From assembly GCA_001792535.1 (NCBI GenBank), contig MGGS01000001.1, positions 175,685 through 227,408 on the forward strand: DNA of 51,724 bases, given 5' to 3'. Made by a program: the position numbers and the translations under genes. The notes under the pieces were generated by a model. That model was given only the letters and a program-made list of their open reading frames with translations. It did no database searches and was not told the DNA's origin. Origin of the DNA: Candidatus Woesebacteria bacterium RIFCSPHIGHO2_02_FULL_42_20 (GTDB lineage Bacteria > Patescibacteriota > Microgenomatia > UBA8517). The number at the start of each line of letters is the position of its first letter. Position 1 is the stretch's first letter. Below, piece after piece: positions 1 to 51,724 of this stretch.

Positions 1-1
1 C

Positions 2-1438
2 TCATCATGCGATCCACCAGGAGCAGGGGACGGGTCAATTACTTGGGCTTGGGACGCTGTTTGGGACGCGGACGCGCCTGGGTGGGCAACCCAGTACGAT
101 CTTGATATCCAACGCTTAAACGGGAGCTGGAGTACTTATATTGACTACCCGTGGCGACTAGCGTCCTTTTACGGTTGTGACGGCGGTGGAGTCTGTACAT
201 ACACAACTGCATTGCCTGTTGGCACTTACAGGTCAAGAATCAGAACTCAAGGAGTTTGCGGACCCTCTGCTTTTGCAACCTCTCCGCAGGAAGTCGTGAG
301 TAGCTGCGGCAGCTGTACAATAGACTCCGTTCCAGATGTAACCGTGGCAGTCGACGAAACAGCCAGCGTTTTTGCCACTGTATCAACCGGTGGTGGGGGC
401 ACAGTTGGCCAGGTTGAATTTTCATCAAATAATACTTCTGTTGCAATAATGACTCCAAGTGACCCATTTATCGACCCCGACAATATAACTGGTATGGGAG
501 TAGCACAAGGCACAATCCGCGGAGTAAGTGTCGGAAACACCAATGTAAATGTTGTTGCCACTTTGACTGATGGTATAACTACCTGTAACAGCAGTAGCCT
601 GGTTAACCCAAACAACGGTGATGTTACAGTTACTCCTCCCAACCCTTGGTGGCAAACCATTGGCGGAGATATCCTATCCGCCGCAGAAATTACATCAAAA
701 ATACCATCAACTTGCGCCAGCAGTCCTGTTTGTGAAGAGTTTTTAAACAGAGAATTGACTGATAATCCTTCGCTTTTCCCAGGAGTCACCACCTACTACT
801 CAATACTAGTTCCATACTTCAGATCAGGGGATTTGACTCGGGACGCAAACGAATCCTGGCTGACAAATACGTTATCATCGTTCTCATCAACTCTCAGATA
901 TGATTATAGTTACTTTTTCGACAAAATCCCGGCAGCGGTCACGCCCCTAAGTGTGGCCGGGCCGATTTCCGGTACTCTCTCGGGCGCAACACCCGATGCT
1001 AACGGCTACGAATGGTACACAAATAGCGGAGGATTAACCATCAACAACCTGACTATAAACGCGGGTCAAAGAGTAGTTTTATTCGTTGATGGGAATCTTA
1101 CACTTGCCGGCGACATTGACTTTGCAAACGAAGCCACTTCATTTTTCATGACAGCCGTTGACGGAGCGATGGACGTAGCCAATCCTGCAGCTAACCCGCC
1201 TACGCAAACGCTTAATGGCCTTTTTGTCGCCAACCAATTTAACGCCAGTGCCGGCAGCAGCCAGCTGGTGGTCAACGGATCCGTCGCTTCATGGGGTGGG
1301 GTCACCCTCAACCGCGACATAGCAACCAGAAACGCAACCGAGCCGGCAGAGCTCTTTAACTTCCGCCCGGACTATGTTCTTCGCTGTCCGCAGGAGCTAC
1401 TTAAGCGAGGAGGATTGTGGAGAGAAATAAGCCCTTAA
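2..1438 (+). CDS. Secreted/surface protein with Ig-like domain, C-terminal part
   Basis: The reading frame is open from base 2, so the gene starts before the window. A TTG at 212 is in frame but is unlikely to be the true start, because the protein-like sequence continues upstream of it. The visible part begins with a fibronectin-III-like stretch rich in Trp and Tyr. A BIG2-like Ig domain follows, about 90 residues after position 320. Next is a region beginning PNPWWQTIGGDI, then a beta-helix-like segment (GGLTINNLTINAGQ, VVLFVDGNLTLAGDIDF) that resembles the repetitive surface proteins common in CPR genomes. The C-terminus, NFRPDYVLRCPQELL, resembles pilus/adhesin-associated proteins. It is rich in Ser/Thr/Asn and low in Lys, as expected of an exported protein. 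The exact function is unknown. The next gene follows after 6 nt. Confidence 0.7.
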   Translation, partial: SSCDPPGAGDGSITWAWDAVWDADAPGWATQYDLDIQRLNGSWSTYIDYPWRLASFYGCDGGGVCTYTTALPVGTYRSRIRTQGVCGPSAFATSPQEVVSSCGSCTIDSVPDVTVAVDETASVFATVSTGGGGTVGQVEFSSNNTSVAIMTPSDPFIDPDNITGMGVAQGTIRGVSVGNTNVNVVATLTDGITTCNSSSLVNPNNGDVTVTPPNPWWQTIGGDILSAAEITSKIPSTCASSPVCEEFLNRELTDNPSLFPGVTTYYSILVPYFRSGDLTRDANESWLTNTLSSFSSTLRYDYSYFFDKIPAAVTPLSVAGPISGTLSGATPDANGYEWYTNSGGLTINNLTINAGQRVVLFVDGNLTLAGDIDFANEATSFFMTAVDGAMDVANPAANPPTQTLNGLFVANQFNASAGSSQLVVNGSVASWGGVTLNRDIATRNATEPAELFNFRPDYVLRCPQELLKRGGLWREISP

Positions 1439-1444
1439 ACATCT

Positions 1445-2038
1445 ATGCACGCGTATCTTGTTATTAGCCAAGATCAAAAAAGCCAAGATAGCTTTGTAGC
1501 CGGGCTCACCCAAAAAAGTAAGTCGAAAATAATGAGGTTTCCCGTTCTCAAGATTGAGGACGTCAGACAACTGGGCAGTTTAACCAAAATCAAGCAAGAC
1601 ACTCCAACAATCATTGTGCTGGAATCTTTTCAAAAGTCTTCGGAGGAAGCCCAAAATGCGCTTCTAAAATCTCTTGAGGAACCGCAAAAAGACGTCCAAT
1701 TTATCATAACCACAGATTCACTTAGCTCAATACTGCCGACAATTATATCAAGATGCCGGGTAATTAATTTACCAATTTTCAAGCACCAATTTTCAAACGA
1801 AAATAGAAATCTTTTTGATTTGCTAAACACAGGAAGTCTAAAAGAAAAATTTGACACAATTGCCGACCTCAAAACAAGGGAAGACGCCATCAAATTTCTT
1901 CGAAACTATTGCCTTTATCTGCAAACCAAAATGCCCGGGACCAGCAAAGCTTTAAGCGCGGCAAGCGTGGCATTAACCAAGCTTAAGGCAAACGCAAATG
2001 TCAACCTCCAATTAATAAACCTTGTTGTGAACTCGTAA
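1445..2038 (+). CDS. DNA polymerase III delta'-like clamp-loader subunit (short)
   Basis: This 197-aa protein carries the signature of the RFC/DnaX/HolB AAA+ family after the Walker B region: AQNALLKSLEEPQ, then FIITTDSLSSILPTIISRCRVI, which contains the SRC sensor/arginine-finger motif. The N-terminus goes directly into a reduced core, with no Walker A loop of the GxxGxGK type. That fits delta' subunits, which do not bind ATP. At 197 aa it is much shorter than the usual 300-plus of HolB, because most of the C-terminal collar domain is missing. It should help load the beta clamp on DNA. It lies 6 nt downstream of the surface-protein gene and just before the gyrB promoter. Confidence 0.75.
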   Translation: MHAYLVISQDQKSQDSFVAGLTQKSKSKIMRFPVLKIEDVRQLGSLTKIKQDTPTIIVLESFQKSSEEAQNALLKSLEEPQKDVQFIITTDSLSSILPTIISRCRVINLPIFKHQFSNENRNLFDLLNTGSLKEKFDTIADLKTREDAIKFLRNYCLYLQTKMPGTSKALSAASVALTKLKANANVNLQLINLVVNS

Positions 2039-2052
2039 GCGTCTGGTATAAT
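2022..2052 (+). promoter_or_regulatory. gyrB promoter
   Basis: An extended -10 element, TG-G-TATAAT, lies at 2044-2052. A weak -35 (TTGTTG at 2022 or TTGTGA at 2025) sits inside the end of the preceding gene. The predicted transcription start is near 2059, inside the left arm of the hairpin described next. Confidence 0.6.
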
Positions 2053-2054
2053 GA

Positions 2055-4054
<2,000 letters not shown>

Positions 4055-4055
4055 A

Positions 4056-6065
4056 ATGGATACTATTATATTACTTTCCATCGGCGCTTCCTTAGTCACA
4101 ATTTTTTATAGTGCCTATCTTATCCGCAAGATATTAAGCCTCCCTGCCGGCGACCAAAAAATGCTTGACATATCGCAGGCAATTTTTGAGGGAGCACAAG
4201 CATATCTTAAAAGGCAATACAAAACAGTCTTTGTAGTCGCAGCAGTGCTACTTGTAATACTCTTATCAACTCTTGGAGTTTATTCCGCAATCGGCTTTGC
4301 TCTCGGTGCACTGGCTTCCGCCAGTGCCGGATTTGTAGGGATGAATGTGGCCGTACGAAGCAACTCCAGGACTACCGAAGCAGCAAAACGCGGCCTCGGG
4401 CCGGCCCTTGCTGTTGCCTTCAAAGGCGGTTCCGTTACCGGACTACTGGTTGCATCCCTTGCACTCCTTTCAATCAGCCTTATTCTGGCTCTTTCGAAAA
4501 TAGTAAGCTTTGATCCCATTTTGCCGATGGTTTCGTTAGGCTTCGGAGGATCCCTTATATCCGTCTTTGCCCGTCTGGGTGGGGGAATCTATACCAAAGG
4601 CGCCGACGTGGGTACTGACATGGTAGGTAAAATTGAAAAAGGGATCCCCGAGGACGACCCCAGAAACCCGGGCGTCATTGCAGACCTTGTAGGCGACAAT
4701 GTCGGCGACGACGCGGGAATGGCAGCTGACCTTTTTGAGACCTATGTCGTAACCACCGTATCCGCAATTTTACTTGCCAAACTCATTTTCCCCCTTGGTG
4801 CAAGCATTTTATACCCCTTAATCATAGGTGCCATTGCCTTAGTCGGCTCAATAATCGGCACTTTTTTTGTAAAACTTTCAAAGAGCAATAAAATAATGCC
4901 GGCGCTTTACAAAGGGTTGGCATCGGCTACATTGTTTTCGATTATCGCTTTTTGGCTCACCCTTCGGCTCTATCCGCCTCATTTTCCCGGAATAAGCACT
5001 TGGGCAATCTTTTTTTCATTTCTGACAGGAGCGGTAATCACCGTTGGAATGGTCGCCATCACTGAATATTTCACCGGCAAAAACTCCCGTGCAGTAAAGC
5101 ATTTGGCTCAGGCCTCCGAGTCCGGCCACGGAACAAACATTATCGCCGGACTAGCGCTATCTATGCGCGCAACATTTCCGCCAATTCTTTTAATCGCCGC
5201 TGCCATCCTCTTTACTTTCAATTTAGCGGGGCTCTTTGGCGTTGCAATTGCCGCAGTTTCCATGCTTTCTTTAACAGGAATAGTCGTGGCCATCGACGCT
5301 TTCGGGCCAATAACGGATAATGCCGGAGGTATTGCGGAAATGAGCAACCAAAGCGAAAAAGTGCGCAATGTCACTGATGCACTTGATGCAGTGGGAAACA
5401 CAACCAAAGCCGTTACCAAAGCCTACGCAATTGCCTCGGCGGGGCTGGCCGCACTGGTCCTGTTTGCAGCTTTTATGGAAGAACTTTCAAAGGGGTCCGG
5501 CGGGGGTGTTATTTTTTCGATTTCCGACCCGCATGTTTTGGTTGGTCTTTTTATCGGGGCTTCTCTTCCTTACCTTTTTGCGGCATTTGCCATGGAAGCC
5601 GTTGGGCGGGCGGCACAGTCGATTGTCGGTGAAATCAGGAGACAATTTAAAGAAATAAAGGGGCTAATGAAGGGTACTGCCAAACCCGATTACGGAGCTT
5701 GCGTGGACATTGTGACCAAGGCCGCAATTCGTGAGATGATAGTGCCCGCAATGCTTCCTGTAGCTGCACCGATTATTATCGGTTTACTTCTTGGCGGCAA
5801 GGCTCTGGGCGGGCTTCTGATGGGGATAATTATTACGGGTCTATTTGTGGCAATCTCAATGACCACTGGTGGCGCTGCATGGGATAACGCCAAAAAATAT
5901 ATCGAGGAGGGAAACTTGGGCGGCAAAGGCGGGGCAGCTCACCAGGCAGCGGTCACAGGCGACACCGTAGGGGATCCTTATAAAGATACCGCAGGGCCGG
6001 CAATAAACCCCATGATCAAAGTCGCAAATATTGTAGCCCTTCTTCTGGCACCTTTTTTGAGCTAA
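4056..6065 (+). CDS. hppA: Membrane-bound proton-pumping pyrophosphatase, K+-independent type
   Basis: Integral membrane enzyme that hydrolyses pyrophosphate and pumps H+. The 669-aa protein has about 15-16 hydrophobic segments. The catalytic loops are present: [22 protein letters not shown], then [21 protein letters not shown], then [17 protein letters not shown], and near the end [16 protein letters not shown]. In this family the residue after GNTT separates the classes: Ala in K+-dependent pumps, Lys in K+-independent ones. Here it is Lys (GNTTKA, K451), so K+-independent H+ transport is predicted. The ATG at 4056 starts one base after the gyrB stop, which suggests transcription from the gyrB promoter. 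The stop overlaps the stop of the opposing gene. Confidence 0.95.
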
Positions 6066-6820
6066 TTTATACAAAGAAAACTTCCCACGGGCGACAACTC
6101 TTTCAAATGGGTCTTGCCGTCGTAAAAAACCGACGCTGTTCCGCCGTCGAGGTTAATTGCATCCATCAGATCAATGCCACTGTCTTTTTCAAAGTCTTCA
6201 AGTAATCCCGCTACATCCGCCAGTTTGGGGCCGGAAAAAAGCGACTGTTGGTCATAAATTGCCATAAATATACTTTTATTATCACTAGACTTGGCAAAAA
6301 GTAGCCTCCTGGCGTTTTTGTCGGACTTAAGGCTCAAGTTGACTTCGTTATTGTTCAAAAGCAACAAAGGCCCGGTCTGGAAACCGAACACAGCCTCGCT
6401 AAACGCCAGCTTATCTGCCATATCCAGCCTACCGTCACGGGTTTTAAACACAAAACCATTAAACAACTTGTTGGGCTCAAAGTCGCTTACTTGGCCGTCA
6501 AGGGTTTTAAAAAACCCGATAGGGCTGCCTTCTTCGTCGTAAAAGCCCGCGTTGACGAGAAATTTACACGCGTGTTGGTCGATAACTTCTTTTGAATTTA
6601 ACCGCTGACTAAAATTTGCGATTAACTCGGTTCTGCCGGCTTCATCTTTTTCAAACCAGACAAGCGCATAATCATCGCTGCCTTCTAAAATTGGCGCGGT
6701 TGACTGCCGGATTGTCGGCCGCGGCTGGCCCAAGTTAACATCTGCACTTTGGTTAAACACGTAGTTCAAGGCAAAAACAAAAATGCCGACAAAAACCGCC
6801 AAAAGCATTACTTTCCACAT
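6062..6820 (-). CDS. Phosphodiester glycosidase (NAGPA/DUF2233-like), membrane-anchored
   Basis: 252 aa from the ATG at 6820. An N-terminal membrane anchor ([18 protein letters not shown]) is followed by a domain with the hallmarks of the NAGPA family: [19 protein letters not shown] and the C-terminal [13 protein letters not shown] block with the characteristic Asp-Gly-Gly. Family members hydrolyse N-acetylglucosamine-type phosphodiesters of glycans or polysaccharides at the cell surface. The ATG at 6820 is preferred because a -10 element lies 7 nt upstream of it and the hydrophobic anchor begins there. The frame upstream is not conserved-looking. The gene is divergent from the beta-propeller gene and tail-to-tail with hppA, with overlapping stops. 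Confidence 0.8.
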
Positions 6821-6827
6821 AACAAGT

Positions 6828-6835
6828 AGTATAGT
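6828..6835. promoter_or_regulatory. Overlapping divergent -10 elements giving leaderless starts
   Basis: TATACT reads leftwards at 6833-6828 and TATAGT reads rightwards at 6830-6835. The first is 7 nt from the ATG at 6820, the second 8 nt from the ATG at 6844. Both transcripts would begin at or within 1-2 nt of their start codons. Confidence 0.5.
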
Positions 6836-6843
6836 ATTAGGTG

Positions 6844-8781
6844 ATGAAGCCTTCAAACAAAGTACTGCTTTTGCTCGGGGCGGGGGGGGTTTTCGCATTA
6901 TTTCTAATCGGAGTAGTTATGATCCTTAAGGTTAAACCCAGTTTCAGGCCTCCAGCCGAACCAGTCATGACAGGCGACCAAGAAATCAAACTCAAGAAAT
7001 TTGCATCGAGGGAGGAGCTGACTAAATACATAAAAGCCGGCGAGAGCGCAAATTTCTTCACTACGACAATTACCGGCAAGTTCGGTACTCAGGAGGCAGC
7101 TGCCCCCAGCGGTATGGGTGTTGATCTGGACCTAAGAGAACCCAGCAGATATTCCCAAACCAACATTCAAGTTACGGGGGTCGATGAGCCCGATATAGTC
7201 AAAACAAACGGTAAACAAATCTTTTATTCGCCGAACAGCCAGCTTGGGTATCAAATTGACTATTACTCCTTTCCTCAACCTGATCAGTCACTTAGTATTA
7301 TAGACGCTTTTCCACCCGAAAATTTGGCTAAGAAGGCTAGCATAGCAGCTTCGGGAAACATGCTCTTGTGGGAAAACATCTTAGTTATAATTGACTACAA
7401 CAAAATAACCGCTTACGACGTAACTCGCGCTGCAAGCCCTTCGCAGTTATGGAAAATGGATCTTGCAGAAAACACCCAAGTAAACACCGCAAGGCTCCTA
7501 GGCGGCGAAATTTACCTTATTACAAATTCTTACATAGATACTTCAAACCCGTGCCCCAGGCCATTACTGAACGCGCAAACAGGGGAATTTATTATTGACT
7601 GTACCGATATATATTACCCGAATAAAAGCACCAGTTCCGACTCGCTATACTCAATTTTGATTATTGATCCTAAAACAGGGCAGGTCCGAGACAGCACCAC
7701 GCTAATCGGTTCGGCAAATTGTGTAGTTTACGTATCACAAAACTATATTTATATCACATATCAAATACCAATCGACTTTGTCGGTTACTTTTACGGTTTC
7801 TTGGAAAGCCGGGCTACGGATCTTTTTGACTCAAAAACACTTGAGCGGATAAGAAGTTTAGTAACTCTTGATATAGGTAACCAGGCTAAATTCGTGGAAC
7901 TCGAAAATATTCTATCCACTTACCAATTTGGCTTGACCGACGGCGAGCGCCAAAAAGCCGAAAACGAACTCACAAACAGGCTGAATGACTACACCGAAGC
8001 ACATAAAAGAGAGCTTACCAGCACAACAATTGTAAGGATCGACAAAGAAAACCTAGACAGCAATACTCTGGGCGTCGTCCCGGGCTCGCCTTTAAATCAG
8101 TTTTCACTGGATGAATTTAATGGCAATCTTAGAATTGCGACAAATATATCGACAGATTTTTTCTCGCCGAGTGAATCCGCCAACGACGTTTACGTTTTAA
8201 ACTCATCCCTGCAGACAATCGGAAGCGTAGAGAATCTTGGAATAGGGGAAAGGATTTACTCCGTCAGGTTTGTTGGTAACGTTGGTTACGTCGTCACCTT
8301 CAGACAAATCGATCCGTTCTATACCATCGACCTTTCAGACCCTACCTACCCTAAAAAAGCGGGGGAGCTTAAGATTCCCGGATTTTCTTCGTATCTTCAC
8401 CCAATTGACGAAAGATTCGTACTTGGTGTCGGTAATGAAAATTCTCAAGTGAAGCTGTCGCTGTTTGACGTTTCGGACATAGCCAATCCCAGGGAAGTTT
8501 CCAAATACTCTTTGAGTGAAGGCTGGACTGAAATCTCAAATAATCACCATGCATTTCTACTTGACACGTTGCACAAATTATTTTTTGTCCCCTCGGGGTC
8601 GAACGCTTACATTTTTTCCTACGCCGGGAGCGAAATCAGCCTCCAAAAAGCGCTAACCGGAGTGGCCGCAAACAGAGCCATCTATATTGACAACTACCTT
8701 TATATTTTAGGCAGCGACACCGTCACCGTTTTGCGCGAAGACGACTTTAAATTGGTCAATTCGCTAGAGCTACGCCCTTGA
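6844..8781 (+). CDS. Secreted beta-propeller domain protein
   Basis: 645 aa from ATG 6844; a GTG at 6841 directly before it is possible. The N-terminal membrane segment (VLLLLGAGGVFALFLIGVVMIL) suggests export or anchoring. The block TNIQVTGVDEPDIVKTNG at about residue 100 is the signature that opens the beta-propeller family PF09826. It is followed by repeated beta-strand units such as LLIIDPKTG-like blades and GNVGYVVTFRQIDPFYTIDLSDP. A charged helical insertion of about 70 residues (DLFDSKTLERIRSLV to EAHKRELTST) interrupts the propeller. The function of this family is not established; an extracytoplasmic binding role is likely. Its stop codon overlaps the -35 box of the downstream promoter. 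Confidence 0.85.
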   Translation: MKPSNKVLLLLGAGGVFALFLIGVVMILKVKPSFRPPAEPVMTGDQEIKLKKFASREELTKYIKAGESANFFTTTITGKFGTQEAAAPSGMGVDLDLREPSRYSQTNIQVTGVDEPDIVKTNGKQIFYSPNSQLGYQIDYYSFPQPDQSLSIIDAFPPENLAKKASIAASGNMLLWENILVIIDYNKITAYDVTRAASPSQLWKMDLAENTQVNTARLLGGEIYLITNSYIDTSNPCPRPLLNAQTGEFIIDCTDIYYPNKSTSSDSLYSILIIDPKTGQVRDSTTLIGSANCVVYVSQNYIYITYQIPIDFVGYFYGFLESRATDLFDSKTLERIRSLVTLDIGNQAKFVELENILSTYQFGLTDGERQKAENELTNRLNDYTEAHKRELTSTTIVRIDKENLDSNTLGVVPGSPLNQFSLDEFNGNLRIATNISTDFFSPSESANDVYVLNSSLQTIGSVENLGIGERIYSVRFVGNVGYVVTFRQIDPFYTIDLSDPTYPKKAGELKIPGFSSYLHPIDERFVLGVGNENSQVKLSLFDVSDIANPREVSKYSLSEGWTEISNNHHAFLLDTLHKLFFVPSGSNAYIFSYAGSEISLQKALTGVAANRAIYIDNYLYILGSDTVTVLREDDFKLVNSLELRP

Positions 8782-8806
8782 AATGTATCCCAAAATTGCA
8801 TACTAT
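8778..8806 (+). promoter_or_regulatory. Promoter of the small-peptide/gyrA unit
   Basis: TTGAAA at 8778-8783, a 17-bp spacer, and TACTAT at 8801-8806. This is a good sigma70-type promoter that overlaps the stop codon of the upstream gene. Confidence 0.65.
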
Positions 8807-8837
8807 ATAGATATAAACAAATTGGGGGTGAAGACTT

Positions 8838-8975
8838 TTGGCTAAAAGAACTACTAAAAACCAAATACTGGCGCTGGCGCTGATTGCCGCAATAATGGTT
8901 TTATTGCCACTACTGACCATTATGAACCAGTCAAGTAACAAGGTACCTAAAGTAACGGCGTCACAAGGAAAATAA
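8838..8975 (+). CDS. 45-aa single-span membrane peptide upstream of gyrA
   Basis: A short reading frame starts with TTG. It has a strong Shine-Dalgarno, GGGGGTGA at 8824-8831, six nt upstream, and follows the promoter at 8778-8806. The product has a basic start (AKRTTKNQ), one hydrophobic helix (ILALALIAAIMVLLPLLTIM) and a polar tail. It ends 3 nt before the gyrA GTG, so translation is probably coupled. No family is recognised. The dedicated promoter and ribosome binding site argue for a real gene. Confidence 0.6.
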   Translation: MAKRTTKNQILALALIAAIMVLLPLLTIMNQSSNKVPKVTASQGK

Positions 8976-8978
8976 TCG

Positions 8979-11627
8979 GTGGCAAAAGTACTCCCTACTG
9001 AGATTACCAAAGAAGTCCAAAAGAGTTATTTGGATTATGCGATGAGCGTAATCGTGGCTCGAGCTCTTCCGGACATCCGGGACGGCTTAAAGCCGGTCCA
9101 CAGAAGAATCCTTTACGCAATGCATTCAATGGGCTTGTCGCACGGATCAAATTTTTCAAAGACAGCCAAAGTAGTCGGCGAAGTTTTAGGCAAATATCAC
9201 CCCCACGGCGATATGGCAATTTATGACGCCCTAGTCCGGATGGCCCAAGACTTCACACTTCGCTATCCTCTTGTTCAAGGGCAGGGCAACTTCGGCTCTG
9301 TCGACGGCGATCCGCCGGCTGCAATGAGGTACACCGAGGCCCGGCTTGCCGCAATAGCCGAAACAATTTTGCGGGACATCGAACACGACACTGTCGATTT
9401 TGGGGACAACTTTGACGCGACGCTCAAGGAACCTATCTATTTGCCGGCACTCCTGCCAAATCTACTTTTGATGGGCTCGGAGGGCATAGCTGTAGGCATG
9501 GCTACCAAAATTCCGACCCATAACCTGAGTGAAGTGGTCGACGCCGTTATCACAACAGTCAAAAAAGGTAAGATCGTCAGCGAAGAAGTAAAAACTAAGG
9601 CAAAAGCCGATTTTTTTATCAAAAAAATCAATTTGATCGCTTCCGGCGAGGAGAAAAAAATAGAAGAAAAAGACCTGTCAAACACCGAAGTCGGCTTTGA
9701 AAGCGAGGTCACGATCGATGAACTAACAGACATCTTGCCCGGCCCTGATTTTCCCACCGGCGGAGCAATTTACGACGCGCTGGCCTTAAAAGAAGTCTAC
9801 GCTTCCGGGCGGGGGAAAATAGTAGTCCGAGGTATTGCAGAGATAAAAGACTTGTCTAGTCAGGCAGGCGGAAAAGAAAGCCTGCCTACCGGCAGGCAGG
9901 GCAAAACCCAAATAATAATTTCCGAAATCCCGTATCAGGTTAATAAAGCCGAATTAGTCGCTAAAATAGCCGAGCTTGTCAAAGACAAAAAGCTGGTAGG
10001 AATTGCAGGACTACGTGATGAATCGGACAAAGACGGCATGCGGGTCGCAATCGACCTTAAACGCGACGCCAGGGCAAAGTCTGTTCTCAATAACATTTAT
10101 AAACACACAAAGCTGCAAACAACATTTCCGGCCAATTTCGTTGCCCTTGTTGATGGCACGCCACATACTGTGAACCTCAAGCAAATACTAGTCGAATATA
10201 TCCGCCACCGGCAAAGAGTTGTCACAAGGCGCACCATCTTTGAGTTAACAGCCGCCAAAAAACGGGCTCATATTTTGGAGGGTTTAAAAATTGCTCTGGA
10301 CAATCTTGATGCTGTCATAAAGACGATCAGGGAAAGCAAGACCCAGGAGGATGCCAAAAACGCTTTGATTAAACGCTTCGGCTTAACCGAAATTCAAAGC
10401 AATGCAATACTTGATATGCAGCTGAGGCGCCTGGCAGCTCTCGAACGCCAAAAAATCGAAGACGAGTACGAAGGAATTAAAAAGCTGATTGACGAGCTTA
10501 GCTTCATTTTGCAAAACCCCAAGGAGGTCTTAAATATTATTGTCAAAGAAATTCAGGAACTCAAGGCCAAGTACGGCGATCCAAGAAAAACCAAAATATA
10601 CAAGCAAAAGCTGGGAGAATTTAGCGAGGAAGACTTGGTAGCCAAAGAGGACGTACTAATTACAATCACTAAAACCGGTTATATTAAACGAGTCCCCAGA
10701 GGTACTTACAAAGCCCAGCGAAGAGGCGGCAAGGGAGTTGTCGGTATGACGACTAAAGAAGAAGACGAAATCGAGCTCTTTGCCTCAGCTTCGACACACG
10801 ACACATTACTATTCTTCACAGACAAGGGGAGAGTTTTTGGCAATAAAGTATGGGAAATTCCCGAGTCTTCAAGACAATCAAAAGGACAGGCCCTGGTTAA
10901 CTTTATCAATCTGGAGTCAGGTGAACAAATCAGGTCGATTCTCCCTATGACAGGCGGGCAGTACCTGATTATGGCCACTAGTCGAGGAGTAGTTAAAAAA
11001 ACAGCCGTAAAAGAGTATCAAAATCTTCGTACCAACGGGCTTATTGCAATAAAATTATCAAGTGATGACAAACTGATTTCAGTCAGAGCCACAAACGGAG
11101 ATGATCATGTCCTACTGATAACCAAAAGAGGTAAGTCTATTAAGTTTCCCGAAAAAAATGTTCGGGGAATGGGAAGAGCAACAACCGGCGTGCGCGGAAT
11201 AAGGCTAAATACAGAGGACGAGGTCATTGCCATGGAAGTTTTCCCTGAAAAGTTAATAATCCCACCCGATAAAAGAAAAAAAGTCTATAGAGACATTTTG
11301 ACAATATCGGTAAATGGACTAGGAAAGCGGACAAAAGTTGAACTTTTTCCTGTCCAGAAGCGCGGCGGCAAAGGAGTAAAAGCAGCGGTAGCCAATGACA
11401 AAACCGGAAATTTGGTCTCGGCCGACCTCATTGACCAAAATGTGGAACAGATGGTCATAACCAGCAAACATGGACAGGTAATAAAACTTCCGGCTAAAAA
11501 TATTCCTCAATTAGGAAGGGCGACTCAGGGAGTAATCTTGATGCGCTTTGCAAAAAAGGATGATAGTGTTGCCGCAGTCACAACTCTTACTAAAACAAAC
11601 GAAGACGAAGAGCCAAGTCCATATTGA
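8979..11627 (+). CDS. gyrA: DNA gyrase subunit A
   Basis: DNA breakage-reunion subunit of gyrase, 882 aa. The conserved start [31 protein letters not shown] is present, as is the active-site Tyr in [10 protein letters not shown] (Y118). The six-blade C-terminal DNA-wrapping domain contains an exact GyrA box, QRRGGKG, near residue 580, so this is GyrA rather than ParC. The GTG start at 8979 has AAGGA nine nt upstream. An insert around residues 290-310 ([17 protein letters not shown]), just before the conserved [16 protein letters not shown] block, is encoded by repetitive CAGGCAGG palindromes. The stop is 4 bp from the stop of the opposing xer gene. Confidence 0.97.
9861..9900 (+). repeat. Palindromic CAGGCAGG insert in gyrA
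   Basis: CAGGCAGGC at 9861-9869, GCCTGCCT at 9880-9887 and AGGCAGG at 9894-9900 form alternating complementary units. A 7-bp hairpin (CCTGCCT/AGGCAGG) has loop ACCGGC. The reading frame is kept, adding about 15-18 residues that ordinary GyrA lacks. Confidence 0.75.
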
Positions 11628-11631
11628 CGTC

Positions 11632-12552
11632 TCAACGTCCTTTTCCATGAAAGGCTTCGTGGATTTCTTTGAGTTGTTTATTGGTGACGTGGGTATAAAT
11701 TTGAGTTGTTGAGATATTTTTGTGCCCAAGCATTTCCTGGACAGACCTAATATCCGCCCCCGCCATCAATAAATCAGTCGCAAAGCTGTGTCGCAGTACA
11801 TGCGGCGTAGCCTCCACTGGAAGTTTTATTTTTCTGACGTATTTTTTTACCATTCTCTGGACCGATCGGGGAGTGAGCCGCATTTTTTCGTCAGATATTG
11901 ATGGGTCTGTCCTTCCTATATGGTGAATAAATAGGGGGCCATGGTTATCTCTTCGGGCGTCCAAATATTTGCCAAGCCAAACGGCCGCACGGGAAGAGAG
12001 AAATACTACCCTTGCCCGTCCCCCTTTACCCACAACTCCGAATTCACGTCTATCAAGGTCCACTTTGTCACGATTTAAACCAACAAGCTCGGATACCCGC
12101 AAACCAGTTGAAAACAGCAATTCCAAAATCGCTTTGTCACGCTTACCATTAGAAGTAGACAAGCTCGGCGCGTTGAGCAATCTGTCAACCTGATCACCGG
12201 ATAAAAATTTCACTTTCCTGTCTTCCACTTTGGGTAAATCGATTTTCTCGGGCGCCATTACCTTGATGTCCATTTTAGTAAGCCATTTCAAAAGCGAGCG
12301 CAGTGCGATTGCATGATAGCCTTGTGTTCGCCGTGACAAATCAAGACGCGATAAATAAACCCTGTAGTGTCTCACTAACTCCGGATTTATTTCAGAGATT
12401 TTGGGCGAGTAACCTTCAGCCACTAACCAGCTTGTAAAACGGTTCAGATAGTGTCTATAGTTTCGAAGTGTCAACGGTGAAGATCCTTTCTCTACCTCTA
12501 AATATTCCAAAAAGTCATTTATTTTATTTTGAAGTTCGTTCTGGGCAGACAT
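11632..12552 (-). CDS. xerC: Tyrosine recombinase XerC/XerD-like
   Basis: Site-specific recombinase that resolves chromosome dimers at dif, 306 aa, the normal Xer length. An N-terminal SAM-like core-binding domain (about residues 8-90) precedes the catalytic domain. All catalytic residues are visible: R152 (STGLRVSEL), K176 (VVGKGGRARVV), H251 and R254 (PHVLRHSFA), H277 (LGHKNISTTQIY) and nucleophile Y286. No second xer is seen in the window. A single-Xer system is possible, so the symbol is only approximate (xerC/xerD/xerA-like). A long AT-rich intergenic region lies upstream. Confidence 0.92.
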   Translation of the reverse strand: MSAQNELQNKINDFLEYLEVEKGSSPLTLRNYRHYLNRFTSWLVAEGYSPKISEINPELVRHYRVYLSRLDLSRRTQGYHAIALRSLLKWLTKMDIKVMAPEKIDLPKVEDRKVKFLSGDQVDRLLNAPSLSTSNGKRDKAILELLFSTGLRVSELVGLNRDKVDLDRREFGVVGKGGRARVVFLSSRAAVWLGKYLDARRDNHGPLFIHHIGRTDPSISDEKMRLTPRSVQRMVKKYVRKIKLPVEATPHVLRHSFATDLLMAGADIRSVQEMLGHKNISTTQIYTHVTNKQLKEIHEAFHGKGR

Positions 12553-12576
12553 AATAAAAAGATATCAAGTGATTAG

Positions 12577-12620
12577 ATATTAAGATATTGGAAGTGGCGT
12601 GTCAACATTGTGCGACACTA
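12577..12620 (-). promoter_or_regulatory. Possible xer promoter with inverted repeat
   Basis: On the minus strand TTGACA (12607-12602) precedes TAATAT (12582-12577) with a long 19-bp spacer. GTGTC at 12601-12605 and GACAC at 12616-12620 form an inverted repeat over the -35 box. This could be an operator. The evidence is modest. Confidence 0.3.
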
Positions 12621-12621
12621 A

Positions 12622-12960
12622 TCAATTAGACACCAAATCTTTAACTTCTGCCCATGGCTCAAATTGTAATGTTGTCCATGCGCCATGAATCTTAACTTTG
12701 TAAATCTCAAGTTGAGGTGAAATAAGCAATTTTGAGTTATACCTTTCTATTAGAACTTGTGGTTTTCTAGAAACTCTTCCGGAACGAGCCAATCTTAATA
12801 TTAATAATCGATCAACATCTTCGTCCTCATTATATCCATAAACAAAAACAACAAGCAAAAGTATATACCTTATCACCGAACAAGTACATAGGGGAGAGGG
12901 CAAAAATTTCCCTTGAAAATCAAGCTCACTACATTCGGCTTTACTTTGGTTAAAATACAA
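12622..12960 (-). CDS. Hypothetical protein, doubtful
   Basis: A 112-codon frame. The C-terminal half (RLARSGRVSRKPQVLIERYNS, then KVKIHGAWTTLQFEPWAEVKDL) looks protein-like, with a sensible charge pattern. The N-terminal third is Cys- and hydrophobic-rich and resembles non-coding translation. The real gene may be shorter, starting within the frame. No family is recognised. It lies between xer and the AT-rich gap. Confidence 0.3.
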   Translation of the reverse strand: MYFNQSKAECSELDFQGKFLPSPLCTCSVIRYILLLVVFVYGYNEDEDVDRLLILRLARSGRVSRKPQVLIERYNSKLLISPQLEIYKVKIHGAWTTLQFEPWAEVKDLVSN

Positions 12961-13474
12961 AGGGGAAATTTTAAAAAAACGGGTACACCAAAAATGTTTA
13001 TCAGAAGTAATTTCTAATTAAAAAGTAAAGACATTTATATTTTATCAGAGATGGTTAAAGCACTCTCCTCTGTGTATATTTTTAATAACGTCGCAAAAGT
13101 ATTATTGTGCGACTATATACTTATGCTTCTCTTCCGTTGGAGGATGGTAGTAGGAAAAAACATTAATCCTCTATGACATTCATCGAAAGTACAGGCGTTC
13201 ACTTTCCCCAAAAAAGATTATAATTTTAGATTTTGTTAGGTGCTTCCCTCGGGGCATTGTTTATCTAAGACATTTATCCACAATCGTGGCTGGCAAGCCC
13301 TATCAAACTATATCAATTAAAGCTAACTTCGGGTTTTGTATGTCCTATAATATAAGATATTTATAATTAATTATTTATGTTCGTGAAAAGTAAAGGATAC
13401 AGGCGTGAAAAATAGCCTATAATAAATAGCTCTGGGTGCCAATCCCCTTTTCCCCAATCAACGGCCTACAAAAT
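12961..13474. other. AT-rich non-coding region with a perfect DnaA-box 9-mer
   Basis: About 0.5 kb without a convincing reading frame, the longest gap in an otherwise compact window. It holds an exact consensus DnaA box, TTATCCACA, at 13274-13282, and a TGTGTATA at 13073-13080 that is a near match in inverse orientation. GTGCG-N9-TTATG at 13107-13125 resembles parts of a dif site. There are AT-only tracts around 13340-13380. No known structured RNA signature was recognised. It could hold a replication or segregation site, an unknown RNA, or a decayed gene. Confidence 0.45.
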
Positions 13475-14245
13475 TTAGCCGCCCCAGCGAGTGACAAAAA
13501 GCATTGCGCTAAACACCAAAACTCCAAGCATGACATAATCTTTGACGGTTTGTCTAAAGAGTCTGTCTTCGATATAGCTTTGGCCAAGCCCGAGAAAAAT
13601 ATAGATCGCGGCCGTAATAAAAATTGACCCCACGACAACAGTAACAGGCCAAAAATACAAAATCGCAGCTATTTGACCGACTAAGTAGGCGGACACGCCA
13701 GACAAAGCGTTAATTTCCAACCTAAATTCTTTACTTAAGTCACTCGACCAAAAACCCTGGACAAACAATAAAAAGGAAACAAACATAACTGAAGCTACAT
13801 GCAAAAATATATCCGCTTTGATCGAAAATATAGCGTCAAAAACAAGAAACGAGGTAATCAACGTTAAAACAAAACCCACACCTTTTGCCGCCCGCGCCAA
13901 AGCGATTGTTCTAATTGCAGCAACTGTAAAGATGTTGCTTGTAAGACACAAGGAGTAAACACCCAACCAATAAAAGATTAAAACAGGAACCCGTGTAAAC
14001 ATACTAGAAGGCAATAGAAACCAAAATAACCCCACACCGATGGTGAACATCGGTGGCAATATAAGCGAATAAAGCGTGGCATTTCTCCCTAGGCCGTCTT
14101 TAAGCGACCAAGAAAACAAGACAACTGAAAGTACGGTTAAACCTGAAATACCCAATAGTCTATATTGGTCTTCCACTAGTTGAACCAACAAAAAACCCAA
14201 AGTAAGTGCTACAGAAGTGAATATAAATTTTTTTCTTTTACTCAC
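13475..14245 (-). CDS. Conserved-looking polytopic membrane protein
   Basis: 256 aa with about 7-8 predicted membrane helices spread evenly from residue 8 to the end, linked by short basic loops such as RTIALARAAKG and DRLFRQTVKDY. No catalytic motif was seen and no family is assigned. The gene is 12 nt downstream of yebC on the same strand, so it is probably co-transcribed with it. Confidence 0.65.
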   Translation of the reverse strand: MSKRKKFIFTSVALTLGFLLVQLVEDQYRLLGISGLTVLSVVLFSWSLKDGLGRNATLYSLILPPMFTIGVGLFWFLLPSSMFTRVPVLIFYWLGVYSLCLTSNIFTVAAIRTIALARAAKGVGFVLTLITSFLVFDAIFSIKADIFLHVASVMFVSFLLFVQGFWSSDLSKEFRLEINALSGVSAYLVGQIAAILYFWPVTVVVGSIFITAAIYIFLGLGQSYIEDRLFRQTVKDYVMLGVLVFSAMLFVTRWGG

Positions 14246-14257
14246 GGGCGCTGTTTA

Positions 14258-14977
14258 CTATTCACGAATTTCCACGTTTGAGTGAACCTTCTGAACATCC
14301 TCATGGGCAGCCAAACTATCCAGAAAAGTTAATACTTTCTGGGTTTTTTCCAAACCCTGTATCTCTTGGTAATTTACCGGTTTTTGAGTAAGTTCCGAGG
14401 ATAATACTTCAAAACCTTTTTCTTTAATTAGCGCGAGCTTAGAAGCAAATTCGGACGGATCTGTATAAACGTCGATTACCTCACCAACGTCCTCTACTTC
14501 CTCGACACCCAAATCAATCAAGTTTAATATTTGTTCCTCACCGTTTCCCACCTTTTTAATTTCTATATACGCCTTCTGCTCAAAATTATGTGCTACTGCA
14601 CCGGGCCCGCCCATATGGCCCCCTCCCCTCTCGAAAATATTTTTAATTTCCTGGCCAGTTCTATTTCTATTATCAGTTGTCACTTCCATCATAACCGCAA
14701 TCCCTTCGGGGCCAAAACCTTCATAAATAACCTCTTCCAACTTGCCGCTGCCTTCGGCCGAAGCGATCGCGCGTTCAATATTTGACTTAGGCATATTTTC
14801 TGCTTTTGCCCTGTCAATCGCCATTCTGAGTTTAAAATTTGAACCCGGATCCGGTCCGCTCCCTAACTTTGCAGCAATAGTAATTGCGCGTGCAAGCTTG
14901 CTAAAAAGCGCACCGCGTTTAGCATCTTTTACACCTTTTTGTCTGTGAATCGTCGCCCACTTACTGTGCCCCGACAT
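14258..14977 (-). CDS. yebC: YebC/PmpR (TACO1) family protein
   Basis: 239 aa from the ATG at 14977. The diagnostic start MSGHSKWATIHRQKGVKDAKRG is followed by FSKLARAITIAAKLG, then NLRMAID-like and PKSNIERAI blocks, and GYEGFGPEGIAVMMEVTTDNRNRT-like sequence. All three YebC domains are present at standard length. The family has been described both as transcription regulators and as ribosome-associated factors that help translate proline-rich stretches. EF-P, which has the latter role, is also in this window. The start is fixed by the motif. The -10 box lies only 7 nt upstream, so the mRNA is probably leaderless. Confidence 0.95.
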   Translation of the reverse strand: MSGHSKWATIHRQKGVKDAKRGALFSKLARAITIAAKLGSGPDPGSNFKLRMAIDRAKAENMPKSNIERAIASAEGSGKLEEVIYEGFGPEGIAVMMEVTTDNRNRTGQEIKNIFERGGGHMGGPGAVAHNFEQKAYIEIKKVGNGEEQILNLIDLGVEEVEDVGEVIDVYTDPSEFASKLALIKEKGFEVLSSELTQKPVNYQEIQGLEKTQKVLTFLDSLAAHEDVQKVHSNVEIRE

Positions 14978-14984
14978 TGAAGTT

Positions 14985-15022
14985 ATTATACACCTTGACA
15001 ATCACCTATTCATATCTATACT
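14985..15022. promoter_or_regulatory. Divergent promoters for yebC and the TPR gene
   Basis: Rightward: perfect TTGACA at 14995-15000, a 16-bp spacer, and TATACT at 15017-15022. Leftward: TATAAT at 14990-14985, 7 nt from the yebC ATG. The two promoters overlap, so they may interfere with each other. Confidence 0.6.
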
Positions 15023-15051
15023 TTAATGCAGTCGAACAGACAATTAATAAA

Positions 15052-15744
15052 ATGAACGACGAGCTTGCCCAAATAGCGATTTCCGCTGCTTTTGCCGGTA
15101 GTTGGAAACAAGCAATTAGCGTCAACAAAAAAATTCTTAAAGATAACACCTCCGACATAGACGCCTTGAATAGACTCGCCCGTGCCTACGCGGAATGCGG
15201 GAAAAACACCCAGGCAATTTCAACCAGCAAAAAGGTCCTGAAAATTGACCCTGTTAATCCAATCGCCAGTAAATGTCTTGCAAAGTGGAAAGCTTCAAGT
15301 GCCCCCAAAAAAGAAGGTGCCATAACAAGTAATGTAGATGACTTTTTGGAAGAACCCGGTAAAACCAAAATTGTCAAACTTTTGCACTTAGGAGACCTAA
15401 AAGTTGTCAATTGCCTGACCTCCGGCGACGAGGTTAAACTCCTTTGCCATGCTCACAGAGTTTCTGTCACTACCGAGGGCGGCAAATACATTGGCAGATT
15501 AGCCGACGACGTATCAATGAAACTCCGAAATTTAATCAAAAACGGTTACCTTTACAAAATTATTATGAAGTCCGTGAGTGACGCCGATATCAAAATATTC
15601 ATCCGCGAAACCCGGCGCGGAACAGGAATGGAAAACCTCCCCTCGTTCCCCGCCGAAAAAATTACCTACATCGCGTACACGCCACCGCCTTTAATAAAAC
15701 AAAGCCAAACGCAAGCTTCATTCCATGAAGAGCTACAAGAATAA
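15052..15744 (+). CDS. TPR protein with C-terminal HIRAN-like domain
   Basis: 230 aa from the ATG at 15052. Residues 1-75 form two to three tetratricopeptide units (AGSWKQAISVNKKILKDN, then ALNRLARAYAECGKNTQAIS, then KKVLKIDPVNPIASKCL). A linker and a C-terminal domain follow, with VKLLCHAHRVSVTTEGGKYIGRLADDVSMKLRNLI. That domain recalls the HIRAN-type fold but is not certain. It is probably a cytoplasmic protein-interaction factor. The gene has its own consensus promoter, and its 3' end overlaps the opposing gene by 12 bp. Confidence 0.7.
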   Translation: MNDELAQIAISAAFAGSWKQAISVNKKILKDNTSDIDALNRLARAYAECGKNTQAISTSKKVLKIDPVNPIASKCLAKWKASSAPKKEGAITSNVDDFLEEPGKTKIVKLLHLGDLKVVNCLTSGDEVKLLCHAHRVSVTTEGGKYIGRLADDVSMKLRNLIKNGYLYKIIMKSVSDADIKIFIRETRRGTGMENLPSFPAEKITYIAYTPPPLIKQSQTQASFHEELQE

Positions 15745-16653
15745 TTTATTTCCCACAATAACTTCAATACCAAAGTTACCCCCTGGTAAATTATTGCTTT
15801 CCTCACACCCAAAAATTCTCGCAAACTTTCGTCTTGTATAGCCATCGGTGCTTTTTACCAGACATCCGTCGTCCAAACTGATCCCTTCTTTAGTTTCAAG
15901 TAAAGCAATTTCCGGTCCCAATATTTCCACTATTTTCCCCAGTTTTTTCGCCTTTAACCAACTGTCCGGCGCCGAATACACAACAACGTTCAAATTTTTG
16001 CCTGTAATTAGCGGGTCGGAAAAAACTCCCAACATTCTTGCAGGAATGTTATCCTCGACAACAACAAACCCCTCTTCCCCACCGACGAGCCGTACACTTT
16101 TAACAAACGACGGATAATCATCCAGATTAATTTCTACATAACCTTCATTCGAAAGTTTTAGTCCATACAAAAAAATCCTAATTTTATCTCCTATATTAAG
16201 ATCCGATTCAAATGGCAAAAAAATTGCCTGCAGACGATCTAAAGAATTACCGGTTAACAAGGCGGCCCCCGATTCCTCAACCCAGGACTCGACCGGGAAA
16301 CCAAACGCAGCAATCACCGTTTCCTGTAAAAGAAGACCACCAATCTTTTCGTTTTGAGAAAACAGCCAAAGATTTTTAATTTTTAATTTACCGTAGTCAC
16401 GGGCCACATCAACTTCGATATCCCCCGGTACATTGACTTTAATAACCGACCCGGACTGTGAATGAAAAGTGTAAAGAGTCACGGTGCCGCTTTCACCGGA
16501 AGTAACAAAGGTGAAATTGGAGCTTCCGTCCCAATATGCTTTCCTCAAAAGAACAAAAACAAGTGCCAATCCTAATAAAACGGCCAGGCAAATCACCTTC
16601 CACAAAAAGCTAACGGACCGGCTCTTTTTTTTTGAGGCAAGTCTTCTTCTCAT
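15733..16653 (-). CDS. LCP/LytR_C-like cell-envelope protein
   Basis: 306 aa with a basic N-terminus, one transmembrane helix (LWKVICLAVLLGLALVFVLL, residues 16-36) and an extracytoplasmic part. Residues 55-200 show the pattern of divergent CPR LytR-CpsA-Psr proteins: TLYTFHSQSGSVIKVNVPGDIEVDVARDYG. Residues 230-300 (NLNVVVYSAPDS, KLGKIVEILGPEIALLETKEG) resemble the LytR_C domain. The Arg-rich LCP catalytic residues are not clear, so transfer of cell-wall polymers is only a guess. It adjoins the antiporter gene without a gap. Confidence 0.5.
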   Translation of the reverse strand: MRRRLASKKKSRSVSFLWKVICLAVLLGLALVFVLLRKAYWDGSSNFTFVTSGESGTVTLYTFHSQSGSVIKVNVPGDIEVDVARDYGKLKIKNLWLFSQNEKIGGLLLQETVIAAFGFPVESWVEESGAALLTGNSLDRLQAIFLPFESDLNIGDKIRIFLYGLKLSNEGYVEINLDDYPSFVKSVRLVGGEEGFVVVEDNIPARMLGVFSDPLITGKNLNVVVYSAPDSWLKAKKLGKIVEILGPEIALLETKEGISLDDGCLVKSTDGYTRRKFARIFGCEESNNLPGGNFGIEVIVGNKLFL

Positions 16654-18264
16654 TTATAAAGGTTTTTTCGCCTCCAGTTTCCTTTTAAGCAGACCTCGTA
16701 AATAAACACCGGCAACAACTTCCGGAACTACCACCATGTCTGCGCCCAATTTTTTGAGGACTTCGGCATCGCTTTTCGTCTTTGCACTAGTAATTACTTT
16801 TGTGGCGATTTTTTTATTACGAACATACTCTAAAAGTTTCTCATTGTCGTCAAGAGTAGGTACCGTTGAAATAATAAGCTTGGCCTTCTCCAAACTTAGC
16901 GCGTCAAGAATCTCAGGGTCACCCATATCACCAAAAACCACAGGGTGGAATTCTGGATTAAAATCCACCGACACAAACGGCATTTTAGCTTTTTCAAAAT
17001 AATTCGCCAAAACTTGCCCGGTTCTATGTATGCCGAATAAAACTACATGGTCTTTATATTGACCAGTCAAATTTAACTTAGGTTCGCCGGTGCTGTTCCT
17101 CTCAAAAACCAAAAGCAGATTTTTAATTCTTTCGAAAATTTTCTCGGAATTTAATATCAAGTAAGTAGATGCTGTCATTGTAATTATGCCAACTAACACC
17201 ACTGTCGACATATCCGAGTCGCCCACGTGGCCCAAAGTTAACCCCATAGCCATAATAATGAGCGAGAACTCCGAAATTTGCGCAACGGTTACCGAGGCCA
17301 AAAAGGAGGTTCGCCTGCGATAGCCCAAAAAGCCCATGATCGACAGAACGATAACAGGGTTACCGACCAGCACAAATACAGAGAACACGATTGCCGGCAA
17401 AATTACCGCACCCGAACCCGTAAGATTTAATGTTGTCCCAAGGTAAAGAAAAAAGAGTGCCAAGAAAAAGTCCCTTAACGGTCGGACTCGGCTAGCCACT
17501 TCCAAGTGCTCCGGTAAATTGGCAAGTGCGAGACCAGCCAAAAACCCGCCTACTTCCAGTGTAAACCCCAAAGGTCCGCCGACTAGACTTGCAACGCCAA
17601 GCACCCAAGCTATTGAACCCACAAATAAAAGCTCGGGACTGCTACCGAGAACTTTTTCAAAAAGGTTAGGTATTACTTTTTTGGAAAGATGCCAAACTAA
17701 AGCAAGAAGAATTGTACCTTTGACAAAAAGTAAAATCATTGAAACCGCACTTGTATCTCCGGACCGGATGCCTGCCAAAAACATAAGTACCAAAACAGCG
17801 AAAAAATCCTGAACCAACAAAAAGCCTACGGAAATTTTCCCATACAGGCTGCCGAGGTCATTTTTCTCTCCCAAAAGTTTTACAATAATAATGGTCGAAG
17901 AAAACGTCAGTGCAATCGCAATATAAACCGCCACCAGCGGACCGTAACCCAAAGCGCTTGCAAGTAAAAAACCGAGTATGCTGGTGAAAGCTATCTGACC
18001 AAAACCGGTCATAATCGAAGCTCGACCAATCGAGGGAAGTTCGCTGATATTCATTTCCAGGCCGACCAAAAACAATAACAGGGCTACCCCAATCTGACCT
18101 AAGCCGGAAAGCGATTCCGAATAATCCAGATTAATTACTCCCGTGTTGGCCAGAATCAATCCAGCGAGGAGGTATCCGATAATAATCGGCTGTTTGAAGG
18201 CGCGGACAATTGCTGCTCCCACGGCGGCTAAACAAAGTAACAAGCTTACCTGGTAAAAGTTCAT
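16654..18264 (-). CDS. CPA2 monovalent cation:proton antiporter with TrkA-N domain
   Basis: 536 aa. Residues 1-390 hold 12-13 membrane helices of the Na+/H+ exchanger superfamily: KQPIIIGYLLAGLILANTG, FLVGLEMNISEL, LTFSSTIIIVKLLGEK, and GFLLVQDFFAVLVLM with the Gln-Asp pair characteristic of KefB/KefC-type CPA2 carriers. Residues 410-536 form a Rossmann RCK/TrkA-N domain (DHVVLFGIHRTGQVLANYFEKAKMPFVSVD), which binds nucleotides and gates transport. It probably moves K+ or Na+ against H+. It is immediately upstream of the LytR_C-like gene. Confidence 0.9.
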   Translation of the reverse strand: MNFYQVSLLLCLAAVGAAIVRAFKQPIIIGYLLAGLILANTGVINLDYSESLSGLGQIGVALLLFLVGLEMNISELPSIGRASIMTGFGQIAFTSILGFLLASALGYGPLVAVYIAIALTFSSTIIIVKLLGEKNDLGSLYGKISVGFLLVQDFFAVLVLMFLAGIRSGDTSAVSMILLFVKGTILLALVWHLSKKVIPNLFEKVLGSSPELLFVGSIAWVLGVASLVGGPLGFTLEVGGFLAGLALANLPEHLEVASRVRPLRDFFLALFFLYLGTTLNLTGSGAVILPAIVFSVFVLVGNPVIVLSIMGFLGYRRRTSFLASVTVAQISEFSLIIMAMGLTLGHVGDSDMSTVVLVGIITMTASTYLILNSEKIFERIKNLLLVFERNSTGEPKLNLTGQYKDHVVLFGIHRTGQVLANYFEKAKMPFVSVDFNPEFHPVVFGDMGDPEILDALSLEKAKLIISTVPTLDDNEKLLEYVRNKKIATKVITSAKTKSDAEVLKKLGADMVVVPEVVAGVYLRGLLKRKLEAKKPL

Positions 18265-18281
18265 TTATTTCTTTTTCAAGC

Positions 18282-19019
18282 TTACTTGCTTTGGGTTTTA
18301 GTTTCAAGAGACTCTAAAGCAGCACCAAGCTCGCCGGGGAATTGCGAAACAAAGTCAACATTTTTGCCCGACTCGGGGTGTAGAAAGCTAATCCTTGATG
18401 CATGCAAAAACAGCCGGTTGCACCACCTACGATCGGCCCGTGCTGTTTTTCTACCGGCGTAAAAACTGTCACCTACCACAGGATGGCCGATATGCTTTAA
18501 GTGAATTCGAATCTGATGAGTTCTACCCGTATGAGGGTGAAGCTCGAGTAATGAAAATTTATCTCCAAACTGTTTAACCAGTTTATATTCTGTCCTTGCT
18601 TCCCTTCCGCCGGGTAAAACGCCGAATCTGTCTTTTCTCCAGGGCAATCTCCCGACAGGTGCATCAATAATCCCCTCCTCTGGGCTGACTTTCCCATGAA
18701 CTAAAGCCAAATAAGTTTTTTTGACCTTCCGCATTTTAAACTGCATTTGCAGATTTTCAAACGCTTTGACTGTCTTTGCGACAATCAAAAGTCCGCTGGT
18801 TTCTTTATCGAGCCTGTGAACAATCCCCGATCTAAATTCACGGCTTTTTGCCAACGGATAATCTCTTTTTTTGAGCCACTCTTGAAGCACTTTTTGGCCT
18901 TTTGTAGTCAAGGCTTCGTTCACAATCCATCTCGAAGGTTTATCGAGCACAATAAAAGTGTCATCTTCGAATATAATTCTAGGAGGTCGCAAATGATTAC
19001 TTTTCTTTTTTTCTCTCAC
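18282..19019 (-). CDS. rluD: RluA-family pseudouridine synthase
   Basis: 245 aa from a GTG at 19019. The catalytic motif HRLDKETSGLLIVAKT is present (D71), followed by KTYLALVHGKV, ARTEYKLV and the PHTGRTHQIRIHLKHIGHPVVGD block. These define the RluA/C/D family, which converts uridines to pseudouridine in 23S rRNA or tRNA. There is no N-terminal S4 RNA-binding domain. The target cannot be told from sequence, so the symbol is approximate. A start at 19052 is also possible but would extend further into traR. The chosen start overlaps the end of traR by 23 nt, which suggests coupled translation. Confidence 0.88.
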   Translation of the reverse strand: MREKKKSNHLRPPRIIFEDDTFIVLDKPSRWIVNEALTTKGQKVLQEWLKKRDYPLAKSREFRSGIVHRLDKETSGLLIVAKTVKAFENLQMQFKMRKVKKTYLALVHGKVSPEEGIIDAPVGRLPWRKDRFGVLPGGREARTEYKLVKQFGDKFSLLELHPHTGRTHQIRIHLKHIGHPVVGDSFYAGRKTARADRRWCNRLFLHASRISFLHPESGKNVDFVSQFPGELGAALESLETKTQSK

Positions 19020-19386
19020 AGTCGACACAGATTGTAGCCTCAGGATAAACAATAAGACGGTCTGTATCGATCATTTTGCCGCAGTTTTCACATATTCCAT
19101 ATTTTCCAATTTTAATTCGAGCCAAGGCCTTCCTGGTCTGAATTATATTTCTTACAATCTGGTTTTTAATTGCAGTAGTTCTGGCGTGACCGAATTGCTC
19201 ATCTGCCTCGGTGTCCGGCGCTGCGTTATCAGTTACTCGGCTATCCTGGGAAAAAGGATCCTCGTTTGAGATTTCTTCCTTTCGCTTCTGTAAGTTTTTC
19301 AGTTGATCGCCCAAAAAGTTACCTACAGGCGCAAGCAGACTTTTTGGAAAAACAACCGTATCCTTGTTTTTATTTTTACGTTTCAT
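18997..19386 (-). CDS. TraR/DksA-type C4 zinc-finger protein
   Basis: 129 aa. The C-terminal zinc finger (C99-x2-C102 in ICENCGK and C120-x2-C123 in ICVDCERKKEK) and the preceding helix ALARIKIGKYG are characteristic of TraR/DksA proteins, which enter the RNA polymerase secondary channel. The N-terminal half is basic and then acidic (SNEDPFSQDSRVTDNAAPDTEAD), giving the usual coiled-coil plus acidic tip. The TATICVDC region matches the family. It is upstream of the pseudouridine synthase, with overlap. Confidence 0.85.
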   Translation of the reverse strand: MKRKNKNKDTVVFPKSLLAPVGNFLGDQLKNLQKRKEEISNEDPFSQDSRVTDNAAPDTEADEQFGHARTTAIKNQIVRNIIQTRKALARIKIGKYGICENCGKMIDTDRLIVYPEATICVDCERKKEK

Positions 19387-19390
19387 TTAA

Positions 19391-19990
19391 TTAATGTCTA
19401 CTTAATCTTATCAAGCAGACAACTAACAACAAACTGACCAGAAATGATGGCAGCACATCAATTTTACCTAAAAAGGATATCATATTCGGGAAAAAAAGTG
19501 CAACTGGAATCCTAGTCACAAAAAAAACAATTAACACCGAAAGCGCGGAAAAGCCGATTTTGCCGGACTTATACCAAGACAGCGATTTATACCTGGTTTT
19601 CAGGTAGTAATACAAAAGTATCAGCCAGAGAACAAATACACCAGCTGCAAAAGTAGAGGGGCTATAAAGGCTCAAAAACAGCCCCGTCATAGCGCATTCC
19701 ATTAAAAATAGAAGTGAAAGAACTCCGGACTCGACTGCGTCAAGTAGTCGAATGCCGGTTTTTGCAACACCTAAAAGCAATCCGAAACACATTCCCAAAA
19801 CAGCCGCCCATAGCCAAATGCCACGGTTAATGACGGATGAAAGAAATAAACCTGCAAACACAAAAAAGAGTACACTAAAGCCAAAAGTAAATATTGAGTT
19901 TATTTTATAATCTTCTCGAAGCCCCTTCCACAAAGTAAACAAAAAAACAATCGATCCGATTAGAAGGGAAATAAAAAGAAAAATTGACAT
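19391..19990 (-). CDS. Polytopic membrane protein of unknown function
   Basis: 199 aa with 6-7 predicted membrane helices. Charged residues such as GLREDYK, KTGIRLLDAVESG and KTRYKSLSWYKSGK are placed between helices. The RLLDAVESG and KSGKIGF stretches faintly recall prolipoprotein diacylglyceryl transferase-like proteins, but the diagnostic motifs are not visible. It is directly upstream of traR, with 4 nt between them. Confidence 0.6.
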   Translation of the reverse strand: MSIFLFISLLIGSIVFLFTLWKGLREDYKINSIFTFGFSVLFFVFAGLFLSSVINRGIWLWAAVLGMCFGLLLGVAKTGIRLLDAVESGVLSLLFLMECAMTGLFLSLYSPSTFAAGVFVLWLILLYYYLKTRYKSLSWYKSGKIGFSALSVLIVFFVTRIPVALFFPNMISFLGKIDVLPSFLVSLLLVVCLIRLSRH

Positions 19991-20011
19991 CAATAGTAAT
20001 CAAATTATACA
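19984..20011 (+). promoter_or_regulatory. Promoter of the DUF457-like gene
   Basis: TTGACA at 19984-19989, a 16-bp spacer, and TATACA at 20006-20011. It overlaps the start codon of the divergent membrane-protein gene. Confidence 0.6.
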
Positions 20012-20028
20012 CTAAACCACTAATAGTT

Positions 20029-20490
20029 ATGTTGGAAACTCCTCACGTTGCAGTTGCGGCAGCGATAGCAGCCAAAATTCCTAACCCGTTTATCTCCCTC
20101 CCGTTGGCTCTTGCCAGTCATTTTCTCCTCGAGCGTGTCCCCCACTGGAACCCTCATCTTATGACTGAGACAAAAAAGTTCGGTAAGCCGACTTCCGCAA
20201 GTGCCAAAATTATTGCTTTGGACGTTGCGGCTTCTTTGGTAACAGGCTTTTCCGTCGCTTCGGCCTCCGCTCAAAACACTTCTCACTATTTCCTTATCCT
20301 GTCTGCCTGCCTGCTTTCCGTCCTGCCCGACCTTGTCGAAAGTCCTTATTTTTTTCTCAAGGTGCGAAATAAGTTTATGGAAAAATGGATTGCATTTCAG
20401 GGGTCGATACAAAACGACACAACGCCATTTATAGGTTTAGCTACTCAGGCCGCAACTTACGCGCTTGCTTTGCTGATAGCTTTTAACTAG
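20029..20490 (+). CDS. Small membrane protein, DUF457/YdjM-like
   Basis: 153 aa from the ATG at 20029. The start MLETPHVAVAAAIAAKIPNPF, then LPLALASHFLLERVPHWNPH, matches the histidine-containing membrane proteins annotated as metal-dependent hydrolase YdjM/DUF457. The conserved His residues of TPH, SH and PHW are present. Later segments (LILSACLLSVLPDLVES and the C-terminal helix) are hydrophobic. No activity has been firmly established for this family. The 3' end overlaps efp by 8 bp, tail to tail. Confidence 0.7.
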   Translation: MLETPHVAVAAAIAAKIPNPFISLPLALASHFLLERVPHWNPHLMTETKKFGKPTSASAKIIALDVAASLVTGFSVASASAQNTSHYFLILSACLLSVLPDLVESPYFFLKVRNKFMEKWIAFQGSIQNDTTPFIGLATQAATYALALLIAFN

Positions 20491-21067
20491 ATCTCTCCAA
20501 GTACTCGCCAGTTCTGGTGTCCACTCTTACTTTTTCTCCTTTTTTGATAAAAAGCGGAACTTTTACCTTCAAACCATTCTCTAAAGTCGCACTCTTATAA
20601 ACGTTACTGGCGGAATTGCCCTTGACTCCTGGATCGGTTTCGGCAACAGTCAGCGTCACTTTTGGCGGCAACTCTAAAGATAAAGGTAAATCGTCTTTAT
20701 CCTGAGTACCGCCGAAGGCCCAAAAAAGGACGTTTACACTTTCCCCTTCTTTGACATAAACGAGCTGCTCCTTCACTGCAGGCAGCGGAATTTCAATTTG
20801 TTCAAAAGTTATCGGGTCCATAAACACGGCACCGGATTTGTCGGTATAAAGATACTGAAGCTGGCGTTTAGTAATATTTATGTCGTCGACACTTGCACCT
20901 GAATTAAAACCTATTTCTTTTACCCCGCCGGTTATAAGGTTTCTAACTTGAAGTTTAATAACAGCATTGCCACGGCCAAGCTTTTTGTGTTCATATTTAA
21001 CTACAACGTATGGCTTACCCTCTTGGACGAAAGTCTTACCGCTACGCAAATCGGTTACGCTAATCAT
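20483..21067 (-). CDS. efp: Elongation factor P with Arg at the tip position
   Basis: Translation factor that binds between the P and E sites and relieves stalling at polyproline. The 194-aa protein has the three OB/KOW domains in order: VTDLRSGKTFVQEGKPYVVV, then KLQVRNLITGG, YLYTDKSGAVFMDPITFEQIEI, LELPPKVTLTVAETDPGVKGN, and the C-terminal KVPLFIKKGEKVRVDTRTGEYLER. The domain I loop reads KKLGRGNA, so the residue normally modified as Lys34 (or Arg32 in the rhamnosylated class) is Arg32. No modification enzyme is encoded in the window. The ATG at 21067 is fixed by the conserved start. Confidence 0.97.
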   Translation of the reverse strand: MISVTDLRSGKTFVQEGKPYVVVKYEHKKLGRGNAVIKLQVRNLITGGVKEIGFNSGASVDDINITKRQLQYLYTDKSGAVFMDPITFEQIEIPLPAVKEQLVYVKEGESVNVLFWAFGGTQDKDDLPLSLELPPKVTLTVAETDPGVKGNSASNVYKSATLENGLKVKVPLFIKKGEKVRVDTRTGEYLERSS

Positions 21068-21089
21068 AAGCGTATTTTACTTACTTTTT

Positions 21090-21097
21090 GGTATAAT
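21090..21097 (+). promoter_or_regulatory. tRNA-Leu promoter, extended -10
   Basis: TGG-TATAAT ends at 21097, about 16 nt before the tRNA 5' end. No clear -35 was seen. An extended -10 alone may suffice. Confidence 0.5.
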
Positions 21098-21113
21098 AGC
21101 TATATCGTTCTCT

Positions 21114-21199
21114 GGCCGAGTGGCGGAACTGGCAGACGCGCACGACTCAAAATCGTGTGATCCTAATAGATCGTGTGGGTTCGACTCCCTCCTCGGCCA
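21114..21199 (+). tRNA. tRNA-Leu (anticodon CAA)
   Basis: Acceptor GGCCGAG pairs fully with CTCGGCC and the discriminator is A. The anticodon stem CACGA/TCGTG encloses the loop CTCAAAA, with anticodon CAA at 21148-21150 (reads UUG). The long variable arm (GATC/GATC around 21159-21172) confirms class II tRNA-Leu. The D-arm has the three-pair stem typical of Leu. The T-stem (GTGGG/CCCTC) has one U-U mismatch. The 3' CCA is not encoded; the genome reads ACCT. Confidence 0.93.
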
Positions 21200-21207
21200 C
21201 CTAGTAG

Positions 21208-22281
21208 TCAGATTGAAAGTAAAAAGTTCTTAAGAATTTCGTAGTATTGCTCCAGACTTTTGATACTCACCCACTCATTATCCGTATGAAGCCCGGCACC
21301 GGTTGGGCCAAAGCATACCCCTGGGGAGTTAACTGTATTATAATGCCTGATATCGCTTGCTCCATGATCACTTAACAGTTTCACCTTCTTACCTGTCAAT
21401 CTTGTAACGCTTTTCCTAAGTAACTTAAAATATTCATTCCCGGGATCAGTAAATTGGCTCGGCTCGAAAATCTTTGGTTCAAAAGTAAAACCTGTTGGCA
21501 AAATGCTTTTAATTTTAGTAATTATTTCCGACTTTTCCTCAGGAATGTACCTGAAATCGACAAAGATGGTGCAATTATCCGGAACTTTATTAAAGGTTGT
21601 GTTTGTTGTCTCCATTCTAGCTACATTCGCCGTTGTCACCCACGCTTCTCTGTTTGGTATCGGAAAAGTCTTAAACAATTTTTCATTAATAAAATTTGTC
21701 ATTTTTACAATAGCGTTTTCTCCATCCCAAGGATGGGCCCCGTGTGCCGACTTTCCCCGACAACTAATTTTGGCCCAAACAATGCCCTTGGCTTTATTGG
21801 AGACATTTAAGTCCGTTTGCTCCCCAGCTATGACAAAATCAGCTCTCACTCCTTTTTGAATTTGATATTTAGTCCCATCAAAGCCGCCAATTTCCTCATC
21901 AGTCACGAGCTGTAACCCCAATGGATATCTCACTTTTGCGGCAACTTCTTTGTATACTAACATTTCAACAGCGGCCGCAGCTTTCATGTCAATCGCTCCG
22001 CGACCAAATAATTTGTCCCCAACGACTTTCGGCTTAAATTGCTCCGGTTTCGCCGGCACCACGTCAAGGTGCGCATTTAGGATAACTTTAAATTCTTTAG
22101 GGACAGTTGGAGTGTTGTAATAAAGCAGGCTTGGAATTTTATTTTTGGAAAATTTCTTAAACTTAGTGTCGATCTTTAGTTTTTCTATAGCACCCAAAAC
22201 ATCACTTAAACCCTCCACGTTCTCTTTTGTAGAATTTACGCTGATTAATTTTTGGGAAATATTTAAAATATCCTGCTTCAT
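21208..22281 (-). CDS. M20-family metallopeptidase/deacylase (second copy)
   Basis: 357 aa. Zn-ligand motifs of the M20 (ArgE/DapE/ACY1/CPG2) family: H71-x-D73 in LNAHLDVVPA, D98 in GRGAIDMKA, E129-E130 in TDEEIGG, and a later GLHTDNEW with the final His. The dimerisation lid contains SCRGKSAHGAHPWDG. Members remove N-acyl groups or split dipeptides in the cytoplasm, and the substrate cannot be told from sequence. It lies 16 nt downstream of the other M20 gene in a three-gene operon behind the attenuator at 25.5 kb. Confidence 0.88.
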   Translation of the reverse strand: MKQDILNISQKLISVNSTKENVEGLSDVLGAIEKLKIDTKFKKFSKNKIPSLLYYNTPTVPKEFKVILNAHLDVVPAKPEQFKPKVVGDKLFGRGAIDMKAAAAVEMLVYKEVAAKVRYPLGLQLVTDEEIGGFDGTKYQIQKGVRADFVIAGEQTDLNVSNKAKGIVWAKISCRGKSAHGAHPWDGENAIVKMTNFINEKLFKTFPIPNREAWVTTANVARMETTNTTFNKVPDNCTIFVDFRYIPEEKSEIITKIKSILPTGFTFEPKIFEPSQFTDPGNEYFKLLRKSVTRLTGKKVKLLSDHGASDIRHYNTVNSPGVCFGPTGAGLHTDNEWVSIKSLEQYYEILKNFLLSI

Positions 22282-22297
22282 CTTGGATCCAATACCT

Positions 22298-23464
22298 TTA
22301 TATCTTTATACCTTCCAAGGGTCTAGAATATCTTTTCTTATATTTTACTCCAAAATATTCCTTAAAAAATTCATAATACAAACCAACAGTTTTAACCATA
22401 GAGTCTATTTCTATGTATTCATTCGGTTCATGAATTGGTAAGTGATCCATTGGATAGTGAACAATCGAAGGAATGCCCGCTTCGTTAAATTCCTTAGCAA
22501 CACTATTTCCTGCAAGTATAATTGTCTTAATATCGACTCCAACTTTCTTGGCTGACCTAACAAATAACTTTATCAACGCTCTATCCTTTACTAAATGCGG
22601 TTCTGTTTTATAAATAGTTTTTAGTTTAAATTTACCAGCACAGTTAGCAACGACACCTTTAACCTTTTTAAAAACCTCGTCTGAACCAACACCAAATGGA
22701 TATCTAATATCCATTTGAACATAGGCATAAGGGGGTACTGTATTTGCGATTTCTCCAGCATGGAAAAGGCTAAAGTTTACCTTGGTTTCTGAAAACTTTT
22801 TATCGAACTTTTGTGGCCATTTTACCAATTTAATTTTTTCAACAATACTTGTAAGATTAGACAAAGCATTTTCACCGTATTCATCCAAAGCTGAATGCGC
22901 CTGCTTACCAAAACTTTCTATCTTAAGTTGTAAACACCCTTTTTCACCAATATCAAGCTTTGAAAAATAACCACCATCAGGAATTAGGCCTGCATCGGCT
23001 TTAAATCCATTTTTGAGTAAGTATTTTACTCCGTAGACGTTATCTGCTTCTTCATCTGCTAATGCCACTAAATAAATCTTTCCCTTAAAATCCGGATAAT
23101 CTCTAACAAACTTTTTGACCGCACAATAAGAAATTGCAAATGGACCTTTGTCGTCTATTGCCCCCCTACCATAAATCCTCCCATTTTTGACAACAGCTTT
23201 AAAAGGATCTGTCCTCCAACCACTTCCCGCGGCTACAACGTCGATATGGCAAGCGATAACTAAGGACCTTCCACTGTTTCCGATTTCACCTATTATGTTT
23301 GGCCTTCTTTTGTTTTTTGCCAGCACAGAAATTTTCATCCTTACATCTTTAAACTTCTTTGTCAGATATGATCGGCATAAATACTCATTACCATCTGGAG
23401 ACACAGTTTTATAATTTATCAAACTCGAAGCAATACTGACCAGTTCACTTGTTAATTTATCCAT
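22298..23464 (-). CDS. M20-family metallopeptidase/deacylase (first copy)
   Basis: 388 aa. Metal-binding motifs: H73-x-D75 in ACHIDVVAAG, D104 in GRGAIDDKG, E138-E139 in LADEEAD, and terminal HEPNEYIE. The lid has KIESFGKQAHSALDEYGENA. It resembles ArgE/DapE/carnosinase-type enzymes. It is only distantly similar to the neighbouring M20, so this is not a recent tandem duplication. It starts 4 nt after the end of the 666-aa gene, which shows tight translational coupling. The pair suggests cleavage of peptides or N-acyl amino acids. Confidence 0.88.
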   Translation of the reverse strand: MDKLTSELVSIASSLINYKTVSPDGNEYLCRSYLTKKFKDVRMKISVLAKNKRRPNIIGEIGNSGRSLVIACHIDVVAAGSGWRTDPFKAVVKNGRIYGRGAIDDKGPFAISYCAVKKFVRDYPDFKGKIYLVALADEEADNVYGVKYLLKNGFKADAGLIPDGGYFSKLDIGEKGCLQLKIESFGKQAHSALDEYGENALSNLTSIVEKIKLVKWPQKFDKKFSETKVNFSLFHAGEIANTVPPYAYVQMDIRYPFGVGSDEVFKKVKGVVANCAGKFKLKTIYKTEPHLVKDRALIKLFVRSAKKVGVDIKTIILAGNSVAKEFNEAGIPSIVHYPMDHLPIHEPNEYIEIDSMVKTVGLYYEFFKEYFGVKYKKRYSRPLEGIKI

Positions 23465-23468
23465 ATTA

Positions 23469-25469
23469 CTAATTAGCCTTCACAGGCAGATTAAAAGGTT
23501 GCCTTATATTTCTTCTACTGATAGGATTATTCGGATCAAAACTATTACCCATAATACAGGGGGCAGGATAATGTCTCAAGGATCCCATCATGTAATTTGA
23601 GGTTGTTTCCATGTCTAATATTATAAAACCCTGTCTTTTGGCATATTGGGTAAGATACATGTAAAGTAGACCTTCTCTTAAGGCGTTAATTGTCACACCC
23701 TCTGCAATTTTTGGATCTATAAGTCCAGCTTTATCTTCCCGATATCCTGTTTCTTGCTCTACAAAATAAAGCAGCCATCCTTCTCCCACGCCGATAGTTT
23801 TCCCCAACCAGTTTCCTACCTCAGCTTGCGTCACCCCATCATACATATTTACTTTGTCCCCAAACCTAGCCGTAAAATCAGTAACCAACCTTGCAATCTT
23901 ATCTCCCATAGATACTTCTATAGAAACTATTTTAAAGCCATACTCATCGCGTAATACTCTTTTTGCTGATTCTTCCATTGTACCTCTAGTTCTTTGGAGT
24001 CGTTCAAAGATTTGCTCTTCCCTCTCGCGATAGTGAGTCAAAACATCCTCACCCAAGTCTACCAAGTGTTCAACTCTCCCTGTATCCCCTGTATACGTTA
24101 ACACCGATAAGTTGACATTGACACCATGCTCACGGAGCGGGTCGAATACTTCTCTTATTGATTTAAGAGAATGACCAAATCGCATACCCACATCAGGTTG
24201 CAACTCCCCGGAGTAGTGGGTAAGTAACCCATTTGGCCTTTGGGTATATGTATACGGCGGGCAAAGCGGTGTCATAATATTAGCCCTACCCAGACCCACT
24301 TGTCTTGCCAACGTCCAGAGAGTCATATCCAGAGATTTCTTGTGCGTTTCTTCTCTATTGAGGGACGAAACGGAAAGAAGATTTGGAACAACTATGTCTA
24401 ACAACGTCTCAACTTTTCTGGGGTCGTATTCAGGCCATGAGGCTATTTCTTCAAAGATACCTGTCACGCTTTGAGCATCTAGTAGACTGGATTTAAGAAG
24501 TCTATCAATATTTCTAGGTATTCCTTCAGAAAAATCTCCAGACATCATTAACTTGGGAATTCTTTTAAAATAATCTATCGAAACTGTTCCTAAACCTATC
24601 CTTTCTGAACCCGCCAACTTTTTTTTAGTGCTTTCACCTGCATACCTCTTTCCCAGATCATTAATTAAAACCTTTTTATGTTGACCCGCCTTATTCACAG
24701 TTATATTTCCTTTATGGTCACTAGTAGTTAAAATCTCATATGTAGCTGCTTGTCGTAAAGCCTCGCCATTTCTCGCTGTTTCAAAAAGTGGTGTGACAAC
24801 TCCGAGCAGATCGGAATTTGTGCAGGCGACAACTTTAGAATTTTCAATTAAAGGTGGGTTTATGTTTTTCATCAAGGATCTTTTCCAGCACTTTTCTTTT
24901 GTCGACCAATAGAACAATCCTAAATCAACCTTCCCTGGTTGGACAAATGACATCAACACAACATAAGGAGCATTCGCAAAGGCATCATATGGCAAACCGT
25001 CAACTTTTCTACTTGCTATTCCACTTAAGTAGATAGTGTTGTTATTCAAAGGAAACTCTGTACTTTCAAATTGACAAATGTCAAAATTCTCCGAACCCAA
25101 TGGCCTAGGACTAGCCTCATATTCTGGTGAATCACCATACACAAAAGGGTCAATAAAAAGATGGGGACCACTAATGTTTCCATAATCCCCTCCCGAAGCA
25201 AGTGAATACTCTATACCCAAACTAGAATCTTTTTCGTATCTAAGTAATAATTTTTCGCTGTGCCCATGTTGTGCATCTGGGACATCTTGTAGAAGAGTTA
25301 CAAACCGACTATCCACGAAATCTTCAACTGTAGATAACTTACCAGATTCCCCAACAAAAATGGCAAGGTCGTGGTCTGGCACAGGAACGAACACTAATTG
25401 AGAATTAGTTCCAGTTTCCCTCTCTTTGGCAATTGATCCGTTGGGTAATTGTGATCTATAAATTGGCAT
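23469..25469 (-). CDS. 666-aa protein of unknown function, attenuator-controlled
   Basis: Starts at the ATG at 25469, the first start codon after the leader terminator; a frame open to 25529 would run through that terminator. Residues 1-240 are beta-rich (LVFVPVPDHDLAIFVGESG, PYVVLMSFVQPGKVDLGLFYWST). Residues 285-400 are helical. The C-terminal domain (about 375-640) has SLDMTLWTLARQ, a CPPYTY motif at 403-408, SLKSIREVFDPLREHGVNV at 434-451, and KRQGFIILDME at 611-621. This pattern with its spacing is shared with the 452-aa protein at 31646-33004. There is no signal peptide. No known family is assigned; an enzymatic C-terminal domain is likely. It is the first gene of an operon with two M20 peptidases. 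Confidence 0.8.
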   Translation of the reverse strand: MPIYRSQLPNGSIAKERETGTNSQLVFVPVPDHDLAIFVGESGKLSTVEDFVDSRFVTLLQDVPDAQHGHSEKLLLRYEKDSSLGIEYSLASGGDYGNISGPHLFIDPFVYGDSPEYEASPRPLGSENFDICQFESTEFPLNNNTIYLSGIASRKVDGLPYDAFANAPYVVLMSFVQPGKVDLGLFYWSTKEKCWKRSLMKNINPPLIENSKVVACTNSDLLGVVTPLFETARNGEALRQAATYEILTTSDHKGNITVNKAGQHKKVLINDLGKRYAGESTKKKLAGSERIGLGTVSIDYFKRIPKLMMSGDFSEGIPRNIDRLLKSSLLDAQSVTGIFEEIASWPEYDPRKVETLLDIVVPNLLSVSSLNREETHKKSLDMTLWTLARQVGLGRANIMTPLCPPYTYTQRPNGLLTHYSGELQPDVGMRFGHSLKSIREVFDPLREHGVNVNLSVLTYTGDTGRVEHLVDLGEDVLTHYREREEQIFERLQRTRGTMEESAKRVLRDEYGFKIVSIEVSMGDKIARLVTDFTARFGDKVNMYDGVTQAEVGNWLGKTIGVGEGWLLYFVEQETGYREDKAGLIDPKIAEGVTINALREGLLYMYLTQYAKRQGFIILDMETTSNYMMGSLRHYPAPCIMGNSFDPNNPISRRNIRQPFNLPVKAN

Positions 25470-25483
25470 ATTTTTTAAGCAAT

Positions 25484-25563
25484 AAAAAAATCCCGATTTT
25501 ATTCGGGATCTGACAAATAAGAAAATCAATTCACTACGTCAGACCCCCCTCGTAAAGAGGAGG
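25484..25563 (-). promoter_or_regulatory. Ribosome-mediated transcription attenuator
   Basis: Three competing helices in the leader, in minus-strand order. Pause stem: CCTCCTC (25563-25557) with GAGGGGG (25551-25545). Antiterminator: GGGTCTGAC (25546-25538) with GTCAGATCC (25514-25506), all nine positions paired with one G-U. Terminator: ATCCCGA (25509-25503) with TCGGGAT (25496-25490), then seven T (25490-25484). Each helix overlaps the next, so they exclude one another. The leader-peptide stop codon lies inside the antiterminator arm. Confidence 0.85.
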
Positions 25564-25595
25564 ATACTAACGATAATGAAATTCCTTAAATTCAT
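25539..25595 (-). CDS. Leader peptide MNLRNFIIVSILLFTRGV
   Basis: An 18-codon frame begins about 7 nt after the predicted transcription start and ends with TGA in the antiterminator arm. Codons 7-13 are Ile-Ile-Val-Ser-Ile-Leu-Leu, the last two both CTC. A ribosome stalled with codons 11-13 in its A site would cover the 5' arm of the pause stem and leave the antiterminator free. One that reaches the stop would cover the antiterminator. By position relative to the antiterminator, Leu12/Leu13 match His9-11 of the other leader in this window. Confidence 0.75.
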   Translation of the reverse strand: MNLRNFIIVSILLFTRGV

Positions 25596-25608
25596 AACTA
25601 TGTCTGGT

Positions 25609-25638
25609 ATTATATTAGGACTGGGTTGATTTTGTCAA
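25609..25638 (-). promoter_or_regulatory. Consensus promoter of the attenuated operon
   Basis: Minus strand: perfect TTGACA (25638-25633), an 18-bp spacer, and perfect TATAAT (25614-25609). It lies in the last codons of the antitoxin gene and directs transcription into the leader. Confidence 0.8.
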
Positions 25639-25920
25639 ATTCTTAAAGTTCAATGACTGCATTTTTTCCATTAACCACATACGAGCAAGAGTCGAAACAT
25701 TCAAACCTTTACTTCGTGCAATCTTTTCTAAATTATTTTTGAAGCCTTTTTGAACTCTTAAAATCAAGGTTTCACTTCTAGGTTTATCTAGTTCAAACAC
25801 TATATCTACATCCTCCAACTCATTCTCAAAATCAATAAATTCATGAGTATCCCAAAAATTAGCCTCTTCTTCGTATGACCTAAATTTCGGAATTTTACTT
25901 TTTATCTTTTTCGATCTCAT
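25615..25920 (-). CDS. CopG-type antitoxin (PF12441-like)
   Basis: 101 aa. The N-terminal KSKIPKFRSYEEEANFWDTHEFIDFENE is the hallmark of the CopG_antitoxin family that pairs with BrnT toxins. The C-terminal segment (SETLILRVQKGFKNNLEKIARSKGLNVSTLARMWL) is a ribbon-helix-helix DNA-binding domain. It should neutralise the toxin and repress its own operon. It overlaps the toxin gene by 26 nt. Its 3' end contains the promoter of the next operon. Confidence 0.85.
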   Translation of the reverse strand: MRSKKIKSKIPKFRSYEEEANFWDTHEFIDFENELEDVDIVFELDKPRSETLILRVQKGFKNNLEKIARSKGLNVSTLARMWLMEKMQSLNFKNLTKSTQS

Positions 25921-26179
25921 ACACTCGCCTCCTTTCTTTTTTGCCTGCGTCTCTGGCAGTAATCAAATAATACTCCCCTGGCGCTTTTCTTTTGAGTACA
26001 ATCGAAATGATTCTTGTGCCCGATCTTCCAACAGCTAGATATCTCTTCTGATAGCTTTGTTTATGAAAAATTATATAACCCCTAACTGCCAGGATGTCTT
26101 CTTTAGTAACTTTATGCCTTGTTATATGAGCAAGATTGTATTCATCAAATATAACTTTCTTGACTACAATCCTAGTCAT
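25895..26179 (-). CDS. BrnT-family toxin
   Basis: 94 aa. The pattern FDEYNLAHITRHKVTKEDIL, then QKRYLAVGRSGTRIISIVLKR, then YYLITARDAGKKERRRVYE matches BrnT toxins, RelE-fold ribonucleases that arrest translation. The conserved TARDA-x-x-x-ER end is intact, so it is probably active. The toxin precedes the antitoxin, as usual for brnTA. A palindrome lies just upstream at 26190-26200. Confidence 0.85.
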   Translation of the reverse strand: MTRIVVKKVIFDEYNLAHITRHKVTKEDILAVRGYIIFHKQSYQKRYLAVGRSGTRIISIVLKRKAPGEYYLITARDAGKKERRRVYEIEKDKK

Positions 26180-26189
26180 AATGTATTAC

Positions 26190-26200
26190 AGTATAATACT
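26190..26200 (-). promoter_or_regulatory. Toxin-antitoxin promoter/operator
   Basis: The perfect 11-nt palindrome AGTATAATACT, about 11-20 nt upstream of the toxin ATG, includes a TATACT -10 on the minus strand. It is a good candidate for the binding site of the ribbon-helix-helix antitoxin. It overlaps the stop codon of the ATP-grasp-like gene. Confidence 0.5.
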
Positions 26201-27242
26201 AATAAAATATAGCTTGTTTGTCAACTTCCAACAACTTGGCCGTAATCCTCAAAGTTGGTTGATCCAAAAAAACAACATCGTCTTGGCCGGGTACACCTAC
26301 CGGGTTGTAGTCCAATGTAACATCAGCATCAACAAACATTGCACCTGGCTTTCGTCGAAAATAATCTAGGGCTAGAACTTCAGCGGGGCTTGACCCACCA
26401 AGACGACAGGTTATGTCAGTTACCCCAGATAAAAACTCTCCATTGGAAGTTTCTCCTTGCAATACATCATAGCTTGCTCGGCTTAAAAGCGGGTCAAAGT
26501 AGCCCATTGCCTCGTGCATACTACGAGCCTGCCTTATTGCAAGTTCAACATTTTCACCACAGCTTCCAAATCGAAACAAGTTTTCAAACCCTCCCCGACA
26601 AATTTTCATTACAGCGCCACCATATATTGTACGGTCACCTCTTTGAATATCTTTCTGACATGCAAGTTGTGAATATACTTGCCCGTCAACAAAAAATATT
26701 CCTGCACTTACTGTTCTGCACGCATTTAAATTGGTTTCAAGAACAAGACCCTTTCTCCTCAGTTCAATTTGGTCAATTTGCTTAAGCAGTGAAGTCATAT
26801 GTTTTTCGCCTAAAACCACGTTCTGCCCTGCCCCGCCGCTTTCATCTGACCGTTTCAACCTGGCCAAGTATCCTCTCCTAGACAATTCATTAAAGGCTGC
26901 ATAGCCTTCTTTAATTGTAAAAAAAGCAAAACCAGGAAGAACAATGTCTGACACAGTCGCTGCAAAGCTTGGTGAGTAAGCAGCAGGACCATCTGTAGCC
27001 CTTCCGACTCGGTTATGAAGCACTGTCTTTGACACATGGAGCAAGTCTCTAACAGCACCTCCATAGAAATCATCAACTGTACAAATACCCATCCTATGTG
27101 CTTCATTTAATTGAATTGTTTTTGATGGTACTATATATGATTGCACCGTCCGATAATCAGTTAGCGTATCATCAAACGATATTCCCAAGTGTTTCGCAAT
27201 ATGTCGCGCAACATTAGAATTCCTTTCCCGGATGTATGACAA
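26199..27242 (-). CDS. ATP-grasp-like protein (DUF3182-like)
   Basis: 347 aa from TTG 27242, the first usual start codon. The in-frame sequence upstream (PNIPEPY) still looks protein-like. ATP-grasp-like features: YLARLKRSDESGGAGQNVVL as nucleotide-binding loop, GLVLETNLNACRTVSAGIFFVDGQVY as strand pair, and near the end SGVTDITCRLGGSSPAEVLAL, then FVDADVTLDYNP. The order recalls DUF3182 proteins, whose substrate is unknown; the assignment is tentative. ATP-grasp enzymes usually join a carboxylate to an amine. It lies between a terminator and the toxin gene and may be a single-gene unit. Confidence 0.55.
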   Translation of the reverse strand: MSYIRERNSNVARHIAKHLGISFDDTLTDYRTVQSYIVPSKTIQLNEAHRMGICTVDDFYGGAVRDLLHVSKTVLHNRVGRATDGPAAYSPSFAATVSDIVLPGFAFFTIKEGYAAFNELSRRGYLARLKRSDESGGAGQNVVLGEKHMTSLLKQIDQIELRRKGLVLETNLNACRTVSAGIFFVDGQVYSQLACQKDIQRGDRTIYGGAVMKICRGGFENLFRFGSCGENVELAIRQARSMHEAMGYFDPLLSRASYDVLQGETSNGEFLSGVTDITCRLGGSSPAEVLALDYFRRKPGAMFVDADVTLDYNPVGVPGQDDVVFLDQPTLRITAKLLEVDKQAIFY

Positions 27243-27308
27243 ATATGGCTCGGGAATATTTGGGTCAACTTGTATAGAAACTCTTTATTTCAACATCATT
27301 TTGCAAAC

Positions 27309-27334
27309 TAAAAAACCTCTCGCGTGGAGAGGTT
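27309..27334 (-). terminator. Intrinsic terminator downstream of dnaB
   Basis: Minus strand: AACCTCTC and GAGAGGTT form an 8-bp stem with a 5-nt loop, followed by a run of T. It ends the MBL-dnaB transcript about 70 nt before the ATP-grasp-like gene. No leader peptide or competing antiterminator arm was found, so it is read as a plain terminator. Confidence 0.8.
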
Positions 27335-27369
27335 AAGTCTATTTTGATAATTTAAATTATTTCACCACC

Positions 27370-27564
27370 TTACACTCGGCCCTCGCTATGAGTTTCACTT
27401 CTAAAATCTGCCGGAGTTTTGCGGCTGCGCGGAGACCAGTCATCAAGTCCTTTCGCCGCTGCTTCGACCGGCCTCCTGAGCGGACCTTCATGTTGTCCCA
27501 CCTTAATAGCTCCCCCTTTACCCAACACTTCCCTCGCTGTATCACCCGTCACAATTTTCCCCAC
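27370..27564 (-). CDS. Hypothetical small basic protein downstream of dnaB
   Basis: 64 codons from GTG: MGKIVTGDTAREVLGKGGAI, then VGQHEGPLRRPVEAAAKGLDDW. The frame starts 17 nt after the dnaB stop and ends before the terminator, so it sits in the same transcript. The composition is protein-like, rich in Gly/Arg/Glu, but another frame over the same bases is also open. No family is recognised. Confidence 0.35.
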   Translation of the reverse strand: MGKIVTGDTAREVLGKGGAIKVGQHEGPLRRPVEAAAKGLDDWSPRSRKTPADFRSETHSEGRV

Positions 27565-27581
27565 AAATCATTCTAACACAA

Positions 27582-28895
27582 CTACTTCTTTTCCTGTTTT
27601 TCTTCTCGACCAAAAAACTTTATACGATCGCCTCTAAAGTATAATTTAATTGAGCGCAGTGGCCCGTTTCTGTGTTTTGCGATATCGAGCACTATGTTTT
27701 CGGGATTATCTTCTTCTTCCCTCCACAAAAACATGACGACATCGGCATCCTGTTCGATTGAACCTGACTCACGAAGGTCTGCCAATTGTGGTCTTCTTGT
27801 TCCCCGCTGTTCGACGGCACGCGAAAGCTGTGAAAGCGCAAGTACCGGAATTTTAAGCTCCCTGGCCAAGTTTTTAAGACCCTGTGAGATTTCGGAAACC
27901 TCCTGGACGCGATTTTCCAAATTGCGTGATCTGGCCAGTTGTAAGTAATCAACCACAAGCAATTCCAACCCGTGCTCGACCTGCAACCTTCTGGCCTTTG
28001 TCCTCATTTCAAGAATCGACAATGCGGGAGTATCATCAATGTACAGATTACCTTCTGCGAGCTCCCCCATGGCGTTGCTTAACTTGGTAAAGTCGGCTTC
28101 GTCAAGTTTACCTGTTTTGAGTTTCCATGCGTCAATGTCGGCTTGTGCCACAAGTAGCCTATCCACAAGCTCCTCTTTGCTCATTTCAAGTGAAAAGTAA
28201 CCAATAGGCAACTTTTCGTTTACGGAGAGAAATTGGGCAATGTTCAAGGCAAGCGAAGTTTTACCCACCCCAGGGCGCGCGGCGAGTATTACCAGATTGG
28301 ATTTTTGCAAACCCGCAAGTGCATCGTCCAAATCCTTAAATCCCGTAGGAACACCACGAAGTCCGCCGGATCTTTTATGAAGTTCATCAAGTCTGTCAAA
28401 TGAATCCGCTAAAGCACTTTTTACCGGTGTAAATACACCGGCAAGGCTAGCCTGGGTCAACGAGAATATTTCTTCTTCGGCGCGGTCCAGCAAATCCGCC
28501 GCGACTACACCCTCGTCAAAAGAAAGCTCGACAAGTTTACTGGCAGTTGACATCATCGCCCGTTTAGTAGAAGCATCGCGAACTATCTTTGCATAGTGCT
28601 CCACATGAGCAGCAGTCGGCACATTACTGACCAATGTTGCCAGGTAACTTGTACCGCCAACTATTTTAAGTAACTTTCGCTCTTTTAATTTATCCGAAAC
28701 AGTTAGTACGTCAACAGGAGTACGATTCTCATAAAGGTCGATTATCGACTTGTAAATGACAGCATGCCTGTCATCATAAAAATGATACTCACGCAGAAAC
28801 TCGGCAACAGAAACAATTGCATCTTTATCCAGAAGGAGCGCTCCCAGCACACTACTCTCGGCTTCGGTTGAGTGAGGCGGAATTCTAGTAGTCAC
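27582..28895 (-). CDS. dnaB: Replicative DNA helicase DnaB
   Basis: Hexameric helicase that unwinds DNA at the replication fork, 437 aa. The N-terminal primase-binding domain (PHSTEAESSVLGALLLD, residues 7-24) leads to the RecA-type ATPase with Walker A ARPGVGKTSLALN (206-218), YFSLEMSKEEL, Walker B LELLVVDYLQL, LSQLSRAVEQR and LRESGSIEQDADVVMFLWRE. Length and motifs are normal, and no intein is seen. It follows the MBL hydrolase gene after 12 nt. Confidence 0.97.
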   Translation of the reverse strand: MTTRIPPHSTEAESSVLGALLLDKDAIVSVAEFLREYHFYDDRHAVIYKSIIDLYENRTPVDVLTVSDKLKERKLLKIVGGTSYLATLVSNVPTAAHVEHYAKIVRDASTKRAMMSTASKLVELSFDEGVVAADLLDRAEEEIFSLTQASLAGVFTPVKSALADSFDRLDELHKRSGGLRGVPTGFKDLDDALAGLQKSNLVILAARPGVGKTSLALNIAQFLSVNEKLPIGYFSLEMSKEELVDRLLVAQADIDAWKLKTGKLDEADFTKLSNAMGELAEGNLYIDDTPALSILEMRTKARRLQVEHGLELLVVDYLQLARSRNLENRVQEVSEISQGLKNLARELKIPVLALSQLSRAVEQRGTRRPQLADLRESGSIEQDADVVMFLWREEEDNPENIVLDIAKHRNGPLRSIKLYFRGDRIKFFGREEKQEKK

Positions 28896-28907
28896 AAAGC
28901 CTTTGTA

Positions 28908-29570
28908 CTATCTTTTAGCTAAAATCGCAATAAGCTCGTCCGGTGGAATCTCTGCCAGACTTTTAAGTGTATATTTTTCGTAAGTTTCACTGCGCAAGCT
29001 TGCTTTAGCAACAAAATCGTCAACACTAGCCAACTTAGAAGCCAAATCAGCACTCAAGCCGGCAACCTTAAAATGCATAGGAATAATTACTTTCGGCTCG
29101 ATTGAATGAACAACTTCGATAGCTTTCTCGACGTCAAGCGTAAAAAAACCGCCGACGGGAACAAATAAAATGTCCACATCCCCTATTTGGTTAATTGTTT
29201 CTTCGCTCAAAGTGTGACCAAGGTCCCCCAAATGGCAAAGTGCGTAGCCATCCAAGTAAATTACATAAACCGTGTTTTTTCCCCGAAGTTCGCCGTTTTT
29301 ATCATCGTGAAAAGTGGGAAAACCTAATACCGAAACTCCCTTTATTTCATACTCACCCGGGCCAGTTATTACTTTTTTACTACCACCAACGGGGGCGGCA
29401 ACCAGATTTGCCATATTGTGATCAGCGTGATTATGGGAGACGGTCACGATATCGGCGTCAACATGCGGAAACTTCATCCCCAACATGACCGGATCAAAAG
29501 GGTCTGTCACAACCACAGCCGTCTTACCTTTAATCCTAAAAGAAGCGTGACCTAAGTAAGTAATTTCCAT
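28908..29570 (-). CDS. MBL-fold metal-dependent hydrolase (UPF0173-like)
   Basis: 220 aa. The start MEITYLGHASFRIKGKTAVVVTDPFDP and the metal-binding motif SHNHADH (H46, H48, D50, H51), then GPGEYEIKGVSVLGFPTFHD, CHLGDLGH, and IIPMHF with the last His, define the UPF0173/UlaG-like branch of metallo-beta-lactamase-fold hydrolases. The substrate is unknown. It is the first gene of the dnaB transcript and divergent from the Ig-like protein gene. Confidence 0.88.
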   Translation of the reverse strand: MEITYLGHASFRIKGKTAVVVTDPFDPVMLGMKFPHVDADIVTVSHNHADHNMANLVAAPVGGSKKVITGPGEYEIKGVSVLGFPTFHDDKNGELRGKNTVYVIYLDGYALCHLGDLGHTLSEETINQIGDVDILFVPVGGFFTLDVEKAIEVVHSIEPKVIIPMHFKVAGLSADLASKLASVDDFVAKASLRSETYEKYTLKSLAEIPPDELIAILAKR

Positions 29571-29601
29571 AACCTCATTATCCTAACAAAAACCGTCTGA
29601 C

Positions 29602-29631
29602 TTGACAAGACAACGTGTAATTAAATATAGT
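29602..29631 (+). promoter_or_regulatory. Promoter of the Ig-like protein gene
   Basis: TTGACA at 29602-29607, an 18-bp spacer, and TATAGT at 29626-29631. The ATG at 29650 follows after a short leader. Confidence 0.6.
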
Positions 29632-29649
29632 AAGCGCTGCCAGGGCATC

Positions 29650-30702
29650 ATGCGTAAAGAGGTAATACTCGCAATAATCTCGGGAGGTGTTTTGGGGGCT
29701 TTGATTGCCTTTGGAATTTGGAGGGCAAACAATAGTTCTAAAAACACCGAAAGACAAGCTGCTGTGACCTCGGGGTCGGATACAAACTTTGAAACAGCAC
29801 AGCCCATAAGCGTACCCAGATTAACCCTCGCCACACCGGCTAATGACGTGGTTGTCACTGAGTCGTCTGTTGCCGTGTCAGGTCTTACGCAACCTGGCAA
29901 TATCATTATCGTTTCTGGCGAAAATGAAGACCTGGCGCAGGTATCAAGCTCGACCGGAGCATTTGAGACAAATATTGACTTAATCGGAGGATTAAACGAA
30001 ATTAAGGTACTAGCTTTCGATAAAGATAAAAAGGTAGATGAAACAAAACTCAAGGTAGTTTATTCAACCGAATTTTCGAGATATATTCTATCGTCGCAAG
30101 AGCTGGAAGAAGCTCAAAACTCTGAAAACGAGGATGAAACAATCAGAAACAAGGTCCAAGAAAAGCTAAACCAAAAGCTCTCGCAACCGAAAGCGTACAT
30201 CGGCTCGATAACCGACATTGCCGAAACTTCCGTCCAAATAAAGTCGCACACTGGCGAAATAAAGCTTCTAAGCGTAACCGACGACGGTGCAACTTTTGTA
30301 AAAACCACTGGCAAGGCAAATCAAAATGTTGAGTTTGCGGACATGGCAATCGGCGACTACATAATCGCCATGGGTTTTGTTAATGAAAATGAAGTACTGG
30401 AGACAAAAAGAATATTAATAACAAATGCCGAAGCGTCCACCAGAAATGCAATTCTTTCCGCTGTCACTCAAATATCGGCTAACACAATCACCCTGGGTAC
30501 TGAACTCACCGCAAGGCTAACAAATAGTGCCGATTATTTTTTTCTGGAAGGTACCGGTCTCACCGAAATTACCGCAAGCAAAATCGAAACCGGAAACACA
30601 GTTATCGTTTCCGGACCAGTCAAAGACGGTAAATATCAAGCCAGAATCGTAATTGTAATAAGCCTTCCTTCCCCTACTCCAATTGAGAACAACGACCAAT
30701 AA
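29650..30702 (+). CDS. Membrane-anchored Ig-like domain protein
   Basis: 350 aa from ATG 29650. An N-terminal anchor (EVILAIISGGVLGALIAFGIW) precedes a bacterial Ig-like domain at about residues 55-145 (RLTLATPANDVVVTESSVAVSG, GNIIIVSGENEDLAQVSSSTG, GLNEIKVLAFD). A charged linker follows, then two beta-rich repeats of about 70 residues (YIGSITDIAETSVQIKSHTG; ILSAVTQISANTITLGTE) resembling DUF5666-type domains. It is probably extracytoplasmic and structural. The stop lies just before the promoter of the histidine attenuator. Confidence 0.7.
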   Translation: MRKEVILAIISGGVLGALIAFGIWRANNSSKNTERQAAVTSGSDTNFETAQPISVPRLTLATPANDVVVTESSVAVSGLTQPGNIIIVSGENEDLAQVSSSTGAFETNIDLIGGLNEIKVLAFDKDKKVDETKLKVVYSTEFSRYILSSQELEEAQNSENEDETIRNKVQEKLNQKLSQPKAYIGSITDIAETSVQIKSHTGEIKLLSVTDDGATFVKTTGKANQNVEFADMAIGDYIIAMGFVNENEVLETKRILITNAEASTRNAILSAVTQISANTITLGTELTARLTNSADYFFLEGTGLTEITASKIETGNTVIVSGPVKDGKYQARIVIVISLPSPTPIENNDQ

Positions 30703-30710
30703 CTCGAGGT

Positions 30711-30742
30711 TTGACTTTTAAAAGATTTGACTGTAGTATACT
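30711..30742 (+). promoter_or_regulatory. Promoter of the histidine-attenuated operon
   Basis: TTGACT at 30711-30716 lies 17 bp before TAGTAT (30734-30739), which overlaps TATACT (30737-30742). A second TTGACT is at 30727-30732. The start of transcription should fall at about 30746-30750, only a few nt before the leader ATG. Confidence 0.6.
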
Positions 30743-30752
30743 TTCCAGTACT

Positions 30753-30797
30753 ATGACTTTTCGTTTTACACAAAATCATCATCACGAACCAGCTTAA
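30753..30797 (+). CDS. Histidine leader peptide MTFRFTQNHHHEPA
   Basis: Fourteen codons with three consecutive His (CAT CAT CAC, codons 9-11) close to the end, as in enterobacterial HisL. The TAA stop at 30795-30797 abuts the antiterminator arm. A ribosome waiting for His-tRNA at codons 9-11 leaves the antiterminator free; one that finishes the peptide covers it. The ATG sits within a few nt of the predicted mRNA start, so the leader peptide itself is likely translated leaderless. Confidence 0.9.
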   Translation: MTFRFTQNHHHEPA

Positions 30798-30850
30798 GGT
30801 TGGCTCGTAATTTTGTTCTGTAATTTACCAGCCAACCGGCTGGTTTTTTT
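30798..30850 (+). promoter_or_regulatory. Histidine-responsive transcription attenuator
   Basis: Antiterminator: GGTTGGCT (30798-30805) pairs perfectly with AGCCAACC (30830-30837). After one mismatch, GTAA (30807-30810) pairs with TTAC (30825-30828). Terminator: ACCAGCC (30827-30833) with GGCTGGT (30838-30844), then seven T to 30850. Both structures need bases 30827-30837, so they exclude each other. A weak upstream helix, AACC (30787-30790) with GGTT (30798-30801), can act as the pause/anti-antiterminator. The first structural gene starts 14 nt after the T-run. Confidence 0.9.
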
Positions 30851-30863
30851 GTTGCCTAATAAT

Positions 30864-31649
30864 ATGAATTTAAAAATAGCAATACTGAGTCCTGGAGGAA
30901 ACGACACCGCGCTCGTTGAGCCATTCGTCGTTAATAAAAGACTTAAAAAAATCATAAACGACAAAATTATGAAAATGTTTCCAAATGTCGAACAAGTAGG
31001 ATTTGTAGACTCAAAAAAACTTCGTATTGAAATGGCCGGTGGTGAATTTTGTGGAAATGCCCTCCGGTCCGCAGCTTATTATTTCCTAAAAGGAAAACCC
31101 GGAAAGTTGGAAATTCAGGCTTCGGGAGTGAAAAACAGATTGTCTGCGGGGGTAAAAAGCAGTTCCGTTGCCTGGGCAAAGATGCCTGTTTACAAAAGTA
31201 AAAAGAAACTCCAAAAAATTGGCAGGTTCACTATCGTTCAACTCAAAGGAATTACTCATGTCGTCACCGATCTTCAAAAAATACCCGACAATAAGGAGGA
31301 ACTGAAAATTTACGGAAAAAGTATACTGGATAAATTGGGCTTGAGTGTCAAGTACCCGGCTTCCGGAGTAATGTTCATAAAAAGAACTGCCAAACGCTTA
31401 TCTCTCTATCCTGTAGTTTGGGTACGTGATATAGAAACTCTTTTTTATGAAACCGCTTGCGCCAGCGGTTCGGCCGCTGTGGGGATAGCCCGGTGGACGA
31501 AATTTTGCAAAGAGAATTTTGAAACCAAAATTATCCAGCCTTCCGGAAAAGAAATAAAAGTAGATATAAAAGCAAAAAGGGATGCAATTGACCAAGTGAC
31601 AATAAGCGGCCCTATAGAAACTGTTTTGTCAAAAACTATAAATTTATGA
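30864..31649 (+). CDS. DapF-fold epimerase/racemase, possible histidine racemase
   Basis: 261 aa from ATG 30864. A cofactor-independent two-Cys racemase of the diaminopimelate-epimerase fold: C63 in EMAGGEFCGNALRSAA and C199 in FYETACASGSAAVGIA are placed as the two acid/base Cys. The motif GGEFCGNA differs from standard DapF (typically GNGLRC/CGN forms). It resembles, from memory, CntK-type histidine racemases of opine metallophore pathways; that needs alignment. No other lysine- or DAP-pathway gene is nearby. The gene sits directly behind the histidine attenuator and in one operon with hisS, which favours a histidine-related substrate. The stop overlaps the next start by 4 nt (ATGA). Confidence 0.75.
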   Translation: MNLKIAILSPGGNDTALVEPFVVNKRLKKIINDKIMKMFPNVEQVGFVDSKKLRIEMAGGEFCGNALRSAAYYFLKGKPGKLEIQASGVKNRLSAGVKSSSVAWAKMPVYKSKKKLQKIGRFTIVQLKGITHVVTDLQKIPDNKEELKIYGKSILDKLGLSVKYPASGVMFIKRTAKRLSLYPVVWVRDIETLFYETACASGSAAVGIARWTKFCKENFETKIIQPSGKEIKVDIKAKRDAIDQVTISGPIETVLSKTINL

Positions 31650-33004
31650 GTAAAGAAATTGAAGCAAATAAAGCTGTTCAAAAAACATTGACAAGAATGC
31701 TAGCTCCGTGGACGTCTCTTAACGGAGATACTCCCTCGCTTCCAGTGTTTACTGCAACGGAGGTAGCCCGTGAAGTCCAGATGTCAGCCCCTCGCGTCCT
31801 TCAAGCGATAGAGGCAAGAATAACTATTCCTTGCGGCGACAAAGCTTTGATAGCAACTACCCTTGATCCACTCATTAACCCTAAAAGGGTTATCCGCCGG
31901 GCACGATACCAGTCAAGGCCTCCGGGAGGAGGGCCAGTGCAGAGGGCAAGATTCCAAAAACAAAAAGCCGCGCGAGTTCTCCCCATAATGGCAAAGGAAA
32001 GAACGCGCATCATATTTGTCAGCCAAGACAGCGTTATCGAAGATCCCACACTGGAGATCGACGATCTTGGTATAGAGCAATTAAAACCACAGGAATCCGT
32101 CGAAGAAATAATTTATTCAAGCGACAAAGGGCCTCAAGTAATGAAAGCGTACAAGCAAATCGAGACTCTGGGGGAAAGAAATTTTGTACTGGGCGGAGAT
32201 AAAGGAAGCCTAGCCAAAGCTCTGTTAAATTTTGCCGATGGCGCGGAAACCGATTTTATAGTTTGGAACTGTGCCGGATTTGAGTGGAAAAAAGACCCAA
32301 GGTCACGTTTTCCTAAATGCGAAATCGTTGAAAATAGTAACGAGTCGATGGCACTTTACTACGCTCCCCGGATCAGGGAAATTGCAAAGATACTCGTATC
32401 CCTTAGTAAACCAGAATTCACAATACTCTTACCTTCAAATGAGGTAGACGATTCTAAATATGAGAGACTTGGAATATATTCCCAACCTGCCGCGGTCCGT
32501 TTATCTGTTCTTCAGGAAACAAAAGCAAAAATAGACGAAGGTTTTAGATCATATACTCTACAGCCTCATGTTACAACTTGGAGCGAGTTTTTACAAAGCC
32601 GAGGTTTGCAAAACAACCAAAGTTTTTATTCTTCGAATGGTTCGGAAGTATTACGCCAATCACCAAAATTTCCAAAAATTAAAGAGGAGATGCTCAAAAG
32701 CGCGCGGGCAGAGTTTGGAGCAAAAGGGATGAAACTTGATACTGAAACACTTTTGGCTATTCAAACCGCTTATTACAGCATGTATGTCGGCGAGGGTGTC
32801 GCTTTCGATGAACTAGCGCGACAAGGAAGGAACATAATAATTCTCAATTTCGAAGAAATGAGAGTGCCGCAGCTTGAGTATTTGGGAGCTCAAGGAAACA
32901 TAACTATTATTACACCTGCCAAGGCTCGGGAGATAAAGGCTTTTTACGACTGGAAAAACAAAAAAATCGCTTATCGCAACGAAAAACTGAAAGGAAGAAT
33001 ATGA
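31646..33004 (+). CDS. 452-aa protein of unknown function in the histidine operon
   Basis: Residues 33-62 (VFTATEVAREVQMSAPRVLQAIEARI) look like a helix-turn-helix. A basic stretch follows (NPKRVIRRARYQSRPPGGG, 79-96), suggesting nucleic-acid contact. The C-terminal domain (about 185-415) has GSLAKALLNFADGAETDFIVWNC, CAGFEW at 209-214, PRIREIAKIL at 241-250, ILLPSNEVDDSKYERLG, and ARQGRNIIILNFEE at 391-404. This order and spacing match the C-terminal domain of the 666-aa protein at 23469-25469. There are no membrane segments. It is translationally coupled on both sides by 4-nt overlaps. Function is unknown. Confidence 0.8.
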   Translation: MSKEIEANKAVQKTLTRMLAPWTSLNGDTPSLPVFTATEVAREVQMSAPRVLQAIEARITIPCGDKALIATTLDPLINPKRVIRRARYQSRPPGGGPVQRARFQKQKAARVLPIMAKERTRIIFVSQDSVIEDPTLEIDDLGIEQLKPQESVEEIIYSSDKGPQVMKAYKQIETLGERNFVLGGDKGSLAKALLNFADGAETDFIVWNCAGFEWKKDPRSRFPKCEIVENSNESMALYYAPRIREIAKILVSLSKPEFTILLPSNEVDDSKYERLGIYSQPAAVRLSVLQETKAKIDEGFRSYTLQPHVTTWSEFLQSRGLQNNQSFYSSNGSEVLRQSPKFPKIKEEMLKSARAEFGAKGMKLDTETLLAIQTAYYSMYVGEGVAFDELARQGRNIIILNFEEMRVPQLEYLGAQGNITIITPAKAREIKAFYDWKNKKIAYRNEKLKGRI

Positions 33005-33972
33005 CAGCTAAACCAGGATATGCTTTAGTTGGAGCCAAGGAAAATAAAGTCTTTTTCTCGGAATATCAAGGTTTTGCAAACCTTAAAGCAAAAGAAGAAA
33101 TCGGTCCAAACACTCAATTTAGACTTGCCTCTTTAACAAAGCCATTTACAATGATGGCGATTCTTTACTTAGTCAACCAAGGAAAAATAAATCTAGTTGA
33201 CCCTCTTTCTTTATTCTTTCCCAATTTTCCAAGGTGGGCAAAAGACGTTAAAGTTAGTAATCTTTTGAGTCACACCTCAGGATTGCCGGACTATGAAGAG
33301 GTACTGAAAAAGCAAAATATTACAAAAGGAAACGAGCCGAATAACAAATCCGCTCTGGAGGTTATTTCTAAATTCGACTCATCACTTTTTCGCCCGGGCA
33401 GTAAACAACTATATAGCGAGACTGGCTATGTCTTACTTGCTTTATTGATCGAACAAGTTGCACAAATACCTTATAAAGGTTTTCTTGAGAAAATAATTTT
33501 CAGGCCGTTAAAAATGACTAATACCCTTGTTGCAGATAAACCAACACAGAGATTTAAAAGGCGTGCAATCGGTTACCAGAGAGTAAATAGGAATTACAGT
33601 AAATTCGACTATGATCCCCTCAATTACATTGTGGGAAACGAAGGGATTTACTCAACAGCTAATGATCTTATTAAATGGAGTAACGCGCTATTCTCGGATC
33701 GAATTGTGCCTCAAAAACTGCTGAAAAAGGCTTTCACTCCCGCTAAACTTTACTGTTGCATACCGGCTGCGCGAGGGTATAGCTTCGAAGTAAATAAGTT
33801 TCGAAACGAAAAAATTGTTTATCACAGCGGAAGTTGGGTTGGTTTCCGACTCATGATGCTGTTAGTTCCTAGACACAAAATAGCCATATTCTTTCTTGCC
33901 AACTCGACAGAATATGACGATAAAACACAAAGAATCATTCCAATTTTAGACCTATTGTGTCAATATTGGTAA
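33001..33972 (+). CDS. Serine beta-lactamase-like hydrolase (PF00144), cytoplasmic
   Basis: 323 aa. Class C beta-lactamase/DD-peptidase fold with S44-x-x-K47 (RLASLTKPF), a Tyr motif at Y138 (YSETGYVLLALL), LSHTSGLPDY, and YHSGSWVGFR in the third-motif position. No signal peptide or anchor is seen, unlike most cell-wall members, so a cytoplasmic esterase, amidase or D-aminopeptidase role is plausible. It overlaps the 452-aa gene by 4 nt and precedes hisS by 16 nt. A D-amino-acid-specific hydrolase would fit with the racemase upstream, but that is inference. Confidence 0.85.
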   Translation: MTAKPGYALVGAKENKVFFSEYQGFANLKAKEEIGPNTQFRLASLTKPFTMMAILYLVNQGKINLVDPLSLFFPNFPRWAKDVKVSNLLSHTSGLPDYEEVLKKQNITKGNEPNNKSALEVISKFDSSLFRPGSKQLYSETGYVLLALLIEQVAQIPYKGFLEKIIFRPLKMTNTLVADKPTQRFKRRAIGYQRVNRNYSKFDYDPLNYIVGNEGIYSTANDLIKWSNALFSDRIVPQKLLKKAFTPAKLYCCIPAARGYSFEVNKFRNEKIVYHSGSWVGFRLMMLLVPRHKIAIFFLANSTEYDDKTQRIIPILDLLCQYW

Positions 33973-33988
33973 AAGATGTAATCAAAAT

Positions 33989-35245
33989 ATGAGTAAAACA
34001 AAAATCCAAACACTCAAAGGTTTACCCCGTAGGCTTCAGCCTCTACGGGGCTTCCGGGACTTTTTACCCCAAGAGGCAAGGAAACGAGCCTGGCTCAAAG
34101 ACAGGATGATCGAAGTATTTGAAAAATGGGGTTTTGAGCCTTTGGAAACCCCCACTTTGGAACCGTTGGAACTTTTTTCGGGCGAGATAGGTGAAGATGA
34201 GAAATTATTTTATAAATTCAAGGATCAAGGTGGCCGTAGTGTCGCCTTAAGGTACGACCAGACAGTGCCTACTTGCCGAGTGGTCGGCCAGTACTTTGAT
34301 AAAATAACCTTCCCCTTCAAGCGCTACCAAATCCAAAGTGCCTATCGCGCAGAAAAACCCCAAAAGGGAAGATTTCGAGAATTTGTTCAAGCAGATATCG
34401 ACATTTTTGGTGTGGACTCCCCCATTGCTGACGCCGAGTGTATCTCCGCTAGCATCGCTCTCTACCAAACTCTCGGCTTTAAAAACGTCGTGGCATTAAT
34501 AAATAACAGAGATTTACTGCGAGGAATTCCCTACCCTGTAATTGCTGCTATCGACAAACTAAAAAAAATTGGCCGTGATGGAGTGCTAAATGAAATCCAG
34601 CAAAAAGGTTACAGCAGAAAACAAGCAAAGGAATTTCTAAAGACTACTGCCGGCATCCAACCCGATAAAAAGCTCGAAACAATTTTCGACTACTTGGCAA
34701 GGTCCGGGTTTTCAAAAGAAAACTATAAATTTGAGCCAAGTTTGATGCGGTCATTTTCTTACTCCCAGGGCCCGATCTGGGAAATGATAATTCCTGAATA
34801 CACAACTGCATCTTTTGGGGGCTCTGTGGGCGGTGGCGAACGCTACGACGACATGGTAAAGCGAATTACCGGTAGAAAAATCGCGGGAACCGGCATTGCT
34901 TTCGGTTTCGACAGAACTTTAGAAGCCATAGAAGTCTGCAACCTCCTTCCAAATCTTGAACCAAGCGCCAAAGTTCTAATTACCGTTTTTGAAGAGAAAC
35001 TATTAGACATGTCAATCAAAGTCGCCCAAAAGCTTCGGGATGAAAATATAAATACCGAGATTTATCTAAATGAGTCGGAGAAACTCGAAAAACAACTCAA
35101 ATATGCTGACAAGAAAGGTATCCCGTTTGTTGTAATAATTGGCCCTGAAGAAGCCGCGAAAGGCGTGGTCAAACTGAAAGACATGAAAGCACGAACCGAA
35201 AAACTTTTATCCATCGACGAACTAATTACGGTCTTCAACAATTGA
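33989..35245 (+). CDS. hisS: Histidyl-tRNA synthetase
   Basis: Charges tRNA-His with histidine. The 418-aa class II synthetase has motif 1 (FRDFLPQEARKR ... PTLEPLELF), motif 2 (YRAEKPQKGRFREFVQADIDIFG), the histidine motif (GGGERYDDMVKRITG) and motif 3 (GTGIAFGFDRTLEAI). The C-terminal anticodon-binding domain (KVLITVFEEKLLDMSIKVAQKLRDE) is complete. Residues 12-21 (LPRRLQPLRG) are an insert encoded by a palindrome, between K-G and the conserved FRDF. Being in an operon behind a histidine leader peptide is functionally coherent: low charged tRNA-His would raise HisRS. Confidence 0.96.
   Translation: MSKTKIQTLKGLPRRLQPLRGFRDFLPQEARKRAWLKDRMIEVFEKWGFEPLETPTLEPLELFSGEIGEDEKLFYKFKDQGGRSVALRYDQTVPTCRVVGQYFDKITFPFKRYQIQSAYRAEKPQKGRFREFVQADIDIFGVDSPIADAECISASIALYQTLGFKNVVALINNRDLLRGIPYPVIAAIDKLKKIGRDGVLNEIQQKGYSRKQAKEFLKTTAGIQPDKKLETIFDYLARSGFSKENYKFEPSLMRSFSYSQGPIWEMIIPEYTTASFGGSVGGGERYDDMVKRITGRKIAGTGIAFGFDRTLEAIEVCNLLPNLEPSAKVLITVFEEKLLDMSIKVAQKLRDENINTEIYLNESEKLEKQLKYADKKGIPFVVIIGPEEAAKGVVKLKDMKARTEKLLSIDELITVFNN
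34025..34050 (+). repeat. Palindromic insert in hisS
   Basis: CCCCGTA (34025-34031) pairs with TACGGGG (34044-34050). The inner GGCT/AGCC (34032-34035 and 34038-34041) extends the stem, with a 2-nt bulge TC at 34042-34043 and a 2-nt loop. It encodes most of the extra residues PRRLQPLRG near the HisRS N-terminus. It differs in sequence from the CAGGCAGG inserts of the gyrase genes, so it is a second palindrome family. Confidence 0.65.
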
Positions 35246-35278
35246 TTATTGATTATTGTTTATTGATAATTAGGATGC

Positions 35279-36196
35279 ATGAGTCCCAATCGTCTTAAAG
35301 CCTACTTTAGTCTCATCTTGGTTGCAGCCATTTGGGGCGCTGCAGGGCCTGTAATTAAATTCACACTAGAAGGAATTGATCCTCTTCCCTTTTTGTCATA
35401 CCGGTTTGCAATATCGGCTGTTCTTTCTCTGGCTTTTTTTGTATATAAAATCCGCAAAGGGAAGCAATTTAGAAGACTAAAAGCCAACTTCCCTCTTGCA
35501 ATTCTATATGGTCTACTTGCTGTGCCCATCTCCTTAGGAATCCTCTTTATTGGTCTTGATAAAACGACGGTACTCGACCTGACATTGATTGGAGTCGCAG
35601 GGCCTTTAATAGTTACTGCCGGGGGGGCGCTTTTTTTCCACGATCATATAACCCACAAGGAAAGAATCGGAATATCAATAGTGATTGTAGGTGTTATTTT
35701 AAATTCCATCTTCCCAATACTCAGGGTAGGGTCCGACATAAGACTTACAGGTAATCTTCTCTTATTGGTTTTCTTGGCTGCGGATGCGGCTTCTGTTCTC
35801 ACTGCAAAAAAGGCAGTGCAAATAGGCATCAAGTCGTCAAACCTGACCAATTTAGCCTTTATAATCGGTGCGCTGACCTTAATACCCCTGACAGCGCTTA
35901 TTTATGGTCCTGGAAACCTAATCAATTCAATCCTTAACCTAGAGCTCAAATATCATCTTGGCGTCTGGTACATGGCGCTACTGTCGGGGAGTTTGGCTTA
36001 TTATCTTTACGTGCGTGGCCAACGCACAATAGAGGTCTCTGAGGCTGTACTTTTCAACTATCTGCAACCTTTGTTTATGGTTCCATTGGCAGTTTTTTGG
36101 CTTGGCGAAAAGTTGTCTGCAACATTTTTAATTGGAGCTGTAATTATCGCCGCAGGGCTCTTTATTGCTGAATACAAAAAAGGAAACAAAAAGTGA
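35279..36196 (+). CDS. EamA/DMT-family transporter
   Basis: 305 aa with ten predicted membrane helices in two EamA repeats (AYFSLILVAAIWGAAGPVIKF at 10-30; NLLLLVFLAADAASVLTAKK at about 160). The drug/metabolite transporter superfamily commonly exports amino acids or metabolites. The substrate is not predictable. It starts 33 nt after hisS and overlaps the next gene by 4 nt, so it may be the last step of the histidine operon or the first of a surface-protein unit. A short AT-rich repeat (ATTGATTATTGATTATT) fills the gap before it. Confidence 0.88.
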   Translation: MSPNRLKAYFSLILVAAIWGAAGPVIKFTLEGIDPLPFLSYRFAISAVLSLAFFVYKIRKGKQFRRLKANFPLAILYGLLAVPISLGILFIGLDKTTVLDLTLIGVAGPLIVTAGGALFFHDHITHKERIGISIVIVGVILNSIFPILRVGSDIRLTGNLLLLVFLAADAASVLTAKKAVQIGIKSSNLTNLAFIIGALTLIPLTALIYGPGNLINSILNLELKYHLGVWYMALLSGSLAYYLYVRGQRTIEVSEAVLFNYLQPLFMVPLAVFWLGEKLSATFLIGAVIIAAGLFIAEYKKGNKK

Positions 36197-39100
36197 TATA
36201 TTTAATTAATTTGCTAACAAAACTTAAAACTAAATTTGATCTTCTGGACAAAAAACAAAAAACAGGTATCGGCATCGTCGCCCTTTCTTTCGTCGCGGTT
36301 TTTATTCTCGAAGTTTCGGTTGTCAACAAAAAATATGGAGGTGTGACTAATTTCATCCGAAGAGGCCTTGGTTTACCTACAGCAAACCAACCATTAGCAA
36401 ACGATGGGTTTACCAAGTTACAAATACCCGGAAGACAACCGGCATTTTTTACCCTACTTCCCTCAAATAATTCACTATATGGAGTACGCCCGAGAGAGGA
36501 ATTTATCTTAAAGTCCCAAAAAGACATCGATAAAAATTTTTTAGAAACCCACCTGGTTAGCTCTACACCTGTCACGCTTACACGAATTAGTAGTTCCGAA
36601 TACACATTGACGCCTGCACAAAGTGTAGCGCTTGGCGGGCTATTTTCCGTAAGTTTGCCCGTCAAAGATCAAAGCAACAACAATGTCACTTTTGACCGCG
36701 ACTACGGTTGGACATTTCAGGCCCAGGAAAAATTCAAAACAACTGGCTCGATTCCCGGCAACCAGGCAAAGGATGTTCCTGTTAACACCGGCATAGAAAT
36801 TGTTTTTAACCAAGATGACTTTCAAGACCCACAAGGCTATTTGGAAATTTCCCCCTCGATAACCTTCCGAGCAGAAATGCACGAGAATACCCTCTCAATC
36901 ATTCCACTAAGTCCGCTTAAACCAAAGACGGTCTATACAGTCACTCTCAAAAAGGGCCTCGGCCTAAATTCAAGAAGCGACCCAACTGACGAAGACTTCT
37001 CGTATTCGTTCCAGACTGCAGATGAAAAATCAAATACGACAACTCCTGTGCCCACCTTAAGCGTCGAAACGAATTTCCTTGAAATATCCCCCAGTGAGGC
37101 ACCTCAAATAAAAGTCTTTACCTCAAATTGGAATGACCAGACAACCACAAACGCTAAAGTGTTCAAGTTTAATTCCGCACAGCAATTTTTGGATAGCCGC
37201 CAAAAAATCGACGAGTCCCAGTACAATTGGTGGAACTATTTTCAAGAAGACGAACCGGCAGACGTAAGTAATATGCAAATGGTGTTTGAGGGGAACCTGA
37301 AAGTAACAACCGAAGAGTACTTAAGCTATATTAAGTTTCCGAAGTCCTTTGACGAAGGTTATTATCTTGTGCAGTTTTGGTTTGCCGATGGAGAAAAACT
37401 TTCCCAGGTGTGGTTGCAATCGACAACTATCGCGGGATTGGTATCCGTTGGCCGGGATCATACATTGGTTTGGGTGAATAACGTCCAGGATGCCTCCCCC
37501 ACCGCCTCGGCGCAAATTTCGCCAATGGGCTCATCCGGGCAGTACTTTACCAATGATCAAGGAATATCAGAATTTGGCACGCCCAGTATTTTTTTTGACC
37601 GGGGTACACACTATTTATCAATTCGCTCAACTGATGCCAAACATTTACTTATACCCATTTTTTCGCAGGAGGGAAAGAGTAAACCCGGGCAAGAGACAGC
37701 CGACGATTACTGGTCATACCTCTACCAAGAAAGAAGGTTATATAAATCCGGGGACACCTTAAATTTTTGGGGAATCATCAAAAATAAAGCCTCCGGGACT
37801 GCGCCTGAAAAACTCAGTGTTCAAGTTTCCGGAGGAGGCTGGGAAAATGGACAGGCACTTTTCAGTAAAAACATCACACCGAAGGCCGACGGTACATTTC
37901 TTGACAGCTTTGGTTTGGAAAATGTCCCTGGCGGCTGGTATAACCTAACGATTTCGGTCAACAACCTTTCTGTCACAAGTGCCGGTTTTCAAGTCAAGGA
38001 CTACCAAACCCCAGAAATGAAAATCGAGGTCACTGCAGACAAAAAAGCCGTTTTTGTCGGGGAAAATGTAAAATTTGACATTACGACAACCTTTTTTGAC
38101 GGTACTCCCGCAAGCACTATCCCCTTAAAAACGGTAAGCCCGGCACTGGGGACAACTGAAATTAAGACAAGCGACTCCGGCCGTGCAGAGTTCAATTACT
38201 CACCCAAAGAAAAGGATTACGAAACGTATTACCCGTACTATGAAAGCGTTAACATCAGCCCCGCGCTCGCCCAAACCGAGCAGATAGAAGGCGTAGGCAT
38301 TGTACTGGTATTTGGCCCGCGGTTAATGCTAACGCCCGATGGCAGCCAAGACGGGTCTAGCGCAAGGGTCAAAGCCACAATAAATAAAGTGGTATTAGAT
38401 AAAATAAACGCCGGCGAGTCAACCACCGACGCTAAAGGCGACCCGATCGACAAGGTCAATGTAAAGCTTGAAGTTACCAAATCGTGGACGGAAAGCGTGG
38501 AGGCCGGGACATACTACGACTATGTCGAAAAAGTCACACGCCCCAAATACAATTACGTCCCCCACTCGGAAAAAGTAATTGACACGACACTCGTTACAAA
38601 CCTCCAAGGCGAAGTTACTCATGAGTTTCAGATGGAGGAAGAGAGATCTTATCAAGCAAGGCTAACTGTTACGGATGAATTCGGCAAAAGTGCCAAAACG
38701 ACAGATTATTTTTATTACTATAAAACTTCCACAGACTCTTCGGTTTATGAGTACACAAGCCCGGAGTTGGTTTTGGACCAGGAAACCAATCTTTATTCAC
38801 TCAATGAAGAAGCCAAGGCCCATATCATCCAGGGCGGGGAAAACTTCAAAGACACAAGTGAAAATAGATTCCTTTTTATTGTAGCCAAATCGGGAGCTCA
38901 AGACTTTTATACCAGTGATGGCCCAAATTTCTCTTTTATTTTTTCAGACAAACACATCCCCAATGCGTATCTGTCCGCCATAGTCTTTACAGGCAAGTAC
39001 TATCAAACAGTCTCGACTAATTGCAGGTGGGAATGGCAATGCAGTTATTGGGGCTACTATTACGACAGCTATGCATTTAACGGACTCGAAGTGCACTATA

Positions 39101-41304
39101 AAACCGAGGCCAAAGATTTAGAGCTCACCTTGAATTTTGACAAAGAAGCTTATGAGCCCGGGGAAGAGGTCAAAGCGAAAATTCACGTCACCAAGAACGG
39201 TAATAATGTCCCAGGCGCACAAGTAAACTTAGCTTTGGTCGACGAGGCACTGGAAGCAATCGGCGGAGTCGTCAAGCCCAAAATAATGGAAAGCTTGTAC
39301 GCACCTTCGGCAAGTTTGATCTATTACAACTACTATTCGCATAAACCCTTGGTCCCTTCTCCTGGCGGCGGCGGAGCCGAAAGGGGTGGTGGAGGCGGAG
39401 ACTACCGCGAAATATTCAAAGACACTGCGGTCTTTACAAGCAATCAAACAAACGACTCCGGACTAGTCGAATTTAGTTTTAAGTTACCCGATGACATTAC
39501 CACTTGGCTCGCCTACGCCCAGGCAGTGACTGCGGACCTCTCCGCGGGTCAAACTGAAAATAAAATTGTAGCAACCAAAGACTTTTTTGTTACAGTTAAT
39601 TTTCCGCGAAAATATTTAGTAAAAGATAAGACTTTTTTGTCGGCAAACAGTTTTGGTAAAAACCAGCCGTCCAAAGGAACCGTCAGTTACGAAACACTAA
39701 TTTTTGCAAACGGCGAGGAAAGAAATAAACAAACACAACAAGGACCTCTCGGCAAAGACGTTCTTTTTGAAATGCCAAAATTAACCGCCGGCGCCTACCA
39801 GGCAGGAGTCACCGGCAAACTTGCCAACCTTCAGGACGGAATCCGTTTACCTTTTGAAACAACAAATTCCAGATTCGGCTTTGAAACCTCCAAACGTGAT
39901 CAAGTGAAGTCCGGCAGCCAGGTGAACAACTTTGAAACAGTGAACTTCCTCAGCGACAAGCCGTTAAGACTCGTTGTCAGCGATATCGGCAAAGGGGCTT
40001 ACTATAACCAGCTAATCAGGTTCTGTTATACCCAAAGCAACCGGCTCGAAAAGTTAATTGCAAAACGCTTTGCCGGAGCGCTGTTGGAAGAAAGATTTGC
40101 CGAGAATATTTGTGCTGTCCCGGACAGCGACTTACAAAAATTCACCAACCCCGACGGGGGCCTAAGTTTGGTCTGGTGGGGATCCAGTGACCTGGATACT
40201 ACAACTTGGGCAGCATATGTCGCGCCCAATTCCTTTTCAAAAGAAGACCTCGAAAGTTATTTCGAAGCAAAAACAACCGAAAATCGAATCTCCTCACTTT
40301 GGGGGTTAACCTCCATTGGCAGCCCTAAAATAACACAGCTTAAAGCACAGCAAAAAAATATCTCGAATTTTGACGACAAAGTAAAACTTGCAATTGCGCT
40401 GGCAGCAAACGGCGAAATTGAAATCGCACGTGACATTTATTATGACCTTCTTGTTGACTTCGCCTTCGAAAACAAACCCTACATTAGGATTCAAACTCCT
40501 TTGACTGCTAATCAAAACGCAGGTGATACATACGCCCGAAATACAAGCTATGTTCTTCTTCTGGGCAGCTTAGTCGAGCCATCATACAATGAAGGACTGT
40601 TTATTTACCTTCGTGACTGGCAATATTCAATTCAAGACGTTGTTTTGGATTTATCAAAAACGGCGTTTATCAATAACGAATTGTCCAAACTCCCTGATGA
40701 AGATACGCAAGTAGTTGTAACCTCCTCGAGCCGAGACCAAGTAGTGGATTTAACTAAGGGCCGAAATTCGACTATAAAAGTATCACCCGAAGAAATTTCA
40801 AGCTTGGTTGCCAAAACTATCAAAGGCAAATCCGAGGTAACTCTCGATTATTATACAGATCTTGAAGGCATGAAAAAAATGGGCATCGACAACAGGCTTA
40901 AAATAAAGCGATCATATAGAGAAATTGAGGGTGACGGCAAAATTACTCCGGGTGATATTGTTGAAATAACCATTGACTACGATCTGGACACGCCATCGGC
41001 TCCCTACGGCGGATACGAGATTACCGACTTTTTGCCGTCAGGCTTTTCCAAAATCCAAAGTCCGGAAAGTTTTGGCTTGTCGCCCAAAGGCTGGGTGTCA
41101 GACAATAACGATAACGTGCTCACGCACTCCTTTTACAATTCACCCTGGTGGGGATTTTACGACACCAAATCAATTGTCTACTTTGCCCGAGCCATGTCGC
41201 CGGGAACTTATTTGGCCGAACCTGCTGTCATCCAATCCCAACTTGACCTGACCGTCTTTAACAGCACGGAGACAGACTCGTTGACAATCAGTCCCCGATC
41301 ATGA
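36193..41304 (+). CDS. Giant alpha-2-macroglobulin-like surface protein
   Basis: 1703 aa from a GTG that overlaps the EamA stop. A cytoplasmic start and one membrane anchor (residues 25-46) come first. A SbsA-type Ig domain follows at about 175-275 (GNQAKDVPVNTGIEIVFNQ). MG domains lie from about 500 (RLYKSGDTLNFWGIIKNKASG is MG2-like), then a Gly-rich bait-like segment near 1057-1072. The A2M core is TTWLAYAQAVTADLSAGQTENK, then FFVTVNFPRKYLVKDKTFL. The thioester-domain position reads FCYTQSNRL (C1278, Q1281), so Cys-x-x-Gln is kept although the usual GCxEQ is lost. A C-terminal MG10-like domain is KITPGDIVEITIDYD. Bacterial A2Ms trap or inhibit foreign proteases at the envelope. Confidence 0.88.
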   Translation: MIYLINLLTKLKTKFDLLDKKQKTGIGIVALSFVAVFILEVSVVNKKYGGVTNFIRRGLGLPTANQPLANDGFTKLQIPGRQPAFFTLLPSNNSLYGVRPREEFILKSQKDIDKNFLETHLVSSTPVTLTRISSSEYTLTPAQSVALGGLFSVSLPVKDQSNNNVTFDRDYGWTFQAQEKFKTTGSIPGNQAKDVPVNTGIEIVFNQDDFQDPQGYLEISPSITFRAEMHENTLSIIPLSPLKPKTVYTVTLKKGLGLNSRSDPTDEDFSYSFQTADEKSNTTTPVPTLSVETNFLEISPSEAPQIKVFTSNWNDQTTTNAKVFKFNSAQQFLDSRQKIDESQYNWWNYFQEDEPADVSNMQMVFEGNLKVTTEEYLSYIKFPKSFDEGYYLVQFWFADGEKLSQVWLQSTTIAGLVSVGRDHTLVWVNNVQDASPTASAQISPMGSSGQYFTNDQGISEFGTPSIFFDRGTHYLSIRSTDAKHLLIPIFSQEGKSKPGQETADDYWSYLYQERRLYKSGDTLNFWGIIKNKASGTAPEKLSVQVSGGGWENGQALFSKNITPKADGTFLDSFGLENVPGGWYNLTISVNNLSVTSAGFQVKDYQTPEMKIEVTADKKAVFVGENVKFDITTTFFDGTPASTIPLKTVSPALGTTEIKTSDSGRAEFNYSPKEKDYETYYPYYESVNISPALAQTEQIEGVGIVLVFGPRLMLTPDGSQDGSSARVKATINKVVLDKINAGESTTDAKGDPIDKVNVKLEVTKSWTESVEAGTYYDYVEKVTRPKYNYVPHSEKVIDTTLVTNLQGEVTHEFQMEEERSYQARLTVTDEFGKSAKTTDYFYYYKTSTDSSVYEYTSPELVLDQETNLYSLNEEAKAHIIQGGENFKDTSENRFLFIVAKSGAQDFYTSDGPNFSFIFSDKHIPNAYLSAIVFTGKYYQTVSTNCRWEWQCSYWGYYYDSYAFNGLEVHYKTEAKDLELTLNFDKEAYEPGEEVKAKIHVTKNGNNVPGAQVNLALVDEALEAIGGVVKPKIMESLYAPSASLIYYNYYSHKPLVPSPGGGGAERGGGGGDYREIFKDTAVFTSNQTNDSGLVEFSFKLPDDITTWLAYAQAVTADLSAGQTENKIVATKDFFVTVNFPRKYLVKDKTFLSANSFGKNQPSKGTVSYETLIFANGEERNKQTQQGPLGKDVLFEMPKLTAGAYQAGVTGKLANLQDGIRLPFETTNSRFGFETSKRDQVKSGSQVNNFETVNFLSDKPLRLVVSDIGKGAYYNQLIRFCYTQSNRLEKLIAKRFAGALLEERFAENICAVPDSDLQKFTNPDGGLSLVWWGSSDLDTTTWAAYVAPNSFSKEDLESYFEAKTTENRISSLWGLTSIGSPKITQLKAQQKNISNFDDKVKLAIALAANGEIEIARDIYYDLLVDFAFENKPYIRIQTPLTANQNAGDTYARNTSYVLLLGSLVEPSYNEGLFIYLRDWQYSIQDVVLDLSKTAFINNELSKLPDEDTQVVVTSSSRDQVVDLTKGRNSTIKVSPEEISSLVAKTIKGKSEVTLDYYTDLEGMKKMGIDNRLKIKRSYREIEGDGKITPGDIVEITIDYDLDTPSAPYGGYEITDFLPSGFSKIQSPESFGLSPKGWVSDNNDNVLTHSFYNSPWWGFYDTKSIVYFARAMSPGTYLAEPAVIQSQLDLTVFNSTETDSLTISPRS

Positions 41305-42104
41305 AAAAAATTACCTACATAAGGTTTATTGTGTTGGGTTTAGTTATACTTTTCGCTACTTTGCTTAATAAAACAGCGCCTTTCGGTCAGGTAAAAGGAC
41401 TAAGCGACTCGGCAAAAAACAAAGCGATCAGAGGCCTGGTTATCCCCCATCACGGACTTGCCGGTGGGCTCATCACAGAGTCAATCGAGCTATTGCGGCA
41501 AAACAGAAACGACTACCAAATACTGGTAATCATCGGGCCTAACCATTTTTACAAAGAAAGTTACACCTTGACTTCGTCAACCAAACTCCAAGACACGGCA
41601 GTCGACAGTGAATTTATCGAAAAGCTCAAGGAAATGTTCCCCAAAACGGTTTTGGACCAAGACATAGTCGGGGCAGAACATGCAGTTACAACTGCGGCGA
41701 GTTATTTCACAGAATATTTCCCCAAATCAAGGATTATCCCTTTAGTGATTTCTCCGTATTTTACCGAAGAGAGTTTACGCACAATTGCCGACTTTCTTTC
41801 CCAAAACTTGCCTCGAAATACATTATACGTAGCAAGTGTCGACTTTTCACACAATCTGCTAACTGACGAGTCGCTAGTAAATAACGAGGAATCTATAAAA
41901 ACTATTCGCTCATTTGATTTCCCAACCCTATTTAAATACACCGACAGTCATATGGACTCGCCCGCGTCAGTCGCACTTGTCATGTTGGTAATGCAAAACT
42001 TGAAAACAACTAATTGGACAACCGTTGAAAGTCTGCACTCCGGACTTATTTTAAACGACCCCACAATCCAAGGCACCAGCTACGTAACGGGTATTTTCTA
42101 CTGA
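41301..42104 (+). CDS. MEMO1/AmmeMemoRadiSam system protein B, membrane-anchored
   Basis: 267 aa. After an N-terminal hydrophobic anchor (RFIVLGLVILFATLL), the MEMO fold is marked by GLVIPHHGLAGG, VIIGPNHFYKES, GAEHAVTTAA, IIPLVISPY and VASVDFSHNL. These His/Asp/Glu positions are conserved in MEMO proteins, which resemble extradiol dioxygenases. The radical-SAM and AMMECR1 partners are not in the window. An anchored version overlapping an A2M gene by 4 nt suggests an envelope role here. Confidence 0.85.
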   Translation: MKKITYIRFIVLGLVILFATLLNKTAPFGQVKGLSDSAKNKAIRGLVIPHHGLAGGLITESIELLRQNRNDYQILVIIGPNHFYKESYTLTSSTKLQDTAVDSEFIEKLKEMFPKTVLDQDIVGAEHAVTTAASYFTEYFPKSRIIPLVISPYFTEESLRTIADFLSQNLPRNTLYVASVDFSHNLLTDESLVNNEESIKTIRSFDFPTLFKYTDSHMDSPASVALVMLVMQNLKTTNWTTVESLHSGLILNDPTIQGTSYVTGIFY

Positions 42105-42114
42105 CCTCAACTTG

Positions 42115-42123
42115 TGATATAAT
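42115..42123 (+). promoter_or_regulatory. rpmE promoter (leaderless)
   Basis: Extended -10 TG-A-TATAAT ending 8 nt before the rpmE ATG, so transcription should start at about the start codon. Confidence 0.6.
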
Positions 42124-42131
42124 CTTTACCT

Positions 42132-42449
42132 ATGAAAGCTACTATTCACCCCCAAACTTATCCGGAAGCAAAAATTACTTGCGCCTGCGGCAACACATTT
42201 GTCATGGGGCTCACTGTCCCTACCCTTGCCGTCGAAGTCTGCAGTAATTGCCACCCATTTTATACAGGGAAAATGAAGTACGTGGATATAGCCGGACGAG
42301 TCGACACCTTTAAAGCAAGGCAAGCGGGAGCGGTCAAAAGAGTATTATCCAAAGCCGAAAAAAGAAAAGCAAAAAAGCAAAAAAGGATTGATTCCGAGCG
42401 CGGTAGACCTACTTCACTGGCGGAACTTCGCAGAAACAAAAAACGCTAG
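42132..42449 (+). CDS. rpmE: Ribosomal protein bL31, with basic C-terminal extension
   Basis: 105 aa. The zinc-containing form: [17 protein letters not shown] (two Cys), [30 protein letters not shown]. Residues 1-68 are a normal L31; the remaining about 37 residues are a Lys/Arg-rich tail ([18 protein letters not shown]) that contacts rRNA or is disordered. It is followed after 26 nt by prfA, the usual rpmE-prfA order. Confidence 0.95.
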
Positions 42450-42475
42450 TTAGTTCATGCTTATTGGTTCATACT

Positions 42476-43171
42476 ATGGAAAGTCAAACAGTTTATATTG
42501 AAACTCGTGCGGGAACAGGAGGAGATGAAGCCTCTCTATGGGCAAATGAGCTTCTTCGCATGTACGCGCGGTACGCCAACAAAAAAAACTGGAAGGTCTA
42601 CGAGATAGACACGGGAGTCATTAAAGTCAACGGGCCATCTGCTTTCAATGAGCTCAAAAATGAAGCCGGAGTTCATCGCGTCCAGCGAGTGCCGGCAACC
42701 GAACGCAGAGGAAGAATCCATACTTCAACGGCAACTGTCGCTATACTCCCGGAGGTGGCAGAGAGCGAGGTACAGATAAATCCGAACGACCTTGAAATTC
42801 AATTTTATCGCTCAGGCGGCCATGGTGGCCAAAACGTAAATAAGGTTTCAACAGCTGTGCGCTTAACTCATAAACCTACTGGAATTATGATTACCGCCTC
42901 ACGCGAACGCTTTCAAGAGCAAAACAGAATGAATGCCTTGGCAATTCTGCGGGCCAAACTTTTTGAACGAGAAGAGGAAGAAAAAATGCGAACAACCGCC
43001 GGTTACCGTTCGGCCATAGGCCGAGGGTTTCGAAGCGAAAAAATCCGTACTTACAACTTCCCCCAAGACAGAGTCACCGATCACCGGATCGGCAAGAGTT
43101 TTGGCAAACTTGAAAGTATAATGGAAGGCAATTTGGACAAAATAATCGAGCTAACCAAAAACCTTCAGTAA
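42476..43171 (+). CDS. prfA: Peptide chain release factor 1, lacking domain 1
   Basis: 231 aa from ATG 42476; a TTG at 42464 is also possible. The protein begins at the RF core ([22 protein letters not shown]), which in ordinary RF1 starts near residue 110, so the N-terminal helical domain is absent. Only 26 nt separate it from rpmE, leaving no room for it. The stop-codon-reading motif is P-A-T at 73-75 (RVQRVPATE), as in RF1 (RF2 has SPF), so UAA/UAG recognition is expected. The peptidyl-tRNA hydrolysis motif GGQ is at 117-119 ([12 protein letters not shown]). The C-terminal [16 protein letters not shown] is normal. Confidence 0.9.
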
Positions 43172-43177
43172 TCAGAC

Positions 43178-43534
43178 TCAGATTCTCAGCGTGGCTTTGT
43201 AGAGTTTTCTTTTTAGAGGATCAAGTGACAATCCCAAGGCCTCAAGTGTAAAAATCCCCAAAAGTAAATCGTCCCCTTTTTCTCCAAATAAAACGGGAGC
43301 ACCTCTTTCGATACCTTTATATTCAAAAAGTGCGGTTCCAACTTTTCTGGATATTATTTTGCCATCGGCCAAAAGAAAGTCTTCGGTTCCTTGCGGTCTA
43401 ATACCAAGTTTTTTTAGTTCAGTTGATGGCACAACGGTATGTGTTGCACCGGAATCAACTAGAAACTTTGCAAAAAATACCTTCTTGGGTTTTGCAGGAT
43501 TTTTTACTAATAACGGAACCTTTGTTATTCCCAT
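43178..43534 (-). CDS. Retropepsin-like aspartic protease
   Basis: 118 aa. A single-lobe aspartyl protease with the active-site motif FLVDSGATHTVVP (D27-S28-G29) and a second hydrophobic-Gly motif DDLLLGIFTLEALGL. This clan AA form dimerises to build one active site. There is no signal peptide. It is a single gene, convergent with prfA and divergent from the kinase-like gene. The substrate is unknown. Confidence 0.85.
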   Translation of the reverse strand: MGITKVPLLVKNPAKPKKVFFAKFLVDSGATHTVVPSTELKKLGIRPQGTEDFLLADGKIISRKVGTALFEYKGIERGAPVLFGEKGDDLLLGIFTLEALGLSLDPLKRKLYKATLRI

Positions 43535-43571
43535 ATCAGAAACAGTATATCATAGAAAGTACTTATAATCG

Positions 43572-43580
43572 TGCTATAAT
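43572..43580 (+). promoter_or_regulatory. Extended -10 promoter, leaderless
   Basis: TG-C-TATAAT ends 8 nt before the ATG at 43589, the same spacing as for rpmE. Confidence 0.6.
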
Positions 43581-43588
43581 CGCAGCAA

Positions 43589-44386
43589 ATGACAGTCGAA
43601 CAAGAAAAAGCGCTAATTGCGACAATCGACAGACTTCCTAAATTATCACCAGAGCAAGAAAAAGCGCTAATAAAAGTTTGTATTCAAGGTCAAGTCCTGC
43701 CACTAAGTGAACTTAATATTGGGCAACCTTTCTACAGGCCACCCGTAATTGAAATAACCGGCATGCCAAAAACTTTTAAGACCAGCTTTCTTAAAACCTA
43801 TGCGTTGTTTTGTGCCAAAAAAGGTATTCCAGTGAAAGTCATTCCCGAACCCGTAGCTCCATTTGGGAGGGATCAAAGCCCCACGGCTTATAATTTAGTT
43901 CTGGCTCAAAGAGCTGCTGATTTACTATTAACGGAACAATTATCAGAAGGAAATGGAACCGCACTTACACTAATTGACAGAGGAATTTACAACGAAATAC
44001 CTTTTTTAGAAGTATACGCCGACGAAGAAGAAATTGACCACGAAGACGCCGAAATTGCTTCAAGATATTTTACGCGCTTTTTTGGAGGTTTCATCGATGC
44101 CGTCGTAATTTGCAAGGCATCTCCTCAAGTCTCGCTGTCGAGAGAGAATCTGAGAGCGGCAAACCCAGATGGAAGGATTATGAACATACAAACACTTGGT
44201 AGACTCAGATCTAAATTTGATGACCTGCCAAACAGAATTGCTGCTTTGAGAAATGAGACATTATTGAGAAACACACCTATACTTATTGCAGAATTAGATA
44301 GTGAACAACCCGCAACACTTTACAAAGGAAATATGATGAGGACAATCGGATCCCTAACTAAAATTTGTACTTCTGTTATCTATTAG
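43589..44386 (+). CDS. P-loop kinase-like protein (thymidylate/deoxynucleoside kinase fold)
   Basis: 265 aa. The N-terminus holds a repeated unit (EQEKALI at 4-10 and 22-28). The P-loop, G58-MPKTF-K64-T65-S66, has Phe where Walker A normally has Gly. Later features fit nucleoside/nucleotide kinases: VKVIPEPVAPFGRDQ, LTLIDRGIYNEIPFLE (DR-x motif) and DAVVICKASPQVSLSRENLRAANPDGRI (lid-like). The substrate cannot be named; a phosphotransferase acting on a small molecule is possible. Its own leaderless promoter lies immediately upstream. Confidence 0.6.
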   Translation: MTVEQEKALIATIDRLPKLSPEQEKALIKVCIQGQVLPLSELNIGQPFYRPPVIEITGMPKTFKTSFLKTYALFCAKKGIPVKVIPEPVAPFGRDQSPTAYNLVLAQRAADLLLTEQLSEGNGTALTLIDRGIYNEIPFLEVYADEEEIDHEDAEIASRYFTRFFGGFIDAVVICKASPQVSLSRENLRAANPDGRIMNIQTLGRLRSKFDDLPNRIAALRNETLLRNTPILIAELDSEQPATLYKGNMMRTIGSLTKICTSVIY

Positions 44387-44398
44387 ACTTGAGTGATT

Positions 44399-45559
44399 TT
44401 ACTCGCTAAATTCTGACAGTGTTGCGGAAAGACTAAGTGTGGCGTTGTCGCGCCAGATTTCAAGAGTTACGACACTTCCTACAAATTTGCCACCAACTAC
44501 GTCGCTAAGCTCTTTATCTTCTCCAAGCTGCTCAGTGTCGATTTTAGTAACGATATCCCCCGCCACAACGCCTGCATTTTCAGCCGGAGAGCCTGCCACA
44601 ACCTCAACGATATAAGCCCCCTGGGGGACAGCATTCAAATTGGCAGTATCTTGGGAAATTGTCTGGTACTTTACACCCAAAAACGGCTTGCTGGCAAATT
44701 TCCCGCTTCGCTCAAATTCTTGCAGCGCTTTTTTAACCACGTTAATTGGAATTGCAAAACCAATGTTTTGGGCAGTCTGGGCAACCGCGACGTTGACGCC
44801 TATTACCTGGCCCGCGGAGTTTAGTAACGGCCCGCCCGAGTTTCCCGGATTAATCGCCGCGTCTGTCTGGATCACACCATCAAGCCGCTCAACGGAACCC
44901 TCAAAAGGGTCACCGGCCGTAATTCCTCTACCCAAGCCCGAAATCACGCCCGTTGTCACAGTGTGGCGAAATTCACCCAGTGCAGTCCCGATCGCAACGA
45001 CGAATTGGCCAACTTTCAAATTGTCAGAGTCTCCTAAATCAATAGGCTTGAGCGCGGTGTTTGAGCCTAGCGAAGGATCAACTTTTAAAATTGCCAAGTC
45101 ATTCAAAGGGTCTCTGGAAATTTGCTTCACGTCGTATTCCTTGTCGTCCTTGGTAATAACCTTGTAACTTGACTGGGCATCGGACACCACGTGTTTATTG
45201 GTTACTATCAAACCGTCCTCCGAGATCACAAAACCGGTTCCGATATCCTGTTCCTGACCGCCTTCAACCCTTCTTCTCAACCCCCCAAAAAGATCATATT
45301 GAAGTACACTGCGCTCGGGCGTTTTAATCGAAACCGTGACTACGGAAGGCGAAACGTTTTCGGCAACGCTGATGACTACGGATTCTTCATTGAGGATACG
45401 CTGGTCTACGTTGCCCATTTTAAACGACTGGGTATCTCTTTTTACCAGAAAATCCAATGGTTTTAGCCCGAATAATCTGTCGGCAAGCGCTCCGCCCAAG
45501 ACAGCAGTCACCACAACCAGGGTGAAGGCAAACACTATTAAATATTTTTTAATCCGCAT
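44399..45559 (-). CDS. htrA: HtrA/DegP-like serine protease with PDZ domain
   Basis: 386 aa from the ATG at 45559, which has AAAAGG upstream; a TTG at 45586 is an alternative. An N-terminal membrane anchor (YLIVFAFTLVVVTAVLGGALA) precedes the trypsin-like domain with His in VTNKHVV, Asp in LNDLAILKVD and Ser in NPGNSGGPLLN. One PDZ domain follows (FLGVKYQTISQDTANL to the end). It is an envelope quality-control protease. It lies 30 nt downstream of ctpA, so the two envelope proteases form one unit. Confidence 0.93.
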   Translation of the reverse strand: MRIKKYLIVFAFTLVVVTAVLGGALADRLFGLKPLDFLVKRDTQSFKMGNVDQRILNEESVVISVAENVSPSVVTVSIKTPERSVLQYDLFGGLRRRVEGGQEQDIGTGFVISEDGLIVTNKHVVSDAQSSYKVITKDDKEYDVKQISRDPLNDLAILKVDPSLGSNTALKPIDLGDSDNLKVGQFVVAIGTALGEFRHTVTTGVISGLGRGITAGDPFEGSVERLDGVIQTDAAINPGNSGGPLLNSAGQVIGVNVAVAQTAQNIGFAIPINVVKKALQEFERSGKFASKPFLGVKYQTISQDTANLNAVPQGAYIVEVVAGSPAENAGVVAGDIVTKIDTEQLGEDKELSDVVGGKFVGSVVTLEIWRDNATLSLSATLSEFSE

Positions 45560-45589
45560 ACAAAGCCTTTTCAAACTAATACTCAATCC

Positions 45590-46834
45590 TTAATTTTCGC
45601 TGAGAACTTCAACAGCTTTGTCCAACTGCTCATCCTCGCCCGTTTCTTCATTATCTTCCACCAAGATATCCGGTTCAAGCCCTGCACCATTCACCCAAGT
45701 GCCGTTGGGTGTGAGCCATTTTGAGATAGTCAAATGAAGTCCGGCCCCATTTACAAGTTCCTGCGGCTCCTGAATTGTCCCTTTACCAAAAGTTTTTACA
45801 CCTACAATTTTTCCCCTGGCGTGATCTTGAATCGCCCCCGCCAAAATTTCCGATGCCGAAGCGCTCCCCTCGTCCACAAGAACCAGTAAAGCAATATTAT
45901 AGAGCTTGCCGTTTCCGTAAACGCTGTATTCGTCACGCTTCCCGTCCGCCCATTCTTCCAAAACCACGTTGCCGTTGCGAATGAATTCCGAGGCAATATC
46001 CACCGCACCCAATAAATAGCCTCCTGGGTTGCCGCGAAGGTCCAGAATGACACCTTTTTTGCCTCCCGCGGCAATCTCACTGACCACTTTTGCCCATTCA
46101 AGTTTTGTCTCACCGCCAAACTTATGAATAGCAACATGCACAATCTCACCGTCATCACCGACATATTCCGTCTTGATACTAGGCACGTCTATCGCTTTAC
46201 GGGTTACGTCAATATCAAATGGGGCACTCTGAGCGTCTCTGGCCAAAGTCAATGTCACAACCGATCCGCCCTTGCCGCGAATCAATGTCACAGCCTCTTG
46301 CAAACTCATCCCGTCGGTAATTTTTTCAACCCTTTTTGCCTTGTCGGTTATTTTAAGTATTTTGTCACCCGACTTTACCCCGGCAATCTCGGCCGGACTG
46401 CCCGGAAGCGGGCTTACCACGGTAAGAATGTTATCTTTAAAATCGATCTGAATGCCCACACCTTCAAAATTGCCGTTTAAATCCTCCTGGACAATATGGT
46501 TTTCCGCAGGTGTTAGAAAAACAGTGTAGGGATCGCCAAGAGAACTCACCATGCCTCTGATTGCGCCATATACCATCTCGCCTTCTTTGATTTTTGACTG
46601 GTCATAATAATTTTTTTCCAGCCTATCCCAAACATCCCAAAAAAGGCTAAAATTGAGCTCTTTTTCCGGCAAGTAACTGCGGTTAACCGTAACTACCGGA
46701 AACTTGTCAAAAGAAAACAAAAATCCCTGGTAGCCCATAAAGTAGCCTGTACCAAAAACGACAGACAAACTAAAAATGAATAAAAGTATGTTCCTAGCTT
46801 TTTTGAAGCTAGAATTGGTTTTCGCTTCGTTCAT
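45590..46834 (-). CDS. ctpA: C-terminal processing peptidase (S41, CtpA-like)
   Basis: 414 aa. An N-terminal anchor (residues 13-34) comes first, then a helical segment, then a PDZ domain (about 120-205, NFEGVGIQIDFKDNILTVVSPLPGSPAE). The S41 core follows: GVILDLRGNPGGYL, VLVDEGSASASEILAGAIQD with the catalytic Ser, and VKTFGKGTIQ with the catalytic Lys (about K351). It cleaves exported proteins from their C-termini. The gene is 12 nt downstream of rpsR. Confidence 0.94.
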   Translation of the reverse strand: MNEAKTNSSFKKARNILLFIFSLSVVFGTGYFMGYQGFLFSFDKFPVVTVNRSYLPEKELNFSLFWDVWDRLEKNYYDQSKIKEGEMVYGAIRGMVSSLGDPYTVFLTPAENHIVQEDLNGNFEGVGIQIDFKDNILTVVSPLPGSPAEIAGVKSGDKILKITDKAKRVEKITDGMSLQEAVTLIRGKGGSVVTLTLARDAQSAPFDIDVTRKAIDVPSIKTEYVGDDGEIVHVAIHKFGGETKLEWAKVVSEIAAGGKKGVILDLRGNPGGYLLGAVDIASEFIRNGNVVLEEWADGKRDEYSVYGNGKLYNIALLVLVDEGSASASEILAGAIQDHARGKIVGVKTFGKGTIQEPQELVNGAGLHLTISKWLTPNGTWVNGAGLEPDILVEDNEETGEDEQLDKAVEVLSEN

Positions 46835-46846
46835 TGGAAAGTCAAG

Positions 46847-47062
46847 TTAAACTTTAACAGAAAAAGGAAGCAACCCCAAGTGCCTGGCGCGCTTGATTGA
46901 GAGCGAAAGTAATCTTTGATGCTTCGCGCAAACACCCGTTTTGTAGCGACCAACAATTCTTGCCCGGTCGGATACAAATTTCTCAATCACATCCACACTT
47001 TTATAAGACGGTACCGTCTTTTTGTCACAAAAATAACAGTTGGATTTGGACTTTGTAGTCAT
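46847..47062 (-). CDS. rpsR: Ribosomal protein bS18
   Basis: 71 aa. CYFCDKK near the N-terminus and TGVCAKHQR, then LSLSIKRARHLGLLPF, identify S18. The C-x2-C and C-x2-H pairs suggest a zinc-binding version. It stands in the classical rpsF-ssb-rpsR order. Confidence 0.95.
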   Translation of the reverse strand: MTTKSKSNCYFCDKKTVPSYKSVDVIEKFVSDRARIVGRYKTGVCAKHQRLLSLSIKRARHLGLLPFSVKV

Positions 47063-47068
47063 AGCACC

Positions 47069-47575
47069 TTAGAAAGGAATGTCATCATCCGCCTCGGGGG
47101 TTTCATTTTTCTTTTTAGGAGCAGATTTTTTATTGCTGCTGCTCACTTTCTCTTTGGGGTCAACCGACAAGTCTTGATCGACCGGCGGCGTGAGGTCTTC
47201 CGGAATGTCATCAAGCGGGGAGCTGTCCTGCGCTGGTGCGCCCTTACTGTCCAGCAAAACCATGTCGGAAATTACAATTTCGGTCGTCTGCCTCTGCGCA
47301 CCATCCTGACCTTGCCAGCTTCTGGTTTGAAGCCTGCCTTCGACGTATACTTTCCTGCCTTTTTTCAAAAGCTGGGCGCAGATTTCTGCCAATTTGGTCC
47401 AAGCGACAATGCGGTGAAAATCCGCCTCGTCCCTTTGCTCACCGGACTCCGTTTTCCATTGCCTGTTTGTAGCAACGCTAAAAGTGCAGACCGCTGTTCC
47501 CTGTGGGGTGTAACGAAGTTCCGGGTCGCGTGTAAGGTTCCCAATTAACATTACTTTGTTTAAACCTTTTGCCAT
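47069..47575 (-). CDS. ssb: Single-stranded DNA-binding protein
   Basis: 168 aa. An OB-fold (NKVMLIGNLTRDPELRYTPQGTAVCTFSVATNR, residues 5-37; FHRIVAWTKLAEICAQLLKKGRKVYVEGRLQ) is followed by an acidic, low-complexity tail ending DDDIPF, the tip that recruits replication and repair proteins. It lies between rpsF and rpsR. Confidence 0.96.
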   Translation of the reverse strand: MAKGLNKVMLIGNLTRDPELRYTPQGTAVCTFSVATNRQWKTESGEQRDEADFHRIVAWTKLAEICAQLLKKGRKVYVEGRLQTRSWQGQDGAQRQTTEIVISDMVLLDSKGAPAQDSSPLDDIPEDLTPPVDQDLSVDPKEKVSSSNKKSAPKKKNETPEADDDIPF

Positions 47576-47579
47576 TTTT

Positions 47580-47882
47580 TTAGGCCCTTACTAACAAATA
47601 TCTGACAAAGTCATCCTCAAGTCTAATTTTCTCGTCGAGTTTTTTGACTGTTTCGCTTTTTAATTCTAAAGTGAAATGCAAAAAAGTTCCAGTTTGAGTT
47701 TTTTTTGATCCGGCACCCTTCTTTTTCATATCAAAAAACAAATCCTTTGTCCCCCAGTCCTCGACGTTTTTGACTTTGCCATCAAGAACCTCAACCAGTT
47801 TGGTAACCAATTTCTTTGCAGACCCACTTTTTGCGGGAGTCGCCTTATCGGGCAAAACCACAGTCAGTTCATAAGTATTCAT
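47580..47882 (-). CDS. rpsF: Ribosomal protein bS6
   Basis: 100 aa. MNTYELTVVLPDKAT, then VKNVEDWGTKDLFFDMKKK and GTFLHFTLELKSETVKKLDEKIRLEDDFVRYLLVRA are typical S6. It is the first gene of rpsF-ssb-rpsR-ctpA-htrA. Confidence 0.95.
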   Translation of the reverse strand: MNTYELTVVLPDKATPAKSGSAKKLVTKLVEVLDGKVKNVEDWGTKDLFFDMKKKGAGSKKTQTGTFLHFTLELKSETVKKLDEKIRLEDDFVRYLLVRA

Positions 47883-47892
47883 AAGATGCCCA

Positions 47893-47901
47893 AGTATATC
47901 A
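47893..47901 (-). promoter_or_regulatory. rpsF operon promoter
   Basis: Minus strand: extended -10 TG-A-TATACT at 47901-47893, 10 nt before the rpsF ATG, giving a very short or absent leader. Confidence 0.5.
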
Positions 47902-47952
47902 GCTACCCCTCTCTATCTCAATACCTAAAGCTTTCCTTACTCTTCAATTTTT

Positions 47953-48798
47953 TTATCTCAGTCCACCCACGAGATATAAATTTTCCAAATATAATTTTCT
48001 ATCAACATTTTTACCCACAAAGGTGAATTTCCAACCATCTTGATACCAATTCGAAAATACTAATTTATCGTCAATTCCTATGCAACGCCAGGGCAAGGTT
48101 ATCCCGACGGCTGATACATGAATAGGTACCGTATAAGGTATCGAAAAGCTACAAGTTTCTGGGGAAAAGTCATCTACGCTAGCGTATAAAATCAGTTCGC
48201 TATTTTTGAAACTTGCTTTTAATACTCTGTGATAATAGTTCCAATTATCATCACAAGTCCAACCTTTGGGTATTCTTTGTAACCAGGAGCATGAGTCAAA
48301 ATAATCTTTGGTTCTTTTGACCTCATTCATTCGCGAAGACGTCGCTAAAACTTCATAAAATGACAAGGCAAATAATAGTAGGAATATTACCAATACCACT
48401 TTTAGTATAGGTTTACTCAAATGAAGGGTATTTCTATTCAGCCTTTTTTCCGCTTGATTGTTGTGCAATACTTTTTCGCGGTTGCTATTTATAAGTACAT
48501 TTACTCCGCAGTTTTTTAACACTCTAAGGATTTGTAGATTGTCTTTCAGCCAGAAATCATATGAATTATCCTCTGTAACAATTTTTAATCCCCTTTTAAG
48601 ATATAAGAATCCGGCAATTTCTTTAACGTATTTCAAGTCCTTGAATTCTATTTCTATAACATTGGGCCAATCTTTTAAAACTAATTTATCATCATATATT
48701 TCCAAGATAGTTTTTGGCATATTAATATTGGTCGAATTGGTTAAATACCAAATACCAATCCAACCTAAACCTTCGAATTTTTCAATTAATTTGGACAT
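47953..48798 (-). CDS. Membrane protein with PH-like N-terminal domain, unknown function
   Basis: 281 aa from ATG 48798. Residues 20-110 form a beta-rich unit (TILEIYDDKLVLKDWPNVIEIEFKDLKYVKEIAGF) reminiscent of bacterial PH/GRAM-type domains. A single membrane helix (PILKVVLVIFLLLFALSFYEVL, about 130-150) and a Cys-containing extracytoplasmic domain (SCSWLQRIPKGWTCDDNWNYYH, then TCSFSIPYTVPI) follow. It is more AT-rich than the neighbouring ribosomal genes. No family is recognised. Confidence 0.6.
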   Translation of the reverse strand: MSKLIEKFEGLGWIGIWYLTNSTNINMPKTILEIYDDKLVLKDWPNVIEIEFKDLKYVKEIAGFLYLKRGLKIVTEDNSYDFWLKDNLQILRVLKNCGVNVLINSNREKVLHNNQAEKRLNRNTLHLSKPILKVVLVIFLLLFALSFYEVLATSSRMNEVKRTKDYFDSCSWLQRIPKGWTCDDNWNYYHRVLKASFKNSELILYASVDDFSPETCSFSIPYTVPIHVSAVGITLPWRCIGIDDKLVFSNWYQDGWKFTFVGKNVDRKLYLENLYLVGGLR

Positions 48799-48819
48799 AT
48801 TTAGAAACAAAACATAATG

Positions 48820-49920
48820 CTAGGTTCCAATCTTAAATTCCACCACGTCTCCGTCTTTCATAATATAATCTTTTCCTTCACTTCTAACCTTGCCTTCTTC
48901 TCGAGCACGTTTCCACCCTAGTTTTATAAAATCTTCATAATCAACTATATCCGCTTTAATAAAATTCTTCATGAAATCAGTGTGAATAACTCCCGATGCT
49001 TCCTGCGCCGTAATTCCATTTTTAATCGTCCAAGCACGTACCTCCTTTTCTCCGGCAGTCAAAAAAGTAATGAGACCAAGTGTTTCAAAAGCTTTTTTAA
49101 TTAACCGTTCAAGTCCTGATTCTTTAATTCCCAAATCATCAAGGTAAGCTGACTGATCGGATTCGGATAAGCTCGAGAGCTCGGATTCAATCTTGGCAGA
49201 GATTGCAACTACTTGCGATGAATGAACCCCGACTTCTTTTGCGAATGATAACTCGAGTTTATTGCCTTCATGCAAATCTTCTTCAGAAACATTAAGGCAA
49301 ACCAAAATTAGCTTTGATGTCAGAAGCGACAATTGTTTGACATATTTTTGTTCCTCACTCAACAGTTCGACCTCCCGTGCCGGCTTGCTTTGTGAAATTG
49401 ATTCTTTCAGCTTTGTCACAACTCCCCACCATTTCAGAATCTCCTTATCGGAAGTGTTTCCTGGATCCTTCTGCTTCTCCAGAGTTTGAAGGTCTGCAAG
49501 CTTGAGTTCAGTTTCTATTGTTTCAAAATCCGTTTTTGGATCGACTGTCCCTTCTTTCACAATATCAGGGTCAGAAAAAGCCCGCACAACGTGACATACT
49601 GCATCCACCTCTCTTATATGGGAGAGAAATTTGTTACCCAGCCCTTCCCCTTTGTGCGCGCCTGCAATTAAACCAGCAATATCAATAAATTCAACTGTAG
49701 CCGGAACTTCCGGCGGCAGATGATCCAAGTTCTCCGAAAACTTTACAATCTCTGCAAGTTTCGCTAACCGACTGTCCGGAACCGGCACAACTCCAATATT
49801 CGGCTCAATTGTTGCAAAAGGAAAGTTAGCCACATATGCCTGCTGGCGCATTAAAAGCGCATTAAACAGCGTCGACTTTCCAACGTTTGGCAACCCAACA
49901 ATCCCTACTGATAAGTTCAT
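48820..49920 (-). CDS. ychF: GTP/ATP-binding protein YchF (Obg family)
   Basis: 366 aa. G1 GLPNVGKSTLFNAL, then FPFATIEPNIGVVPVPDSRL, G3-like FIDIAGLIAGAHKGEGLGNKFLSHIREVDAVCHVVR, and a TGS-type C-terminus (LITFLTAGEKEVRAWTIKNG, GVIHTDFMKNFIKADIVDYEDFI). YchF prefers ATP and interacts with ribosomes. The conserved start MNLSVGIVGLPNVG fixes the ATG at 49920. The DNA directly upstream belongs to a broken recombinase gene, so the native promoter region has been replaced or lies within it. Confidence 0.96.
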   Translation of the reverse strand: MNLSVGIVGLPNVGKSTLFNALLMRQQAYVANFPFATIEPNIGVVPVPDSRLAKLAEIVKFSENLDHLPPEVPATVEFIDIAGLIAGAHKGEGLGNKFLSHIREVDAVCHVVRAFSDPDIVKEGTVDPKTDFETIETELKLADLQTLEKQKDPGNTSDKEILKWWGVVTKLKESISQSKPAREVELLSEEQKYVKQLSLLTSKLILVCLNVSEEDLHEGNKLELSFAKEVGVHSSQVVAISAKIESELSSLSESDQSAYLDDLGIKESGLERLIKKAFETLGLITFLTAGEKEVRAWTIKNGITAQEASGVIHTDFMKNFIKADIVDYEDFIKLGWKRAREEGKVRSEGKDYIMKDGDVVEFKIGT

Positions 49921-49924
49921 ACCC

Positions 49925-50300
49925 GATATTTAGGTGATTTATGGGTAAATGACCCATAACTTCCACCTCATTTGTTTTTCCTTTCAAGACTATTTTATCA
50001 ATTAAATCCTGAATTAACAAAGACTTTGTGGGGTAATTAAGACTTCCCAACACTTCTTTTACCTCTTGGCAGAATTCTTTGAGCTCAACATTATCGATAT
50101 TTATGTCTTTTACTTGCTCATTTAGCCTAATTAAATCGTCCTCTAAAGCTTTAATTCTTTTATTAACTCCTCGCTTCATCTCTTTAAACTGCTCAAAATC
50201 AATCTCTGCCTCTCCATAAGCCCTGATATAACGTGCTTCTTCCTCTTTCAGTTTATTTATATTCTCGTGTAACTTTTGCCTTTCTGGGGTGCACTCCACT
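49925..50300 (-). pseudogene. Serine recombinase, C-terminal fragment
   Basis: About 125 codons resembling the coiled-coil C-terminal end of large serine recombinases: CTPERQKLHENINKLKEEEARYIRAYGEAEIDFEQFKE, then KRIKALEDDL and LIQDLIDKIVLKGKTNEVEVMGHLP. No resolvase catalytic domain is present upstream. The frame runs on to 49862 but only by reading the ychF start in another frame. The 5' end joins a truncated HAD gene at about 50300. This is a remnant of a mobile element. Confidence 0.7.
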
Positions 50301-50391
50301 CAAGTCCCTGAGTAAGTTTCAACCAAGAAATATCCTCTGATAAAGTTCCATCAACATCAAGAATTATTGTATCGATTTCTTTTTTTAACAT
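50257..50391 (-). pseudogene. HAD-family hydrolase, N-terminal fragment
   Basis: Starts at the ATG at 50391, 2 nt after the GrpB-like stop. The first 30 residues hold HAD motif I (TIILDVDGTLSED) and ISWLKLTQGL, as in phosphoserine-phosphatase-like enzymes. After about residue 31 the family sequence ends and the frame crosses into the recombinase fragment, stopping after 44 codons. The remaining motifs (II-IV) are missing. Confidence 0.7.
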
Positions 50392-50393
50392 AA

Positions 50394-50927
50394 TCACAAT
50401 TCTTCTCCTGGTATGCTTTCAATTACTTTGCTAAGAAAATAATGCTTTTGTCTCTGGTACTCTCGTTTGGAATAACAATATTTTTTCTTTATATCCACGT
50501 ACTCTTTAAGTAATTCTGGATGAGCAATCAAATAATCGTGTAATTTAATATCTACATCAGCTTCGTGCTCTTTTAATAAAATAATTTCGACCTCGGTATC
50601 CTTATATATATCGTTAAAACGAACGTAGTCTGTCTCAACATTTTCAGGTTCACCAAAAACACTTTTTAATTTATCAACTACTTTATTCCATTCTTTATCA
50701 TTAGGATAAACACCAACTTCAACCTCTCCTTTCCCCATTATTTTAAAAGCCGTAGAACCTCTAATCTTTAACCTAATATTGTAATCTTTTAGAACTTTGC
50801 CGATCTTCTTTATGTATATTTCTGCAATTTGTTCTTGCTGTAGATTATATGGTTTAAGTGTTACAGGTTTTGTCTTATATTTTAAGAAGTATTCCTCTGG
50901 AAATTTATTTAACCCTTTCATAAACAT
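50394..50927 (-). CDS. GrpB-like nucleotidyltransferase-fold protein
   Basis: 177 aa. The central region (IRGSTAFKIMGKGEVEVGVYPNDKEWNKVVDKL, FNDIYKDTEVEIILLKEHEADVDIKLHDYLIAHPELLKEYVDIKK) resembles the GrpB/UPF0157 branch of the nucleotidyltransferase superfamily. The G-S and acidic pairs are partly kept. The C-terminal YQRQKHYFLSKVIE is typical. The substrate is unknown. It sits in a tight run with the SET gene (12 nt upstream) and the truncated HAD gene, so HAD, GrpB and SET were probably one operon. Composition is AT-rich. Confidence 0.65.
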   Translation of the reverse strand: MFMKGLNKFPEEYFLKYKTKPVTLKPYNLQQEQIAEIYIKKIGKVLKDYNIRLKIRGSTAFKIMGKGEVEVGVYPNDKEWNKVVDKLKSVFGEPENVETDYVRFNDIYKDTEVEIILLKEHEADVDIKLHDYLIAHPELLKEYVDIKKKYCYSKREYQRQKHYFLSKVIESIPGEEL

Positions 50928-50939
50928 ATTGTCTAATTT

Positions 50940-51353
50940 TTAAAATTTGGCAGGTTTTACTTCTTTAATCCATAAAGTCTTTTTACTTTCAGGTTTCCCG
51001 TAATTATAATTGACTGTAATCTCCTCTCCTTTATCGATGTCCCTTAAAGCTAAAAATTCAATTGTCTGCTCTTTAATATTCTTCTTATATGTAGCATTTG
51101 GTTTGTAAGAATGATTATAAAAAGATCCATAGCCAAAACAGATAGCTGATGTAGACTTTCCCCACATAAAGTGATAATTTCTTATGACAGTTTTTTTGAC
51201 AAGAGGATAGTCTTTTCTTGGCAGAACAAGAGTGGGACATTCCTCAATTACTTCCCCGCTCTCTATTATCTCAGAAGCGAAAACACCTAGCCCTGCTTTG
51301 GGTATTTTTGATTTTGCTATAAAAATTTTATCTGAAGGCATTATTTTTGTCAT
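50940..51353 (-). CDS. SET-domain lysine methyltransferase-like protein
   Basis: 137 aa from the ATG at 51353; a longer start at 51434 would overlap the upstream gene. A minimal SET domain: AKSKIPKAGLGVFASEIIESGEVIEECP at the start, SFYNHSYKPNATYK (the NHS-x-x-PN motif), and KGEEITVNYNYG (the GEE-x-x-x-Y motif). There is no pre- or post-SET Cys cluster. Such single-domain SET proteins occur scattered in bacteria, probably by transfer, and methylate Lys on proteins. The substrate is unknown. Confidence 0.8.
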   Translation of the reverse strand: MTKIMPSDKIFIAKSKIPKAGLGVFASEIIESGEVIEECPTLVLPRKDYPLVKKTVIRNYHFMWGKSTSAICFGYGSFYNHSYKPNATYKKNIKEQTIEFLALRDIDKGEEITVNYNYGKPESKKTLWIKEVKPAKF

Positions 51354-51354
51354 T

Positions 51355-51570
51355 TTATAATAAAGCCTCAATCTTTTTGTATATTTCAAGACATTTATTT
51401 TCCAACATAAAAGGAATAAATCTTTTTCTTTCATTGTCAGGTAAACCGTTGACTAGTTTTTTTGTCGGCCACGCCTCAAATCCCTGGGCAACTTCTCCTT
51501 CTACTTTCAAATCTTTAATATTCCCCTGATATTTATAAGCATAAATAGCCCGTATGACATTATTTATCAT
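51355..51570 (-). CDS. Hypothetical small protein upstream of the SET gene
   Basis: 71 aa (MINNVIRAIYAYKYQGNIKD, then FEAWPTKKLVNGLPDNERKRF). Helical and charged, it ends 1 nt before the SET start, so it is probably in the same operon. No family is recognised. Confidence 0.45.
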   Translation of the reverse strand: MINNVIRAIYAYKYQGNIKDLKVEGEVAQGFEAWPTKKLVNGLPDNERKRFIPFMLENKCLEIYKKIEALL

Positions 51571-51724
51571 TCCTGTTATAGAATCTTTTGCACTTTTACG
51601 AAGTTTGGTAATAAGTTTTAAATCAGTACGTCAAGTACCCCTTTTTTTGCACACACTTTCTACATGTTTAAAGTTAGGAATTTCAGTTTGAATTTGATAG
51701 GTGACATTTTAAGTTTGGTGTGAA
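51571..51724. other. AT-rich end of window, no gene seen
   Basis: No convincing reading frame or promoter pair. A run of seven T at about 51642-51648 and a TTGACG (minus strand) near 51635 were seen but make no clear signal. Confidence 0.4.

Follow-up and report, generated by a model that had tools for sequence, protein, structure and literature searches.

A probable leader-peptide attenuator ahead of an M20 peptidase operon in a Woesebacteria-type genome

Attenuation of transcription by a stalled ribosome is a long-established feature of E. coli amino-acid operons. A codon-based attenuator requires no regulator protein, and its codons hint at the amino acids that the cell must import. CPR bacteria are mostly uncultured and lack much amino-acid synthesis, and to our knowledge little is known about how they sense their amino-acid supply. 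The locus described here raises the question of whether the segment ahead of an uncharacterised gene for a 666-aa protein, the first of an operon with two M20 peptidase genes, is such a switch, and which amino acid it would read. The window, that is, the whole stretch of 51,724 nucleotides that was analysed (G000:C1:175685-227408), belongs to the 1.08-Mb genome (1,077,170 bases in 18 contigs) of a Woesebacteria-type CPR bacterium of the Microgenomates group. The element is, in our assessment, probably a ribosome-mediated (leader-peptide) transcription attenuator.

Promoter, leader and RNA elements

Read along the minus strand from 25638 to 25469, the segment contains a promoter, a leader ORF, a pause hairpin, an antiterminator and a terminator, and closes with the start codon ATG of the 666-aa gene (Table 1). 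The promoter given in the preliminary description was found to agree with the consensus at every letter. The count of promoter-like sites was not above that of shuffled sequences, and the argument lies in the 12/12 match of the window, the 11/12 matches at the corresponding loci of two relatives (L003 and L004) and the 18-nt spacer common to all three. The leader ATG lies 13 nt past the -10 box in the window, and 10 and 11 nt past it in L003 and L004, suggesting that the leader ORF probably has a nearly leaderless start.

The 18-aa leader and the mutually exclusive helices described earlier were confirmed in the sequence, and the predicted folds were stronger than those of shuffled sequences: the 141-nt leader fold had a z-score of -5.35, which was matched by 0/200 shuffles. 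The leader stop codon, TGA, is inside the antiterminator 5' arm, and the CTC CTC pair is within the 5' arm of the inner pause hairpin, both as previously noted. This pair begins 15 and 12 nt ahead of the antiterminator arm and the His codons of a second leader at 30.7 kb begin 21, 18 and 15 nt ahead of theirs, so that the earlier statement of an almost equal distance is roughly right. The T-run of the terminator ends about 15 nt before the ATG of the 666-aa gene at 25469, again as described.

Table 1. Positions of the features in the window and at related loci
Feature	Position	Strand	Remark
Sigma-70-type promoter TTGACA-18-TATAAT	25609..25638	-	12/12 consensus letters
Leader ORF MNLRNFIIVSILLFTRGV, 18 codons and stop	25539..25595	-	sequence; counterparts in L003 and L004
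1:2 hairpin, outer arms	25580-25574/25536-25530 (span 25530..25580)	-	minimum-energy fold; outer helix compared in three sequences
1:2 hairpin, middle arms	25572-25567/25542-25537	-	minimum-energy fold
Inner pause hairpin ATCCTCCTC-TTTAC-GAGGGGGGT	25543..25565	-	CTC CTC codons in 5' arm
Antiterminator 5' arm GGGGTCTGAC	25538..25547	-	overlaps pause hairpin and stop codon; score 17
Antiterminator 3' arm GTCAGATCCC	25505..25514	-	overlaps terminator 5' arm
Intrinsic terminator AGATCCCGA-ATAAAA-TCGGGATTT and T-run	25484..25511 (stem 25511-25488)	-	
666-aa gene, first of the putatively controlled operon	23469..25469	-	no Pfam or NCBIfam family
M20 peptidase / ArgE-DapE family deacylase gene	22298..23464	-	homologues adjoin the 666-aa gene in both relatives too
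Second M20 peptidase gene	21208..22281	-	
tRNA-Leu(CAA) gene	21114-21201	+	faces the end of the peptidase operon (convergent)
CopG-type antitoxin and weak BrnT-type toxin match	25615-26179	-	toxin match below cut-off; directly upstream of the attenuator
DUF3182 protein gene	26199-27242	-	E 1.6e-61; terminator-like hairpin upstream at about 27332
His leader MTFRFTQNHHHEPA, antiterminator, terminator	30753..30851	+	before a histidine-racemase-like gene; operon ends in hisS
Thr leader MNLVTTTTTVAL, antiterminator, terminator	L019 2550-2653 (G000:C1:142550-142653)	+	before thrS
Met-rich leader MTQKQMMMEMETS	L039 15267-15358 (G000:C13)	-	before a SAM hydroxide adenosyltransferase C-terminal (SAM_HAT_C) gene
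PRK08201-type dipeptidase genes of the relatives	L007 4089-5729; L008 4374-5741	+	just before the leader
577-aa protein gene	L008 8714-10447	+	downstream of the M20 gene; without Pfam or NCBIfam match

Comparison with relatives

The 666-aa protein was found in 3/56 relatives, with the window's own genome counted, in 3/50 genomes of the family, in 2/373 genomes sampled from the class, namely its own and G021, and only in its own among 379 genomes sampled from the phylum. At E <= 1e-40, the neighbouring M20 gene turned up in these same three of the 56 genomes. The homologues in the two relatives are 37 and 39% identical to the window protein, and that of L004, with 400 aa, is without about the first 260 residues.

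The preliminary description had proposed an alignment of the leader across relatives, and the leader ORF, pause hairpin, antiterminator and terminator were found in both, so that promoter, leader ORF and predicted mutually exclusive helices are present in all three genomes found to carry the operon. The leader counterparts are MRNLSLIMNFVLFIEG in L003 and MTIISLILVNFVLFIEG in L004. At all three loci the leader ORF has 16-18 codons and a stop at, or immediately ahead of, the antiterminator 5' arm, an intrinsic terminator lies between the promoter and the first gene, and the antiterminator excludes both the terminator and the codon-holding hairpin in the predicted structures. A CCTC-TTTATT-GAGG pause hairpin occupies the equivalent position in L003 and L004. 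The 1:2 region has z-scores of -5.27 in the window and -6.59 and -4.63 in the relatives (0/500 shuffles each), and the antiterminators score 17, 16 and 18, which 6, 2 and 0 per 1000 shuffles reached.

The outer 1:2 helix, aligned by hand from the predicted folds, showed standard pairs in 23/24 cells, compared with 10-12/24 when the 3' arm was slid, and both sides were altered in 7/8 pairs across the three sequences. The window 5' arm fits the L003 3' arm at 8/8 positions (6/8 in the reverse combination), and thus the compensation comes mainly from L004. The antiterminator and terminator arms of the window pair with their own partners at 10/10 and 7/7 positions, and with the partners of the relatives at 6/10 and 4/7. 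The comparison covers three sequences of one family, two of them close: L003 and L004 have 27 leader bases in common, and their terminator arms and antiterminator 3' arms are identical, which makes the pooled P values overstate the independence of the data. The CTGACGTRGTGA stretch common to the window and L004 argues for common descent of the leader, while a one-base gap shifts the last leader codons of the window relative to the other two (FTRGV, FIEG), indicating that the peptide end is not conserved.

The terminator could instead merely end the toxin-antitoxin transcript, with an operon promoter after it and a leader ORF arisen by chance. The attenuator promoter begins within the 3' end of the antitoxin gene, and read-through from the antitoxin is therefore possible. 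However, in both relatives the gene upstream of the leader encodes a PRK08201-type dipeptidase, above the NCBIfam cut-off, rather than a toxin-antitoxin pair, and promoter, leader and terminator are nevertheless retained. A promoter past the terminator, which the preliminary description had named as an observation that would speak against an attenuator, was not seen either: the interval from T-run to ATG is only about 15 nt, and no promoter-like site on the strand of the gene was found there at any of the three loci. A mere transcript end was rejected on these two grounds, and we regard it as extremely unlikely.

A known Rfam element was also rejected, since at gathering score Rfam 15 gave only a tRNA in the window and no family in the leader region. 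The best leader family was Trp_leader (RF00513), with a full-length sub-threshold match (E 0.12), but this match scored 18.9 bits, the gathering score being 41, and the leader has no Trp codon. A hairpin that binds a protein or metabolite in the manner of a riboswitch, with the ORF untranslated, would be consistent with the strong structure (z -4.6 to -6.6). We consider it very improbable, given the lack of an Rfam family at gathering score, the 16-18-codon ORFs with their stop near the antiterminator arm at 3/3 loci, the divergence of the arm sequences, and the presence of Thr-run and His-run leaders elsewhere in this genome.

Likely signal and predicted ribosome position

Leu, Ile and Val account for 23/48 leader codons after the start (8/17 in the window, 6/15 in L003 and 9/16 in L004), compared with 25.2% in the proteome (P 5.5e-4 pooled, with the two relatives not independent; 0.04, 0.15 and 0.008 singly), so that the enrichment in L003 is weak by itself. 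The host genome has 2,753 ORFs of 14-19 codons that start with ATG, and 3.5% of these attained the fraction seen in the window's leader. CTC, the rarest Leu codon, makes up 6/9 leader Leu codons, compared with 8.3% (P 2.2e-5), although the pause stem requires CTC codons too. These enrichments suggest that branched-chain amino acids are the likely signal. The codons in the antitermination windows of L003 and L004, which are 10-13 codons wide, also include Phe, Asn, Ser, Met or Glu, and specificity is thus not fixed. The earlier proposal that charging with Leu (or Ile/Val) is the signal is supported for the branched-chain group, as judged from codon content, but not for a single amino acid.

The position of the ribosome was modelled by masking the RNA as far as 14 nt beyond the first base of the A-site codon; the probability of the terminator was then computed. 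In the window this probability was 0.90 without translation, 0.90-0.91 at codons 1-4, 0.64-0.74 at codons 5-7, 0.02-0.15 at codons 8-12, 0.62 and 0.76 at codons 13 and 14, and 0.90-0.94 from codon 15 to the stop. Read-through is accordingly predicted by the model on stalling at about codons 8-12 (I-V-S-I-L), and termination at the stop. The second CTC, at codon 13, borders on this range, and its outcome varies with the assumed footprint. In L003 the values were 0.95 at codon 1 and 0.89 at codon 2; they stayed <=0.02 throughout codons 3-15 and returned to 0.95 at codon 16 and the stop. In L004 they were 0.99 at codon 1, 0.39-0.55 at codons 2-4, where the model was undecided, <=0.02 at codons 5-14, 0.21 at codon 15, 0.59 at codon 16, and 0.99 at codon 17 and the stop. 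Masking 12 or 16 nt instead shifted the window pattern by about one codon; in these runs a longer stem was scored for L004, and its values were capped near 0.7.

The same attenuator could respond to peptide-specific ribosome arrest, of which erm-type and TnaC-type leaders are examples, or to translation slowed by a drug, rather than to codon-specific charging. The leaders have a hydrophobic [IF][VL]LF stretch in common and no long run of a single codon, in contrast to the Thr, His and Met leaders found elsewhere in the host genome. On the other hand, the frame shift gives the window other residues past LF than the relatives have, L/I/V and CTC codons are enriched, and the controlled genes include peptidases, with no resistance gene recognised in the operon. 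A signal of either kind appears improbable to us.

Under charging-dependent attenuation, RNA polymerase would start near 25.6 kb and a ribosome would translate the 18-codon leader, probably on an almost leaderless mRNA. With charged Leu-, Ile- and Val-tRNAs the ribosome would reach the stop and cover the antiterminator 5' arm, and the terminator would end transcription. With uncharged tRNA it would stall at about codons 8-12 and mask arm 1, leaving arm 2 free for arm 3; this 2:3 pairing would let the polymerase enter the 666-aa gene and the two M20 peptidase genes, whose expression could provide more free amino acids. In an untranslated RNA the long 1:2 hairpin would form, and with it the terminator.

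The operon, other leaders and known systems

Ketol-acid reductoisomerase (KARI, PF01450) was detected in 0/50 family genomes, while 14/14 control genomes matched, indicating that synthesis of valine or isoleucine is an unlikely purpose of the switch. The first M20 protein is an ArgE/DapE-type deacylase, barely over the NCBIfam cut-off (219 vs 217.6 bits). Scavenging by the M20 unit, as the preliminary description proposed, is compatible with this assignment and with the lack of a KARI match, and scavenging of peptides or acyl-amino acids would be the simplest reading of its role, which we infer from gene content.

The 666-aa protein had no meaningful match in Pfam or NCBIfam (nothing below 0.13 in Pfam at E <= 5), and a sequence search of the PDB gave nothing below E 0.13. 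The full-length model was poor (pLDDT 46.7). The C-terminal 378 residues (23469-24605, minus strand) were modelled at pLDDT 72 and pTM 0.76. Foldseek matched them best to isonitrile synthases, namely PIsnA and PvcA at prob 1.00 (E 2.7e-4 to 3.3e-3, TMq 0.33-0.40), followed by cyclodipeptide synthases and TyrRS at E about 0.05. The VIA-align Z values were close together (TyrRS 10.9, PvcA 10.8, CDPS 9.9). This domain is thus predicted, from its modelled structure, to be a distant member of the TyrRS/CDPS/isonitrile-synthase-like Rossmann-fold group. The profiles PF05141 (DIT1_PvcA) and PF16715 (CDPS) had no match at E <= 10 in the host genome; with each, 0/14 control genomes were over the cut-off, so that the control for PF05141 is a weak one.

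A scan of the host genome gave 315 terminators, of which 60 precede a gene; at 11 sites an ATG leader and an antiterminator accompanied the terminator. Four of the 11 were kept by eye (Leu/Ile/Val, Thr, His and Met); the seven without an amino-acid run were dropped, one of them being a further hairpin ahead of the Met gene. Another list, drawn up by amino-acid runs, held 16 terminators, of which three were kept (Thr, His and Met). The best antiterminator score among the 60 was 19 (C7), at a site without a leader ORF by the criterion used, and, with 17 attained by 1.25% of the 1200 shuffled cases, a score is no proof by itself.

Thr-run leaders with terminator and antiterminator were found upstream of thrS at 4/30 scanned loci (the host's own, L078, L084 and L086); 15 further matched genomes yielded no locus. 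They lie directly before thrS in two loci, and about 0.2 kb (L086) and 0.5 kb (L084) before the match in the others. A looser scan gave Thr-run ORFs within 900 nt of thrS at 8/30 loci, four of them without a terminator-antiterminator pair. The first gene of the operon with the His leader resembles histidine racemase (E 3e-27, below the cut-off). No His leader was found before the sole family racemase homologue (L134), nor in the scanned flank of 30 hisS loci, a flank beyond which the window's own His leader lies.

With 14 nt masked, the model gave low terminator probabilities at the His or early Thr codons and high ones at the stop in 4/6 other leaders. The His leader was low through its last His codon and 0.8-1.0 afterwards, and also low when untranslated. 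Among the Thr leaders, low values covered the first three codons of the run in the host, the first two in L084 and the first four in L086, and the values at the stop were high in each. The leader of L078 was high throughout and the Met leader of the host (extended stem scored) low throughout, neither showing a switch.

A wider and rather doubtful proposal is that a CPR (Woesebacteria) regulon of near-leaderless attenuators (Leu/Ile/Val, Thr, His and Met) tunes scavenging and tRNA charging and, jointly, that the 666-aa gene encodes a hitherto undescribed branch of the TyrRS/CDPS/isonitrile-synthase fold, one making use of the sensed amino acids or charged tRNAs. If the attenuator reading is true, the leader would offer a legible hint of what uncultured cells take in, and ribosome-mediated attenuation would be placed in a deep bacterial lineage. 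No leader-peptide attenuator from a Woesebacteria or CPR lineage was found among the papers listed in the literature search, which covered few subscription journals; within it, the lineage and the kind of operon appear new, while the mechanism itself is textbook.

The closest known systems are the ilv and leu leader-peptide attenuators, such as those of E. coli ilvGMEDA and Salmonella leu, the latter with rare Leu codons in its leader. A further example precedes the ilv operon of S. aureus (PMC5794164). The likeness is in a leader rich in branched-chain codons, a terminator, an antiterminator and, as predicted here, read-through at low charging. These systems differ in serving biosynthesis, whereas the operon described here encodes peptidases in a family without a KARI match, and its leader is short, with mixed L/I/V codons and probably a nearly leaderless start. 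The candidate attenuators of actinobacterial ilvB and leuS (PMC1262725) likewise have short ORFs with Ile, Val and Leu codons followed by a terminator, but ilvB or leuS lies downstream there, and an uncharacterised gene with M20 peptidases here. The His leader at 30.7 kb resembles that before the hisS and hisZ paralogues of bacilli (PMC2965389), both being cases, putative here, of leader-peptide attenuation of a tRNA-synthetase gene, in Firmicutes there and in a CPR bacterium here.

What the first reader, a model, noticed from the sequence alone, without database searches (positions are those of the whole stretch)
30753..30850. Textbook histidine leader-peptide attenuator in a CPR-type genome
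Seen: a 14-aa frame with His-His-His near its end; the stop codon abuts GGTTGGCT, which pairs perfectly with AGCCAACC, part of an intrinsic terminator (ACCAGCC/GGCTGGT plus seven T) 14 nt before the next ATG. Known: this is the architecture of the enterobacterial his leader. Inferred: His-tRNA shortage stalls the ribosome, the antiterminator forms, and the operon with hisS is expressed. Ribosome-mediated attenuation is, to my knowledge, not described for Patescibacteria, which usually lack his biosynthesis.
Basis: partly seen in the sequence, partly recalled or inferred. Interest (0 to 1): 0.92.

Follow-up and report, generated by a model that had tools for sequence, protein, structure and literature searches.

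The report
Histidine leader-peptide attenuator in a Patescibacterium
A tiny gene with three histidine codons sits in front of a self-cancelling stop signal for RNA polymerase, so a ribosome short of histidine should switch on the genes behind it; related switches occur across a large group of ultra-small bacteria in which, as far as I could find, this kind of control had not been reported.

Summary
Window 30753-30797 encodes MTFRFTQNHHHEPA*. Its stop abuts GGTTGGCT, complementary to AGCCAACC inside an intrinsic terminator. Folding with a ribosome on any of the three His codons gives the antiterminator; at the stop codon it gives the terminator. The first controlled gene encodes a histidine-racemase-like protein, not a biosynthetic enzyme; hisS is the fourth gene, and hisG is absent. 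An unguided whole-genome scan found one other leader with an amino-acid run, MNLVTTTTTVAL*, directly before thrS. Across the class (Microgenomates) similar attenuators precede hisS, tRNA-His, racemase-like, hisC-like and hutH genes; Thr, Leu, Ile, Phe/Tyr and Ser versions precede cognate genes. Stem sequences change while pairing is kept (0 of 10,000 permutations), and 39 of 56 leaders switch in silico against 13 of 112 control terminators. Start codons lie about 8 nt after a -10 box, so the leader mRNAs look leaderless. The trait is patchy: the closest relative with this operon lacks the His codons, and 70 hisS genes outside the class show none. A new variant of a known kind, apparently first seen in Patescibacteria.

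The parts
30711..30742 (+). sigma-70-like promoter: -35 TTGACT (30711-30716), -10 TAGTAT (30734-30739) or TATACT (30737-30742); predicted start of transcription about 30746-30750
   Evidence: the same layout (median 8.5 nt from the -10 box to the start codon) in related leaders
30753..30797 (+). leader ORF MTFRFTQNHHHEPA*, His codons CAT CAT CAC at 30777-30785
30786..30794 (+). segment 1 (last codons GAA CCA GCT), 5' arm of the 1:2 protector hairpin
   Evidence: 30786-30806 folds at -5.9 kcal/mol
30798..30805 (+). segment 2 GGTTGGCT, 5' arm of the antiterminator
30827..30837 (+). segment 3: 5' arm and loop of the terminator; contains AGCCAACC (30830-30837), complementary to segment 2
30838..30850 (+). 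segment 4 and U-tract (GGCTGGT plus T run) of the intrinsic terminator
   Evidence: 3:4 hairpin -12.3 kcal/mol
30864..31649 (+). histidine-racemase-like gene (DapF fold family), first gene of the controlled operon; both catalytic Cys motifs (GEFCGN, ACASGS) present
   Evidence: NF052224 E=2.5e-27, below the curated cut-off; PDB 9cr6 E=2.9e-21
31646..33004 (+). 452-aa protein without a family match, overlaps the previous gene
33001..33972 (+). serine beta-lactamase / D-aminopeptidase-like hydrolase
   Evidence: PF00144 E=1.8e-50
33989..35245 (+). hisS, histidyl-tRNA synthetase
   Evidence: TIGR00442 E=4e-102, above cut-off
35279..36196 (+). EamA-family transporter; also follows hisS in most related loci
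   Evidence: PF00892

Best explanation
The region 30711-30850 is a ribosome-mediated transcription attenuator sensing charged His-tRNA. Transcription starts at or a few bases before the leader ATG, and a ribosome begins on this essentially leaderless message. If His-tRNA is charged, the ribosome reaches the stop codon, covers segments 1 and 2, and segment 3 pairs with 4 to form the terminator. If His-tRNA is short, the ribosome stalls on CAT CAT CAC, segment 2 stays free and pairs with 3, the terminator cannot form, and polymerase continues into an operon of a histidine-racemase-like gene, a gene of unknown function, a D-aminopeptidase-like hydrolase, hisS and an EamA transporter. Shown: the sequence elements, their complementarity, conservation with covariation, and the match of codons to genes in related genomes. 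Inferred: the transcription start, stalling, termination, and co-transcription through hisS (from gene overlaps and gaps of at most 33 nt).
For: Ribosome-position folding: antiterminator with the ribosome at each His codon, terminator at the stop. De novo genome scan: only two leaders with amino-acid runs, His before the hisS operon and TTTTT before thrS. Class-wide leaders before hisS, tRNA-His, racemase-like, hisC-like and hutH, and cognate Thr/Leu/Ile/Phe-Tyr/Ser leaders before thrS, leuS/leuA, ilvB, a DAHP synthase and a serB-like gene. Own 2:3 pairing beats cross pairing in 10,000 of 10,000 permutations; in-silico switching 39/56 against 13/112 controls, Fisher 3.8e-14. Cognate residue in 9 of 13 strict hits, label permutation 1.4e-4. 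Gottesmanbacteria L042 has leader-terminator-racemase-like-hisS-EamA. Synonymous CAT/CAC variation among leaders indicates reading by codon.
Against: No RNA data. The G015 operon (tRNA-His, racemase-like, hisS; HisS 65% identical) has two terminators but no His-codon leader, and G050, G051, G041, G023 and G017 show none. G014 and G030 leaders carry one His only. 10 of 36 His leaders do not switch in the simple folding test. The 56 leaders were found partly with a model built from eight of them and were curated by hand, so prevalence figures are lower bounds and not an unbiased sample.
Confidence: 0.9

Rival explanations
1. An ordinary intrinsic terminator of the upstream gene (ends 30702), followed by a separate promoter; the His codons and the complementary stretch are chance.
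For: A same-strand gene ends 125 nt upstream. In one genome the amino-acid run alone is not above a reversed control.
Against: A promoter-like site lies between that gene and the leader. His codons, segment 2 and the terminator recur before hisS and His genes with covariation, and control terminators rarely show the switch (13/112).
Confidence: 0.05
2. A T-box or other tRNA- or metabolite-binding RNA that happens to contain His codons.
For: T-boxes match in 69 of 137 genomes of the class (E <= 1e-3), 9 of them above the Rfam cut-off.
Against: No T-box or other Rfam match at the site or in this genome. The leader is only about 100 nt, and the reading frame and His codons persist although the stems change.
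Confidence: 0.02
3. A real His attenuator ancestrally, now decaying or only weakly used in this lineage.
For: The nearest relative with this operon, G015, has lost the His leader; single-His leaders in G014 and G030.
Against: In this genome all elements are intact and energetically balanced (2:3 -17, 3:4 -12.3, 1:2 -5.9 kcal/mol), and a second intact attenuator exists before thrS.
Confidence: 0.05

Closest known systems
Enterobacterial his operon leader (hisL; Rfam RF00514)
   Same: Short ORF with tandem His codons near the stop, 1:2 / 2:3 / 3:4 helices, U-tract terminator, ribosome as sensor
   Different: Three His codons instead of seven; apparently leaderless with no Shine-Dalgarno; controls a racemase-like gene and hisS rather than hisG-I; RF00514 does not match here or in 37 relatives
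Predicted His leader peptides of Firmicutes (hisS*/hisZ of bacilli, PMC2965389; his operons of B. cereus group, Eubacteriales, Erysipelotrichales, PMC9413887)
   Same: His-codon ORF plus competing hairpins; hisS-family target in bacilli
   Different: Other phylum; here targets include a tRNA-His gene, racemase-like genes and hutH; some leaders are the 3' end of a yerC-type regulator gene
Leaderless trpL attenuator of Sinorhizobium meliloti (PMC7298713)
   Same: The attenuator RNA begins with the ATG of the leader ORF
   Different: Trp specific, Alphaproteobacteria
Histidine racemases HisR (Fusobacterium nucleatum, PMC11602996) and CntK
   Same: The first controlled gene has the same fold family and both catalytic Cys motifs
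   Different: Scores are far below the curated equivalog cut-offs (96 of 400 and 84 of 300 bits), so substrate is unproven

Membership tests
Ribosome-mediated (leader-peptide) transcription attenuator | Short ORF with clustered codons for the sensed amino acid, between promoter and first gene | tested here: met
Ribosome-mediated (leader-peptide) transcription attenuator | Intrinsic terminator and a mutually exclusive antiterminator | tested here: met
   covariation
Ribosome-mediated (leader-peptide) transcription attenuator | Spacing such that stalling at the regulatory codons frees segment 2 and a ribosome at the stop masks it | tested here: met
   for the window; 39 of 56 leaders against 13 of 112 controls
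Ribosome-mediated (leader-peptide) transcription attenuator | Downstream gene uses or makes the sensed amino acid | tested here: met
   hisS is fourth in the operon; cognate genes elsewhere
Ribosome-mediated (leader-peptide) transcription attenuator | Amino-acid-dependent termination in the cell or in vitro | not testable with these tools
   needs RNA or reporter data
Rfam RF00514 His_leader | Covariance-model match | tested here: not met
   (E. coli control rings)
T-box (RF00230) | Covariance-model match at the site | tested here: not met
   none in G000
his biosynthetic operon regulation | Presence of his biosynthesis (hisG) | tested here: not met
   absent from a 98% complete genome; 13 of 14 controls positive
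Histidine racemase (NF052224 / NF033599) | Score above the curated cut-off | tested here: not met
   96 of 400 and 84 of 300 bits
Histidine racemase (NF052224 / NF033599) | Two active-site cysteines of the fold family | tested here: met
   alignment to 9cr6/9cr1 (GEFCGN, ACASGS)

The most novel reading that the evidence does not exclude
Microgenomates-type Patescibacteria use a whole set of leaderless leader-peptide attenuators (His, Thr, Leu, Ile, Phe/Tyr, Ser), in some lineages with the sensing codons written into the 3' end of a yerC/HisR-type repressor gene, as a main way for these small, often auxotrophic cells to sense amino-acid supply. In this genome the His switch controls an operon that salvages D-histidine or His peptides (racemase, D-aminopeptidase-like hydrolase, transporter) together with hisS.
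Probability: 0.45. Interest if true: 0.86.

Novelty: new variant of a known kind. Interest (0 to 1): 0.76.

Why it matters
In the open-access papers I could search I found no leader-peptide attenuation described for Patescibacteria. If true, reduced-genome host-dependent bacteria keep tight transcription-translation coupling and use it to sense charged tRNA. The leader codons also act as labels: they name the amino acid to which an unknown downstream gene is tied, which gives a way to assign function to CPR genes of unknown role (for example the His-labelled phosphoribosyltransferase-like and nucleoside-hydrolase genes).

Tried and rejected
Rfam at gathering and relaxed thresholds gave no match at the site. 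I first expected a biosynthetic his operon; hisG is absent. I looked for the same element outside the class: 70 hisS upstream regions, none; this sample consists of high-scoring hisS genes and is not exhaustive. The aspartate-racemase case (L161), the purF-like case (L168) and a Tyr leader before an MFS-like gene (L163) were not taken as proof: L161 and L163 did not switch in the fold test and L168 was left out of the curated set.

Full report
Observation. Promoter-like TTGACT-17-TAGTAT (30711-30739) is followed by ATG at 30753, a 14-codon ORF MTFRFTQNHHHEPA*, a stop that touches GGTTGGCT (30798-30805), and a 7-bp GC-rich hairpin ACCAGCC-AACC-GGCTGGT (30827-30844) with seven T. AGCCAACC, the partner of segment 2, is the inner part of the 5' arm plus the loop. 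The leader folds far better than shuffles (z -5.0). Rfam knows nothing at this place.

Mechanism in silico. I folded the RNA left free by a ribosome whose A site is on each His codon or on the stop, with the front edge 12 to 16 nt downstream. On every His codon the 2:3 antiterminator is the best structure (-13 to -25 kcal/mol). At the stop codon only the terminator remains (-12.3). The switch point falls between the third His codon and the stop. Segment 1 (the last codons GAA CCA GCT) and segment 2 form a hairpin of -5.9 kcal/mol. The Pro-Ala-stop ending (CCA GCN TAA) shared by several leaders (QPA*, EPA*, PPA*, APA*) is thus explained by RNA pairing.

What it controls. The first gene (30864-31649) is not a his biosynthesis gene. 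Its best matches are histidine racemases: NF052224 E=2.5e-27 and CntK E=1.3e-23, both below the curated cut-offs, and PDB 9cr6 E=2.9e-21 with both active-site cysteines aligned. It overlaps a 452-aa protein of unknown family, which overlaps a beta-lactamase/D-aminopeptidase-like hydrolase. hisS follows 16 nt later and an EamA transporter 33 nt after that. hisG is absent from this 98% complete genome while 13 of 14 control genomes ring. So the likely logic is to raise the synthetase, and possibly salvage of D-His or His peptides, when charged His-tRNA falls. The salvage part is inference.

Unguided test in the same genome. I wrote a detector (terminator, competing upstream complement, short ORF ending at that complement) and ran it over all 1.08 Mb. 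Nine candidates appear, and only two have an amino-acid run: this one, and MNLVTTTTTVAL* shortly before the ATG of thrS, with its own GGGAGGT/ACCTCCT/GGGAGGT arms (thrS confirmed). A reversed-sequence control gave 13 candidates and two runs, so the runs alone would prove nothing. That the two real runs each precede the cognate synthetase operon is the telling part.

Related genomes. Named homologues place the genome among the Microgenomates. Eight leaders seen before hisS and in this window gave a covariance model; it hit 61 of 374 genomes of the class. Reading the hits shows His leaders before hisS (e.g. MLITRLFQNHHHTNF*), before a tRNA-His gene (MNTLMSTHHHHHQ*, MTSLSLHHHCQNRE*), before racemase-like genes (MKINISLKSHHHLP*), a hisC-like aminotransferase (MVFNLTIGYCHPPA*) and hutH (MNLINLTNLNSHHSLPQAGSAFM*). 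They occur in at least 14 families of the class. The same search brought up Thr leaders before thrS, LLLL before leuS, a Leu-rich leader before a leuA-like gene, an Ile leader before ilvB, Phe/Tyr before a DAHP synthase and a Ser-rich one before a serB-like gene (families). L042, a Gottesmanbacterium, has the window's layout: leader, terminator, racemase-like gene, hisS, transporter.

Statistics. For 56 curated leaders (36 His), the terminator is lost with the ribosome on the regulatory codons and regained at the stop in 39 (26 of the 36 His), against 13 of 112 G000 terminators given the same spacings (Fisher 3.8e-14). Each leader's segment-2 region pairs with its own terminator arm at -13.8 kcal/mol on average against -9.2 with those of other leaders; none of 10,000 permutations reaches the observed sum. 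Stems range over CCAGCC/GGCTGG, CCCGC/GCGGG, CCCTC/GAGGG and CCTCC/GGAGG types, so pairing and not sequence is kept. In a stricter search upstream of hisS, thrS and leuS, 9 of 13 hits carry the cognate residue (label permutation p=1.4e-4). His codons vary synonymously between CAT and CAC. Outside the class 0 of 70 hisS upstream regions have an HH ORF plus terminator, against 5 of 29 inside (p=0.002).

Leaderless leaders. In 50 of 56 cases a -10 box ends before the start codon, at a median distance of 8.5 nt; a Shine-Dalgarno-like word occurs in only 7. Transcription should therefore start at or within a few bases of the ATG. A precedent is trpL of S. meliloti (PMC7298713). Starts are predicted, not mapped.

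Limits. G015, with HisS 65% identical, has tRNA-His, a racemase-like gene and hisS behind two terminators but no His leader; other close relatives lack the element too, so it is gained and lost. Two leaders have a single His. The curated set was collected partly with a model built from its own members. No expression data exist.

Compared with what is known. His leader peptides are established in enterobacteria and predicted in Firmicutes, including before hisS paralogues (PMC2965389) and his operons (PMC9413887). I found no open-access paper describing leader-peptide attenuation in Patescibacteria; subscription journals were not searchable. The kind is known. The phylum, the leaderless layout, the racemase-like and tRNA-His targets, and the leaders formed by the tail of a YerC-type regulator make it a new variant.

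Noticed in passing
L194:3951-4045 (G000:C1, about 142.6 kb, outside the window): Second attenuator in the same genome: MNLVTTTTTVAL* and a competing terminator directly before thrS.
   Followed up: yes
L162:1289-1609, L034:1066-1383, L149:1243-1557 (oriented as fetched): The His-rich leader is the 3' end of a YerC/TrpR-related regulator gene (TIGR02531), so the repressor gene doubles as the attenuator's leader ORF; L128 looks similar.
   Followed up: partly
L156, L157, L167 upstream of the leaders; L042 about 4840-4870: Near-perfect palindromes such as TTACTATGTTAACATAGTAA at the promoters of some His leaders, reminiscent of HisR (YerC) operators: possible double control by repressor and attenuator.
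   Followed up: partly
L054:1625-4365, L144, L156, L162: His leaders precede a nucleoside-hydrolase gene and/or phosphoribosyltransferase-like genes (kinase-like domain in L054), hinting at an unknown histidine-linked pathway.
   Followed up: partly
L167 (G489:C3:479960-480085): A His leader attenuator precedes a gene scoring above the hutH cut-off (histidine ammonia-lyase); induction of a His-degrading enzyme by His shortage would be paradoxical.
   Followed up: no
L123, L139, L142, L145, L148, L151, L154, L158, L169: His attenuators directly before a tRNA-His gene, so supply of the tRNA itself would be controlled.
   Followed up: partly
L160 (G699:C88): Two tandem Phe/Tyr-rich leaders (MTKKNFYFYFTRQRGG*, then MKRILVLNFYFYFYPI*) before a DAHP synthase.
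   Followed up: no
L136, L164: Tyr-rich leaders (SHWYYYS, SYYYYQ) before a radical SAM protein and a protein without a Pfam match.
   Followed up: no
class-wide: T-box riboswitches match in 69 of 137 Microgenomates genomes at E<=1e-3 (9 above the Rfam cut-off), none in G000: the class seems to use both T-boxes and leader peptides.
   Followed up: no
L130, L042, L148: Racemase-like proteins behind His leaders have Ser in place of the first catalytic Cys (EFSGN, EFSAN), so some may not be racemases.
   Followed up: no
window 31646-33004: 452-aa protein in the operon with no Pfam or NCBIfam match.
   Followed up: no
L150 (G015): Homologous operon (tRNA-His, racemase-like, hisS) with two terminators in a row but no His-codon ORF: an apparent loss of the leader.
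   Followed up: yes
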